Shown: positions 1 through 44,735 of the stretch, piece after piece
Numbering within the stretch: position 1 is the first letter of the stretch
Layout: each line of letters begins with the position of its first letter
Source: Desulfonatronovibrio magnus
GTDB taxonomy: Bacteria; Desulfobacterota; Desulfovibrionia; Desulfovibrionales; Desulfonatronovibrionaceae
Direction of reading: 5' to 3'
Length of the DNA stretch: 44,735 nt
Assembly (NCBI RefSeq): GCF_000934755.1
Contig: NZ_JYNP01000049.1
Coordinates: forward strand, 1-44,735
Notes under the pieces: generated by a model
Database searches by the model: none
Told to the model about the DNA's origin: nothing
The model's input: the letters and a program-made list of their open reading frames with translations, nothing else
Position numbers and translations under genes: made by a program

Positions 1-480
1 CGCGATGCCTTTATTGAGCATCTGACTCATGACAGCTACGTGATCCAGGTATCTGAACTTAAGCAGCGTCGGCGTAACAAGCTTGAGCGGCTATTGTCAT
101 TTTTTGAACAAATGCATCTAAAGGCCAATGGACATCTCAAAGTTTACCATGATGATCTTGATGAAGAATTTCAAATTGTTCTGGATCGCCTGGCTCGTGC
201 AGCTTTGGATAAGGTCATCCGTGATGAGATGGATGTTGAGGATGAATTTCTGGAGCTTTTAAAACGCAAGGAACGCTCTCACGCTGAAACCTTGAAGGCA
301 ACGAGAAAGGAGTTGGAAGAAGTTAAAGTAAGGGAAGAAGAAGCGCGTGCACGGGCAGAGGAAGCACGAACACGGGAGGAGGAAGCACGAACCCGGGAAG
401 AGACTGAACGTCGTCAGAAGGAAGAAGCACTTGCCGAGCTTGCAGATCTAAAACGCATGCTGCAAAAGGTGAACACATGA
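1..480 (+). CDS. C-terminal part of an Rpn/PD-(D/E)XK transposase-like protein, cut by the window edge
   Basis: The reading frame is open from base 1, so the gene starts outside the window; the GTG at 40 is only an internal codon. The visible part (159 residues) contains a KLERLLSFFEQ segment, then a short stretch with the signature VEDEFLELL, then a long charged coiled coil made of repeated EEARTRE units. Rpn-family recombination-promoting nucleases and related PDDEXK transposase-like proteins typically end in this way (LLSxFDQ, then QMEVEDEYL, then a coiled coil). The nuclease core is not visible, so the family call rests on C-terminal resemblance from memory and is moderate at best. The nearly perfect EEAR(A/T)RE repeats may vary in number between strains. 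Confidence 0.5.
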   Translation, partial: RDAFIEHLTHDSYVIQVSELKQRRRNKLERLLSFFEQMHLKANGHLKVYHDDLDEEFQIVLDRLARAALDKVIRDEMDVEDEFLELLKRKERSHAETLKATRKELEEVKVREEEARARAEEARTREEEARTREETERRQKEEALAELADLKRMLQKVNT

Positions 481-654
481 GCATTTTGAATGCTGTTTCA
501 CTTTTCTATCAGTACAGCGACATCTTGTGTAAATTATGCTTTGTTCATCGGGGACTTGATCCAGGGACCAGGTATTTTTATTTGATCTTGCTGGACACTT
601 GCCAAATGAATACCAAAACACTTTGACTGTCCAGTTCTTTATGGAGATGAGTTT

Positions 655-1038
655 ATGGCTACATTAAGGGACTATGGTTCAATAATCAGATTCAGCAGGG
701 ATGACGGCCTGAAAAGATGTATGGGGAAAGTTGAGCTGGCCCAGGAAATGTCTCATATTTTTGTTAATGAAAGTTTGCCCAAATATCTACCTTCCTTAAT
801 CAAGGGCGTCCAGGAAAGGGATTGTCTTCTTGTTCAGAAGAATGCTCATGGTATCAAAGGTGGATGCGGGGCAATAGGTTTTATCAGGTGCATGGAAATG
901 GCGTATGATCTGGAAAAGGCTGCAAAAGAAAATGATTATGATAGGGTTAAACTGATATTTCCATTATTGCTTGATGAGATCAACGAGGTATCTCAGCTTA
1001 TTAAAGATGGTAGTTATAGCGAAAATATTAACAATTAA
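655..1038 (+). CDS. Stand-alone Hpt (histidine phosphotransfer) domain protein
   Basis: The 127-residue protein is essentially one Hpt four-helix domain. His65 lies in AHGIKGGCGAIG, the H-x-x-KG motif of Hpt domains, and would accept and pass on a phosphoryl group between receiver domains in a phosphorelay. No kinase, transmembrane or output domain is present. The gene lies 47 bases upstream of aroC, and a single-domain receiver follows aroC, so the two could be partners; this is an inference from proximity. No cognate histidine kinase is in the window. The start ATG at 655 follows a GGAGATGAG sequence that can serve as ribosome binding site. Confidence 0.85.
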   Translation: MATLRDYGSIIRFSRDDGLKRCMGKVELAQEMSHIFVNESLPKYLPSLIKGVQERDCLLVQKNAHGIKGGCGAIGFIRCMEMAYDLEKAAKENDYDRVKLIFPLLLDEINEVSQLIKDGSYSENINN

Positions 1039-1085
1039 CTGATAACAGATAACTTTTAACTCTGAAGTTAAGACAGGAACAGGTT

Positions 1086-2144
1086 ATGAGCGGTGATTCT
1101 TTTGGCAGAATTTTTCGGGTTACTACTTTTGGTGAGTCCCATGGACCAGGCCTTGGGGGAATAGTTGAAGGATGCCCAGCAGGCATTGAAATCAGCGAAA
1201 ATATTATTCAGGCAGAGCTGGACAGGAGAAAGCCTGGCAAGGGTCCACTTTCAACCAAAAGAAAAGAGCCTGATGTCGTCAGACTTTTGTCTGGAGTTTT
1301 TAATGGTATGACTACAGGTACAGCCATAGGTTTTTATATTGAAAATAAAGATCAGCGGTCAAAGGATTATTCCCAAATCAAGGATATTTACAGGCCCGGC
1401 CATGGCGATTATACTTATGATGCCAAGTTTGGGTTCAGAGATTATCGTGGGGGAGGCAGATCTTCAGGCAGGGAAACAGTATCGAGAGTTGCGGCCGGTG
1501 CCATTGCCGGGTCTTTATTGCAGAATTATGGAATCAGCCTGTTTGCTTATACTAAAGAGCTTGGCGGAATTTCCGCTGGCTTTAAGTCAGCTCAAGCCAT
1601 CTACGAAAATGTTTTTGCCTGCGCTGATCCAGATTCAGTTCCAATATGGGAAAAATTAGTGGCAGAGGTCAAAAAAGAAGGGGATACCTTAGGTGGAGTT
1701 GTAGAGATTGTTGTTGAAAATGTTCCAGCTGGACTTGGTGAACCCGTGTTTGACAAACTCGATGCCAGACTGGCCTATGCCCTTATGGGAGTTGGGGCTG
1801 TTAAGGGTGTTGAAATTGGCAGCGGTTTTGAAGCAGCCAGGCTTAAAGGAAGTGAAAATAATGACACCATGACTAAAAGCGGTTTTAATTCCAATATGGC
1901 TGGAGGAATTCTGGCAGGTATTTCATCAGGACAGCCTGTAGTTGTCCGGGTGGCAGTGAAGCCCATTCCTTCCATAGCCAAAACCCAGACAACGCTTAAC
2001 AATAAAGGTCAAGAGACTGATATTAATATCGGAGGCCGCCATGATATCAGTGCCATACCCAGGATTGTGCCTGTTTTGAAGGCTATGACTGCTATAACCG
2101 TTGCGGATATGCTCCTGCTTCATCAGGCAAGAAAGAATGAGTGA
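1086..2144 (+). CDS. aroC: Chorismate synthase
   Basis: This enzyme makes chorismate from 5-enolpyruvylshikimate-3-phosphate, the last step of the shikimate pathway, with reduced FMN as cofactor. The 352-residue length is normal for the family. The N-terminal FRVTTFGESHGPGLG motif, the RRKPG segment, the RPGHGDYTYDAKFGFRDYRGGGR region and a C-terminal GRHDISAIPRIVP segment are all present, so the enzyme appears intact. The start ATG at 1086 has AGGAACAGG upstream. The gene sits between an Hpt protein and a receiver protein on the same strand with gaps of about 50 bases, which suggests co-transcription without an obvious biochemical link. Confidence 0.97.
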   Translation: MSGDSFGRIFRVTTFGESHGPGLGGIVEGCPAGIEISENIIQAELDRRKPGKGPLSTKRKEPDVVRLLSGVFNGMTTGTAIGFYIENKDQRSKDYSQIKDIYRPGHGDYTYDAKFGFRDYRGGGRSSGRETVSRVAAGAIAGSLLQNYGISLFAYTKELGGISAGFKSAQAIYENVFACADPDSVPIWEKLVAEVKKEGDTLGGVVEIVVENVPAGLGEPVFDKLDARLAYALMGVGAVKGVEIGSGFEAARLKGSENNDTMTKSGFNSNMAGGILAGISSGQPVVVRVAVKPIPSIAKTQTTLNNKGQETDINIGGRHDISAIPRIVPVLKAMTAITVADMLLLHQARKNE

Positions 2145-2193
2145 TGCTCACATTGATAGATTTTATAACAGGATACATCAAAAGGCTTGAATT

Positions 2194-2598
2194 ATGAAAA
2201 TTCTTATTGCTGATGATGAAAGGATAAGCAGAAAAACAATTAGCAGAATTGTCGAGGAGTTTGGAGAAATTACTGCTGTTGATGATGGAAAAACTGCTTT
2301 TGCCAGCTTCATCAGGGCCCATGAGTCAGGCAAACCATTTGAACTGATACTTCTGGATGTTGGTATGCCTGGAATGCTGGGTACTGAGGTCCTTTTTTTT
2401 ATCCGTAAATTTGAGGAAAAGAAGAATATTGATCCTGAAAACAGATCCAAGGTCGTAATTATTACTTCATATTCAGATGAAGAAACAGTTAAAAGCAGCA
2501 TCAAGCATCAGTGCAACGCATATCTGCTTAAGCCATTGAACCGGGAAAAGGTCATGGCCAAGATCGGTGGGCTGTTAAAGGCTGCACCATCCGAGTAG
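2194..2598 (+). CDS. Single-domain response regulator (CheY-like receiver)
   Basis: The 134-residue protein is a complete receiver domain. Acidic residues Asp7 and Asp8, phospho-acceptor Asp55 (ILLDVGMP), Thr91 (IITSYS) and Lys113 (LLKPLN) are all in place, so it should be phosphorylatable. There is no DNA-binding or enzymatic output domain. It probably acts through protein contacts or as a phosphate shuttle, and the Hpt protein two genes upstream is a candidate partner. It follows aroC by 49 bases. Its stop codon (2596-2598) overlaps a GTG that could extend the next gene. Confidence 0.9.
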   Translation: MKILIADDERISRKTISRIVEEFGEITAVDDGKTAFASFIRAHESGKPFELILLDVGMPGMLGTEVLFFIRKFEEKKNIDPENRSKVVIITSYSDEETVKSSIKHQCNAYLLKPLNREKVMAKIGGLLKAAPSE

Positions 2599-2621
2599 TG
2601 TTAAAAAATCATGAGGTTATT

Positions 2622-4655
2622 ATGAGAAAATTTATATGTGTAATGATTTGTTTAATTTTTTTGGCAACATTATCCTGTTCAACGACTCATGTTAATGAAC
2701 AGACAAATGAGCTGAGTTACTTAGATCAGCTGCCACTTCTGCTGGATCGGGAGCTGTTTTTTGATGACGCAGATATTGACGGAGCCAGGCTGTCTCCAGA
2801 TGGCAAGTCCATCATGTTTCGGCAAAGGTACAATGGGGTGATGAATATCTGGGTCAAAAGTATTGGCGAGCCCTTTGAAATGGCAAGGCCCATGACTGCT
2901 GACTCCCGTCCAGTGCATGGTTTCTTCTGGAGCAGAGACAGCAGGCTGATTCTGTATGTCCAGGACCAGGATGGTGATGAGAATTATAACCTTTTTGCAG
3001 TCAATCCAGCACATGAGCCTGATCCTGAGACAGGTGTTCCTGCTCCAAAAATTATTACTGAATATCAGGATGTTCAGACCAGAATTTTTTCTGTTCCCCG
3101 TGAAGATCATGAGCATATTATAATTGGCATTAATGAGCGGGATCCATCACTACATGATGCATACAGGGTAAATCTCAATACTGGTGAGCGTGAGCTGATT
3201 TTTGAAAATACTCAGAACATTACAGGCTGGACTTTTGATGACTATGGAAAATTACGTTTTGTTTCCAGACAGACCCCGGATGGAGGATCAGAAATCCTGA
3301 GGGTAGAGGAAGATGAACTTCAGCAGGTATATCAGGTAGCTTTTGGAGAAAGTGCCTGGATTACAAGGTTTTGTGAAGATAATGAGCGGGTATACATGGT
3401 CACAAACAAAGGTGATGATGTTGATCTCAGCAGACTGGTCATTTTTGATCCTGAAACCGGACGAAAAGAGCTTGTGCAAAAAGATCCCAAAGGCGAAGTA
3501 GATTTTGGAGGAGCAATTTTTTCTGAATTAACTCATGAATTGCTGGCTACTTTTTATGTTGGAGATAAGGCTCGGATTTACTTTCACGATGAGCAGTTCA
3601 AGGAAGATTATGAACAGATAAGATCACAAATCACTGAGGGAGATATTCATTTCAGATCAAGAAGTGATGATGAAAATACTTGGCTCATAGTAGTCAGTCG
3701 CGATATTGATCCGGGCAGCGTTTATACTTTTGACCGCAACACTCAGGAAGTTGATCTGTTGTACAGATCCAGGCCTGATCTGCCTTCAGACCATCTGGCA
3801 TTTATGGAGCCCATCAGGTACAAGTCAAGGGATGGATTGTCCATTCCAGCTTATCTGACTCTGCCGAGAGGCCCGGAACCTGAAAACCTGGCATTGGTAG
3901 TGCTCCCGCATGGCGGCCCCTGGGTTCGGGATACATGGGGGTATGACCCGCAAGTTCAGTTTCTGGCAAATCGGGGATATGCGGTACTGCAGCCCAATTT
4001 CAGAGGATCTTCTGGTTTTGGCAAAAGTTTTTTGAATGCCGGTAACAAGGAATGGGGCACTGGTTATATGCAGCATGATATAACAGCCGGAGTTAAATAT
4101 CTGATTGACAAAGGTATAGCCGATCCTGAACGTGTAGCTATTTACGGGGCATCCTATGGTGGGTTTGCTGCATTGTCCGGTCTGACTTTCACCCCGGATC
4201 TTTATGCGGCAGGTATATCCAATGTCGGCCCTTCCAATATTATTACCCTTATTGAATCTGTTCCACCTTACTGGCTGCCGGTAATCAGAACCTTTCATCT
4301 GCGTGTGGGCGATCCGGATGATCCGGAAGACAGGGCCAGACTGAAGGAACAGTCTCCACTTTTTTCAGCAGATCAGATCAAGGCCCCTCTGCTTGTGGTG
4401 CAGGGAGCTAATGATCCGAGAGTCATTCAGCGTGAATCAGATCAGATTGTAGAAGTTTTGCGTGAAAAGGGGAGGCAGGTTCACTATCTTGTGGCCCCTG
4501 ATGAGGGGCACGGTTTCACTGCAAGAGAGAACAGACTTGCTTTGTTTGTGAAAATGGAACGCTTTTTTTCCCGGTATCTTGGAGGAAGATCTCAGACCCA
4601 AGTAGATCCGGATATCGCGCAAAGGCTTGAAGAAATTACTGTTTATCCCAGGTAA
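2622..4655 (+). CDS. S9 (prolyl oligopeptidase) family serine peptidase, exported
   Basis: From ATG 2622 the protein has 677 residues: a signal-like N-terminus with a hydrophobic stretch ending in LSCSTT (possible but imperfect lipobox), a beta-propeller-like region (about residues 40-400) and a C-terminal alpha/beta hydrolase domain. The triad is visible: Ser511 in GASYGG, Asp598 in GANDPR and His630 in EGHGF. Such enzymes cleave short peptides, often after proline or acidic residues; the substrate is not predictable here. An in-frame GTG at 2598 would add eight residues, but ATG 2622 has GAGG about 5 bases upstream and gives a proper signal peptide, so it is preferred. The likely location is periplasmic or membrane-anchored. 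Confidence 0.9.
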   Translation: MRKFICVMICLIFLATLSCSTTHVNEQTNELSYLDQLPLLLDRELFFDDADIDGARLSPDGKSIMFRQRYNGVMNIWVKSIGEPFEMARPMTADSRPVHGFFWSRDSRLILYVQDQDGDENYNLFAVNPAHEPDPETGVPAPKIITEYQDVQTRIFSVPREDHEHIIIGINERDPSLHDAYRVNLNTGERELIFENTQNITGWTFDDYGKLRFVSRQTPDGGSEILRVEEDELQQVYQVAFGESAWITRFCEDNERVYMVTNKGDDVDLSRLVIFDPETGRKELVQKDPKGEVDFGGAIFSELTHELLATFYVGDKARIYFHDEQFKEDYEQIRSQITEGDIHFRSRSDDENTWLIVVSRDIDPGSVYTFDRNTQEVDLLYRSRPDLPSDHLAFMEPIRYKSRDGLSIPAYLTLPRGPEPENLALVVLPHGGPWVRDTWGYDPQVQFLANRGYAVLQPNFRGSSGFGKSFLNAGNKEWGTGYMQHDITAGVKYLIDKGIADPERVAIYGASYGGFAALSGLTFTPDLYAAGISNVGPSNIITLIESVPPYWLPVIRTFHLRVGDPDDPEDRARLKEQSPLFSADQIKAPLLVVQGANDPRVIQRESDQIVEVLREKGRQVHYLVAPDEGHGFTARENRLALFVKMERFFSRYLGGRSQTQVDPDIAQRLEEITVYPR

Positions 4656-4690
4656 ATATATTTCCCGCCCCCTGCAAAGGTAATAGGAAA

Positions 4691-5407
4691 ATGAAATCAG
4701 ACGACAAACTGTTAAATCTGCTTAAGCAAATTCAAGGTGTCAATGTATTGCCTTATGATTTGAATCAGGAAGAACTTGTGATTCTTGATTTGACAGCTGA
4801 AAATCAGGAAATGAATAATATAGATCCTGCTGATGCAGTGGCTTTCAGTAAATATATTTTATCGTTGTTGAACCGTTCTGGGGCGCGAGTGGCTATTGGC
4901 AAATATAATGAAAATAGAACCATATATGATAAAAGTGCTGTATTCGGCTCAGAAAATACTGATCAAGGCCAGCGTACTCGACGAAGAACTCTACATATTG
5001 GTCTGGACTTATGGACTGCATCAGGAACGTCAGTTCTGGCAGCACTGGATGGATGGGTGCACAGTTTTCAGGATAATAATGCACTGGGCGACTACGGACC
5101 GACCATTATCCTGAAACACGTAATTGACGAGGTTGAGTTTTTTACATTGTACGGACATTTAAACAGGCAATCTCTCGAAGAAAAAGATATCGGTCAATTT
5201 GTAAAGGCAGGCCAGGAAATAGCGCAACTCGGTGATCCTGATGAGAATGGCAACTGGCCGCCTCACCTGCACTTTGAAATTATTAGAGATATGCGCGGAA
5301 TGCATGGAGATTTTCCTGGGGTGTGTGCTCTTAGCAGAAGAGATGAGTTTCTTGAACTATGTCCTGATCCTAATCTTCTTCTGAAAATCAAAGCCCTTAT
5401 GGATTGA
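4691..5407 (+). CDS. M23-family (LytM-like) zinc metallopeptidase domain protein
   Basis: The 238-residue protein has an uncharacterised N-terminal region (about 1-95) and a C-terminal M23 peptidase domain with its zinc motifs: H102-x3-D106 (HIGLD), His156 in YGHLN, and H192-x-H194 in PPHLHFE. M23 enzymes usually cut peptidoglycan cross-bridges. No signal peptide or membrane segment is evident, which is unusual for a wall hydrolase. A similar M23 module is found in cytoplasmic multidomain proteins next to aminoglycoside-kinase-like or aminotransferase domains, so a non-wall role is possible. It follows the S9 peptidase by 35 bases. Confidence 0.85.
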   Translation: MKSDDKLLNLLKQIQGVNVLPYDLNQEELVILDLTAENQEMNNIDPADAVAFSKYILSLLNRSGARVAIGKYNENRTIYDKSAVFGSENTDQGQRTRRRTLHIGLDLWTASGTSVLAALDGWVHSFQDNNALGDYGPTIILKHVIDEVEFFTLYGHLNRQSLEEKDIGQFVKAGQEIAQLGDPDENGNWPPHLHFEIIRDMRGMHGDFPGVCALSRRDEFLELCPDPNLLLKIKALMD

Positions 5408-5414
5408 CGGCCAT

Positions 5415-5510
5415 GGGAGATTAAGCATTTCTGAAAAGTCAATATAGGGGGGGCATTATGCGTTTCTGACAATTAGATAGGGGACAGTCCCGAAGCCAGG
5501 AACAGTCCCA
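5415..5510. mobile_element. Two nested, truncated copies of the GGGAGCATTACGCG inverted-repeat element
   Basis: Bases 5415-5446 resemble the terminal repeat followed by AAAAGTCAATA as at the left end of the copy at 19312. At 5447 a second terminus begins (GGGGGGCATTATGCG), followed by the TAGGGGACAGTCCCGAAGCCAGG core. Both copies lack their distal ends. The second runs directly into a CTTCAGC-type tandem repeat. Confidence 0.6.
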
Positions 5511-5518
5511 GCTCCAAT

Positions 5519-5578
5519 CCATTCTGCCTTCCTTCCGTCTTCAGCTTCCCACTTTCCGCTTTCAGCCTTCCACCTTCT
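5519..5578. repeat. Degenerate 7-8 bp tandem repeat (CTTCMGCTTTCC type)
   Basis: The stretch contains back-to-back degenerate units of the form CTTCC(G/A)(T/C)CTT and CTTCAGC, rich in pyrimidines on this strand. It lies between the truncated inverted-repeat elements and the stop codon of the radical SAM gene. Similar patches lie at 25764, 25917, 34567 and 40733. Confidence 0.6.
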
Positions 5579-8065
5579 TTACTCCCTTAGAAAAAAGTGT
5601 CTGTTGCTCGCAACAGTCAGGCCCTTGACTTCTATGACTGGGTGGCCGTCCTGCTCGCTGACTCCCTGAGGCCAATGATAGTCAGGATCTATTTTACGAT
5701 AGTAGCTTAGAGAGTACGGAAGCAGCTTCATCCATACACTGCCCTCATTTTTGTCTGGATCGCTGCTGTCTGGAATTTCAGCTTTGACTATTCTGGCTGT
5801 GAAGTTAAAATCTGCGTCTCCAAGAGGAGTTTTAACTGCGTACAGAGGCACTTCCCTTCCGCTCTGATGTCGGCGCAAATTGGTGGCTATATGAATGACT
5901 GTTGTGGCATCTACCGGTGAAGACGCGTTCCATTTTTCCTGGACCGGCATGCCCGCAGTATAAAGAAGCAGCAACTCTATTCCGATCTGCCTGCATTTAT
6001 AGCAGATTTTTTTCATTTCATCTTCATTGTCGTTTATTCCTGATAAAAGAAGAATATTGTTGTAGACCGTGACTCCTTTGCTCAGGAAATTGCGGATAAG
6101 GTGGCCATGTACTTCTTGTATCTCTGAAGAATGAATGAATTGTGTTTCAAGCTCCACTCTTGTGGGAGAGGACGCATTGAGTAGATTGAGCCCGGCAATG
6201 GTGTCCACAACTTCATCACTGAAGAGATCGGGCTGATAAGCAAAAGTCAGGCTGCGTACCCGCATGGCCCTGATATGAGGTATCAGCTGCAGTTCTTTGG
6301 CATACATGGGCAACATTTCAACGCAATCCAAAAGGCTCTTGCGGGGAGTAAGAATAACATCGGTCAGTTCAGTATGCTCAGAGATGTAGTTCATGGCATC
6401 ACGAAAGTCTTCAAGAGCCTGGATATCCATTTCAACAGTGGTCAGGTGAGGGCGTTTAAGTGCTGGTATCCCTGTATTAACAATGGAAAAGGGCAGGCGC
6501 TGATCTTTGATTGTTTCTTTTTGCAGAAATTCTAAATTTTCCTGTTTAAAAGGTCTGGCCGGGGCAGCGTGTTCAGTTATGGATCCAAGGTAAAGAGACT
6601 CATCGCCTATCTCTGCCATAAAAGCTGAATCCAAAGTGCCTGCACTGTTTACTCTTGCTTCCTTGAGTTCAAACTGAGGCGCAAATTCTCTGAAGTATTC
6701 CTGGGTATATGGAGAGCGAATCCATATTTTTCCGGAATATTCCCTGCTTGGCTCCACAGCCCATCCACTGGTGTTCCAGTCGATCTTTCCGATGCGGGTG
6801 GCAGTGCAGATGATGGGGATGGCCCGATCTGAAAGATAAGCGCGCATGTATGCGGCAGCCTTGTGACCTGCTGAAATGGGTGTCCAATAGACCTTGTTGC
6901 CCTGAATGGGGCTGCATGGGATATACACATAATGTATTTCAGAGCCTGCTCCGCGCAATTCATTATACAGGCTGGTAAGCTCCTGCCCTGAGTCGTTGCA
7001 ATTGTTGAGGAAAGGTGTCTGGGTATAGACCCCGACTCCATTGCTGACCAGCTTGGAGATGATGTCTAAGCTGTAATGTGATATTTCATCAGGGTGGATA
7101 AAATGTGTAGCTATTTCAATACGCTTGTTGTCAGCCTGAAGGGATCTGCTTTTTTCAGTAAGATATTCCAGCCAGAATGATTCATGGGCATAAAAGAGCT
7201 GGGGATAATATGAGATGCATCTTGAGGCGATTCTAATGGTCTGGATGTGCGGAATCTGCTCGAGCCCTTCGATGGCGCAGGTCAGGGTGTCCTTGTTGAG
7301 TAATGGCTCCCCACCTGTCAAAACGATCTCCTTGATGCGCGGTGAGTTCTTAATGTGTTCTAATGCAGTAAGAACGTCTTTAATCTTGGGCGTCGGCAAA
7401 TTGCGGCAATCCTTATGTTTGCGGAAACAGAATCTGCAATACACGGGACAACTCATATGCAGCACAAATATGGGCCGGTTCTGATACATCTGTTCCAGGA
7501 GCCCTTTATGAAACTGACCAACCCAGGTGTTTCTCAGCCCTGATTCGTCCAGTTCCTCTACAAAAGGCATAAATTGATAAGCTACATGCTTAGAAATGCG
7601 TGACTGCCTGATTACATGCTTGGATAAACGCACCGGATACTTGTCAATTACTTTCTGCAGATCTTCCCGTTCATCTTCAGGCACACTGACATTGGTCAGC
7701 TGTTCATAAGTGGCAACATCTTTTATGCCGCACAGTGTGTCACCAGGTATGATTACCTCCAGAATGGGCAGTAGAAATCTCTTGGGAAGCTCAATATCTC
7801 CGGCAAATACCCTGGTTTCTGATTTATGATTTGCAGGTTCAAGCTGAGAAATGACGGTCTTGAAAAAGTCATATTCGCTCATGCCGGCAACATGCAGAAG
7901 ATTGGAAAAACGGTTTTCGGTACCCAGTATCCGGCAAAATTCCTGCCCCAGGAAAGCCGGTTCACCATAAAGGTCCAGAAATCCCAAAACAGCATTTTTC
8001 AATTCTTCAACAAATACTTCAATGTTTTCCCCTGAATGGGTGAAAGTAACATTAATCTCCTGCAT
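5579..8065 (-). CDS. KamA-like radical SAM protein with a second, cluster-less copy of the domain
   Basis: This is an 828-residue protein, roughly twice the usual length of lysine-2,3-aminomutase-like enzymes. The first radical SAM domain (about 130-470) has C206-x3-C210-x2-C213 for the [4Fe-4S] cluster and GGEP at 251-254 for S-adenosylmethionine. The region about 545-790 repeats the order of motifs in the first domain (ILT/VLT strand, IPHI, FIH-x-x-EI, GV-x-VY, GIND/CNDS) but has no CxxxCxxC motif. The PLP-lysine motif (PGGGGK) of true aminomutases is not found in either half, so an aminomutase activity is doubtful. The reaction is unknown. The start ATG at 8065 has AAGGA 7-8 bases upstream. 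A MucR regulator lies upstream on the same strand, 63 bases away. Confidence 0.85.
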   Translation of the reverse strand: MQEINVTFTHSGENIEVFVEELKNAVLGFLDLYGEPAFLGQEFCRILGTENRFSNLLHVAGMSEYDFFKTVISQLEPANHKSETRVFAGDIELPKRFLLPILEVIIPGDTLCGIKDVATYEQLTNVSVPEDEREDLQKVIDKYPVRLSKHVIRQSRISKHVAYQFMPFVEELDESGLRNTWVGQFHKGLLEQMYQNRPIFVLHMSCPVYCRFCFRKHKDCRNLPTPKIKDVLTALEHIKNSPRIKEIVLTGGEPLLNKDTLTCAIEGLEQIPHIQTIRIASRCISYYPQLFYAHESFWLEYLTEKSRSLQADNKRIEIATHFIHPDEISHYSLDIISKLVSNGVGVYTQTPFLNNCNDSGQELTSLYNELRGAGSEIHYVYIPCSPIQGNKVYWTPISAGHKAAAYMRAYLSDRAIPIICTATRIGKIDWNTSGWAVEPSREYSGKIWIRSPYTQEYFREFAPQFELKEARVNSAGTLDSAFMAEIGDESLYLGSITEHAAPARPFKQENLEFLQKETIKDQRLPFSIVNTGIPALKRPHLTTVEMDIQALEDFRDAMNYISEHTELTDVILTPRKSLLDCVEMLPMYAKELQLIPHIRAMRVRSLTFAYQPDLFSDEVVDTIAGLNLLNASSPTRVELETQFIHSSEIQEVHGHLIRNFLSKGVTVYNNILLLSGINDNEDEMKKICYKCRQIGIELLLLYTAGMPVQEKWNASSPVDATTVIHIATNLRRHQSGREVPLYAVKTPLGDADFNFTARIVKAEIPDSSDPDKNEGSVWMKLLPYSLSYYRKIDPDYHWPQGVSEQDGHPVIEVKGLTVASNRHFFLRE

Positions 8066-8128
8066 GAGTGATTCCTTATTCTTGCACTATATAAGTTTGT
8101 GAGGCATGAAGTACTAATAACAGCACAA

Positions 8129-8527
8129 TTATTTAAAGTTGATATTTCTTTTTTTCCACAATTCCATTTCATTCATTTTTTTACGCCGATCTCTTGCCAG
8201 TGACTTGCATACCAGTGACGCATTCTTTTTGAATCCCCATTTTTCTTTGTATTCGTCCGGGGTGAGATCGTGTTTGGCAAGGTGTTTTTTGGTTATTACC
8301 TTGAATTGCTTGCCACATTCAAGACAGATGATGGTTCTCTCCTTTATTGACTTTTTGGGATCAACTGCTGGTTCGTTCCTGACATCCTCTTCTTCACTGT
8401 CAGACATGGCTGATTGAATGCCTTTTGTTACTGTAAGAATCATGGAGTTAATTTCTTCCTCTGTCATGTTACGCACAGATGCTTGAGCTTTCACAATTTC
8501 CAGGGCCTGTTTAAGATGGTCTTCCAT
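8129..8527 (-). CDS. MucR/Ros-family zinc-finger transcriptional regulator
   Basis: The 132-residue protein has a C-terminal Ros/MucR domain with a prokaryotic zinc finger formed by Cys68, Cys71, His82 and His86 (CLECGKQFKVITKKHLAKH). It is followed by the characteristic LTPDEYKEKWGF segment and a basic tail. The N-terminal 60 residues are acidic and helical. MucR proteins bind AT-rich promoters and often act as H-NS-like repressors of many genes, including their own. An ATG at 8527 with AGGAG upstream starts the gene. The 530 bases upstream are AT-rich, which fits autoregulation. It may share a transcript with the downstream radical SAM gene. Confidence 0.92.
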   Translation of the reverse strand: MEDHLKQALEIVKAQASVRNMTEEEINSMILTVTKGIQSAMSDSEEEDVRNEPAVDPKKSIKERTIICLECGKQFKVITKKHLAKHDLTPDEYKEKWGFKKNASLVCKSLARDRRKKMNEMELWKKRNINFK

Positions 8528-9050
8528 TTTTTTTCTCCTTGTTGTTAATGGATATTTGTAATGTCTTGGTCTTTTACATGGGGCATAAAAAATTGCATAC
8601 TCAGTAATTATTTTCGTTTGATATGAAAATTATAATTAAAAAAATGTGCTGGCATGCTTGCCCTTATCTCTTCAATGAACTGATCTGATACAGATATTAT
8701 AAATATAATGTTATATATTATTGACTACTTGTGAAGATGTGTCAAGTCTTAATACATTTGTGAAAATAATTGCTTATAATGATGTCGCCAAGTGCAGGCC
8801 GTGTAATACTGATTATGGCATTTTCAACTATTATCTGATCATTAAAATATATTAATTTTACTGCAACAGTCAATTTTCAAAGTGCTACTCAAGAGCTTGT
8901 CATCAAAAGGAATATACTGATATAATGTTTTCATGATGATAAGAATAATGATTGATTCTTAACGTTCAATGTTGATGGTTTTTTTGATATATTTGCTCAT
9001 GGTAAAATTCGTCAGAGGCATAGCATTTTTCACAATTTCATATGCCAGGG
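8528..9050. other. AT-rich intergenic stretch upstream of the MucR gene
   Basis: No convincing gene is visible. The stretch is strongly AT-rich with many TATAAT-like words (for example around 8690-8720), so a promoter cannot be singled out. A 77-codon frame starting at 8969 runs into the inverted-repeat element and is not considered a gene. The AT-richness is typical of regions bound by MucR/H-NS-like proteins. Confidence 0.5.
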
Positions 9051-9060
9051 AAGCAATAAG

Positions 9061-9227
9061 GGGAGCATTACGCGTTTCTGAAAACTGTAAATTTGAATTG
9101 TATGTCATAGCTATTTTGGTAATAAAACCCGATTGTGACGGCTTGGCATGGCTTACAGCCCGGAGGTGGACTGTCCCTGGCTTCGGAACTGTTCCAAATT
9201 GACTTTTCAGAAACGCGTAGTGCTCCC
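9061..9227 (+). mobile_element. Inverted-terminal-repeat element, copy A (MITE-like, 167 bp)
   Basis: The left end GGGAGCATTACGCGTTTCTG at 9061 is mirrored at 9208-9227 as its reverse complement with one or two changes. The interior has the family-specific words GTCATAGCTATTTTGG and CCCGATTGTGACGGCTTGGC. The flanks carry AAGCAAT at 9051-9057 and 9228-9234, consistent with a decayed 10-bp target duplication (AAGCAATAAG against AAGCAATCCC). There is no coding capacity. Confidence 0.8.
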
Positions 9228-9446
9228 AAGCAATCCCTGCATCTTATATGAGTTGGAAATACCTTGACAATCAGCCCTGACATTTGCTTTATATATACTT
9301 GACAGCGTATTCATTTGCAGGACCATGCCGAACAGGGTGTTGCCGCTAACATGAGAGTTTAAAGTTCCTGGTTGAAAGAAGTACTGTAATCAAATTTGGA
9401 TGGATACGCGAAATATTCCCCCTGACTTGCGGGGACTTCTTTAACT

Positions 9447-9471
9447 GATTTTTCAGAGACGTGTAATACTC
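9447..9471. mobile_element. Solitary terminus of the inverted-repeat element
   Basis: TTTTTCAGAGACGTGTAATA followed by CTCTC matches the right-hand terminus of the family at most positions. No matching left end is clear upstream. Core words of the family (GGGACAGTCCC) recur at about 9550 and 9640, so 9440-9680 seems to be debris of several copies. Confidence 0.5.
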
Positions 9472-9476
9472 TCTTA

Positions 9477-9520
9477 GAAGCTCCTCACCCGGGCTGGCCG
9501 GGACCGAACGTGTGAGTAAC
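9477..9520 (+). repeat. CACCCGGGC-GGACCG dispersed repeat, copy 1
   Basis: An AAGCTCCTCACCCGGGCTGG start followed by CCGGGACCGAACGTGTGAG closely matches copies at 13133-13176 and 25097-25140. A reverse-oriented relative lies at 24842-24905. Function unknown. Confidence 0.6.
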
Positions 9521-9747
9521 TTTACGAGTCTGTCACTTTTCTGGAAATTGGGACAGTCCCCGCGAGGTACTATAAAAAAGTTTGATGCTGCATTGGTCCC
9601 TGGAAGAAATTGGCTTTAATGACAAAATTTACACAGCGAGGGACAGTCCCTGTGCCAGGCTCAAAGTTCCAATCTTTGACGGAACTTTGCTGGCAAATGT
9701 GCATGAATCATAAGCAAAAATCATAAAAATGTGAAAATTGTAACCAT

Positions 9748-9775
9748 TTGAATTTATTAGCAAAACGATTATAGT
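9748..9775 (+). promoter_or_regulatory. Predicted sigma-70-type promoter carried on a repeat, upstream of the DHH gene
   Basis: TTGAAT (9748-9753) and TATAGT (9770-9775) are separated by 16 bases. The same arrangement with the same spacer length occurs at 13329-13356 upstream of the HU gene, and flanking sequence (GATTATAGTTRCTTGTAAG) is also shared. A transcript from here would run through the hairpin at 9783-9817 into the DHH gene. Confidence 0.5.
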
Positions 9776-9782
9776 TACTTGT

Positions 9783-9817
9783 AAGCTCCTCACCCGGGCT
9801 GGTCGGGTGAGGGGCTT
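9783..9817 (+). promoter_or_regulatory. Very stable hairpin in the DHH leader
   Basis: AAGCTCCTCACCCG (9783-9796) pairs with CGGGTGAGGGGCTT (9804-9817) over 14 pairs including one G-T wobble, leaving a 7-base loop. No T-run follows, so it is not an obvious intrinsic terminator. It lies between the predicted promoter and the DHH start codon and begins with the same bases as the CACCCGGGC repeat family. Confidence 0.65.
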
Positions 9818-9859
9818 CTGATGAAGTAAAGATATTAACTATATTAATGAGGTGTTCTG

Positions 9860-10777
9860 ATGAGATTAGTGACCCGTTCAGACTTTGATGGATTAGGTTG
9901 TGCTGCTGTGCTTAGGGAGGCCGGTATAATCGATAAAGATATTTTGTTTGTTCATCCAAAAGATGTGCAGGATGGAAAGGTAGAGGTTAATGAAAATGAT
10001 GTTATGGCAAATATTCCGTATGTAGAAGGTTGCGGAATGTGGTTTGATCATCACTCCAGTGAAGATGAAAGGCTCAACATCAAGAACTTCAAGGGCAAAA
10101 GCGACAGTTCGGCCAAGAGCGCTGCAAGAGTCATATATGACTATTATGGAGGAAGAGAAAAGTTTCAGAATGAACACCTTGATGATCTGGTCAAAGCAGT
10201 TGACAAAGCTGATTCAGCCGATTTTACCAGAGAGGAAATATTAAATCCCACTGGCTGGCCTCTTATTTCATTTGTAATGGATCCCAGAACAGGCCTTGGA
10301 AGGTATCGTGATTACAGGATAAGCAATTATGCCCTGATGGAGGATATGATTGATTACTGTCGCACAATGAAAGCTAATGAGATATTAGAGCTTTCAGATG
10401 TAAAGGAACGGACCGCACGATATTTTGAGCAGAATGAAAAGTTCAAGGAAATGCTCCTTAATAACAGTAAGGTTGATGGTAATTTAGTCATTCTGGATCT
10501 GAGGAATCAGGAAGAAATTTTTACAGGAAACCGTTTTTTGCTTTACTCACTTTTTCCGGATCAAAATGTTTCTCTGCAGATTATCTGGGGGCTAAAAAAA
10601 CAGAATGTTGTTTTTACCTGTGGTTACAGTATTTTGAAAAAAGATGCCACTGCTGATATTGGTTCCCTCATGTTGAAGTTTGGTGGAGGAGGGCACAAAA
10701 AAGTGGGAACCTGCCAGGTGCCGATTGAAAAAGCAGACCAGGTACTTAAGGAAATTGTAGATAGTTTGAGGGCCTGA
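9860..10777 (+). CDS. DHH/DHHA1-family phosphoesterase
   Basis: The 305-residue protein has the DHH-family metal-binding motifs: SDFDGLG (Asp8, Asp10) and the name-giving DHH at residues 63-65 (WFDHHSS). A C-terminal DHHA1-like nucleic-acid/substrate motif GGGGHKKVGTC lies near residue 274. Relatives hydrolyse phosphodiester or phosphoanhydride bonds in nanoRNA, cyclic dinucleotides, polyphosphate or inorganic pyrophosphate; the sequence does not decide which. The start ATG at 9860 follows GAGGTG. It is monocistronic by context, flanked by repeats upstream and a bidirectional hairpin downstream. Confidence 0.9.
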   Translation: MRLVTRSDFDGLGCAAVLREAGIIDKDILFVHPKDVQDGKVEVNENDVMANIPYVEGCGMWFDHHSSEDERLNIKNFKGKSDSSAKSAARVIYDYYGGREKFQNEHLDDLVKAVDKADSADFTREEILNPTGWPLISFVMDPRTGLGRYRDYRISNYALMEDMIDYCRTMKANEILELSDVKERTARYFEQNEKFKEMLLNNSKVDGNLVILDLRNQEEIFTGNRFLLYSLFPDQNVSLQIIWGLKKQNVVFTCGYSILKKDATADIGSLMLKFGGGGHKKVGTCQVPIEKADQVLKEIVDSLRA

Positions 10778-10814
10778 TGTGCGGCAGGGTAGGGTTTTAT
10801 GACGGGCAAATCTC

Positions 10815-10851
10815 TGCTGAATGAGAAAAGTTGAAGAAAACTTTTCCAGCA
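10815..10851. terminator. Bidirectional hairpin between convergent genes
   Basis: GAAAAGTT (10825-10832) pairs with AACTTTTC (10839-10846) around a 6-base loop, and an outer TGCTG/CAGCA pair extends it after a small bulge. It lies between the DHH gene (+) and the SprA-related gene (-) and probably ends both transcripts. No long T-run follows. Confidence 0.55.
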
Positions 10852-10862
10852 AAAGCGTTTGT

Positions 10863-11957
10863 TTAGAAAGAATTAGCCTGGTACTGATACGCCTGAATAC
10901 CTCTTTGTAGTTGTGGTGCTGCTACAAACTTTTCAAAGTCAGGGTTGTCCTGCCGGTAGTGATGAGGTATGTTTTGATTAATACGGGCAGACTCTGCTTC
11001 ATAAGGCGAGTTTTCTTCTCCGGAGAACGGGTCTGCCTGTGTGGATTCAGCTGTGTTGCGCTGTTCTTCCTGTTCTTCACGTTCCTTGTTCATTTTTTCT
11101 GTTCGTGCTTCTGCTTCCATTTGCGATGCCTGTGCAGCAACATTCATATCCTGTGCAGAAGGTGCGGCAGGTGCAAGAGCAGCCTGCCTGACTGTTTGTG
11201 CCTTTTTCTCGGTCATTTCAGGATTTCCTGGAACTGGAGAGGTGTCTATTGACACTTCTCCACCCACTGCATACTGTCTACCATCCGGTCCTGTTTCATA
11301 ACTATAATTTGCTCCACTTGTAATGTATTGTCCTCCTGCTGCTATATGGGCCTGTTCATGGGCCCGCACTTCTGCATCGCGTTGTTTGAGTTCATCAAGA
11401 ATTTGTCTTTCTTCTGCTGAAAGCTCCTGTTTATCTAACGGGTTTGTAAATTCAAGCTTTTCAGAATTATCTCCACTGCTTTGTTCATTTTCGGAGCCAG
11501 GGTGCTTGCCTTGAGGTCCTGCAGGATTCAAAATATTCCTTGGACTAAAATCCCTCTCCTTGTCATTAAGATAGTCCTGACCACTATCTTCAAAAGAAGA
11601 TTCGTGCACAAGTCTGGCATCCGGGCCGTATCCCTGATTGAGTAAATGACCTTCAGGCCTGGCTTCACTTACTCTTTCTGAAGATGGTTTATCCTGACTC
11701 GGACGCTGGGTCAGGGATGTTTTGTCCTGTGGCATGCCAGGTTGTGCAAAGCTTCCAGCAACCATGGCTGCTCCATGGGTCTGATCAGAATGGTTTGAGC
11801 TCTGCTCAGAAGGAGATGCTGCTCTGGAGGGACAATATGGACAGGGACTGCCTGATGAGCAGATATGCTCCTCAATTCCATTATTGACCTGACCTTGCTG
11901 ATTCATTACAGCATACATGTTGCCTGTTTGGGACGAATCTAAGCTTGTTGTCTGCAT
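10863..11957 (-). CDS. SprA-related putative metalloprotease
   Basis: The 364-residue protein has a low-complexity, Ser/Gln/Pro-rich N-terminal half and a C-terminal SprA-related domain. The diagnostic core is an acidic LSAEERQILDELKQRD helix, then VRAHEQAHIAAGG, then a YSYETGPDGRQYAVGGEVSID segment. HEQAH fits the HExxH zinc-protease pattern, but proteolytic activity is inferred, not established. A small cysteine cluster (CSSGSPCPYC, about residues 32-41) near the N-terminus could bind a metal. There is no signal peptide. The function of this family is not well known. The gene is convergent with the DHH gene. Confidence 0.8.
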   Translation of the reverse strand: MQTTSLDSSQTGNMYAVMNQQGQVNNGIEEHICSSGSPCPYCPSRAASPSEQSSNHSDQTHGAAMVAGSFAQPGMPQDKTSLTQRPSQDKPSSERVSEARPEGHLLNQGYGPDARLVHESSFEDSGQDYLNDKERDFSPRNILNPAGPQGKHPGSENEQSSGDNSEKLEFTNPLDKQELSAEERQILDELKQRDAEVRAHEQAHIAAGGQYITSGANYSYETGPDGRQYAVGGEVSIDTSPVPGNPEMTEKKAQTVRQAALAPAAPSAQDMNVAAQASQMEAEARTEKMNKEREEQEEQRNTAESTQADPFSGEENSPYEAESARINQNIPHHYRQDNPDFEKFVAAPQLQRGIQAYQYQANSF

Positions 11958-12007
11958 AATTTAATCGTCTTTTTTTACATGTTAAAGTGTCGCTGCAGTG
12001 TTAATAG

Positions 12008-12138
12008 AAGCATTACGCGTTTCTGAAAACTTTAATTTTGAGTTGAATGTCATAGCTATTTTGATGTAAAAACCCGATTATGTCGGCTGGGCACGGGGAC
12101 TGTCCCCTATTAACTTTTCAGAAACGCGTAATGCTCCC
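12008..12138 (+). mobile_element. Inverted-terminal-repeat element, copy B (MITE-like, 131 bp)
   Basis: The left end AAGCATTACGCGTTTCTG and right end CAGAAACGCGTAATGCTCCC are near-perfect inverted repeats. A perfect 10-bp direct repeat GTGTTAATAG lies immediately outside both ends (11998-12007 and 12139-12148), as expected for a target-site duplication. This copy has only one GGGACTGTCCC unit in its core, where copies C and D have two. Confidence 0.85.
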
Positions 12139-12310
12139 GTGTTAATAGTTGAAGAAAAAGATCATGGTTTCAAGTGTTCTAAGGCTGATGTTTTCTTCCG
12201 GGAGAAGCCGTTTATTGATTTTTCACTATACTGGTTTATTCGTTATCGGCTGATTTTTAAAAAAACTTTAGGTTTTTTTTGTAAAATCTTTTATTTTTTC
12301 TTTGGGGTGT

Positions 12311-13090
12311 ATGGTGCGAGAAAAAAGATTTCTTGTTGTGGATGACAGCGGCATGGTCAGAATGCATATCCGCAAGCTGCTGGAAAGTATTTTTGCCTCA
12401 GTAACAGTTCATCAGGCAGAGGATGGTCATGCTGCTTTAGAATTGCTCGATAAGGAAAAGGTAGACATAGTTATTTCAGACTGGAATATGCCCAACATGA
12501 GTGGAGAGGAACTGCTGTACGAAATACGCAGCAGTGAAAAACTTAAAAATACTCCTTTTATCATGATGAGCACCAATGACAGCCGGGATTTTTTGATTAC
12601 AGCTATTCAACTTGGTGTAACCCAATATATTGTCAAGCCTTTTTCCGCAAATGAGCTGGAAGAAAAGATACACTCCTGCATAGGAATGTTAAACCGCAGG
12701 CGAGAGAAACGTTATGCCCTTCCTCAGCATGTTGCCAGACTGACCATAGACAAGCAGACCTTTGAAGGTACACTTATCGACCTCAGCCGGACCGGTGCTG
12801 CTTTCACTCTGGACCAGTTCAGTCCGTCGTTTGTCCTTTATAAAGTATGTACCCTTGACCTGATAGTTCCGTGCAACAGAAGTCTTGACAAATCTTCTAT
12901 GCTCATCAGCGGCTTGAATGGCAGGATTGTACGTCTGGAGGCCAAGGACACCTTTCATCCAACCTCAACCGAATTTCAAGGAGCCTTGTATTTTAACCCT
13001 GTCAATATGAAAAGAGAAGTTGAAAGCAAGCTTAATAAGCTTATTAAGTTGCTGGCAGGGAGAACGCCTGATTATATCAATAATGAGTAA
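12311..13090 (+). CDS. Receiver-PilZ response regulator (c-di-GMP-binding output)
   Basis: From ATG 12311 the protein has 259 residues. An N-terminal receiver domain (1-125) keeps Asp11/Asp12, phospho-acceptor Asp57 (ISDWNMP), Thr88 and Lys109. A PilZ domain follows, with both c-di-GMP motifs: R130-x3-R134 and D157-x-S159-x2-G162 (DLSRTG). It would combine a phosphorelay input with c-di-GMP binding, typically to control motility or surface behaviour through protein contacts. A TTG at 12302 and a GTG at 12314 are alternative starts; the GGGG before them has best spacing for GTG 12314. No kinase lies nearby. Confidence 0.9.
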   Translation: MVREKRFLVVDDSGMVRMHIRKLLESIFASVTVHQAEDGHAALELLDKEKVDIVISDWNMPNMSGEELLYEIRSSEKLKNTPFIMMSTNDSRDFLITAIQLGVTQYIVKPFSANELEEKIHSCIGMLNRRREKRYALPQHVARLTIDKQTFEGTLIDLSRTGAAFTLDQFSPSFVLYKVCTLDLIVPCNRSLDKSSMLISGLNGRIVRLEAKDTFHPTSTEFQGALYFNPVNMKREVESKLNKLIKLLAGRTPDYINNE

Positions 13091-13132
13091 TGATACACTG
13101 CAGATGGGAGCATTGATAGTCTCATTTTGTGG

Positions 13133-13176
13133 TAAGCTCTTCACCCGGGCGGACCGGAACCGAACCTGTGAGTAAC
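13133..13176 (+). repeat. CACCCGGGC-GGACCG dispersed repeat, copy 2
   Basis: An AAGCTCTTCACCCGGGCGGA start followed by CCGGAACCGAACCTGTGAG matches the copies at 9477 and 25097. It is directly downstream of the receiver-PilZ gene. Confidence 0.6.
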
Positions 13177-13200
13177 TAAAAAATCAGCCTTAGCGCGTTA

Positions 13201-13307
13201 GAGATTGCCGCGCTCGAAGACTCGCTCGCAATGACACCTGAGCTGTCAGGGATGTAGTTGCGCAAAACCTGTCACCCACGAGGGAGCCTAAGCGACCGAA
13301 GCAATCT
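13201..13307. repeat. GATTGC/CAATGAC palindromic element pair
   Basis: Bases 13201-13236 (GAGATTGCCGCG...CTCGCAATGACA) and 13270-13307 (TGTCACCC...GAGGGAGCC...GACCGAAGCAATCT) are inverted relatives of each other. They resemble the widespread dispersed palindrome with GATTGC and CAATGAC ends seen in many proteobacterial genomes. The pair could fold into a long imperfect hairpin between the receiver-PilZ and HU genes. Confidence 0.55.
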
Positions 13308-13328
13308 GTATGGCAAAACCATAATGCT

Positions 13329-13356
13329 TTGAATTTATTACTTATTCGATTATAGT
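13329..13356 (+). promoter_or_regulatory. Predicted sigma-70-type promoter upstream of the HU gene
   Basis: TTGAAT (13329-13334), a 16-base spacer and TATAGT (13351-13356) match the arrangement at 9748-9775, including shared flanks. It lies 170 bases before the HU start codon, so a closer promoter may also exist in the AT-rich 13400-13500 stretch. Confidence 0.45.
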
Positions 13357-13528
13357 TGCTTGTAAGTATGACCCGGAAGAGCCAGTTCCAGTGCAACATT
13401 CAAAGAGCTAAACAATTACCGATATAAATTTTTTTTAAGGTTAAATTCTTTTGTTGAATTTTTTGAGTTTATGAGTAAGATCTTTTCAGGAGAGAAGAAA
13501 TTTAAACGTTATGCAAAAGGAGTAAGAA

Positions 13529-13801
13529 ATGCAGAAGACACAGTTTATCGCAAACCTTGCTGAAAAAACTGGATTCACCAAGGCCGATGCTGACAAAGCT
13601 CTTAATGGTGTCCTTGAGATCATTACAGAGCAACTTAAGCAAGGTGATAAGGTTACACTTACCGGGTTTGGAACTTTTTCCGTTGGAGAAAGGGCACCGA
13701 GGAAAGGTCGCAACCCCCAGACCGGAGATCCCATTGATATTCCAGCAGCCAGGGTTCCCAAGTTTAAGGCTGGAAAAGCGCTTAAGGATGAAGTGTCATA
13801 A
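13529..13801 (+). CDS. hup: HU-family nucleoid DNA-binding protein
   Basis: The 90-residue length and sequence fit HU. It has a helical N-terminus, the GDKVTLTGFGTFSVGERAPR beta segment, the DNA-intercalating arm with GRNPQTGDPI and the conserved proline, and a FKAGKALKD C-terminus. HU dimers bend and compact DNA and help replication, recombination and transposition. The start has a strong AAAAGGAG site 7 bases upstream. It stands alone between repeat elements, which fits a separately transcribed, highly expressed gene. Confidence 0.95.
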   Translation: MQKTQFIANLAEKTGFTKADADKALNGVLEIITEQLKQGDKVTLTGFGTFSVGERAPRKGRNPQTGDPIDIPAARVPKFKAGKALKDEVS

Positions 13802-13812
13802 AGTCATGGTAG

Positions 13813-13964
13813 CAGTTTAGCCCTTTGCTTGTGCAGCTATTTTTTGCCCTGAGGCAAAAGCAAGGAAGCAAGATGGTTTTGCAGGCACGTTAACTCGATG
13901 AAAATCATCGTTTTAAAGTAATCGTCAGGAAGAGTGTAGTTGCCATCCTGGAAGGGCTAAACTG
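13813..13964. repeat. CAGTTTAGCCCTT inverted-end element, copy 1
   Basis: CAGTTTAGCCCTT at 13813 is mirrored by AAGGGCTAAACTG ending at 13964. An inner TTTTGCC/GGCAAAA hairpin also lies within. No flanking direct repeat is evident. Related elements lie at 23292-23433 and 31901-32029. The element directly follows the HU gene and may also end its transcript. Confidence 0.6.
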
Positions 13965-14056
13965 ATACATATATTTTGATTCGCTCTAAAACAAGTTGAT
14001 TTCTTTACGAAAACAGCAGCATCAAATCCTTGCCCCCAAATACAACTTTGTCAGAA

Positions 14057-15184
14057 TTATTCCTGCTTCAGCTGATTCATAAAGCTCTTCAGATCAACCT
14101 CAGTCCAATTCTGGTCTTCCGGCACTCTAAGCCACATCCTTAAAGTTTCAGGCTCTGCGATAACCTGGTAAACAGTTCTGATTGTACCTTGTTCCGGCCA
14201 GGTTGCCCCTCCTTTTTCAATGGGAGTCTCCAGAACTGTTTTCATTGTATCAATATTTATCCTTCCTTTCAGTTTACGAGCTAAATCAAGCAAGTTTTCC
14301 CGTCTTTGAATGGATTTAAACCCAGTGTTACACTGCATTCCAATGCCCCAGTCCGGATGGACGAAGTGATTCGATGAAATCAGCAGTCCTGGCTGGTCAC
14401 AATGTCTTTTTTTTAAATCAAAGGGCGGCCATTCATAAGAATAACCCCTGTTTCTGTCAGCAGCATTGATAATGAACGAAAAGTTGGAACGAGTAGTGTT
14501 CATGGCTGCATCAAACTGATCTAAGGTTGAGTAGTCCAGCAAAAAGGTCAGAAGATTTACTATAACATGAACTCGGTTGGTAAATTCCAGGCCTCCTCCA
14601 GAAGGAAGGCCGTTATTAAGCTGCACAAAAAGCCCCGCAGCATTCATACCTGTGGTAGCGTAGAAGACACCGGGGAAAGTAACGAAGGCAGTGGGAATGG
14701 CAGAAGGGGGATTAAGTACAGTCAGGGTCAAGGGAGCGACAAAATCAGCATAGCTGTCAAACCAGTCATAATTTCTCCCTGCAATGAGAGGCTTGTTTCC
14801 TGTAAATTCATCCCATGCAAAGACAGATGAACATCCAGGCATGACTCCGTAAAGTTCAAGTGCGTTTAGAAGAATATGCTCTTCCCGGGAAAGTTTTGAA
14901 GTTTCAGACATGCCGAATATAAACTGTTTGAACCTTTCTGGGTAGAACTGAAAAAGGCTGCTGGCTGCAGAAAGCATTTCTGATGGATCCAGCCCTTTGT
15001 TTTTTATGAACCATTGGTTTACTGCCTTGTTCAGCAGGTCACGCAGATCATCAGCGAGAAGTGAGCCATATTGTCTGCCCATACCCCTGTAATCTCCGCA
15101 CAAGTGCAAAACACTTACGCACTGGTCCTTGAATAATTTTCCCTGTTCAAAAGTCTTATGAGGCTCTGATTTTTTGTTTATCAT
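14057..15184 (-). CDS. C45-type Ntn hydrolase (acyltransferase/amidase family)
   Basis: The 375-residue protein belongs to the linear amide C-N hydrolase/C45 group. Cys118 in MPGCSSVFAW fits the autocatalytic nucleophile exposed by self-cleavage, and GRNYDW (136-141) is the family's second signature. FPGVFYATTGMNAAGL and N-terminal YRGMGRQYGSLL segments also fit. Relatives hydrolyse or transfer acyl groups (penicillin acyltransferase, acid ceramidase and phospholipase B-like proteins); the substrate is unknown. No signal peptide is seen. The start ATG at 15184 lies 15 bases after the stop of the CPBP protease gene, so the two are probably co-transcribed at the end of the tex operon. Confidence 0.85.
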   Translation of the reverse strand: MINKKSEPHKTFEQGKLFKDQCVSVLHLCGDYRGMGRQYGSLLADDLRDLLNKAVNQWFIKNKGLDPSEMLSAASSLFQFYPERFKQFIFGMSETSKLSREEHILLNALELYGVMPGCSSVFAWDEFTGNKPLIAGRNYDWFDSYADFVAPLTLTVLNPPSAIPTAFVTFPGVFYATTGMNAAGLFVQLNNGLPSGGGLEFTNRVHVIVNLLTFLLDYSTLDQFDAAMNTTRSNFSFIINAADRNRGYSYEWPPFDLKKRHCDQPGLLISSNHFVHPDWGIGMQCNTGFKSIQRRENLLDLARKLKGRINIDTMKTVLETPIEKGGATWPEQGTIRTVYQVIAEPETLRMWLRVPEDQNWTEVDLKSFMNQLKQE

Positions 15185-15199
15185 GACTGTGGATATTGT

Positions 15200-15610
15200 T
15201 TAGAAGTGAAAAAAACAGATGTTGTAAAAAAAATGCAGACAGAAACATGCAGCCAGACTTCTGTGTCTTTCCCAGATGATACCGAAAATAATTGAAGGAA
15301 AAAAAACAGCCATACTCCACAAAACTGACTGATAAAAGAGATGGGCAGCCACAAACAGCAAAGAGGTCAGGATATTGGCCAGAGAAATCCCAATAAGCTT
15401 AACACGAAAAAGTTTAAATGTCAGAAAATGGTCATGGATTATATACCTGAATAGAGTTTCCTCCATCAGTGCCAGAAGAGCCAGTGCCCAGAACGCTGGC
15501 ATAGTATCTGGAGAAGGAAGGAGAAAAGCCGTAATCCCCAGTGCAAGGAAGATGTAAAATAAATAATCCCTGTACCACAGGTTTCTTTTGTATGACCGCT
15601 TAATGGCCAT
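15200..15610 (-). CDS. CPBP-family intramembrane glutamic protease
   Basis: This is a short 136-residue membrane protein with about four hydrophobic segments. It has all three CPBP/Abi motifs: E50-E51-x3-R55 (EETLFR), F86-x3-H90 (FVAAH) and H126-x3-N130 (HFFYN). Family members are membrane proteases that mature exported or prenylated proteins or act in immunity and sorting systems. At this size it is near the minimal catalytic core and resembles short sorting-linked members, but no sorting-signal protein or exosortase is visible nearby. It starts 18 bases after the S1-domain gene with a poor ribosome binding site, suggesting translational coupling. Confidence 0.8.
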   Translation of the reverse strand: MAIKRSYKRNLWYRDYLFYIFLALGITAFLLPSPDTMPAFWALALLALMEETLFRYIIHDHFLTFKLFRVKLIGISLANILTSLLFVAAHLFYQSVLWSMAVFFPSIIFGIIWERHRSLAACFCLHFFYNICFFHF

Positions 15611-15628
15611 AATGTAAGCAGATGAACG

Positions 15629-17053
15629 TTACTTTTTTTGCTCCATGGCTTTTTTAAGTTGCAGCCCCAATGATCCAAGGTTTTTGTTTTTTGCTGTGGC
15701 ATAGGATTTCCAGTCGTCGGACTGCACATCTTCTGCTGGTTTCAAAGAGATACGCCTCGCTGCTTCATCAACAGACTCCACAGCAATCATGATTTTATCT
15801 CCAGGCTTTTTGCTGGTCAGGGTCTGGTCCTGGGAACGGTTTAGTATGGAAGCCGGAATAAGGCCTACTACACCTGGCTCCAAAGCTACCAGCATGCCAA
15901 AATCTGCCATCCTTTCCACTTTTCCTTCGACTTGGGAATTTTTTGGATAGCGAGCACTTACCTCAGCCCAGGGATCCCCTTCAGCGTCGCGCATGCTTAA
16001 AGATATTCTTCTTTCCTGGGGATCAATGTTCAACACCTTGACCTGAATATTCTGTCCAGTATCAACCTCGTCTTCGGGCTTATTTACCCTTTTCAGGTAG
16101 CTCATTTCACTGACATGAACCAGCCCTTCGATACCAGGAGATATTTCCACAAAAGCGCCAAAAGGTGCGATGCGGGTCACTACCCCATCAACCACGCTGC
16201 CCGGACTGAATATCTCATCAATTTTTTCCCAGGGATCTGTCTGAGCCTTCTTCATGGACAGCCCGATTCGTACACCTTTTTCATGGTCTTCAATGTTCAA
16301 AAGCTCGGCAGATACTTTCTCGCCAACAGATACAGCTTCTGCAGGATCAAGGTTTCTGGACCAGCTCATTTCACTGACATGGACAAGACCTTCAAGGCCG
16401 GGAGCTATTTCAACAAAAACTCCATAAGGCTCGATTCTGGTAACTGTGCCCTGACAATTGTCTCCAGGCTGAAATTTTTCTCTAAATTCACGCAGAGCTT
16501 TGGCAGCTTCTTTCTCGAGAAGCGATCTTCTTGAAACAACAATATTGCGTCCATTGGATTCCACTCGACTGACTAAGAAAAGTAGAGTTTCACCCACCAG
16601 GGTTTGAGGATCATCAACAATCCGGCTGTCTATCTGGCTCATGGGGCAAAACGCAAGATGGCTGCCCATGACCTGAACTCTGTAGCCGCCCTTGCATGTT
16701 TCCTTAACTTTGCCCTGCACTGGAATCTCCTGTTCCATGGCCTGGACAAGCTGTTCTGTTCCTCCATGTACGCCAAAGGAAGCAGCGAGACGTATTCCAG
16801 CATGGTCCATTGAAACCACAAAAAGTTCAACTGTATCGCCTTCCTGAATGTTCAGATTACCTTCATCGTCCAACAGGTCCTGCTTATCTGCTACCCCGTC
16901 AATTTTTGTTCCGGTGTCAATGTATACCTGCTCCTGACCAATGCTGATCACTTTACCCCGCACCTTGTCTCCGGGCTTAAGCTCGGGCCCGGTATCCATC
17001 TCTGAATCGGCCAGCATTTCGGCAAAACTAAGCTGCTCATCTCTGTCTTCCAT
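15629..17053 (-). CDS. rpsA: Ribosomal protein S1-like protein with five S1 domains
   Basis: The product of about 474 residues contains five S1 RNA-binding repeats. The third and fourth carry the classical YGVFVEI and FGAFVEI cores followed by GLEGLVHVSEMSW/GIEGLVHVSEMSY; the first, second and fifth are more diverged. It would bind mRNA at the 30S subunit or act as a general RNA-binding protein. Canonical rpsA of Gram-negatives has six domains, so it is either a shortened S1 or a paralogue, and the symbol is tentative. Three consecutive ATG codons (17059, 17056, 17053) are possible starts; AGGAG lies 7 bases from the third. The gene overlaps the end of tex. Confidence 0.8.
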   Translation of the reverse strand: MEDRDEQLSFAEMLADSEMDTGPELKPGDKVRGKVISIGQEQVYIDTGTKIDGVADKQDLLDDEGNLNIQEGDTVELFVVSMDHAGIRLAASFGVHGGTEQLVQAMEQEIPVQGKVKETCKGGYRVQVMGSHLAFCPMSQIDSRIVDDPQTLVGETLLFLVSRVESNGRNIVVSRRSLLEKEAAKALREFREKFQPGDNCQGTVTRIEPYGVFVEIAPGLEGLVHVSEMSWSRNLDPAEAVSVGEKVSAELLNIEDHEKGVRIGLSMKKAQTDPWEKIDEIFSPGSVVDGVVTRIAPFGAFVEISPGIEGLVHVSEMSYLKRVNKPEDEVDTGQNIQVKVLNIDPQERRISLSMRDAEGDPWAEVSARYPKNSQVEGKVERMADFGMLVALEPGVVGLIPASILNRSQDQTLTSKKPGDKIMIAVESVDEAARRISLKPAEDVQSDDWKSYATAKNKNLGSLGLQLKKAMEQKK

Positions 17054-17055
17054 CA

Positions 17056-19176
17056 TCATACTCCTGATTGTGTTTTTTTCATGGATAATGCAATTCGATT
17101 TCTGCGAATATCGACATCAATTACCTGAACCTGTACCTTTTGACCTGGAGAGGCTATGTCATGAGGATTCCTGATGAATCTGTCCGCCATCTGGCTGATA
17201 TGTACCAGGCCGTCCTGGTGAACGCCTACATCTACAAAGCAGCCAAAGTTGGTTACATTGGTCACAATGCCAGGAATAATCATTCCAGGTTCAAGGTCCT
17301 CAATGGCATGAACATCTGCGAAACTGAAAGGGATAAACTTTTCTCTTGGGTCACGTCCGGGTTTATCCAGCTCAGACATAATATCCTGCAATGTGTGCAG
17401 GCCCACTTCCCGGGAAATATAGTCGTGAATATTTATTCTGGCTCGAAGGTCAGGATTGTTTACCAGCTCTTTAATTGTGGATTGAATATCGGTAGCCATT
17501 TTGTTCACCAGGCTGTAGCGTTCAGGGTGGACAGCGCTGGCATCCAGAGGGTTGCTGCTTTCTTCAACCCGAAAGAATCCTGCTGCCTGCTCAAAGGTGC
17601 GGGCTCCCAGCCGGGGGACTTTAGTCAGAGACTTTCTGTCTTTGAATGGTCCGTTTTCAGTCCTGTACTGAACCACAGCTTTTGCCAGACTCGGGCCAAG
17701 ACCGGCCACGTAAGAGAGTAAAGCTGCACTGGCAGTGTTCAATGATACACCAACCCGGTTTACACAAGAAGATACAACATTATCGAGACGCTTGCGCAGC
17801 AGGCTTTGATCCACATCATGCTGATACTGACCTACTCCAATAGCCTTGGGATCAATTTTGACCAGCTCAGCGAGAGGGTCCATAAGCCTGCGGCCAATGG
17901 AAACAGCTCCTCTGACAGTGATGTCATGGTCTGGAAATTCTTCTCTGGCAATATCCGATGCAGAATAAACAGATGCTCCTGATTCGTTTACAAGCAAAAC
18001 AGGTATTTTGAGGTCAAGAGCTCGAAAAAATGTTTCTGTTTCTCTGCCTGCAGTACCGTTGCCAATGGCAATGGCAGATATCTGGAATCTGTCAAGCAGG
18101 TTGGAGATGGCATAGCCAGCCTTATTTGGTTTGTCAAAAGGGTGGATCAGAGCGTGGGCAGCAAGATTGCCATTTTCATCGAGTACCACCACTTTGCAGC
18201 CTGTCCTGAATCCAGGGTCAACAGCCATTACAGGTTTTGATCCCAGCGGAGGACTCATGAGCAAGGATTCGAGATTAGTGGCAAAGACCTGAATTGCTTC
18301 CAGATCCGCTTTTTCCTTTAGATTTTTTCTAAGCTCATTCTCCAAGCTCGGAGCTAAAAGCCGTTTCCAGGAGTCTGAGGCTGCTGCGTCTACCTGAAGT
18401 GATGATTTGTTATTTCCAGACAAAACCTGTCGCTGAATTATTTCCAAGGCTGCTGAGTTGTCCGGTCTAATGCTAAGGTGTAAAATTTTTTCCCGTTCGC
18501 CTCTGAACATGGCCAGAATTCTATGGGTACCTGCTTTAGAAGCCGACTCCTGATGATCAAAATAATCACTATAAGTGTGGCCATCGACTTCTCTGCCTTT
18601 CATAACCCGGCTTTTAACTAATGATTTTGTGGCAAAGAGGTGTCGGAGTCTGGCTCGAATTTCAGCATCCTCGCTGATTTTTTCAGCCAGAATATCTCTG
18701 GCTCCAGCCAGAGCTGTGTCCTGGTCAGGAACCTCGTCGTTAACAAACTTCTCTGCTTCTTTATCAGGATCCACATGGTCCTGCTGGATCCAGAGAATTT
18801 CAGCCAGTGGTTCCAGCCCTTTTTGTCTGGCAATGGCTGCTTTAGTTTTGCGTTTGGGGCGATAGGGCAGGTATAGGTCTTCCAGAGTGGTTGGATTTTC
18901 AGTGTTTTTAATGGAACTTATAAGTTCAGCGTCGGTTATCCCTTTTTCATTCAGTGTGGCAAGTATTGTTTTTCGCCTTTGTTCCAATTTTTCAAGGGCT
19001 TCAAGGCGATTTATGATTTCTGAAATTTTTACTTCATCGAGATTCCCGGTCTTTTCTTTTCTGTATCTGGCAATGAATGGTATAGTACCACCCTGAGAAA
19101 CAAGAGACTGGACAGCTGAGATCTGGTCTGGATTGAGGCTCAGTTCAGCCGCGATTTTATTATGATTGATAGACAT
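17056..19176 (-). CDS. tex: Tex-family RNA-binding transcription accessory protein
   Basis: From ATG 19176 the protein has 706 residues. It shows the Tex N-terminal helical region (IPFIARYRKEKTGNLDE), the YqgF/RNase H-like domain (VMAVDPGFRTGCKVVVLDENG), the double helix-hairpin-helix region (YQHDVDQ...VNRVGVSLNTAS, then GPSLAKAVVQYR) and a C-terminal S1 domain (FGCFVDVGVHQDGLVHISQM). Tex associates with RNA and the transcription machinery and influences toxin and stress gene expression in other bacteria. A TTG at 19245 would add 23 hydrophobic residues atypical for Tex, so ATG 19176 is preferred. The stop overlaps the S1 gene's ATG run, indicating translational coupling. Confidence 0.93.
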   Translation of the reverse strand: MSINHNKIAAELSLNPDQISAVQSLVSQGGTIPFIARYRKEKTGNLDEVKISEIINRLEALEKLEQRRKTILATLNEKGITDAELISSIKNTENPTTLEDLYLPYRPKRKTKAAIARQKGLEPLAEILWIQQDHVDPDKEAEKFVNDEVPDQDTALAGARDILAEKISEDAEIRARLRHLFATKSLVKSRVMKGREVDGHTYSDYFDHQESASKAGTHRILAMFRGEREKILHLSIRPDNSAALEIIQRQVLSGNNKSSLQVDAAASDSWKRLLAPSLENELRKNLKEKADLEAIQVFATNLESLLMSPPLGSKPVMAVDPGFRTGCKVVVLDENGNLAAHALIHPFDKPNKAGYAISNLLDRFQISAIAIGNGTAGRETETFFRALDLKIPVLLVNESGASVYSASDIAREEFPDHDITVRGAVSIGRRLMDPLAELVKIDPKAIGVGQYQHDVDQSLLRKRLDNVVSSCVNRVGVSLNTASAALLSYVAGLGPSLAKAVVQYRTENGPFKDRKSLTKVPRLGARTFEQAAGFFRVEESSNPLDASAVHPERYSLVNKMATDIQSTIKELVNNPDLRARINIHDYISREVGLHTLQDIMSELDKPGRDPREKFIPFSFADVHAIEDLEPGMIIPGIVTNVTNFGCFVDVGVHQDGLVHISQMADRFIRNPHDIASPGQKVQVQVIDVDIRRNRIALSMKKTQSGV

Positions 19177-19311
19177 GCGTTGTACTGTAAAGATGGGGAT
19201 TACAAATAAAATTGGAAAAGAAAACAGGCCCTCGGCTTTACGCAAAAGTGGTAAAATAATAGTGAACAGTTACACGACGCTAAAATATATATTCCTGTTT
19301 GTGCCTTGATT
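19177..19311. other. Upstream region of the tex operon
   Basis: No gene is visible between the tex start and the inverted-repeat element at 19312. The tex promoter presumably lies here, or the element supplies it, but no clear -35/-10 pair was found on the minus strand. Confidence 0.35.
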
Positions 19312-19462
19312 GGGAGCATTACGTGTTTCTGAAAAGTCAATAGGGGACAGTCCCGAAGCCAGGGACAGTCCCCGTGCCAGGCCGACACAATCGGGTTTTA
19401 ACATCAAAATAGCTATGACATTCAACTCAAAATTAAAGTTTTCAGAAACGCGCAATGCTACA
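19312..19462 (-). mobile_element. Inverted-terminal-repeat element, copy C (MITE-like, 151 bp, inverted orientation)
   Basis: The left end is GGGAGCATTACGTGTTTCTG and the right end is CAGAAACGCGCAATGCTACA. A perfect 11-bp direct repeat GTGCCTTGATT flanks both ends (19301-19311 and 19463-19473). Two GGGAC-T-GTCCC units separated by CGAAGCCA-type sequence lie in the core. Orientation is opposite to copies A, B and D. Confidence 0.88.
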
Positions 19463-19593
19463 GTGCCTTGATTCAAATAAAAGGATTGTTTGAAGCAGTC
19501 AGTTTATGTCTTTTTGCCGGGATAATCAACTGATTTGAAGTGAAAAATATGACAAGGGCTATAATATGCAATAATGGACGGCAATATATAATC

Positions 19594-20667
19594 TTACGCG
19601 CCAACCGCCCTGGCCAGATTGTTGGAATTAACTAATGCATGGTACTTTTGGGGGTCAAAAGGATAGTCCCAGGAACCGCTTCTGTACTCAATGCGACCTC
19701 CAAAGCCGGTCTTGAAGCGGTATAGGCCATAAAATGGATGGTCCCTGTTCAGGGAGGGAGATATAGCACCCATGTCATAAGTATGGCATCCGCCAGCTTT
19801 AGACTGCAGCATGGCCTCCCAATGCATGGCGTAAGGAGCCATGAAATTTCGCTTTGTATTGGATGAAGCTCCATAAAGATACAATGCGTTTTTATTTGAG
19901 ATGCCGATAATTGCGCCAGCCAGAATATCCTGATTGTGAGTGGCAAGAAGGAAGAGCAGCCTGGAATCATCCTGACTTCTTAAGTTTGTGTTAAACAATG
20001 CGGTAAAGTGTCTGTATTCACAGATGGAAAAATTATTTCGTTGGGCAGTTTGTACATAAAGATCATAAAATTCATGAAGCCTTTCAGGCCCGGCCTGAAT
20101 TACCCTTACTCCTTTGCGCTCAGCCAACCCGATATTGTATCTGGTTTTGGACTTCATATTGTTTAAAATCTTCTTTTCAGGTATATTTATGTCAACAATC
20201 AGCGAGCTGGATACTGTCATATCCATTGAAGCCTTTCTGAGATTCCACTGACTTGTTCCCATGTTCATACGCATTTCTCTTAATTCTGCCCTGGGATAGT
20301 CCAGACGCTTTTGCTGCCTGATTTCTTCAGCGTACTGAGATTTCCAGGGAAGATCATACCTGATGAAGGATATGTCAGAGCCAAGGTGCTGGAACATGGC
20401 TTGAGACAATTTTTCAAGATACAGACCGTATTCCTCTTGATTATCAGGCCCACATTCAGGGCCTTGAGGAATATATGCGGCCCTGCCACCGGCTCCATGT
20501 GGCTGAATAAGGACGAGAATGTCTCCCTTGCTGGAGGGAGACTTGACATCAAAAGCCACAGGCTTGAAGCCCAGGCATGATTTGACACGACTCCAGAATG
20601 GTGTCTGAAACAGGATATCCGTCGGCAACAGGCTTTTGGTTGTTTTTGGTATCAGCTTGATTTTCAT
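19594..20667 (-). CDS. FemAB-family (GNAT-fold) aminoacyl/peptidyl transferase-like protein
   Basis: From ATG 20667 the protein has 357 residues and the two GNAT-like halves of the FemAB/FemX family. The second half includes ILNNMKSKTRYNIGLAERKGV, a LYLYGASSNTKRNFMAPYAMHWEAM segment and a YGLYRFKTGFGG end, all typical of the family. Gram-positive members add amino acids to lipid II with aminoacyl-tRNA; Gram-negative relatives are largely uncharacterised, so the substrate is open. ATG 20667 has an AGGTG site 5 bases upstream, whereas ATG 20685 has none. It is divergently transcribed from the patatin gene. Confidence 0.82.
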   Translation of the reverse strand: MKIKLIPKTTKSLLPTDILFQTPFWSRVKSCLGFKPVAFDVKSPSSKGDILVLIQPHGAGGRAAYIPQGPECGPDNQEEYGLYLEKLSQAMFQHLGSDISFIRYDLPWKSQYAEEIRQQKRLDYPRAELREMRMNMGTSQWNLRKASMDMTVSSSLIVDINIPEKKILNNMKSKTRYNIGLAERKGVRVIQAGPERLHEFYDLYVQTAQRNNFSICEYRHFTALFNTNLRSQDDSRLLFLLATHNQDILAGAIIGISNKNALYLYGASSNTKRNFMAPYAMHWEAMLQSKAGGCHTYDMGAISPSLNRDHPFYGLYRFKTGFGGRIEYRSGSWDYPFDPQKYHALVNSNNLARAVGA

Positions 20668-20804
20668 GGCCGCACCTGTGACCATGGATTGATCAAGTTG
20701 TCAAGAAAATATTTGGATTTGCATGATTTGGGGTGTAGATGTAAATTATTCGCAGCTTTAATCCCGGGACTGCATGGATGTACCAAACAAAAAAGGGAGT
20801 ATGT

Positions 20805-21851
20805 ATGATCACAAAAAATATTGGTTTAGCCTTAGGTGGAGGAGCGGCCAGAGGCTGGGCGCACATTGGTGTCATGGAAGCTCTGCAGGAGTGCAAGGTT
20901 CAGGCTTCATGTGTGGCAGGAACCAGTATCGGAGCTCTGGTTGGCTCTGTATACGCAGCTGGTGGTATCAATGAGTTCAAGCAATCAGTCCTCAATCTGG
21001 ACCGCAAGAAGGTTTTGTCCATGCTGGATGTGGTTTTTCCCAAGTGCGGACTGCTTGATGGAAAAAAAGTGACGGATTTTTTCGAGTCTTTTATAGCTGG
21101 AAAGTCTTTTGCTGACTTGCAGATTCCCTTTGGAGCCATGGCTACTGATTTACAGACCAGTGAAGAAATTTGGCTTTTGAGCGGTAATGTAGTTAAGGCT
21201 GTCAGAGCCAGCATAGCAGTGCCGGGTCTGTTCACTCCGGTAATGATCAATGATCGGCTTATGGTTGACGGAGGGCTGGTCAATCCACTTCCGGTAAATA
21301 TGGTCAGAGAAATGGGTGCGGAATTAGTTATTGCCGTTGATCTCAATCATTATGCTGCCATGCGTTCAAGCGTGGTAGGTAAAAAAACTGAGTGCGCAAT
21401 CAAGGAAGGGCAGCTGGAAGATGACGCCGGACAGACTGATTCTTTAGACACGGAAAAAAAGGAGTCTGCAGAAAGTCAGGGAAAAAACAGTTTTTTTCCC
21501 GGAATTATGGAACACTTGGATCGCATGGAACTATCCTGGTTTGACTCATTTAAAAACTGGCGAAACAAGCCAGCAGGGCCCAATATTTTTGATATTATCT
21601 TCGCTTCTACTCTTGTTATGGAAAAGACCATCACTAATCTCCGGCTGCATGATGAACCGGCTGATATTCTGGTACGCCCTGAACTTGGAGAAATAAGATT
21701 TATGGATTTTCACAGGGCTGATGAGAGCATCCGGGAAGGATTTGATGCCTGCCTTGCAGCTCTCATCAGCAGTGAAGAAGCTATGGATAGCCTGGAAATA
21801 ACCAAAAAAGAAGCTCAAAGGCTAAAAGGTCTTATTTCCTTCCAGGGTTGA
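20805..21851 (+). CDS. Patatin-like phospholipase (RssA type)
   Basis: From ATG 20805 the protein has 348 residues. The patatin domain is complete: oxyanion loop GGGAARG (11-17), nucleophile Ser41 in GTSIG, and Asp155 in DGGLVNPLP, forming the Ser-Asp dyad that hydrolyses acyl esters of phospholipids. A charged linker (about 195-235, KKTECAIKEGQLED) separates it from a C-terminal segment. GGGAG lies 5 bases before ATG 20805, favouring it over the upstream ATG at 20778. Its last 30 bases overlap the 3' end of the convergent uridylyltransferase gene. Confidence 0.92.
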   Translation: MITKNIGLALGGGAARGWAHIGVMEALQECKVQASCVAGTSIGALVGSVYAAGGINEFKQSVLNLDRKKVLSMLDVVFPKCGLLDGKKVTDFFESFIAGKSFADLQIPFGAMATDLQTSEEIWLLSGNVVKAVRASIAVPGLFTPVMINDRLMVDGGLVNPLPVNMVREMGAELVIAVDLNHYAAMRSSVVGKKTECAIKEGQLEDDAGQTDSLDTEKKESAESQGKNSFFPGIMEHLDRMELSWFDSFKNWRNKPAGPNIFDIIFASTLVMEKTITNLRLHDEPADILVRPELGEIRFMDFHRADESIREGFDACLAALISSEEAMDSLEITKKEAQRLKGLISFQG

Positions 21852-23267
21852 GTTGTCTTCAATCTGGACCTGTTTGCCAGTAGTATTCTTCAGGGTTACA
21901 TGTCCTTTTAAGGTTACGTTCCGACCGAAAGAAAAGTCACCTTCGACCTTGAGGTATTCACATTCAATCAGAGATGGTGCGCCATGGGAAAACCTTTTTT
22001 CAAACTGGTCAATTTTTTTGTAGTAACTGGAATCCAGTTGCACATCTGGTGTGGGGCCTTTACGTTGGGGATTGGGTATAATGGTGTTCATTTCAGACAG
22101 AATGAAGCAGTCGGACATGACTGTTAGCAGATCTCCAGTGGTCTTTACCGGAGCAAAACGGTCTCTTGGAACATTAAGGGCTCCAGCATGATCAAATGCT
22201 GAAATGGCAGAGCCCATGGCTGTTTCAAGTTGATAAACACTTGGCGAATCAGAGTTTCTCGGGTCCAGTGTTTTGGTATTGATGATAAGATCGAGAGGGA
22301 CCATTCTATGACGCAGAAAAACCTTTTCTAAGGCTTCGAGGTTCAGCCAGATGGAATTGGTGTTAAAGAATGAATATTTGTTTATGTCCATAAATTCATC
22401 AAGTTCATTTTCCGGGCATTGTGCGATTTCCCTCAAAGCCAGGCGGTTATTTTTCAGCAGACGGCATAAGTGGCCTCCTTTGCGGTCAGAAACTGTCCTG
22501 GCGGTTACTTCCATGAGAAAGGTGAATTCCTGTGACTTGACGTATCCCAGTATCTGTTCATTCATGGTAGCACCGAGGTTGTCGGAATTGGAAATAAAGG
22601 CGTACTTATAACCTTTGTCCAAAAGGTTTTTCAGAATGCCTGAGGTAATCAAGGCAGTGTAAATATCGCCATGTCCTGGAGGATTCCATTCCAGCTCTGG
22701 ATTGTCCGGCCATTTGGCAGGTGCATTTTCATCCACGAGAATCTTGGGGTATTTATGTTGCAAAAAGGCCATGGGAAGGTGATAGGGGTTTTCAAGGTCC
22801 TTGATATGAAGCATGGTATCCATGTGCGTCCGAAAACTGTTCATGAAAAGCAGTGGTATGGCGGTATTGTATTTTTCCCGTAGCACCCTGATCTGATCCT
22901 GAATAAGCTCGAGGAAAGACTTGCCGTCCCTGACTTTTATCAGAGACTTGGCATTTTCCATGCCCATGCTGGTTCCCAGGCCGCCATTAAGTTTTATGAC
23001 CACCAGTTCGGATATTGCTTCTGCCGCGGCCTCCCTGTACTCTGATATACTGCTTAGGTCCTGAAGTTCTGACTCTTCTACCGGGAGAATCTCTTTTTTG
23101 TTAAGTTTTCCCTGGCTGCCGTAAAGCATTTGGGAAAAATAGCATTTAAACAGATTTATCACTATGGGAGGAAGTGATTGTTCTTCCATTTTCAGGGCGA
23201 ATGGTCTGAAAATCTGCATAAGTTCCGGGTCAGTGTTGGAAATACACGACAGATGCTTATTATCCAT
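21822..23267 (-). CDS. UTP--glucose-1-phosphate uridylyltransferase (UDPGP family)
   Basis: The 481-residue protein is of the eukaryote-like UDPGP family, not the GalU family. It has the nucleotide-binding LNGGLGTSMGMENAKSLI motif (N-terminal third), FMNSFRTH, ISNSDNLGA in the centre and a C-terminal left-handed beta-helix tail (VEGDFSFGRNVTLKGHVTLKN). It converts glucose-1-phosphate and UTP to UDP-glucose for envelope polysaccharide or storage-sugar synthesis. The start ATG at 23267 has AAGGAG-like bases upstream. It overlaps the patatin gene tail-to-tail by 30 bases. The 6-phosphofructokinase gene lies upstream on the same strand, separated by an inverted-end element. Confidence 0.93.
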   Translation of the reverse strand: MDNKHLSCISNTDPELMQIFRPFALKMEEQSLPPIVINLFKCYFSQMLYGSQGKLNKKEILPVEESELQDLSSISEYREAAAEAISELVVIKLNGGLGTSMGMENAKSLIKVRDGKSFLELIQDQIRVLREKYNTAIPLLFMNSFRTHMDTMLHIKDLENPYHLPMAFLQHKYPKILVDENAPAKWPDNPELEWNPPGHGDIYTALITSGILKNLLDKGYKYAFISNSDNLGATMNEQILGYVKSQEFTFLMEVTARTVSDRKGGHLCRLLKNNRLALREIAQCPENELDEFMDINKYSFFNTNSIWLNLEALEKVFLRHRMVPLDLIINTKTLDPRNSDSPSVYQLETAMGSAISAFDHAGALNVPRDRFAPVKTTGDLLTVMSDCFILSEMNTIIPNPQRKGPTPDVQLDSSYYKKIDQFEKRFSHGAPSLIECEYLKVEGDFSFGRNVTLKGHVTLKNTTGKQVQIEDNSTLEGNKTF

Positions 23268-23291
23268 ATCTTACTCCTTTTTTTATTGTAA

Positions 23292-23433
23292 TAGTTTAGC
23301 ACTTTGCGTATGGCATGGGGACTGGCTCTTCCGGGACTTACCTGCCTGAAAATGACACGTTTAAAACTTCGGTTGATGCTCAAGCAGGGTCCGGACTGCC
23401 TGTCCCCTGCTTTCCATAAAAAAGGGTAAACTA
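23292..23433. repeat. CAGTTTAGCCCTT inverted-end element, copy 2
   Basis: TAGTTTAGCACTTTGC at 23292 is mirrored by AAAGGGTAAACTA ending near 23433. The interior shares TGGCATGGGGACTGGCTCT and CCTGCTTTCC with the copy at 31901. It lies between two minus-strand sugar-metabolism genes. Confidence 0.6.
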
Positions 23434-23439
23434 CTACTT

Positions 23440-24753
23440 TTATTTACAATTTTCAGGAGGATTGCTGAGCATGGCCATGGGTTGTCCTGTGCTGGCCATA
23501 ACTGATCCCCAGTAGTTTGAATTGGTGTTCAAGGTTCTTCTTTTCTGGGTTGCCAGGGACAGGGGCAGATAAATGAACCTGTCCTGCAGCATGCTGACCA
23601 GCATGTCGGTTTTACCGGACATGCCGGCGTGCACAGCGTGCTGACCAAGAAATCCACAATAAACCCGATCATTGGAATTAGCCGGTATGGATCTGATGAT
23701 ATAGCTCGGATCAATGAACTTTAAGGTAATTTCAATATCTTTGGCTTTAAAATATTTATCAATTTCCTTTCTTAAAATCGAGCAGATGTCACCGAGAATG
23801 ATATTGCCGGAAGGATCTGATCCTTTACGCTCAAAAAGTTCCTGTCCTGCTCCTTCAGCTACAACGATGACCGCATGCCCTCTGTCCTTGAGCCTCTTTT
23901 CCAGGTGAACCAGAAGACCGTTTTCTCCATGAAGCTCAAAAGGGGATTCAGGTATGAGGACAAAGTTAACCTCTTTGAGGGCAATGGTTGCCTGAGCAGC
24001 GATAAAGCCGGATTCCCGGCCCATCAGTTTAACCATGCCTATTCCGTTGGGAGCACCCAGAGCTTCAGTATGCGCACAGCGAATGGCCTCGGTGGCTTTT
24101 TCCACTGCAGTGTCAAATCCAAAAGTTCTTGATACAAAGTTGACGTCATTGTCTATTGTTTTAGGAACTCCAATGATGGACATTTTGTTGTTACGTTTGG
24201 CCACTTCCCTTGAGATAATCTGAGCTGCCCTCATGGTGCCATCGCCGCCAATCATAAATAATATGCTGATGTTCATTCTTTCCATGGCATCCACAATATC
24301 TTCGGGAGGCTGTGGACCTCTGGAAGAAGCCAGGATGGTGCCTCCGAACTCATGTATCTGGGTTACGCTGTCCGGAGTTAACTCCAGAACGGGATGACCA
24401 TATTTGGGAATAAAGCCCTGAAGCCCATACATTATACCCAGAACAGAAGGGACATTGTAATTGTGGTAGGCTTCCATGACAATCGCTCTGATGACGTCAT
24501 TTATGCCGGGGCAGAGACCTCCGCAAGTGACTATAGCGCATTTGGTTTTGGAGGGATCAAAATAAAGGTTTTTTCTGGGTCCAGCCTCTTCAAATTTAAG
24601 ATTAAGGTCGCCGTTTTGTTCTTCACCCAGCATTTCCGGGTTGATATTCATGGAGATTTGTTTGTTATCCTCCACTATGCGGCAGAAGGGAAGGTGGGTT
24701 TCAATTTTTGCTGGTCCTACAGTTTTTATGGAAGTATCGAATTTCTGGGTCAT
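23440..24753 (-). CDS. 6-phosphofructokinase (ATP-dependent, plant/trypanosome-like subgroup)
   Basis: The 437-residue protein phosphorylates fructose-6-phosphate in glycolysis. It is longer than classical PfkA (about 320) and has an N-terminal extension of about 70 residues. Substrate motifs are CGGLCPGIND (77-86), GGDGT (169-173) and PKTIDND (197-203). A glycine in GGDG is the usual mark of ATP use, while the lysine in PKTIDND (residue 198) is found in pyrophosphate enzymes and in the long ATP-using subgroup of plants and trypanosomes; the combination favours ATP but should be tested. No other glycolytic gene is adjacent. Confidence 0.9.
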   Translation of the reverse strand: MTQKFDTSIKTVGPAKIETHLPFCRIVEDNKQISMNINPEMLGEEQNGDLNLKFEEAGPRKNLYFDPSKTKCAIVTCGGLCPGINDVIRAIVMEAYHNYNVPSVLGIMYGLQGFIPKYGHPVLELTPDSVTQIHEFGGTILASSRGPQPPEDIVDAMERMNISILFMIGGDGTMRAAQIISREVAKRNNKMSIIGVPKTIDNDVNFVSRTFGFDTAVEKATEAIRCAHTEALGAPNGIGMVKLMGRESGFIAAQATIALKEVNFVLIPESPFELHGENGLLVHLEKRLKDRGHAVIVVAEGAGQELFERKGSDPSGNIILGDICSILRKEIDKYFKAKDIEITLKFIDPSYIIRSIPANSNDRVYCGFLGQHAVHAGMSGKTDMLVSMLQDRFIYLPLSLATQKRRTLNTNSNYWGSVMASTGQPMAMLSNPPENCK

Positions 24754-24841
24754 GCAAGTTATCCTGAAAGTAGTTAGTGGTTAAAAAATATATTATCCGG
24801 TTATCTGTCTTTAGTGGCATCTGATAAATGTGCCGGATTTC

Positions 24842-24905
24842 ACGCTCATTCGGTTGCGTCCCTTACCACCGGTGTGAGGGGTCGGCCCCCGGTCCGCCCG
24901 GATGG
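24842..24905 (-). repeat. CACCCGGGC-GGACCG-like repeat, reverse-oriented relative
   Basis: On the minus strand this GC-rich stretch reads CCGGGCGGACCGG and ends in a CAACCGAATGAGCG-type tail, similar to the copies at 9477 and 13133. It faces the plus-oriented copy at 25097, enclosing about 190 bases. It is diverged, with an insertion in the centre. Confidence 0.4.
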
Positions 24906-25096
24906 GACGATTCTATGTCACTGCTCATTTTCCATTTAGGATATTATAAACGTGAAGTTTGTCAATGGTCTGATTATATCAGTGTAGCGCAGGATGAAGA
25001 TCAGCGCTTATCAGTTCAACAAGCCCGACTCAGAAAGATGTTGACAGAACAGGGTGAAAATTTAGAAGAAAGTCGCCTCAAGGGACAGATCCCATA

Positions 25097-25140
25097 AAAG
25101 CGCTTCACTCGGGTGGGGCGGCACCGAATATGCGAGTAGT
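25097..25140 (+). repeat. CACCCGGGC-GGACCG dispersed repeat, copy 3
   Basis: AAGCGCTTCACTCGGGTGGG followed by GCGGCACCGAATATGCGAG matches the copies at 9477 and 13133 at most positions. Confidence 0.5.
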
Positions 25141-25318
25141 TTATATTTCTCGTTCCCAGGCTCCAGCCAGGGGGCGTTTTGTTATTGCGGCTTCAGCCGT
25201 TTCTTCAAAATGAGGCTGGAGCCGCAAAAAAAGAGGTGTTCTTAGACTGGACCCAGGGAAAAAGAGTAAAAGGTCAGCTTTTCCTGTAAGCCTGACAAAA
25301 AAATATGGAGGTAGTGTC

Positions 25319-25765
25319 ATGAGTGATAAACATAATCCATGGGCTGAAATAAAGACAATGCGTGAGGAAATGGATAAAATCATGAATGAGTCTTTCAACC
25401 GGAAAAATCAACAAGGTCTGGGGCAGGACAAATTGTCATTATGGCAGCCTGCGGCTGACATGTATGAAAATACAACTCAGATAGTCATTGAACTTGAATT
25501 GCCCGGGGTGACTCGTGAAAACATTAATCTGGAGGTTCAGGGTGAACAACTGGTTGTTTACGGAGAGAAAAGGATGGAGAAAGATGCCTCTTCAACCGGG
25601 TATCAGTTTCTGGAAAGATCTTACGGCCCTTTCAGCCGGGTTTTTGTTCTGCCGGAATATGCTGATACATCTAATGTTAAGGCCATATTTTCCCAGGGGA
25701 TTCTAAGTGTTACCATTGCCAAAACCGGAAAGCGCAACAGAACATTACGCATAGATATTGAATGA
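25319..25765 (+). CDS. Small heat shock protein, Hsp20/alpha-crystallin family
   Basis: The 148-residue protein has the alpha-crystallin domain (about 40-140). It shows PAADMYENTTQIVIELELPGV, the VYGEKR strand and the ERSYGPFSRVFVLPEYAD segment, with an FSQGILSVTIAK motif (the AxGVL-like groove-binding region) near the end. These chaperones bind unfolding proteins without ATP. A strong GGAGG site lies about 7 bases before the ATG. It appears monocistronic and is followed by tandem-repeat DNA. Confidence 0.95.
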   Translation: MSDKHNPWAEIKTMREEMDKIMNESFNRKNQQGLGQDKLSLWQPAADMYENTTQIVIELELPGVTRENINLEVQGEQLVVYGEKRMEKDASSTGYQFLERSYGPFSRVFVLPEYADTSNVKAIFSQGILSVTIAKTGKRNRTLRIDIE

Positions 25766-25826
25766 GGTCAGGGGTCAGGGGTCAGAGGGCAGATGTCAGA
25801 TGTCAGAAGTTAGAGGTCAGGGGTGC
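25764..25826. repeat. Degenerate heptamer tandem repeat (AGGTCAG type)
   Basis: Successive units such as AGGTCAGGGGTCAGGGGTCA and AGATGTCAGATGTCAGAAGT repeat with a 7-8 bp period directly after the Hsp20 stop codon. The complementary-sense CTTCAGC patch follows at 25917. Confidence 0.75.
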
Positions 25827-25916
25827 CTTAGTAGCTTACCGTTTCAATCCAGTAGAAAAAAAAAGAAATTTATTTAATCTTGAAAGAGCAATGATGCCCA
25901 AGATCCATATTCTTCA

Positions 25917-25989
25917 CCCTTCAACCTTCAGTCTTCACCCTTCACCCTTCAGCCTTCAGCCTTCACCCTTCAGTCTTCAGTCTTCAGCC
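25917..25989. repeat. Degenerate heptamer tandem repeat (CTTCAGC/CTTCACC type)
   Basis: About ten units of CTTCA(G/C)(C/T)-type with a 5-8 bp period. Together with 25764-25826 it forms a purine-rich / pyrimidine-rich pair that could base-pair. The 360 bases after it, up to the RsbRD-like gene, are AT-rich and probably contain the promoter of the dsrMKJOP operon; a TTGACG at about 26171 is a weak -35 candidate. Confidence 0.7.
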
Positions 25990-26348
25990 TGAAGAGTAAG
26001 GTTATCGCCCAAACTTAACTATGCTTGTTTAAATTGGTTTGTGGGCACAGCCCGCATTAGTGCAGGGTTTCTTTGTAAATATTTTGTGAAAAAAAACTTT
26101 ATTGGAGATAAAGCCTTGATATCACATATATAAATATAAATATTTCTTGTTATTTTTTTCTCAAATTGTCTTGACGATAAAAGACGGCTGATTTAAGAGA
26201 GGTTCATCTCAACGCATGTTGAAAGGTTTTTTGTCAGTTTATTCCGGTAAGATGAACAGTTATCAACAGCCTGCTTTGGATAGACCCAGGAAAAACTTCG
26301 AGCTTATTTTAAAATAATAATTTAACTCATAAATCAAAACTAATTAAA

Positions 26349-26861
26349 ATGAAGATAGAAGATTTAATTAAAGAAAATAAAACTCAAATCATCAATTTGT
26401 GGCTTAAAAAATTCATTGATACTTATCCCAAGGAATCCGCCAGTTTTTTTCTTGGTGGAACAGCACAGTTTGCCAATCCTGTAGGACATACTTTTCGAAT
26501 AAACCTGGAAAATATTTTTGACGAATTTCTGTCTGATGCTGATGAGGACAGGATGAAGAAATATGTAGATGCTGTGGTTCGCATCAGGGCTGTGCAAGGT
26601 TTCACTCCCTCAGAGGCCCTTTGCTTTGTTCCTATGTTCAAGGAATCAATCTGGGAAACCTGCGGCAAACAGTTCAGTCAAAAAAGTCAGCTTGAAGAAT
26701 GGATAGATTTTCTCGGACGTCTGGAATATCTGAACAATATGGCATTTGATATATATATGTCATGCAGGGAGCTTCTCTGGAAGCACAAGGCGGAGTTTAT
26801 GAACTCCAGGACTCATAAGCTCTTGGAGCGAGCAAATCTTCTTGAAAAAGCCGTTGAATAA
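26349..26861 (+). CDS. RsbRD N-terminal-domain protein preceding dsrM
   Basis: The 170-residue protein consists of one helical globin-like RsbRD-type sensor domain: INLWLKKFIDTYPKES at the N-terminus, then INLENIFDEFL and YVDAVVRIRAVQGFTPSEAL. It has no STAS or enzymatic output domain. It lies 40 bases upstream of dsrM on the same strand, and a similar protein upstream of dsrM is known to me from other Desulfovibrio-type genomes, so it probably belongs to the operon. A role as sensor or assembly factor for the Dsr membrane complex is inferred from position only. The ATG at 26349 has no strong ribosome binding site. Confidence 0.78.
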   Translation: MKIEDLIKENKTQIINLWLKKFIDTYPKESASFFLGGTAQFANPVGHTFRINLENIFDEFLSDADEDRMKKYVDAVVRIRAVQGFTPSEALCFVPMFKESIWETCGKQFSQKSQLEEWIDFLGRLEYLNNMAFDIYMSCRELLWKHKAEFMNSRTHKLLERANLLEKAVE

Positions 26862-26901
26862 TTTTTAGATAATGTTCAATCTTTAAGTGAGGTAGCAGCA
26901 C

Positions 26902-27930
26902 ATGAAAGCGATTTATTCAATGTTTCTGGTCTTCGCCCTGATCCTACTGGCCATGATAGGCGCTGGAGCTATGGGTATGGAATACCTTTTTGGGGTGATA
27001 ATTCCATATCTGGCCGTTGTGGTTTTTATTGTAGGGTTTGCGGCAAAGGTGGTGGGCTGGGGAAAGGCGGCAGTGCCATTCAACATAACCACTACCTGTG
27101 GGCAGGGCAAGTCATTGCCCTGGATTAAAGAGAACAAAATTGAAAATCCATCCAGTACAGGCGGCGTTATTGCCCGGATGTTTTTTGAGATTTTTCTTTT
27201 TCGTTCTCTTTTTCGCAACTCCAAGGTCGAGCTTCATGACGGCCAAAGAGTAGCATACTCCTCGAGCAAGTGGCTCTGGCTGTTTGCGATTCTTTTTCAT
27301 TACACATTTTTGGTGATCTTTCTCAGGCACATGAGGTTTTTCACTGAGCCGGTACCATTTCCCTTTGAAATGCTGGATAAAATGGACAGCATGCTTCAGA
27401 TAGGAGCGCCAGCACTATATCTTTCCAGTGTTGTTGCAATCGCAGCACTGAGTTATCTCCTGCTGAGAAGGCTTTTTGTACCTTCTGTGCGCTATATTTC
27501 GCAACCGGCTGATTATTTTCCCCTTTTTCTGATTCTTTCAGTACTGGTGTCCGGCATTATGATGCGTTATTTTGTCAAGACGGATATCATGGCAGTCAAA
27601 GAGCTCACAATGGGGCTGGTTACATTCAGGCCAGTGGTGCCTGAAGGTGTGGGAAGCATATTCTATGTCCATCTGTTTCTGGTATCAGTGCTCCTTTTCT
27701 ACTTCCCCATGAGCAAACTGATGCATATGGGCGGAGTATTTCTCAGCCCTACCAGGAATATGCCTGCCAACACAAGAGAAGTGAGGCATGTCAACCCATG
27801 GAACTATCCGGTCAAGGTTCACACTTATGAAGCTTACGAAGATGAGTTCAGAGAAAAGATGGTGGAGGCTGATCTGCCTGTGGTGAAGCCCTTGGAAGAG
27901 ACTGTGGAAAACGCTGAAAATAAGGAGTAA
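26902..27930 (+). CDS. dsrM: DsrM, cytochrome b-type membrane subunit of the DsrMKJOP complex
   Basis: DsrM (342 residues) is the NarI-like heme-b subunit that exchanges electrons with the menaquinone pool and passes them to DsrK. About five to six hydrophobic segments are visible. Features typical of DsrM include the loop with FNITTTCGQGKSLPWI after the second segment, the HYTFLVIFLRHMRFF segment (heme-ligand histidines) and the C-terminal MSKLMHMGGVFLSPTRN. The hydrophilic tail (about 290-342) is cytoplasmic. A GAGG site lies 10 bases before the ATG. dsrK starts 6 bases after the stop. Confidence 0.95.
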   Translation: MKAIYSMFLVFALILLAMIGAGAMGMEYLFGVIIPYLAVVVFIVGFAAKVVGWGKAAVPFNITTTCGQGKSLPWIKENKIENPSSTGGVIARMFFEIFLFRSLFRNSKVELHDGQRVAYSSSKWLWLFAILFHYTFLVIFLRHMRFFTEPVPFPFEMLDKMDSMLQIGAPALYLSSVVAIAALSYLLLRRLFVPSVRYISQPADYFPLFLILSVLVSGIMMRYFVKTDIMAVKELTMGLVTFRPVVPEGVGSIFYVHLFLVSVLLFYFPMSKLMHMGGVFLSPTRNMPANTREVRHVNPWNYPVKVHTYEAYEDEFREKMVEADLPVVKPLEETVENAENKE

Positions 27931-27936
27931 ATAATA

Positions 27937-29556
27937 ATGGCCATAGAAAAACCGGATGTACTGTTTAAGAACATCTCTCACAGACCTCCGCAAGGGGACT
28001 GGATGGATGTGCAGTCCAAAATTAAGCCTGGCAGATACTGCTATGCTGGAGATCCTGAAGCTCTTGAATATGTCGGATTGCCCAATCCCAGAAAATGGAA
28101 CCCTTTGGATGATGACTGGAAATTGCCTGAGAATTGGCAGGAAATCGTAATAGGCGGGCTTAAAGAACGTCTGGACCGTTTTCGGTCATTCAAAATTTTT
28201 ATGGATGTATGTGTGCGTTGCGGGGCCTGTGCTGACAAATGTCATTTTTTTATAGGATCCGGTGATCCAAAAAATATGCCTGTTCTCAGAGCGGAACTGC
28301 TTAGATCGATTTACCGTGGTGAGATCACCAAGGCAGGGAAAATTCTGGGTCGCTTCGCCGGAGGCAGAAAACTTACCGAAGAGGTGCTTAAGGAAATCTG
28401 GTACTACTATTATCAGTGTACTGAGTGTCGCCGCTGTTCCGTGTTTTGCCCTTACGGCATTGACCAGGCTGAAATAACCATCATAGGTCGAGAGCTTCTC
28501 AACCTTATCGGGCTTAATATTGACTGGATAGCCAAACCCGTTGCCAACTGCTACCGCACCGGAAATCATCTTGGCATCCAGCCTCATGCTTTTAAGGACA
28601 TGATAGACTTTTTCTGTGACGATATCGAGGAAGTCTGCGGCATCAGACCTGAACCTACCTTTAACAAAGTAGGCGCTGACATTTTGTTTGTCACACCTTC
28701 CGGAGATGTATTTGCTGATCCGGGCACTTACACCTGCATGGGATACCTGATGCTTTTTCACTATCTCAAGGAAGAGTACGGGTTAGATGTAACCTGGAGT
28801 ACGTATGCTTCTGAAGGTGGTAATTTCGGATTTTTTACTTCTCACGAAATGATGAAACGGCTGAACGCCAAAATGTACATGGAGGCCAAACGCCTTGGAG
28901 TTAAGTGGATTCTGGGCGGTGAGTGCGGACATATGTGGCGGGTTATCCATCAGTATATGGACACCATGAATGGCCCTGCAGACTTTCTGGAAACTCCTGT
29001 GTCACCCATAACCGGCACCAAGTTTCAAAGTGCCGCATCAACCAAGATGGTGCATATTGTGGAGTTTACAGCTGATCTGATTAAAAATGGCAAGCTGAAT
29101 CTGGATAAGTCCCGCAATGCCAACATCAAGGCAACCTTCCACGACTCCTGCAACACTTCCAGAGGTATGGGCTTTTTTGAAGAACCGAGATACATCATTA
29201 AAAATGTTCTGGATAACTTTTATGAAATGCCGGAAGGAACTACGAAAGAGCAGACTTTCTGCTGTGGAGGCGGTTCTGGATTGAATGCCGGTGAAAATGA
29301 AGAGATCAGGATGATGGGTGGACTGCCGAGAGCCAATGCTGTTAAGTTTGTTCATGATCGTCATGACGTGAACATGCTCAGCTGTATCTGTGCCATCGAC
29401 CGTGCTACCCTTACTCAATCTGTGAATTACTGGGTTCCCGGGGTTGAAGTTTGTGGTTTGCATGAGCTTGTGGGCAATGCTCTGGTCCTTCCTGGTGAGT
29501 CTGAAAGAGAGACAGACCTGAGAGCAGAACCTCTTCCGGGTAAGGAGGAAGAATAA
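27937..29556 (+). CDS. dsrK: DsrK, HdrD-like iron-sulfur catalytic subunit of the DsrMKJOP complex
   Basis: The 539-residue cytoplasmic protein has two [4Fe-4S] ferredoxin motifs, C92-x2-C95-x2-C98-x3-C102 and C161-x2-C164-x2-C167-x3-C171. A C-terminal CCG-type module follows (DSCNTSRG near 402 and FCCGGGSG near 445), as in the catalytic subunit HdrD of heterodisulfide reductase. DsrK is thought to act on the DsrC trisulfide produced during sulfite reduction. It is translationally tight with its neighbours: 6 bases after dsrM, and its TAA overlaps the dsrJ ATG by one base. Confidence 0.96.
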   Translation: MAIEKPDVLFKNISHRPPQGDWMDVQSKIKPGRYCYAGDPEALEYVGLPNPRKWNPLDDDWKLPENWQEIVIGGLKERLDRFRSFKIFMDVCVRCGACADKCHFFIGSGDPKNMPVLRAELLRSIYRGEITKAGKILGRFAGGRKLTEEVLKEIWYYYYQCTECRRCSVFCPYGIDQAEITIIGRELLNLIGLNIDWIAKPVANCYRTGNHLGIQPHAFKDMIDFFCDDIEEVCGIRPEPTFNKVGADILFVTPSGDVFADPGTYTCMGYLMLFHYLKEEYGLDVTWSTYASEGGNFGFFTSHEMMKRLNAKMYMEAKRLGVKWILGGECGHMWRVIHQYMDTMNGPADFLETPVSPITGTKFQSAASTKMVHIVEFTADLIKNGKLNLDKSRNANIKATFHDSCNTSRGMGFFEEPRYIIKNVLDNFYEMPEGTTKEQTFCCGGGSGLNAGENEEIRMMGGLPRANAVKFVHDRHDVNMLSCICAIDRATLTQSVNYWVPGVEVCGLHELVGNALVLPGESERETDLRAEPLPGKEEE

Positions 29557-29939
29557 TGTATCATTCCAATAAGATAATACCGGGCTTAGTTATTTTTTTC
29601 CTGGCAATGACTTTTCCATTCTGGTTTAATATAGGCAGCGAAGCCTACTCAACTCCAGAACTGGTATTGCCGGAAGACCATGAGCACTGTGTAGAGGCTG
29701 TTGAGTTCATGCGGGCGGAGCATATGACAATGCTCAATGAATGGCGTGATGCTTATGTCCGAGACGGTTACGGCGAATATCAGAGCATGCTGACCGGGGA
29801 AATGTATGCCATGAGTCTGACCAAGACCTGTATGAACTGCCATAATAATAAGGGTGATTTCTGTGATCGATGCCATGATTCAGTATCGGTTGATCCTTAT
29901 TGTTGGGATTGTCATATAGAGCCAGAGGGGGTTGAGTAA
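29556..29939 (+). CDS. dsrJ: DsrJ, periplasmic triheme cytochrome c of the DsrMKJOP complex
   Basis: The 127-residue protein has an N-terminal hydrophobic anchor (about 8-25) and three CxxCH heme sites at C92-H96, C103-H107 and C116-H120. Cys45 (DHEHCVEAVEF) corresponds in position to the cysteine that serves as unusual His/Cys distal heme ligand in characterised DsrJ proteins. It sits in the periplasm, anchored by an uncleaved signal. The stop is directly followed by the dsrO ATG with no gap. Confidence 0.95.
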   Translation: MYHSNKIIPGLVIFFLAMTFPFWFNIGSEAYSTPELVLPEDHEHCVEAVEFMRAEHMTMLNEWRDAYVRDGYGEYQSMLTGEMYAMSLTKTCMNCHNNKGDFCDRCHDSVSVDPYCWDCHIEPEGVE

Positions 29940-30704
29940 ATGAAAAGCAGTAGAAGAAAATTTATAGCAATGGCCGGCTTTGCCGCCCTTGGCTGGAGTG
30001 TTTGTCCTTCTCTAACCAGGGCTGCCACAGAAGCCGGGCCCAAGCTGTATTTTAAAGAAGAGGGCAGTCTGGAAGCTTCTCAGTGGGCAATGGCCATTGA
30101 TACCAAGAAGCTTGACAGACAAATCATGAATAAGTGTATTGAAGCTTGTCATACCCTTCATAACGTTCCTGACATTGACTCAGACCAGAACATCAAGTGG
30201 ATCTGGATTGAGCCTTTCAGGAATCTGTTCTATGATCAGTCCCATCCCAACCTTAAAAACAAGGCTAATCAGCCCTTTCTAACCTTGTGCAATCATTGTG
30301 ACAATCCACCCTGCGTACGGGTTTGTCCCACAAGAGCTACTTTCAGAAGGCCTGACGGCATAGTGCTTATGGACTTTCATCGCTGCATAGGATGTCGCTT
30401 CTGTATGGCTGGATGTCCTTACGGGTCAAGAAGCTTCAACTTTTATGATCCAAGGATATATCTTGAAAATCTTTCTCATGAGTATCCTACAAGATCCAAG
30501 GGTGTAGTGGAAAAGTGTGAATTTTGCGCCCACAGGTTAGACAAGGGGCAAATGCCAGCCTGCGTAGAAGCTTCTGAAGGAGCTCTGCTTTTCGGCGACC
30601 TCAATGATTCCAACTCAGATGTGAGAAAAGCCCTCAGAGAGAGGTATTCTCTGGTCCGCAAACCCAAACTGGGCACTGGTCCAAAAGTTTATTATCTAAT
30701 ATAA
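29940..30704 (+). CDS. dsrO: DsrO, Tat-exported iron-sulfur subunit of the DsrMKJOP complex
   Basis: The 254-residue protein begins with a twin-arginine signal (SSRRKFIAMAGFAALG; RR at 5-6). It contains NrfC/HybA-like ferredoxin motifs (CNHCDNPPCVRVCPT, CIGCRFCMAGCPYG, CEFCAHRLDKGQMPAC), giving several [4Fe-4S] clusters. It is folded in the cytoplasm, exported by Tat and docks on DsrP at the periplasmic face. dsrP starts 10 bases downstream. Confidence 0.95.
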   Translation: MKSSRRKFIAMAGFAALGWSVCPSLTRAATEAGPKLYFKEEGSLEASQWAMAIDTKKLDRQIMNKCIEACHTLHNVPDIDSDQNIKWIWIEPFRNLFYDQSHPNLKNKANQPFLTLCNHCDNPPCVRVCPTRATFRRPDGIVLMDFHRCIGCRFCMAGCPYGSRSFNFYDPRIYLENLSHEYPTRSKGVVEKCEFCAHRLDKGQMPACVEASEGALLFGDLNDSNSDVRKALRERYSLVRKPKLGTGPKVYYLI

Positions 30705-30714
30705 GGGGTGTACG

Positions 30715-31872
30715 ATGCTCGAAAAAGCAATAAAAGGAAATATACTATACTGGGGCTGGATATTCTTTCTGCTGGCCATCATTGGAGTAGGAGCCGGTGC
30801 CTACCTGATGCAGCTTGAGCATGGGCTGGGCATTACAGGCCTTAACAGAGATGTATCCTGGGGGTTTTATATTGCCCAGTTTACCTTTCTCGTTGGAGTT
30901 GCTGCATCTGCGGTAATGATGGTTATTCCAAAATATCTACACAATTTCAAGGCATTTGGAAGGATGCTCATTCTTGGTGAGTTCCTGGCCATAGCAGCGG
31001 TCAGCATGTGTCTTATGTTCATCATAGTTGACCTTGGCCAGCCTGCCAGGCTTATGAACGTTATACTTCATCCTTCACCCAACTCCATACTGTTCTGGGA
31101 TATGATCGTCCTTAATGGCTATCTATTTCTCAATCTGCTCATCGGTTGGGTTACTCTTCAATCCGAGCGTAAGCAGGTGGCTCCTCCGCGCTGGATAATG
31201 CCGTTTATTTACCTCTCCATACCCTGGGCGGTCAGTATTCATACAGTAACAGCGTTCCTGTATGCTGGTCTTCCCGGCCGTGATTTCTGGCTGACCGCTG
31301 TCATGGCTCCATCATTTCTGGCATCAGCTTTTGCTGCTGGACCTGCTCTTCTGATTCTGCTGGGGCTTATAGTCAAGGCCTTTGCCAAGTGGGATCCAGG
31401 CAAGGAGTCCATTCAAGCCCTTGCCAAGATCGTGGTTTACGCCATGTCCGTGCACCTGTTTATAGTGCTCTGTAAAGTGTTTACCGCTGCGTACAGCCAG
31501 ATTCCTGACAAGCTTTACCACTACAAGTTTCTGTATTTTGGGCTTGATGGCCATACCACTCTGGCAACATTCAGCTGGGTGGCCATATTTGCAGGGATTG
31601 TCGCAGTGATTATACTCCTTAATCCCAAAAACAGGCAGGCGGAAAATGTTCTGGCCTTTTCATGTATTCTAATACTTATGAGTACCTGGATTGATAAGGG
31701 CCTTGGTCTAATTTCTGCTGGATTCATACCCAACCCCATGAAGGAAGTAGTCATTTATACTCCCACACAGCCGGAATTGCTGATAACTCTGGCCATATGG
31801 GCTAAAGGGTTCTTGATCCTGACCATCCTGTATAAAGTTGCCATTGGGGTCAAAAAAGAGATTGAGGTTTAA
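30715..31872 (+). CDS. dsrP: DsrP, NrfD-like integral membrane subunit of the DsrMKJOP complex
   Basis: The 385-residue polytopic protein (about ten hydrophobic segments) is of the NrfD/PsrC family that interacts with quinol at the periplasmic side and partners with DsrO. Typical segments are MLEKAIKGNILYWGWIFFL at the start, a DLGQPARLMNVILHPSPNS loop and PWAVSIHTVTAFLYAGLPGR in the middle. AAGGGG lies about 8 bases before the ATG. It is the last gene of dsrMKJOP; a repeat element and a perfect hairpin follow. Confidence 0.95.
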   Translation: MLEKAIKGNILYWGWIFFLLAIIGVGAGAYLMQLEHGLGITGLNRDVSWGFYIAQFTFLVGVAASAVMMVIPKYLHNFKAFGRMLILGEFLAIAAVSMCLMFIIVDLGQPARLMNVILHPSPNSILFWDMIVLNGYLFLNLLIGWVTLQSERKQVAPPRWIMPFIYLSIPWAVSIHTVTAFLYAGLPGRDFWLTAVMAPSFLASAFAAGPALLILLGLIVKAFAKWDPGKESIQALAKIVVYAMSVHLFIVLCKVFTAAYSQIPDKLYHYKFLYFGLDGHTTLATFSWVAIFAGIVAVIILLNPKNRQAENVLAFSCILILMSTWIDKGLGLISAGFIPNPMKEVVIYTPTQPELLITLAIWAKGFLILTILYKVAIGVKKEIEV

Positions 31873-31900
31873 TAATAGTCTAAGCTTAAATGTCATGTAA

Positions 31901-32029
31901 CAGTTTAGCCATTGGCATGTGGCATAGGGACTGGCTCTCTCAACCTTTGCTTTATTGAGACTGTTATTTTCGTCAGCGAAAAACAGGTTGGGTGGCCAGT
32001 CTCCTGCTTTCCTTAAATGCGCTGAACAG
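31901..32029. repeat. CAGTTTAGCCCTT inverted-end element, copy 3
   Basis: CAGTTTAGCCATTGGC at 31901 is mirrored less perfectly by GCGCTGAACAG ending at 32029. It shares ATAGGGACTGGCTCT and CCTGCTTTCC with the copy at 23292. It lies 28 bases after the dsrP stop codon. Confidence 0.55.
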
Positions 32030-32085
32030 ATACCCATATAGAGATGAAAGACTTTGCTCAGCAAGTCACATCATGTGTTTTTACA

Positions 32086-32115
32086 GGTAACGGACCGCTA
32101 TGCCGGTCCGTTACC
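32086..32115. terminator. Perfect 12-bp hairpin between dsrP and the VOC gene (likely bidirectional)
   Basis: GGTAACGGACCG (32086-32097) and CGGTCCGTTACC (32104-32115) pair perfectly around a 6-base loop. The hairpin overlaps the VOC gene stop codon. No long T-run is present on either side, so efficiency is uncertain, but position between convergent genes fits termination for both strands. Confidence 0.6.
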
Positions 32116-32698
32116 ATTTATTTCTGCGGTTTCTGAACTCACTGCCTTCCCCGGGATAAACCCTTTTATCGCCATCTGAAGTAGGTGATGCTTCAGGAAA
32201 TGCATTGTTGACTGGCTGAGGTCCCTGCATGGCACGATATGTTGGTTTCAGGTCGAGCATTTTAGGGTTTTGATGTAAATCCAGGTCAGAATCAGGTATA
32301 GTCCAGGAAAATTCGATGGCAATGTTGTTGGGATCAAATGAGTATACTGAATAGATAAAACCATGATCCATAACCTCTGAGACCCAGATTTCGGCTGCAC
32401 TGAGGCGGTCGTATATTTCCCATAGATCATCTTTTTGTTCTACTTCAAGGGCAAGATGGTCAAAGGCAAACGGACCTTTAACCGGAACTCCGTGATCTTT
32501 TTCAGGTATCGGTTCAACCTGGTTCCACTCAAAAAAAAGAAGCATGTTGAGATGACCGGCCTCGAAAAAGTATTGCCGATACCCCGGTTTTCCAAGTCCG
32601 GCAATAAGCCTGAGACCGATTAAATCTCTCCAGAACAAAATTGTTTGATCCATATTGCTGGTTACCAGTGCAATATGATTTATTCCTTTGATTTTCAT
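32111..32698 (-). CDS. VOC-superfamily (glyoxalase/dioxygenase fold) protein
   Basis: From ATG 32698 the protein has 195 residues. It carries one VOC module (about 1-135): GINHIALVTSNMDQTILFWRDLIGLRL at the start (His8 a likely metal ligand), FDHLALEVE in the centre and NNIAIEFSW (Glu ligand) at the end. A Pro/Ser-rich tail of about 60 residues lacks recognisable structure. Such proteins include metal-dependent dioxygenases, lyases and epimerases; the substrate is unknown. ATG 32698 has AAGGA 8 bases upstream, better than the in-frame upstream codon at 32743. It is the only minus-strand gene inside the Dsr region. Confidence 0.85.
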   Translation of the reverse strand: MKIKGINHIALVTSNMDQTILFWRDLIGLRLIAGLGKPGYRQYFFEAGHLNMLLFFEWNQVEPIPEKDHGVPVKGPFAFDHLALEVEQKDDLWEIYDRLSAAEIWVSEVMDHGFIYSVYSFDPNNIAIEFSWTIPDSDLDLHQNPKMLDLKPTYRAMQGPQPVNNAFPEASPTSDGDKRVYPGEGSEFRNRRNKW

Positions 32699-32885
32699 GA
32701 TGATGGTCCTTTTTGTTTTTTTAAAATGTAACTGGACAGTCAAAAGTTTTTTTGTAATCGTTTCTTTTTTTCAGATGCTTTCAGTTTGAGTGTGAAGTAG
32801 CTCCCTGTTTTCCTGAAATATCTGATCCGGTATTATTACATAAGGTTTTGAATTTTCATGTCTTTAAAATTGTTGAAAATCCGGC

Positions 32886-32914
32886 TTGACATTGAATTGT
32901 AATTTTGACTAAGT
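32886..32914 (+). promoter_or_regulatory. Possible promoter of the ferredoxin gene
   Basis: A consensus TTGACA (32886-32891) is followed after 17 bases by CTAAGT, a weak -10. It lies about 60 bases before the ferredoxin start codon in an AT-rich intergenic region of about 275 bases. Confidence 0.35.
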
Positions 32915-32953
32915 CGCATTTACTTTTGGTTTGCAGATTTTTTCTCAGCCTAA

Positions 32954-33163
<210 letters not shown>

Positions 33164-33174
33164 CTTGACTTTCC

Positions 33175-33203
33175 GGGGAGGCCTTCAAGCCTCCCCCTTT
33201 TTT
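33175..33203 (+). terminator. Intrinsic terminator of the ferredoxin gene
   Basis: GGGGAGGC (33175-33182) pairs with GCCTCCCC (33189-33196) around a 6-base loop, and a CTTTTTT run follows. It lies 12 bases after the stop codon and has all the features of a rho-independent terminator. Confidence 0.9.
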
Positions 33204-33481
33204 CCCACAAGCTATGCCGCAGTAATGAATTTATCTATACACGGCTACCAATCCTATGATTTTGCACAAATCCTTAAGCCAGTCAACAGTATGGCCTTTC
33301 TGCAGCATAAAATATCCAGTCAGCTGACTAACTTACAGATGCAGTTCATGCGCAACCAGGAACCGCCTTAAACATGTCTGATATTGCAAAATCCTGATGA
33401 TGTCTGAAGTGATCATTCATTTGTTCACGTTCAGTTATTGCTATAGTGTTAACAACAAACCTTTCCCGCAGGAGGAAGTTG

Positions 33482-34195
33482 ATGGACCTTGGAACTGATC
33501 TGTCAAGATATTTCAAAGCTTATGAAGATCTGCAAAAAAGAACTGATGATCTTTTTTTGCAGATGAAAAAAAATTTTTCCGCAGAAGTTCAGTGTGATAA
33601 CGGCTGTACAGAGTGCTGTTATGCCCTGTTTGACCTGCCCTTAGTTGAAGCCCTTTATCTTAACAGCAGGTTTCAGGATGTTGAGTCAAGCGTCAGGCAC
33701 CAGATTCTCATTGAGGCTGATAAGGCAGATCGAAAGCTGCACAAGATCAAAAAGAAACTGGCTCAATATCACCATGATGGGGCTGATGCCAGAGATGTTT
33801 TATTGAAAGCATCCAAAGAAAAAGTGCAGTGCCCTTTGTTATTTGATGGTCGATGTGCTATGTATCAGCATCGTCCAGTTACCTGCCGACTTTATGGCAT
33901 TCCATTGAATACTGAATACGGAGTGGCAGCATGTGCCCTTTCCGGTTTTACTCAAGGTAAGCAATATCCGACTGTACACATGCAGAAACTTTATCAGGAG
34001 CTTATGGCCTTGAGTGAAGAAATTGCAGTCTCCATCAACTCAAGATATTCGCAGTTGCATACCATGCTGGTTCCAGTTTCCATGTGCCTGTTGACTGAGT
34101 ACACAAAACGATATCTTGGAGTAAAAGAAAAGCCTGAAAAGCCTGACAATAATGCTCCTACCAAGGAGTGGGTACTGGGCCCCAGGGAGGACTAA
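33482..34195 (+). CDS. YkgJ-family (Zn/Fe-chelating cysteine cluster) protein
   Basis: From ATG 33482 the protein has 237 residues. The YkgJ cysteine cluster is clear: C38-x3-C42-x2-C45-C46 (CDNGCTECC), then CPLLFDGRCAMYQHRPVTCRLYGIP in the centre with further cysteines. The domain is predicted to hold a metal or Fe-S cluster, but its biochemical role is not established. AGGAGG stands 6 bases before ATG 33482; the GTG at 33446 would add a poor 12-residue extension. The next gene starts 3 bases after the stop, so the two form an operon. The position between the ferredoxin and dsrAB suggests a role linked to sulfite reduction or cofactor maturation (inference). Confidence 0.88.
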   Translation: MDLGTDLSRYFKAYEDLQKRTDDLFLQMKKNFSAEVQCDNGCTECCYALFDLPLVEALYLNSRFQDVESSVRHQILIEADKADRKLHKIKKKLAQYHHDGADARDVLLKASKEKVQCPLLFDGRCAMYQHRPVTCRLYGIPLNTEYGVAACALSGFTQGKQYPTVHMQKLYQELMALSEEIAVSINSRYSQLHTMLVPVSMCLLTEYTKRYLGVKEKPEKPDNNAPTKEWVLGPRED

Positions 34196-34198
34196 TTT

Positions 34199-34567
34199 AT
34201 GAGTAATATCATTCATCAGGAACAAACTCAGGACAGCCAGAAAGCTGCCATTTATGAGTCATTATCGCCAAGAAGAAAGAAATTTATAGACCGCATCGGC
34301 TTTGATAAATGGGATCCTTTTCAGGAACCCAAAAATCCTATTGAAATCAGAACCGATACCACAAGAAGGACCAGTAAGCAGCTTATGCAGAAATTTTTGC
34401 ATGACTGTCCACCGGACGAATATAGCAATGCCTATGGCAGAGGCGTATTGGAGATGTGTCTGGGAATCATTAATGGTGATGACAAATCCAGAGCCATGTA
34501 TGAATTTTCTTTATGGTACAAAGAGCTGTTGAAGAAGGAAAATAAGGAATTTAAAAGCGGCGTATAG
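34199..34567 (+). CDS. Conserved-looking hypothetical protein of the YkgJ-TPR gene group
   Basis: The 122-residue soluble protein is not recognised. It is charged and probably helical, with SLSPRRKKFIDRIGFDKWDPF near the start, a DCPPDEYSNAYGRGVLEMCLGI centre and a LWYKELLKKENKEFKSG end. It has two cysteines and no signal peptide or membrane segment. GGAGG lies about 9 bases before the ATG and the gene follows the YkgJ gene by 3 bases, so the two are translationally linked. Coding quality looks genuine (good start site, no overlap). A short AGGTCAG-type tandem repeat follows directly. Confidence 0.75.
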   Translation: MSNIIHQEQTQDSQKAAIYESLSPRRKKFIDRIGFDKWDPFQEPKNPIEIRTDTTRRTSKQLMQKFLHDCPPDEYSNAYGRGVLEMCLGIINGDDKSRAMYEFSLWYKELLKKENKEFKSGV

Positions 34568-34612
34568 GGTCAGGGGGCGGAGGTCAGAAGTCAGAGGTCA
34601 GAGATCAGGGGG
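34567..34612. repeat. Degenerate heptamer tandem repeat (AGGTCAG type)
   Basis: About six units such as AGGTCAGAAGTCAGAGGTCA with 7-8 bp period, directly after the hypothetical gene. It is the same type as at 25764. Confidence 0.7.
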
Positions 34613-34717
34613 CATAACGTATAGAGGAAAATAATTTTCAGTTATTTGTCGATTTTGTCCCAGCCTCCAGTATGGTACTTACAAAATAAACAAAAATTAT
34701 ACAACTTAGGGGATATA

Positions 34718-35341
34718 ATGAGCAATGTTTCAACTGAACAACAGATTAAAGAGTTGGAAGAAAGGCTGGAGCAGAATCCAGACTGCGGTATAACTCATTA
34801 CAATCTTGGAGTGAACTACCTGGCCACTCGAGATTTTGAAAAGGCCAGGGAATTTTTTAGAGAAGCTATCCGCAAGAATCCGGACATTGCAGAGGCATAT
34901 GTGCAGCTTGGAGGAATTGCCATGAATGAAGGAGATCTTGATGGCTGCTTCAGTTACAATCAAATGGCCAGCAAAGTCAGACATCGTTTTGCTGTGCCTC
35001 ATGGCAATATGGGATTTGTGCATTTACAGCGTAACGACGTGGATAAGGCTATTGGGTCACTTAAACGGGCCATTTCATTTGACCCCAAGTTTGTCCAGGC
35101 TCATGCCACTTTGGGCAGTGCCTATCTTATGCAGGGAGATGTAGACGGCTGTATAGCGCAGAGTAAAAAGGCAATTGAGCTTGAACCCAGGTTCGGACCA
35201 GCTTATAATAATATGGGGCTGGCGTACATGGAAAAGGGGGATTATCAGCAGGCCAGAGAAAGTTTCAATAAGGCTTCTGAAACAGGTTATGAGGTTGCCC
35301 CGGAAGTTCTGGAGGAGCTTGAAAAACTGATGTCATCATAA
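34718..35341 (+). CDS. Tetratricopeptide-repeat protein upstream of dsrA
   Basis: From ATG 34718 the protein has 207 residues made of about five TPR units (HYNLGVNYLATRDFEKAREF, AYVQLGGIAMNEGD, PHGNMGFVHLQRND, AHATLGSAYLMQGD, AYNNMGLAYMEKGD). TPR arrays scaffold protein-protein contacts. There is no signal peptide, so it acts in the cytoplasm. AGGGG lies about 6 bases before ATG 34718; the frame extends to 34646 but that part has no proper start site. Its location 200 bases before dsrA suggests, but does not prove, a chaperone-like role for DsrAB. Confidence 0.88.
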   Translation: MSNVSTEQQIKELEERLEQNPDCGITHYNLGVNYLATRDFEKAREFFREAIRKNPDIAEAYVQLGGIAMNEGDLDGCFSYNQMASKVRHRFAVPHGNMGFVHLQRNDVDKAIGSLKRAISFDPKFVQAHATLGSAYLMQGDVDGCIAQSKKAIELEPRFGPAYNNMGLAYMEKGDYQQARESFNKASETGYEVAPEVLEELEKLMSS

Positions 35342-35462
35342 GATTTCTTCGCGGCATGGTGCCAGTTGAAAAATTTATTCAGGAAAATTATATTGACAAC
35401 GGTTTATCTTTGTGTGAAAAATCACAAGAGCCGGATCAAGTACAAGTGTTAAGCGAGTTGTG

Positions 35463-35502
35463 AAGTCGTCAGATTTATTTTTTAAGTGGGACGACTTTTT
35501 AT
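35463..35502 (+). promoter_or_regulatory. Hairpin with T-run in the dsrA leader
   Basis: AAGTCGTC (35463-35470) pairs with GACGACTT (35490-35497) over 8 bases with a 19-base loop, and a TTTTT run follows. It may be the terminator of the TPR gene or an attenuator of dsrAB. A TTGACA at 35393-35398 upstream could be part of a dsr promoter, which would place the hairpin inside the dsr leader; its -10 is weak. Confidence 0.55.
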
Positions 35503-35539
35503 TCATAAGGTTATAACCATAATTCAAGGAGGATTTTCA

Positions 35540-36853
35540 ATGCCTAAACATGAAACCCCTTTGCTGGATCAGCTTGAAAGCGGTCCATGGCCAAGTTTTG
35601 TGTCTGATTTGAAAAGGCAGTCAGAGGCAAGGCACGCCAAGAAGAATGAGATCGAGTATCAGATCCCTGAAGATGTTGTTGACGATCTGCTTGGCGTACT
35701 GGAGCTTTCATACAAAGAAGGCGAAGTACACTGGAAGCACGGCGGTATCGTTGGTGTATTCGGTTACGGTGGTGGAGTTATCGGCAGGTATTGTGACCAG
35801 CCTGAGCAATTCCCCGGTGTAGCTCACTTTCACACCATGCGTGTCAACCAGCCTGCAGCCAAGTACTACAAGACTGACTTTCTGCGCAGTCTCTGTGATC
35901 TCTGGGATTTCCGCGGAAGCGGTCTGACCAACATGCACGGCTCAACTGGTGACATCGTTTTTCTTGGAACCAGAACAGAGCAGTTGGAAGAGATCTTCTT
36001 CGAGTTGACCCACAACTTGAACACAGACCTTGGTGGTTCAGGATCAAACCTGCGTACCCCTGAGTGCTGTCTTGGCGAGTCCAGGTGTGAATGGGCCTGT
36101 TATGATTCCCAGGAACTTTGTTATCAGTTGACCATGGAATATCAGGATGAGCTGCACAGGCCTGCATTTCCTTACAAATTTAAGTTTAAATTTGATGCCT
36201 GCCCCAATGGATGTGTTGCTTCCATAGCACGTTCCGACCTTTCTTTTATTGGAACATGGCGCGATGAGATTCGTATTGATCAGGAAGCAGTTGCTGCTTA
36301 TTCTGGTGGTGAAATTGCACCCAATGGCGGAGCCCATGCAGGCAAAGACTGGGGTAAGTTTGATCTTCAAAAAGAAGTTATTGACCTCTGTCCTACAGAA
36401 TGTATGTGGATGGAAGATGGTAAGCTCAAAATCAATGACAAGGAATGTACACGCTGCATGCATTGCATCAATGTAATGCCCAGAGCGTTGCGCATTGGTA
36501 ATGATCGCGGTCTGTCAATTCTTGTTGGCGCTAAGGCTCCGATTCTTGATGGTGCTCAGATGGGCTCACTGCTTGTTCCTTTTATCAAGGCTGAAGAACC
36601 TTACGATGAAATCAAAGAAGTCATCGAGAATATCTGGGATTGGTGGATGGAAGAAGGCAAGAACCGCGAGCGTATTGGTGAGACCATGAAAAGAATGGGC
36701 TTCCAGAGACTTCTGGAAGTTACCGGCATCAAGCCCATGCCCCAGCATGTACAGGAACCCAGGACCAACCCATACATCTTCTGGAAAGAAGAAGAGGTAC
36801 CCGGCGGCTGGGATCGCGACATTGCAGACTACAGATCACGTCACCAGAAATAA
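35540..36853 (+). CDS. dsrA: Dissimilatory sulfite reductase alpha subunit
   Basis: DsrA (437 residues from ATG 35540) forms the alpha2beta2 enzyme with DsrB that reduces sulfite with siroheme-[4Fe-4S] centres. Cluster motifs C-x5-C (CLGESRC) and C-x3-C (CPNGC) are present. So is an inserted ferredoxin domain with CPTECMW and CTRCMHCINVMP. The HGSTGDIVFLGT and NLNTDLGGSGSNLRTPE segments are DsrA hallmarks. ATG 35540 has AAGGAGG 7 bases upstream, which is much better than the upstream in-frame codon at 35486. dsrB follows after 12 bases. Confidence 0.97.
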   Translation: MPKHETPLLDQLESGPWPSFVSDLKRQSEARHAKKNEIEYQIPEDVVDDLLGVLELSYKEGEVHWKHGGIVGVFGYGGGVIGRYCDQPEQFPGVAHFHTMRVNQPAAKYYKTDFLRSLCDLWDFRGSGLTNMHGSTGDIVFLGTRTEQLEEIFFELTHNLNTDLGGSGSNLRTPECCLGESRCEWACYDSQELCYQLTMEYQDELHRPAFPYKFKFKFDACPNGCVASIARSDLSFIGTWRDEIRIDQEAVAAYSGGEIAPNGGAHAGKDWGKFDLQKEVIDLCPTECMWMEDGKLKINDKECTRCMHCINVMPRALRIGNDRGLSILVGAKAPILDGAQMGSLLVPFIKAEEPYDEIKEVIENIWDWWMEEGKNRERIGETMKRMGFQRLLEVTGIKPMPQHVQEPRTNPYIFWKEEEVPGGWDRDIADYRSRHQK

Positions 36854-36865
36854 GGGAGGTAAAAA

Positions 36866-38029
36866 ATGGCTTTTATATCATCAGGATACAATCCAGACAA
36901 ACCGATGGAAAACCGTATTTCCGACATCGGTCCAAGACATTATTCCGAGTTCTTGCCTCCTGTTATCAAAAATAACAAGGGCAAATGGCTCTGGCATGAA
37001 ATTCTCGAACCAGGCGTGCTGATGCACAAGGCTGAAAGTGGGGATGAAGTTTATACTGTTCGTGTTGGATCTCCAAGACTTATAGGTACAGAAACCCTGC
37101 GTGAAGCACTTGAAATTGCAGACAAGCATTGCGACGGTTATCTTCGTTTCACCACCAGAAATAATATTGAATATATGGTGGACAGCAAGGATAAAGTGGC
37201 AGCTCTCAAGGAAGATCTGGCTTCACGTAAGCATGAAGGTGGAAGTTTTAAGTTTCCTGTTGGCGGAACTGGAGCTGGAGTTACAAATATAGTACATACA
37301 CAGGGCTGGATTCATTGTCATACACCAGCTTCGGATGCTTCAGGAACAGTAAAGGTTGTACTGGATGATCTTTTTGAAGAGTTCCAGCAAATGAGGCTTC
37401 CAGCTCAGCTCAGGATTTCCATGGCCTGTTGTCTGAACATGTGCGGTGCGGTTCATTGCTCTGATATTGCCATTCTTGGCTATCACCGCAAGCCCCCCAT
37501 CATTGACCATGAAAACTTAGAAAACCTTTGTGAAATTCCTCTGGCCGTAGCTTCCTGTCCTACAGCAGCCATCAGGCCTTCCAAGACTACCATAAAGGAC
37601 CCCAAAACAGGCGAAGACAAAACCGTTAAAACTGTGGCCATTAAAAATGAAAGGTGCATGTTCTGCGGTAACTGCTACACCATGTGCCCTGCACTGCCAT
37701 TGACAGACGGTGAAGGTGACGGACTTGTTATCATGGCTGGCGGTAAGGTTTCCAACCGTATCTCCAACCCCAAGTTCTCCAAAGTCGTTGTAGCCTTTAT
37801 TCCGAACGAAACACCTCGCTGGCCTACATTGGCCAAGGTTGTTCGCCAGATCGTGGATGCCTATGCCAAGGGCGCGCGCAAGTACGAGCGTGTTGGTGAC
37901 TGGGCAGAGCGCATTGGCTGGGAGCGTTTCTTTGAGGCATGTGATCTTGAATTTACACATCATCTTATTGACGACTTCCGTGATCCTGCTTACTATACCT
38001 GGAGACAAACAACGAACTTCAAGTTCTAA
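36866..38029 (+). CDS. dsrB: Dissimilatory sulfite reductase beta subunit
   Basis: DsrB (387 residues) has the siroheme-cluster region [25 protein letters not shown], a ferredoxin domain with [16 protein letters not shown] and the C-terminal [24 protein letters not shown] segment, all typical of DsrB. The catalytic siroheme sits in this subunit in known structures. A GGGAGG site lies about 6 bases before the ATG. dsrD follows after 63 bases that contain a GC-rich hairpin. Confidence 0.97.
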
Positions 38030-38048
38030 TCGTCTTATTAACCAGTGT

Positions 38049-38072
38049 GGCGCCGTCAAATCCGGCGGCGCC
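38049..38072 (+). promoter_or_regulatory. GC-rich hairpin between dsrB and dsrD
   Basis: GGCGCCG (38049-38055) and CGGCGCC (38066-38072) form a 7-bp GC stem with a 10-base loop. No T-run follows, so it is more likely an mRNA-stability or processing element separating dsrAB from dsrD than a terminator. Confidence 0.5.
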
Positions 38073-38092
38073 TAAACCAAAGGATGGTGAAT

Positions 38093-38323
38093 ATGGATCA
38101 AGAAGCAGCTAAACAAGAAATTATTAATTTTTTGGATTCTAAAGAAAAGTCCAAGACAAAGTTTTATTTCAATGATTTTACCAAACTTTTCCCGGATATG
38201 AAGGCCAGGGAAGTTAAAAAGCTTTTGACAGCTCTGGTTCAGGAAGGCAAACTGGTCTTCTGGTCCAGCGGAAGCACCACAATGTACGGTAAAAAAGATG
38301 CCGGTAAAACAGCTGAAGGATAA
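38093..38323 (+). CDS. dsrD: DsrD, small winged-helix protein of the dsr operon
   Basis: From ATG 38093 the product has 76 residues, close to the usual 78. KFYFNDFTKLFP, ARE-VKKLLTALVQEGKLVFWSSGSTTMYG is the DsrD winged-helix core. DsrD is found beside dsrAB in sulfate reducers and has been reported to stimulate DsrAB activity. Of the in-frame starts, ATG 38093 lies 8 bases after AAGGA; ATG 38084 and the GTG at 38045 are less likely. Confidence 0.93.
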   Translation: MDQEAAKQEIINFLDSKEKSKTKFYFNDFTKLFPDMKAREVKKLLTALVQEGKLVFWSSGSTTMYGKKDAGKTAEG

Positions 38324-38355
38324 ATCCTTAGTCAGTTATACCTTACAATTCCAAT

Positions 38356-39801
38356 GTGGAACATAAAACTGATAAATTAATTTTTCCGAGGATAACCCTG
38401 GCAGGCCTAAAGGGCGGGTCAGGTAAAACGATAGTATCATTAGGACTGTCCAGACTTTTTTTTCAAAAAGGTCTTAAGGTCAAGCCGTTCAAGAAGGGCC
38501 CAGATTATATTGACGCTAAATGGCTGTCTCTTGCAGCTGAAAACAGCGCTTCAAATCTGGACCCTTTTTTATTTCCAGTCTCCAAAGTCCAGTCACTTTT
38601 CTGGTCTTTTGCAAATTTTCATGACATAGCGGTTATAGAAGGCAATCGCGGCCTTTTTGATGGAAAGGATGTGCATGGATCTTATTCCACTGCCGAGCTG
38701 TGCAGAATTCTTCAGGCCCCGGTTGTGCTGGTTATTGATTGTACCAAGGTGACCCGTACCATGGCTGCAGTAGTCCTGGGCTGTAAACTCTTTGAAGAGG
38801 ATTTGAATCTGGCAGGGGTTATCCTGAATCAGACAGCTGGACAAAGACACAGGACCATAATCCGCAATTCCATCGAGCAATATACAGATGTACCCGTATT
38901 GGGTGCTTTGCCCAAGATCAGGCATAACCCCATTCCTGAAAGACACATGGGGCTTATTTCCGACCAGGAACATGCAGATCTTGAAGATATTTTTCAGTCC
39001 ATTTCCAAGCTTGTTGAAGACAATGTGGACACTGATAAGGTTCTTGAAATAGCCCGTCATGCCCCCTGTGCTGCTCCAGTACACGAAGAAACAAATAGTC
39101 TTCATAAGTTCCATAATCACGACAAGCCAACTATTGGTGTGGTCAGAGATAAGGCTCTCTGGTTTTATTATGAAGAAAATCTGGAAGCTCTCAGACAGAG
39201 CGGAGCTGGACTTATAGACCTGACCCTTCTTGATAAAAAAGACTGGCCTGAAATCCATGGTCTTTATCTCGGCGGAGGATTTCCTGAAACCATGGCACAA
39301 GCCTTAGATGAAAATACTATTCTCAAGAAAAGATTGAAAATTCTTTCTGCCAGGGGGCTTCCCATTTATGCTGAGTGCGGGGGCTTCATGTATCTTGCCG
39401 AAAGTCTTGAGTATGAAGACAGATGTTTTTCCATGGCAGGCATTCTTCCTGTGAGGACCAAGCTGTTTAAAAAGCCTCAGGGGCACGGTTATGTCCAGGC
39501 CAGAGTGGCCCGCAAAAATCCCTTCTATCCAGTAGGAGAGTTAATTACAGGACATGAGTTTCATTACTCCAGATGTCTTGAATTGCCGGATAATCTCAGT
39601 TTTTGCTTTGAGCTGGACAGGGGGGTTGGAATAGCTGATGGGTTAGATGGTATATGTTACAGAAATGTTCTGGCCGGTTATACACATATCCATGCGTTTG
39701 GTGCTGGCAAATGGGCAGAAAATTTTGTCAAAGCAGCCCTGATCTACAAAAATTCAGTGCTGAGTAATCAAGAGTCATGTCCGGATATTCATTGTCAATG
39801 A
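38356..39801 (+). CDS. dsrN: DsrN / CobB-CbiA-like glutamine-dependent siroheme amidase
   Basis: The 481-residue protein has the cobyrinate a,c-diamide synthase architecture: an N-terminal ATP-binding P-loop domain (LAGLKGGSGKTIVSLGLSRLF) and a C-terminal class I glutamine amidotransferase domain with GLYLGGGFPE and the nucleophile Cys341 in YAECGGFMYLAE. In sulfite-reducing organisms, homologues next to dsrAB (DsrN) are considered to amidate siroheme to siroamide for DsrAB. The location 32 bases after dsrD supports that over cobalamin synthesis. The start is a GTG without a strong ribosome binding site, perhaps coupled to dsrD. An inverted-repeat element abuts the stop codon. Confidence 0.88.
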   Translation: MEHKTDKLIFPRITLAGLKGGSGKTIVSLGLSRLFFQKGLKVKPFKKGPDYIDAKWLSLAAENSASNLDPFLFPVSKVQSLFWSFANFHDIAVIEGNRGLFDGKDVHGSYSTAELCRILQAPVVLVIDCTKVTRTMAAVVLGCKLFEEDLNLAGVILNQTAGQRHRTIIRNSIEQYTDVPVLGALPKIRHNPIPERHMGLISDQEHADLEDIFQSISKLVEDNVDTDKVLEIARHAPCAAPVHEETNSLHKFHNHDKPTIGVVRDKALWFYYEENLEALRQSGAGLIDLTLLDKKDWPEIHGLYLGGGFPETMAQALDENTILKKRLKILSARGLPIYAECGGFMYLAESLEYEDRCFSMAGILPVRTKLFKKPQGHGYVQARVARKNPFYPVGELITGHEFHYSRCLELPDNLSFCFELDRGVGIADGLDGICYRNVLAGYTHIHAFGAGKWAENFVKAALIYKNSVLSNQESCPDIHCQ

Positions 39802-39807
39802 TGCATC

Positions 39808-39957
39808 AAGTCATTATGCGTTTCTGAAAACTGTAAATTTTTGTTGTATCTCATAGCTATTTTGGCTTTAAAATCCGATTGTGACGGCTTGGCACAGGGA
39901 CTGTCCCTGGCTTCGGGACTGTCCCCAGTTGATTTTTAAGAAACGCGTAATGCTCCC
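39808..39957 (+). mobile_element. Inverted-terminal-repeat element, copy D (MITE-like, about 150 bp)
   Basis: The left end (CATTATGCGTTTCTGAAAAC) lacks the first few bases of the consensus; the right end is AGAAACGCGTAATGCTCCC. The core has GCATTTTGG-like TAGCTATTTTGG, CCGATTGTGACGGCTTGGCA and two GGGACTGTCCC units. Possible target duplication is weak (ATGATGCATC against ATGATACAGT). It lies just after the dsrN stop codon. Confidence 0.78.
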
Positions 39958-39970
39958 ATGATACAGTTGC

Positions 39971-40723
39971 TCATTGTATCTGTTTTCTTTGTGAGTTGCA
40001 CTCCAGAAAAGGACAAAATTCCAGGGCATGAGCAGTTATGCTGTTGTCGGTATTGTGCAGGATAAGCGGGGGAAGAAGGGTTAGCCCCGGGCCGGCGTTT
40101 TTGACTCCTTCCACAAGGATGATTCGTGAAGGCCTGTCTTCTCTTCCATAAACCGGCAATATTTTTTTTGGCTCAAGTCTGTTGTTCTTCATGCTGCAGA
40201 GCAATTCTTCCATCCTGTCAGATAAAAATACCACTCCGATTTTTGATCTGTTTTTCAAAAGATAGTTTGAGGCTTTGAAAAAGTCATTCAGTGTGCTTTG
40301 CGAACTGAAGGATGCCCCATTGCGGCCCTCATGGGCAGATAATCTGCCGGACCCAGTGCGGTAATAGGGCGGGTTGGTTAGAATCATGTCATAAGTATCA
40401 GGCCTGAAACCAGCTTGCGCCAGGTTTGCTGCATCAGCCTGCCTGAAATCAAACCTGTCTTCAATTCCCATAATTTTCGAGTTACTTACAGCAGTCTCAA
40501 GCATATCAGGGCTTTTGTCGATTCCTGTGAAAGTCAGGTCTGCCTCAGGATTTCTTAGAAATACTCCAAATCCAATAACCCCGCAGCCGCAACCTAAATC
40601 AGCTATAATGCTGTTTTTTCTAAGAGGAATAAAGCAGGACAGAAGTAAAGAGTCCACTGAAAACCTGTATCCCTGCCTGGGCTGGATAAGACCTCTTGGA
40701 AAGTTTACTGGGTTTTTCATCAT
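39971..40723 (-). CDS. TrmN6-like tRNA1(Val) A37 N6-methyltransferase
   Basis: From ATG 40723 the protein has 250 residues. It shows the N-terminal QPRQGYRFSVDSLLLSCF segment typical of TrmN6, the SAM-binding DLGCGCGVIG motif and the catalytic NPPY (ILTNPPYYRTGSG). It should methylate an adenine base; the tRNA1(Val) target is inferred from family resemblance. The open frame continues to 40789 through a tandem repeat that encodes WTLDLGLQTSDLRP, which is unlikely to be translated. No strong ribosome binding site is seen before either ATG (40723 or 40720). Confidence 0.85.
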   Translation of the reverse strand: MMKNPVNFPRGLIQPRQGYRFSVDSLLLSCFIPLRKNSIIADLGCGCGVIGFGVFLRNPEADLTFTGIDKSPDMLETAVSNSKIMGIEDRFDFRQADAANLAQAGFRPDTYDMILTNPPYYRTGSGRLSAHEGRNGASFSSQSTLNDFFKASNYLLKNRSKIGVVFLSDRMEELLCSMKNNRLEPKKILPVYGREDRPSRIILVEGVKNAGPGLTLLPPLILHNTDNSITAHALEFCPFLECNSQRKQIQ

Positions 40724-40732
40724 ATGAGAAGT

Positions 40733-40815
40733 AGGTCTAAGGTCTGAAGTCTGAAGTCCTAGGTCTAAAGTCCAAGGTCTGAAGTCCAAGGTCTGAAGTC
40801 TGTCTAAAGGTCTAA
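40733..40815. repeat. Degenerate heptamer tandem repeat (AGGTCTGAAGTC type)
   Basis: About ten units of AGGTCTRAAGTC-type bases with 7-8 bp period lie upstream of the TrmN6-like gene and run into its frame. It is related in style to the AGGTCAG repeats at 25764 and 34567. Confidence 0.75.
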
Positions 40816-40848
40816 ACCGTTACAAAGCCTGAGCTTTATGATTTTAGC

Positions 40849-42054
40849 CTATCTGCCCCAAAGGTGAAAAAGAATTCCTGTGGGCAGTTTAGGGTAAAAA
40901 TAAGTTGATTTTCTGGGCATGACCTGGCCGACCTCACAAACTTTTTGAAGAATTTTCATGGGCACCGGCTGTAATAAAAAACCTGCCTGGGCTTTTGTGG
41001 ATTGAACATCACTTATAACCTGATTTTGATCATGGGTGTAACTAAGGTAGTTTCCTGAAGCCAGTTCATGTTCGCTTAGCTGCATGGCCTGACGCAGAAA
41101 AAGTTTATCAAGGATATAGGCACCGATATGCTCAAAAGTGTCATGCGGTTGTTTATGGGGAGTAAAATGGAAAAAGCTCTTTTTTAGGCAAAGAGTAAAA
41201 GCATCAGGTCTGTTAATATCCTTTTGGCCAGCAGAGTCTGCTGGTGTGATCAAAAAGTGGTCCTTAGCTTTATCAATTAACTGCTCCCAGTCAAAATTAC
41301 TCTGCCAGGAAAGGATCCTGTGGTACGGAAATATTTCCAGTCCAGGGGAGGAGATATTGCTTAAGTAAGTAAATACATAATTCCACGGGGCATCAATGCT
41401 CTGGGGCATGCTGTTCTTATAGTTCAGGGCGGTTTCATAACGGTGGTGTCCATCAGCGATAAAGACCCTGCGGTCCTGCAGCATACCAGTTAAGACAGCA
41501 TTGTATCTGTCAGGAACGGACCAGACTCTGTTAAAAATACCCGGCTCCTGAAAAAATGACGCAGCAGGCTCTAAGGACAGGCATACTGTACCGATTTCTT
41601 CCATGGTCAGTGAAGGATCATCATAAATACCGAAAATGGGACTCAGTTGTCCCTGGGTAGTCTTCATAAGGTTAAGCCGGTCATTTTTGGCCTTGGGGTA
41701 AGTCTGTTCATGGGGAAAGACTTTTTTGTCCTCAAACGGGTGCACTTTCATGCCGCCAAATATGCCCCAGCGCATTTTGTTGCCGCTCTGGGCATACTCT
41801 GTAGCCATAATGTAAAAACCGGGTTTATCATCCTGTTTTATAAGCCCCTCACTGATCCACTGGCTCAATGTTTCAGCGCCCTTATTGTAAGTTGGTGGTG
41901 AATCTATATGCACAACATTATATTTATGATCTGCAAGGGCTTTGATATCAGCCTGGGATAAAACATCATAAGGAGGGGATATGACACCCTCGGATGATAT
42001 TGCAGGATGACTCCAGCTATACTGATAAAAAGGTAATGGTTTGAATTCAGGCAT
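40849..42054 (-). CDS. DUF1015-family protein (ParB/SerK-like fold)
   Basis: The 401-residue protein carries the family hallmarks: an N-terminal ISPPYDVLS motif, FPHEQTYPKAKNDRLNLMKTTQGQLSPIFGIY in the first third and IADGHHRYETAL near the centre. The HHRYETAL motif is shared with ParB-like nucleotide-hydrolysing proteins, and archaeal serine kinase SerK is a distant relative, so a small-molecule kinase role is conceivable but unproven. The MurJ gene upstream ends 18 bases before this start, so they are likely co-transcribed. Confidence 0.88.
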   Translation of the reverse strand: MPEFKPLPFYQYSWSHPAISSEGVISPPYDVLSQADIKALADHKYNVVHIDSPPTYNKGAETLSQWISEGLIKQDDKPGFYIMATEYAQSGNKMRWGIFGGMKVHPFEDKKVFPHEQTYPKAKNDRLNLMKTTQGQLSPIFGIYDDPSLTMEEIGTVCLSLEPAASFFQEPGIFNRVWSVPDRYNAVLTGMLQDRRVFIADGHHRYETALNYKNSMPQSIDAPWNYVFTYLSNISSPGLEIFPYHRILSWQSNFDWEQLIDKAKDHFLITPADSAGQKDINRPDAFTLCLKKSFFHFTPHKQPHDTFEHIGAYILDKLFLRQAMQLSEHELASGNYLSYTHDQNQVISDVQSTKAQAGFLLQPVPMKILQKVCEVGQVMPRKSTYFYPKLPTGILFHLWGR

Positions 42055-42072
42055 ATTATTTGTCTCTCAGGT

Positions 42073-43647
42073 TCATGATGATTTTCGATAAAAGATTTTC
42101 AGGATCATTATTGTTTCAGGTATTTGAAGTGCTCGGGCCAGCATAAAATAGGCCATGCCCCAGACAGGGATGCAGGCCACAGCAGCCCAGGAAGGCATAG
42201 ATAAAAATTTTATGGACAAAAGTAAAACACAACTTGCTCCAGTCATTTTCAGGATGCTTCGCGTTTCAGTAAGCCATCTTCCAATTTTTTTGTTTAGAGC
42301 AAGGATAAGCAGAATTATATTGACCCATGAAGAAATACTGGCTGCCAGGGCCAGGCCTGTATGCTGTAGTTTCTGCATAAGTACAATGCTAAGTATAATG
42401 TTCACAATCAGGCTGACGACAGCTATTTTAACAGGAGTTTTAGTGTCTTCCAAGGCATAAAAAGCTGAGATCAAAGGTCTTACGCATGAGAAGGCAGGCA
42501 AGCCTGCAGCAAAACCCACCAGGGCCAGAGATGTGGCTTGAATTGCTGTTGGTCCAAACTCGCCCCTGCCGAATATTATTTCAATTAATGGATAGCTTAG
42601 TCCTATCAGGCCTGCTGTGGATGGCAGAGCAATAAAAAGTGTCAGATTTAATGAGGTGTTTAATGTTTTTTTAAAGTTTGTAATATCACCTTGTCCTGCG
42701 AGAGAGGAGAGAGAGGGCAGGGCAGCGGTACTTATAGCTACAGCAAATACGCCCAGAGGAAATTGAACAAGTCTGTCAGCATAATAAAGATAGGAGATGG
42801 ATCCTGCAGCAAGAAAGGATGCCAGAATAGTGCCAATAAGTATATTGATCTGGTATACAGCTGCACCAAAAATTGTGGGCAGCATAAGCTTGCCTATTCT
42901 TGATATTCCCGGGTGCGAGAGAGAGTAGCTGCCTTTCCAGGAAAACCCCGCTTTTTTAAGAAAAGGGTACTGGAAAAACCATTGCAAAATACCTGAAAAG
43001 AAAACTCCAGCAGATAGAAACAAGGCTACTTCTCCTCCGCTTAAATAGGCTGAAAGGGCAAAAGCGATGAGAGTCAGGTTCATAATGGCCGGGGCCGCGG
43101 CAGGAGCAAAAAAGTGATTGAGCGAATTAAGTATGCCCATGCACAGGGCCACAGCTGAAATGAACAAAATGTAGGGGAAGCAGATGCGCACAAGAGTGAC
43201 TGCAGCATCAAAAGTTTCAGGATCATTTTTGAATCCCGGAGCAATAAGGGCTGTCAGGGGAGCAGCAAAAATAATTGCCAGGAGGGTGATAATACCTACT
43301 ATGATCAGCAGCCATAGCTGAACTGACCTTGCCAGAATAAAAGCTTCTTCCTGTCCGTGCAGGTCCCTGGTTTTGGTAAAGACGGGTATAAAGGCCATGG
43401 TTAAAGATCCTTCAGCAAAAAGACGGCGCAACAGGTTGGGCAGTCTGAAGGCTACAAAGAAAGCGTCAGCCATAGGGCCTGCGCCGAGAGCAAAAGCAAT
43501 GATCAGATCCCTTATAAAGCCGAGAACCCTGCTGAGCAGGGTTGCACCTGCCACTACAGATGCTTTTCGGGCCAGAGATCCTGAGCTGTGTTTGTCCTGT
43601 TTAGAATTCAAGATGATCCTCAGCAGCTTTTCGCCCTCTTTTTTCAT
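42073..43647 (-). CDS. murJ: MurJ-type lipid II flippase
   Basis: The 524-residue membrane protein has about 14 hydrophobic segments and the MurJ signatures: GATLLSRVLGFIRDLIIAFALGAGPMADAFFVAFRLPNLLRRLFAEGS at the N-terminal side (split here over the segment around 35-80). It moves the peptidoglycan precursor lipid II across the inner membrane. The ATG at 43647 lies 46 bases inside the upstream MFS gene; a TTG at 43611 preceded by GAGG at 7 bases is an alternative that reduces the overlap to about 11 bases. It is transcribed with the MFS and DUF1015 genes. Confidence 0.93.
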   Translation of the reverse strand: MKKEGEKLLRIILNSKQDKHSSGSLARKASVVAGATLLSRVLGFIRDLIIAFALGAGPMADAFFVAFRLPNLLRRLFAEGSLTMAFIPVFTKTRDLHGQEEAFILARSVQLWLLIIVGIITLLAIIFAAPLTALIAPGFKNDPETFDAAVTLVRICFPYILFISAVALCMGILNSLNHFFAPAAAPAIMNLTLIAFALSAYLSGGEVALFLSAGVFFSGILQWFFQYPFLKKAGFSWKGSYSLSHPGISRIGKLMLPTIFGAAVYQINILIGTILASFLAAGSISYLYYADRLVQFPLGVFAVAISTAALPSLSSLAGQGDITNFKKTLNTSLNLTLFIALPSTAGLIGLSYPLIEIIFGRGEFGPTAIQATSLALVGFAAGLPAFSCVRPLISAFYALEDTKTPVKIAVVSLIVNIILSIVLMQKLQHTGLALAASISSWVNIILLILALNKKIGRWLTETRSILKMTGASCVLLLSIKFLSMPSWAAVACIPVWGMAYFMLARALQIPETIMILKIFYRKSS

Positions 43648-44735
43648 CCACCATGAGACTGATTAGAAAGGACAGGCTGAAAAAGATAATGCACAGCAGG
43701 ACAGCTGAGCGCAAACCTACAAAAGATTGAAGTAAACCAAGGCTCAGGATGCCAAAAATGGCAGCGAGCTTAATGGTCATTCCCCAGAATCCAAAGAATT
43801 CCGCTCCCTTGCTGCCTGGAGTAAAAATACCCACAAGAGTTCTGGCGCAGGACTGAACAGATCCAAGTCCTGCACCGGCAAGGCAGCCCACAATGAGAAA
43901 AAAATGCTGGGGTTCAATTTCAGTATTAAAAAAGTTAGACAATAACCTGGCAATATCCGGAGTATAATAAATGAGGGTGATGGCAACAATCCACAGCAAT
44001 AGTGTTATATTAAAAGTTTTTCGTGCTCCTGTTCTGGATTGGACAATCCCGAACATAACAGCTCCTGCAGCAGCTGTTACCTGAGTCAGCACAAACATAA
44101 GCATCTGAAATTTTGGCTCCCACTTGATTACCTGATCTCCGTAAATAAAGGTAAAGCTGATAATGATATAGAGACCTGCCATGGCAAAAAAAAGTGAAAG
44201 CAGAAACACAGCAAGATCTTTGAAACTGGTAAGATGTGACAGGGTGCTTCTGATCCTTGTGTAGCCTGTCTTGACATAACCCAACAGGGGTTGAGGAACA
44301 GTTTTATAAACTGGACCTTCTCTTAGCCACAGAAATGTAGGAACAGCACCAAGCATAAAAAATAGTCCGGCCAGAGGACCGGTCAGGCGTAAACTTTCAA
44401 AATTACTTTCCTCGATACCACCCAGACCCAGCAGCACCAGACCAGTTGCAAACAAACCTCCGATATAACCAAGGGCCCAGCCAAAACCGGATATTTTTCC
44501 GAGAGATCCAGGGGGCCCAAGTTGAGGCAGAAAGGAAGCAATAAAACCTTCTCCGAGGGAATAGGCCAGGTTGGATATGATCAGAAGACTCATGCCCAGT
44601 ATGATCATGCCAGGTTCTACGAAATAGAGGCATGCTGTGCTCAGGATTGTTACAACATAACTCACAAAAAGAAATTTCTTTTTGGATCTGGAATGATCCA
44701 TGATTGCTCCGCAGACTGGAGCCATAATTACCACC
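43601..44735 (-). CDS. UMF1-type MFS transporter, N-terminus beyond the window
   Basis: The frame is open to the right edge, so the gene is truncated; the visible part has 377 residues with about ten hydrophobic segments. APVCGAIMDHSRSKKKFLF is the MFS loop between helices 2 and 3, normally near residues 60-80, so roughly 60-70 residues are missing. SLGEGFIASFLPQLGPPGSLGKISGFGWALGYIGG matches UMF1/Atg22-like transporters. The substrate is unknown; some relatives export amino acids. It overlaps the start of murJ. Confidence 0.85.
   Translation of the reverse strand, partial: VVIMAPVCGAIMDHSRSKKKFLFVSYVVTILSTACLYFVEPGMIILGMSLLIISNLAYSLGEGFIASFLPQLGPPGSLGKISGFGWALGYIGGLFATGLVLLGLGGIEESNFESLRLTGPLAGLFFMLGAVPTFLWLREGPVYKTVPQPLLGYVKTGYTRIRSTLSHLTSFKDLAVFLLSLFFAMAGLYIIISFTFIYGDQVIKWEPKFQMLMFVLTQVTAAAGAVMFGIVQSRTGARKTFNITLLLWIVAITLIYYTPDIARLLSNFFNTEIEPQHFFLIVGCLAGAGLGSVQSCARTLVGIFTPGSKGAEFFGFWGMTIKLAAIFGILSLGLLQSFVGLRSAVLLCIIFFSLSFLISLMVDEKRGRKAAEDHLEF

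Follow-up and report, generated by a model that had tools for sequence, protein, structure and literature searches.

A miniature transposon family of Desulfonatronovibrio magnus whose ends and target duplications point to an ISKra4-family transposase

The short inverted-repeat elements dispersed through the genome of Desulfonatronovibrio magnus are non-autonomous transposons (MITEs), as follows from their copy number, their target duplications, the paralogous empty sites that carry a single target copy and the nesting of copies. We consider it highly probable (about 0.88) that they are moved in trans by a DDE transposase of the ISKra4 family, which another element provides. The first-pass annotation of this DNA had also proposed non-autonomous transposons moved in trans, a view that these four lines of evidence bear out, as does an insertion sequence with near-identical termini in another genome (G627). 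It had favoured an IS4-group transposase; that assignment is not supported here, since the duplications are mostly of 8 bp and at times of 9 bp, and the element whose ends match encodes a transposase of the ISKra4 family (Mutator superfamily).

The window, by which we mean the whole stretch of 44,735 nucleotides that was analysed (contig NZ_JYNP01000049.1), contains all four of the copies annotated previously, with the termini described for them, and two relics absent from the earlier list.

9061–9227, minus strand: copy A, 167 bp, with one 15–16 bp inner unit
9061–9084, plus strand: left terminal inverted repeat of copy A, 24 bp, from an inverted-repeat search (arms 96% complementary)
9204–9227, minus strand: right terminal inverted repeat of copy A, 24 bp, from the same search (arms 96% complementary)
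12006–12138, minus strand: copy B, 133 bp, with a shortened interior
19312–19462, plus strand: copy C, 151 bp
39807–39957, minus strand: copy D, 151 bp, left end eroded (6 mismatches)
5414–5520, plus strand: relic with two left-end-like stretches (5414 and 5449) and a partial interior, lacking a right end
9450–9473, minus strand: relic right end, 4 mismatches in 24, adjoining another repeat family

The starts of copies A and C (9061 and 19312) stand as annotated, while those placed at 12008 and 39808 move to 12006 and 39807. The copies are too short to hold a transposase gene, in agreement with the earlier remark that they contain no open reading frame, and scans of the window with Rfam (gathering threshold) and for tRNAs gave no match. 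The left terminal repeat of copy A is perfect and the right one has a single mismatch. Its flanks (AAGCAATAAG and AAGCAATCCC) have AAGCAAT in common and match at 7 of 10 bases, the same count as before, so that there is no clean target duplication at its ends. Copy B is bounded by an 8-bp duplication, GTGTTAAT, at 11998–12005 and 12139–12146; the perfect 10-bp repeat previously read here includes an extra AG that is the eroded start of the element and, most simply, matches the right flank by chance. Copy C does have the perfect 11-bp flanking repeat attributed to it (GTGCCTTGATT), and the flanks of copy D match at 7 of 9 bases.

A search of the whole genome (4.81 Mb in 134 contigs), which the first-pass annotation had proposed as a check, recovered many further copies. 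When up to 3 mismatches were allowed, the 20-base terminus matched at least 95 times in each of the two directions, compared with 0 and 0 for the same terminus written backwards; copy A as the query gave at least 83 matches, many of which cover only the ends. The copies that we examined are loci chosen because they matched and do not constitute a full inventory of the genome. They are tabulated in 58 rows, comprising 56 copies and two outer or mispaired readings of nested copies, both of which were dropped for counts of 56.

Among the copies examined, the elements are 113–222 bp long and have 24-bp terminal inverted repeats and no gene. Two length classes, 151–153 bp and 180–184 bp, account for 21 of the 58 rows each, and most of the length classes arise because an inner unit of 15–16 bp (CCTCCGGGCNGNAAG) is present 0, 1 (copy A) or 2 times per element. 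The most similar pairs of copies examined have 1 difference in 153 bases and 3 differences in 182. The interior contains GGGACAGTCCC palindromes. If transcribed, the element would form a long hairpin, largely from its terminal repeats; the predicted fold is −74.4 kcal/mol (z −11.4) for one copy (L005) and −68.6 kcal/mol (z −6.8) for copy A, and effects on neighbouring transcripts are possible. At L049 (3992–4292) a copy is interrupted inside by another hairpin repeat (GTCATTCCGTCGAAAGCCGGAATCCAG...). The terminus had no exact match in viral contigs.

We then compared the left and right flanks over the 58 rows. Mean identity at offsets of 5 to 12 bp was 0.252, 0.259, 0.286, 0.571, 0.364, 0.274, 0.282 and 0.267, respectively, and an offset of 8 bp gave 15 perfect flank repeats, 9 bp gave 3, 11 bp gave one and the other offsets gave none. 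The target duplication is thus 8 bp, sometimes 9 bp, and not 10–11 bp, though copy C has 11. A strong flank repeat, defined as a score of at least 5 when each match counts one and each mismatch costs three, was present in 24 of the 58 rows, or in 24 of 56 once the nested misreadings are set aside, compared with 0.36% of mispaired flanks; the remaining 34 rows, copies A and D included, lack one. This excess, with the number of termini relative to the backwards control, argues that the repeat family is not a product of chance. IS4-group elements make target duplications of 10–12 bp. We rejected an IS4-group origin because there is no excess at 10 or 12 bp, the perfect 11-mer at copy C is the single one, and an ISKra4 partner was found.

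Empty sites were sought by joining the flanks of each copy through one copy of the duplication and comparing the product with the fetched loci. Three such sites with a single target copy were found, for L060 in L131 (95% identity over 61 bp), for L064 in L067 (91% over 65 bp) and for L014 in L055 (92% over 37 bp), the target in each of L131, L067 and L055 differing from that of the occupied site at 1 of 8 bases; a low-complexity empty site for L004 was found in L043. All of these are paralogous sites within the same genome rather than orthologous ones. The comparison with related genomes that had been suggested earlier was followed up at copy D, which starts 5 bp past the stop codon of a CobB/CobQ-type gene that is convergent with a methyltransferase gene. 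This gene pair is kept in four congeners (G001, G002, G003 and G005), in none of which is there an element end near the gap between the genes; the two protein matches are separated by 56, 127, 29 and 158 bp in the congeners compared with 176 bp where copy D is present. The intergenic stretch is unalignable between species, and so this comparison attests to absence and to gap length rather than to a base-level empty site.

Copies also insert into one another; at L046 (4006–4156) one lies within another copy, with a 9-bp duplication (GTCCCGAAG). Only 6 of 56 copies lie in an open reading frame of at least 100 codons, compared with 67% of positions drawn at random from the same stretches. Targeting of promoters has been reported for part of the ISKra4 group. 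Among 111 flanks, scored by consensus counting only, there was no excess of promoter-like pairs reading outward at 10–20 bp; a small bump of element-facing pairs at 45–60 bp was noticed post hoc, and we make no claim on it.

The partner element came from a scan of 395 genomes of the phylum with a generalised terminus, in which G627, a member of another family (f54), had end pairs 2406–2415 bp apart. These delimit three complete elements with the ends GGGAGCATTACGCGTTTCT and GGGTGCATTACGCGTTTCT (in a longer reading, GGGAGCATTACGCGTTTCTAAAAA and GGGTGCATTACGCGTTTCTAGAAA), which agree with the MITE ends at 19 exact terminal bases at one end and at 18 of 19 at the other. Inside these 19 terminal bases there is no similarity between the G627 element and the MITE. 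Perfect 8-bp duplications flank two of the three (L214 and L216) and none flanks the third (L215). The 469-aa product of L216 is an ISKra4 transposase according to model NF033572 (246.7 bits, cut-off 205), and its gene is preceded in the element by a DruA gene (Pfam, E 1e-31 in L215). Of the 11 ends in G627, the 10 whose positions were examined form no short pair. The attributes of MITEs are thus all to be found here: inverted repeats lacking a transposase gene, a duplication of fixed length, paralogous single-target sites and, in G627, an autonomous element. According to excerpts of PMC3942029, the repeats of p-MULT elements measure 18–39 bp and carry a terminal C, and their target duplications are 8 or 9 bp long; the repeats here are 24 bp with 3' CCC, and the duplications 8, sometimes 9 bp.

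Also in G627, inverted ISKra4-type ends lie 8.5 kb apart without a target duplication (L217, 903–9430), probably an ISKra4-type element with a large insert. DruA-domain genes (PF14236) occur both in the ISKra4 element (L215, 980–1873) and in an IS66-type element (L104, 1982–2851), and this Druantia-related domain looks like a recurrent insertion-sequence accessory; a literature search for DruA with insertion sequence, transposase or IS66 found no paper.

A second f54 genome, G572, has six ends (GGGAGCATTACCGGTTTGT) at two mismatches, five of them 119–139 bp from the point where a contig begins. The ISKra4 model matched nothing in G572, but 33 aa read at one of these ends align with the C-terminal part of the G627 transposase (identity at 11 of 23 positions, E 2e-8); this looks like a related element broken by assembly. 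The ISKra4 model matched in 7 of 21 genomes, above the cut-off in two (G627 and G008), and in 2 of 14 control genomes, both below it. The genome of D. magnus itself gave no match in this profile search and 0 first-look candidates, a negative limited by the fact that, of the 20 small contigs sampled from it, sequence was available for 6. An insertion sequence sharing the termini, which the first-pass annotation had asked for, hence exists in another family of the phylum and was not found in the host's own genome. Within the window's own family, G006 and G009 carry ISKra4-like elements that start GGGTGCGG (GGGTGC...) and are flanked by duplications of 8 and 9 bp; their transposases score 157.6 and 182.8 bits, short of the curated cut-off, and we set these elements aside as direct partners because their inner termini differ. 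The end of an ISKra4 element in G308 is likewise GGGTGC followed by other bases. An ISKra4 element and MITEs with identical ends occur together in no genome examined. Outside D. magnus and f54, the phylum scan gave, among the matches listed, 26 in 24 genomes compared with 18 for the backwards control, and four of those loci examined closely showed no end pair.

The ends and the 8-bp duplications lead us to think that an ISKra4-type enzyme, past or present and not found in this genome, most likely moved the copies here. By analogy with the published chemistry of the Mutator superfamily, such a transposase would bind the two 24-bp ends and release or copy the short element, which would then be inserted with an 8-bp (sometimes 9-bp) stagger, repair of the gaps giving rise to the flanking duplications.

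Two other repeat families accompany the MITEs. A second family of miniature elements, whose ends are like GTATCTGTTTAGCGCTTT, is present in the window at 13809–13968 and 31897–32033 and as single ends at 13419 and 23288. It is nested in first-family copies at L041 and L056, with 8-bp repeats AAAGTTTT and TAAATTTT, and first-family copies are nested in it at L097 (with GTTTAGCG) and probably at L014. At its termini it is similar to the IS66-type element of L104, and no partner was found for it. A third repeat, of about 350 bp, lies at 9478–9826 of the window and at, for example, L033, L036, L052–L054, L063–L065, L069 and L070. The GGGACAGTCCC motif occurs in it twice, joined in some copies by the 15-bp CCTCCGGGC unit, and so the three repeat families share inner motifs.

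An exact scan with the 20-mer, taking one genome per species and so possibly leaving out records near the host's own genome, gave 19 stretches, from Desulfonatronovibrio, Desulfonatronospira, Desulfonatronum, a Desulfovibrionales bin, one Desulfobulbaceae bin and a lone Nitrosomonadaceae. The last (L096) consists of one end only, lying 267 bp from the edge of a contig, and was dropped, about one chance match being expected by our own estimate. A scan of the class with up to 2 mismatches found the terminus in at least 11 of 297 genomes, D. magnus included, with G005, G143 and G191 represented by a single end only; the interior as query matched in 12 of 61 genomes. Twenty-one representative elements could be sorted by interior into six groups, none of them similar to another at E 1e-3: one in Desulfonatronovibrio and Desulfonatronospira, one in G037, one in G029 and G033, one in G049 (a single copy with no clear duplication) and two in G308, the Desulfobulbaceae bin, one of which sits under related ends (GGGTGCATTACGCGTTTGTT). 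Nor did any of the six resemble the interiors of the ISKra4 elements at E 1e-3. Constant ends therefore surround five unrelated interiors in different genera, and a sixth interior lies under related ends. A type II MITE, as defined in excerpts of PMC10969869, resembles its autonomous element in the terminal repeats only; since only the ends are common here, these are type II MITEs in those terms.

We entertain, as a speculation that we think unlikely, that these 20–24 bp ends, found across several families of the phylum, act as a mobile frame around at least five unrelated hairpin-rich interiors, and have spread to some 95 copies in a genome that has since lost the enzyme. If so, the elements would depend on transposases visiting by horizontal transfer, and the GGGACAGTCCC motif and 15-bp unit of the three repeat families would be functional host-derived cargo.

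The absence of a detected ISKra4 transposase from the host genome could mean that the MITEs are moved by some other family with an 8–9 bp stagger (IS256, IS1, IS66 or ISL3, for example), the likeness to ISKra4 reflecting coincidence or convergence. IS66 elements make 8-bp duplications, and the genome has one IS66-type transposase gene, in a search that covered the IS66, ISKra4 and Y1 families only. We judge such a mover improbable, as an end match of 19/19 and 18/19 to three G627 elements, combined with equal duplication length, is not expected by chance. With regard to IS66 in particular, a degraded 149-bp first-family copy (L271, 833–981, 5 mismatches per end) lies near the host's IS66 gene but does not enclose it, and the IS66-type transposon of L104 has GTAACCG ends of its own, a first-family element (126–458) being inserted in one of them. 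IS66 was also rejected as a partner because the host's gene has no second-family ends within 5 mismatches and only the degraded first-family copy beside it. A first-family element thus lies beside or inside an IS66-type transposon in two genomes (L271 and L104), too few to judge against chance.

The GGGACAGTCCC palindromes in the interior, and the 10 Y1_Tnp matches in the genome, might instead suggest REP/BIME-like palindromes moved by REP-associated tyrosine transposases, to which the long inverted repeat would be secondary. We find this highly implausible: Y1 transposition leaves no target duplication whereas clear 8-bp duplications are present here, and the motif (up to 1 mismatch) is missing at 8 of the 10 Y1 loci, with one place each at the other two. 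Scarcely more credible is the view that these are intergenic elements beneficial to the host, serving as terminators, RNase III sites or binding sites for proteins, and maintained by selection rather than spread by transposition. The strong predicted hairpins and the intergenic bias would accord with it, but much of the fold comes from the terminal repeats themselves, and an intergenic bias would also follow from selection against the disruption of genes. Target duplications, empty paralogues and nesting would be left unexplained, and none of the four congeners examined has an element beside the gene pair that copy D adjoins.

With ISKra4-mediated movement as the preferred reading, a likely transposase family can be named for a repeat that is very abundant in haloalkaliphilic sulfate reducers. 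The closest known system is the ISKra4 family itself (p-MULT 4, Mutator superfamily), whose G627 member shares 19 and 18/19 end bases, the 8-bp duplication and the 5' GGG and 3' CCC with the MITEs; these differ from it in having no gene, in measuring 113–222 bp rather than 2.4 kb, and in showing no inner similarity to it. Literature searches for ISKra4 with non-autonomous, and for Desulfonatronovibrio with a MITE phrase, found nothing in a body of text that mostly excludes subscription papers. Correia elements of Neisseria have other termini and a TA duplication. Their size range is nevertheless similar and their copy number of the same order, to go by the sections of PMC10969869 that describe them. 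Type II MITEs, in the parts of the same review devoted to them, also resemble the elements here in their end-only likeness to an autonomous element, mostly intergenic location, high copy number and capacity to form hairpins, whereas here one terminus bounds several unrelated interiors in different genera; ISKra4 is nowhere named in the text of that review, and of two papers that mention both ISKra4 and MITE, PMC9208149 and PMC9021871, the former does not treat MITEs of ISKra4 in its excerpts. BrickBuilt, a MITE of Porphyromonas gingivalis (PMC4596501, in excerpt), similarly holds a short tandem repeat, a 23-bp minisatellite compared with the 15–16 bp unit in 0–2 copies here, and is likened by structure rather than by sequence. 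One terminus with many interiors bears on the origin of type II MITEs, and on interior capture rather than simple internal deletion as its route. This is thus an abundant family of a known kind, and what is unusual in it is a host with no visible transposase and the different interiors found under constant ends.
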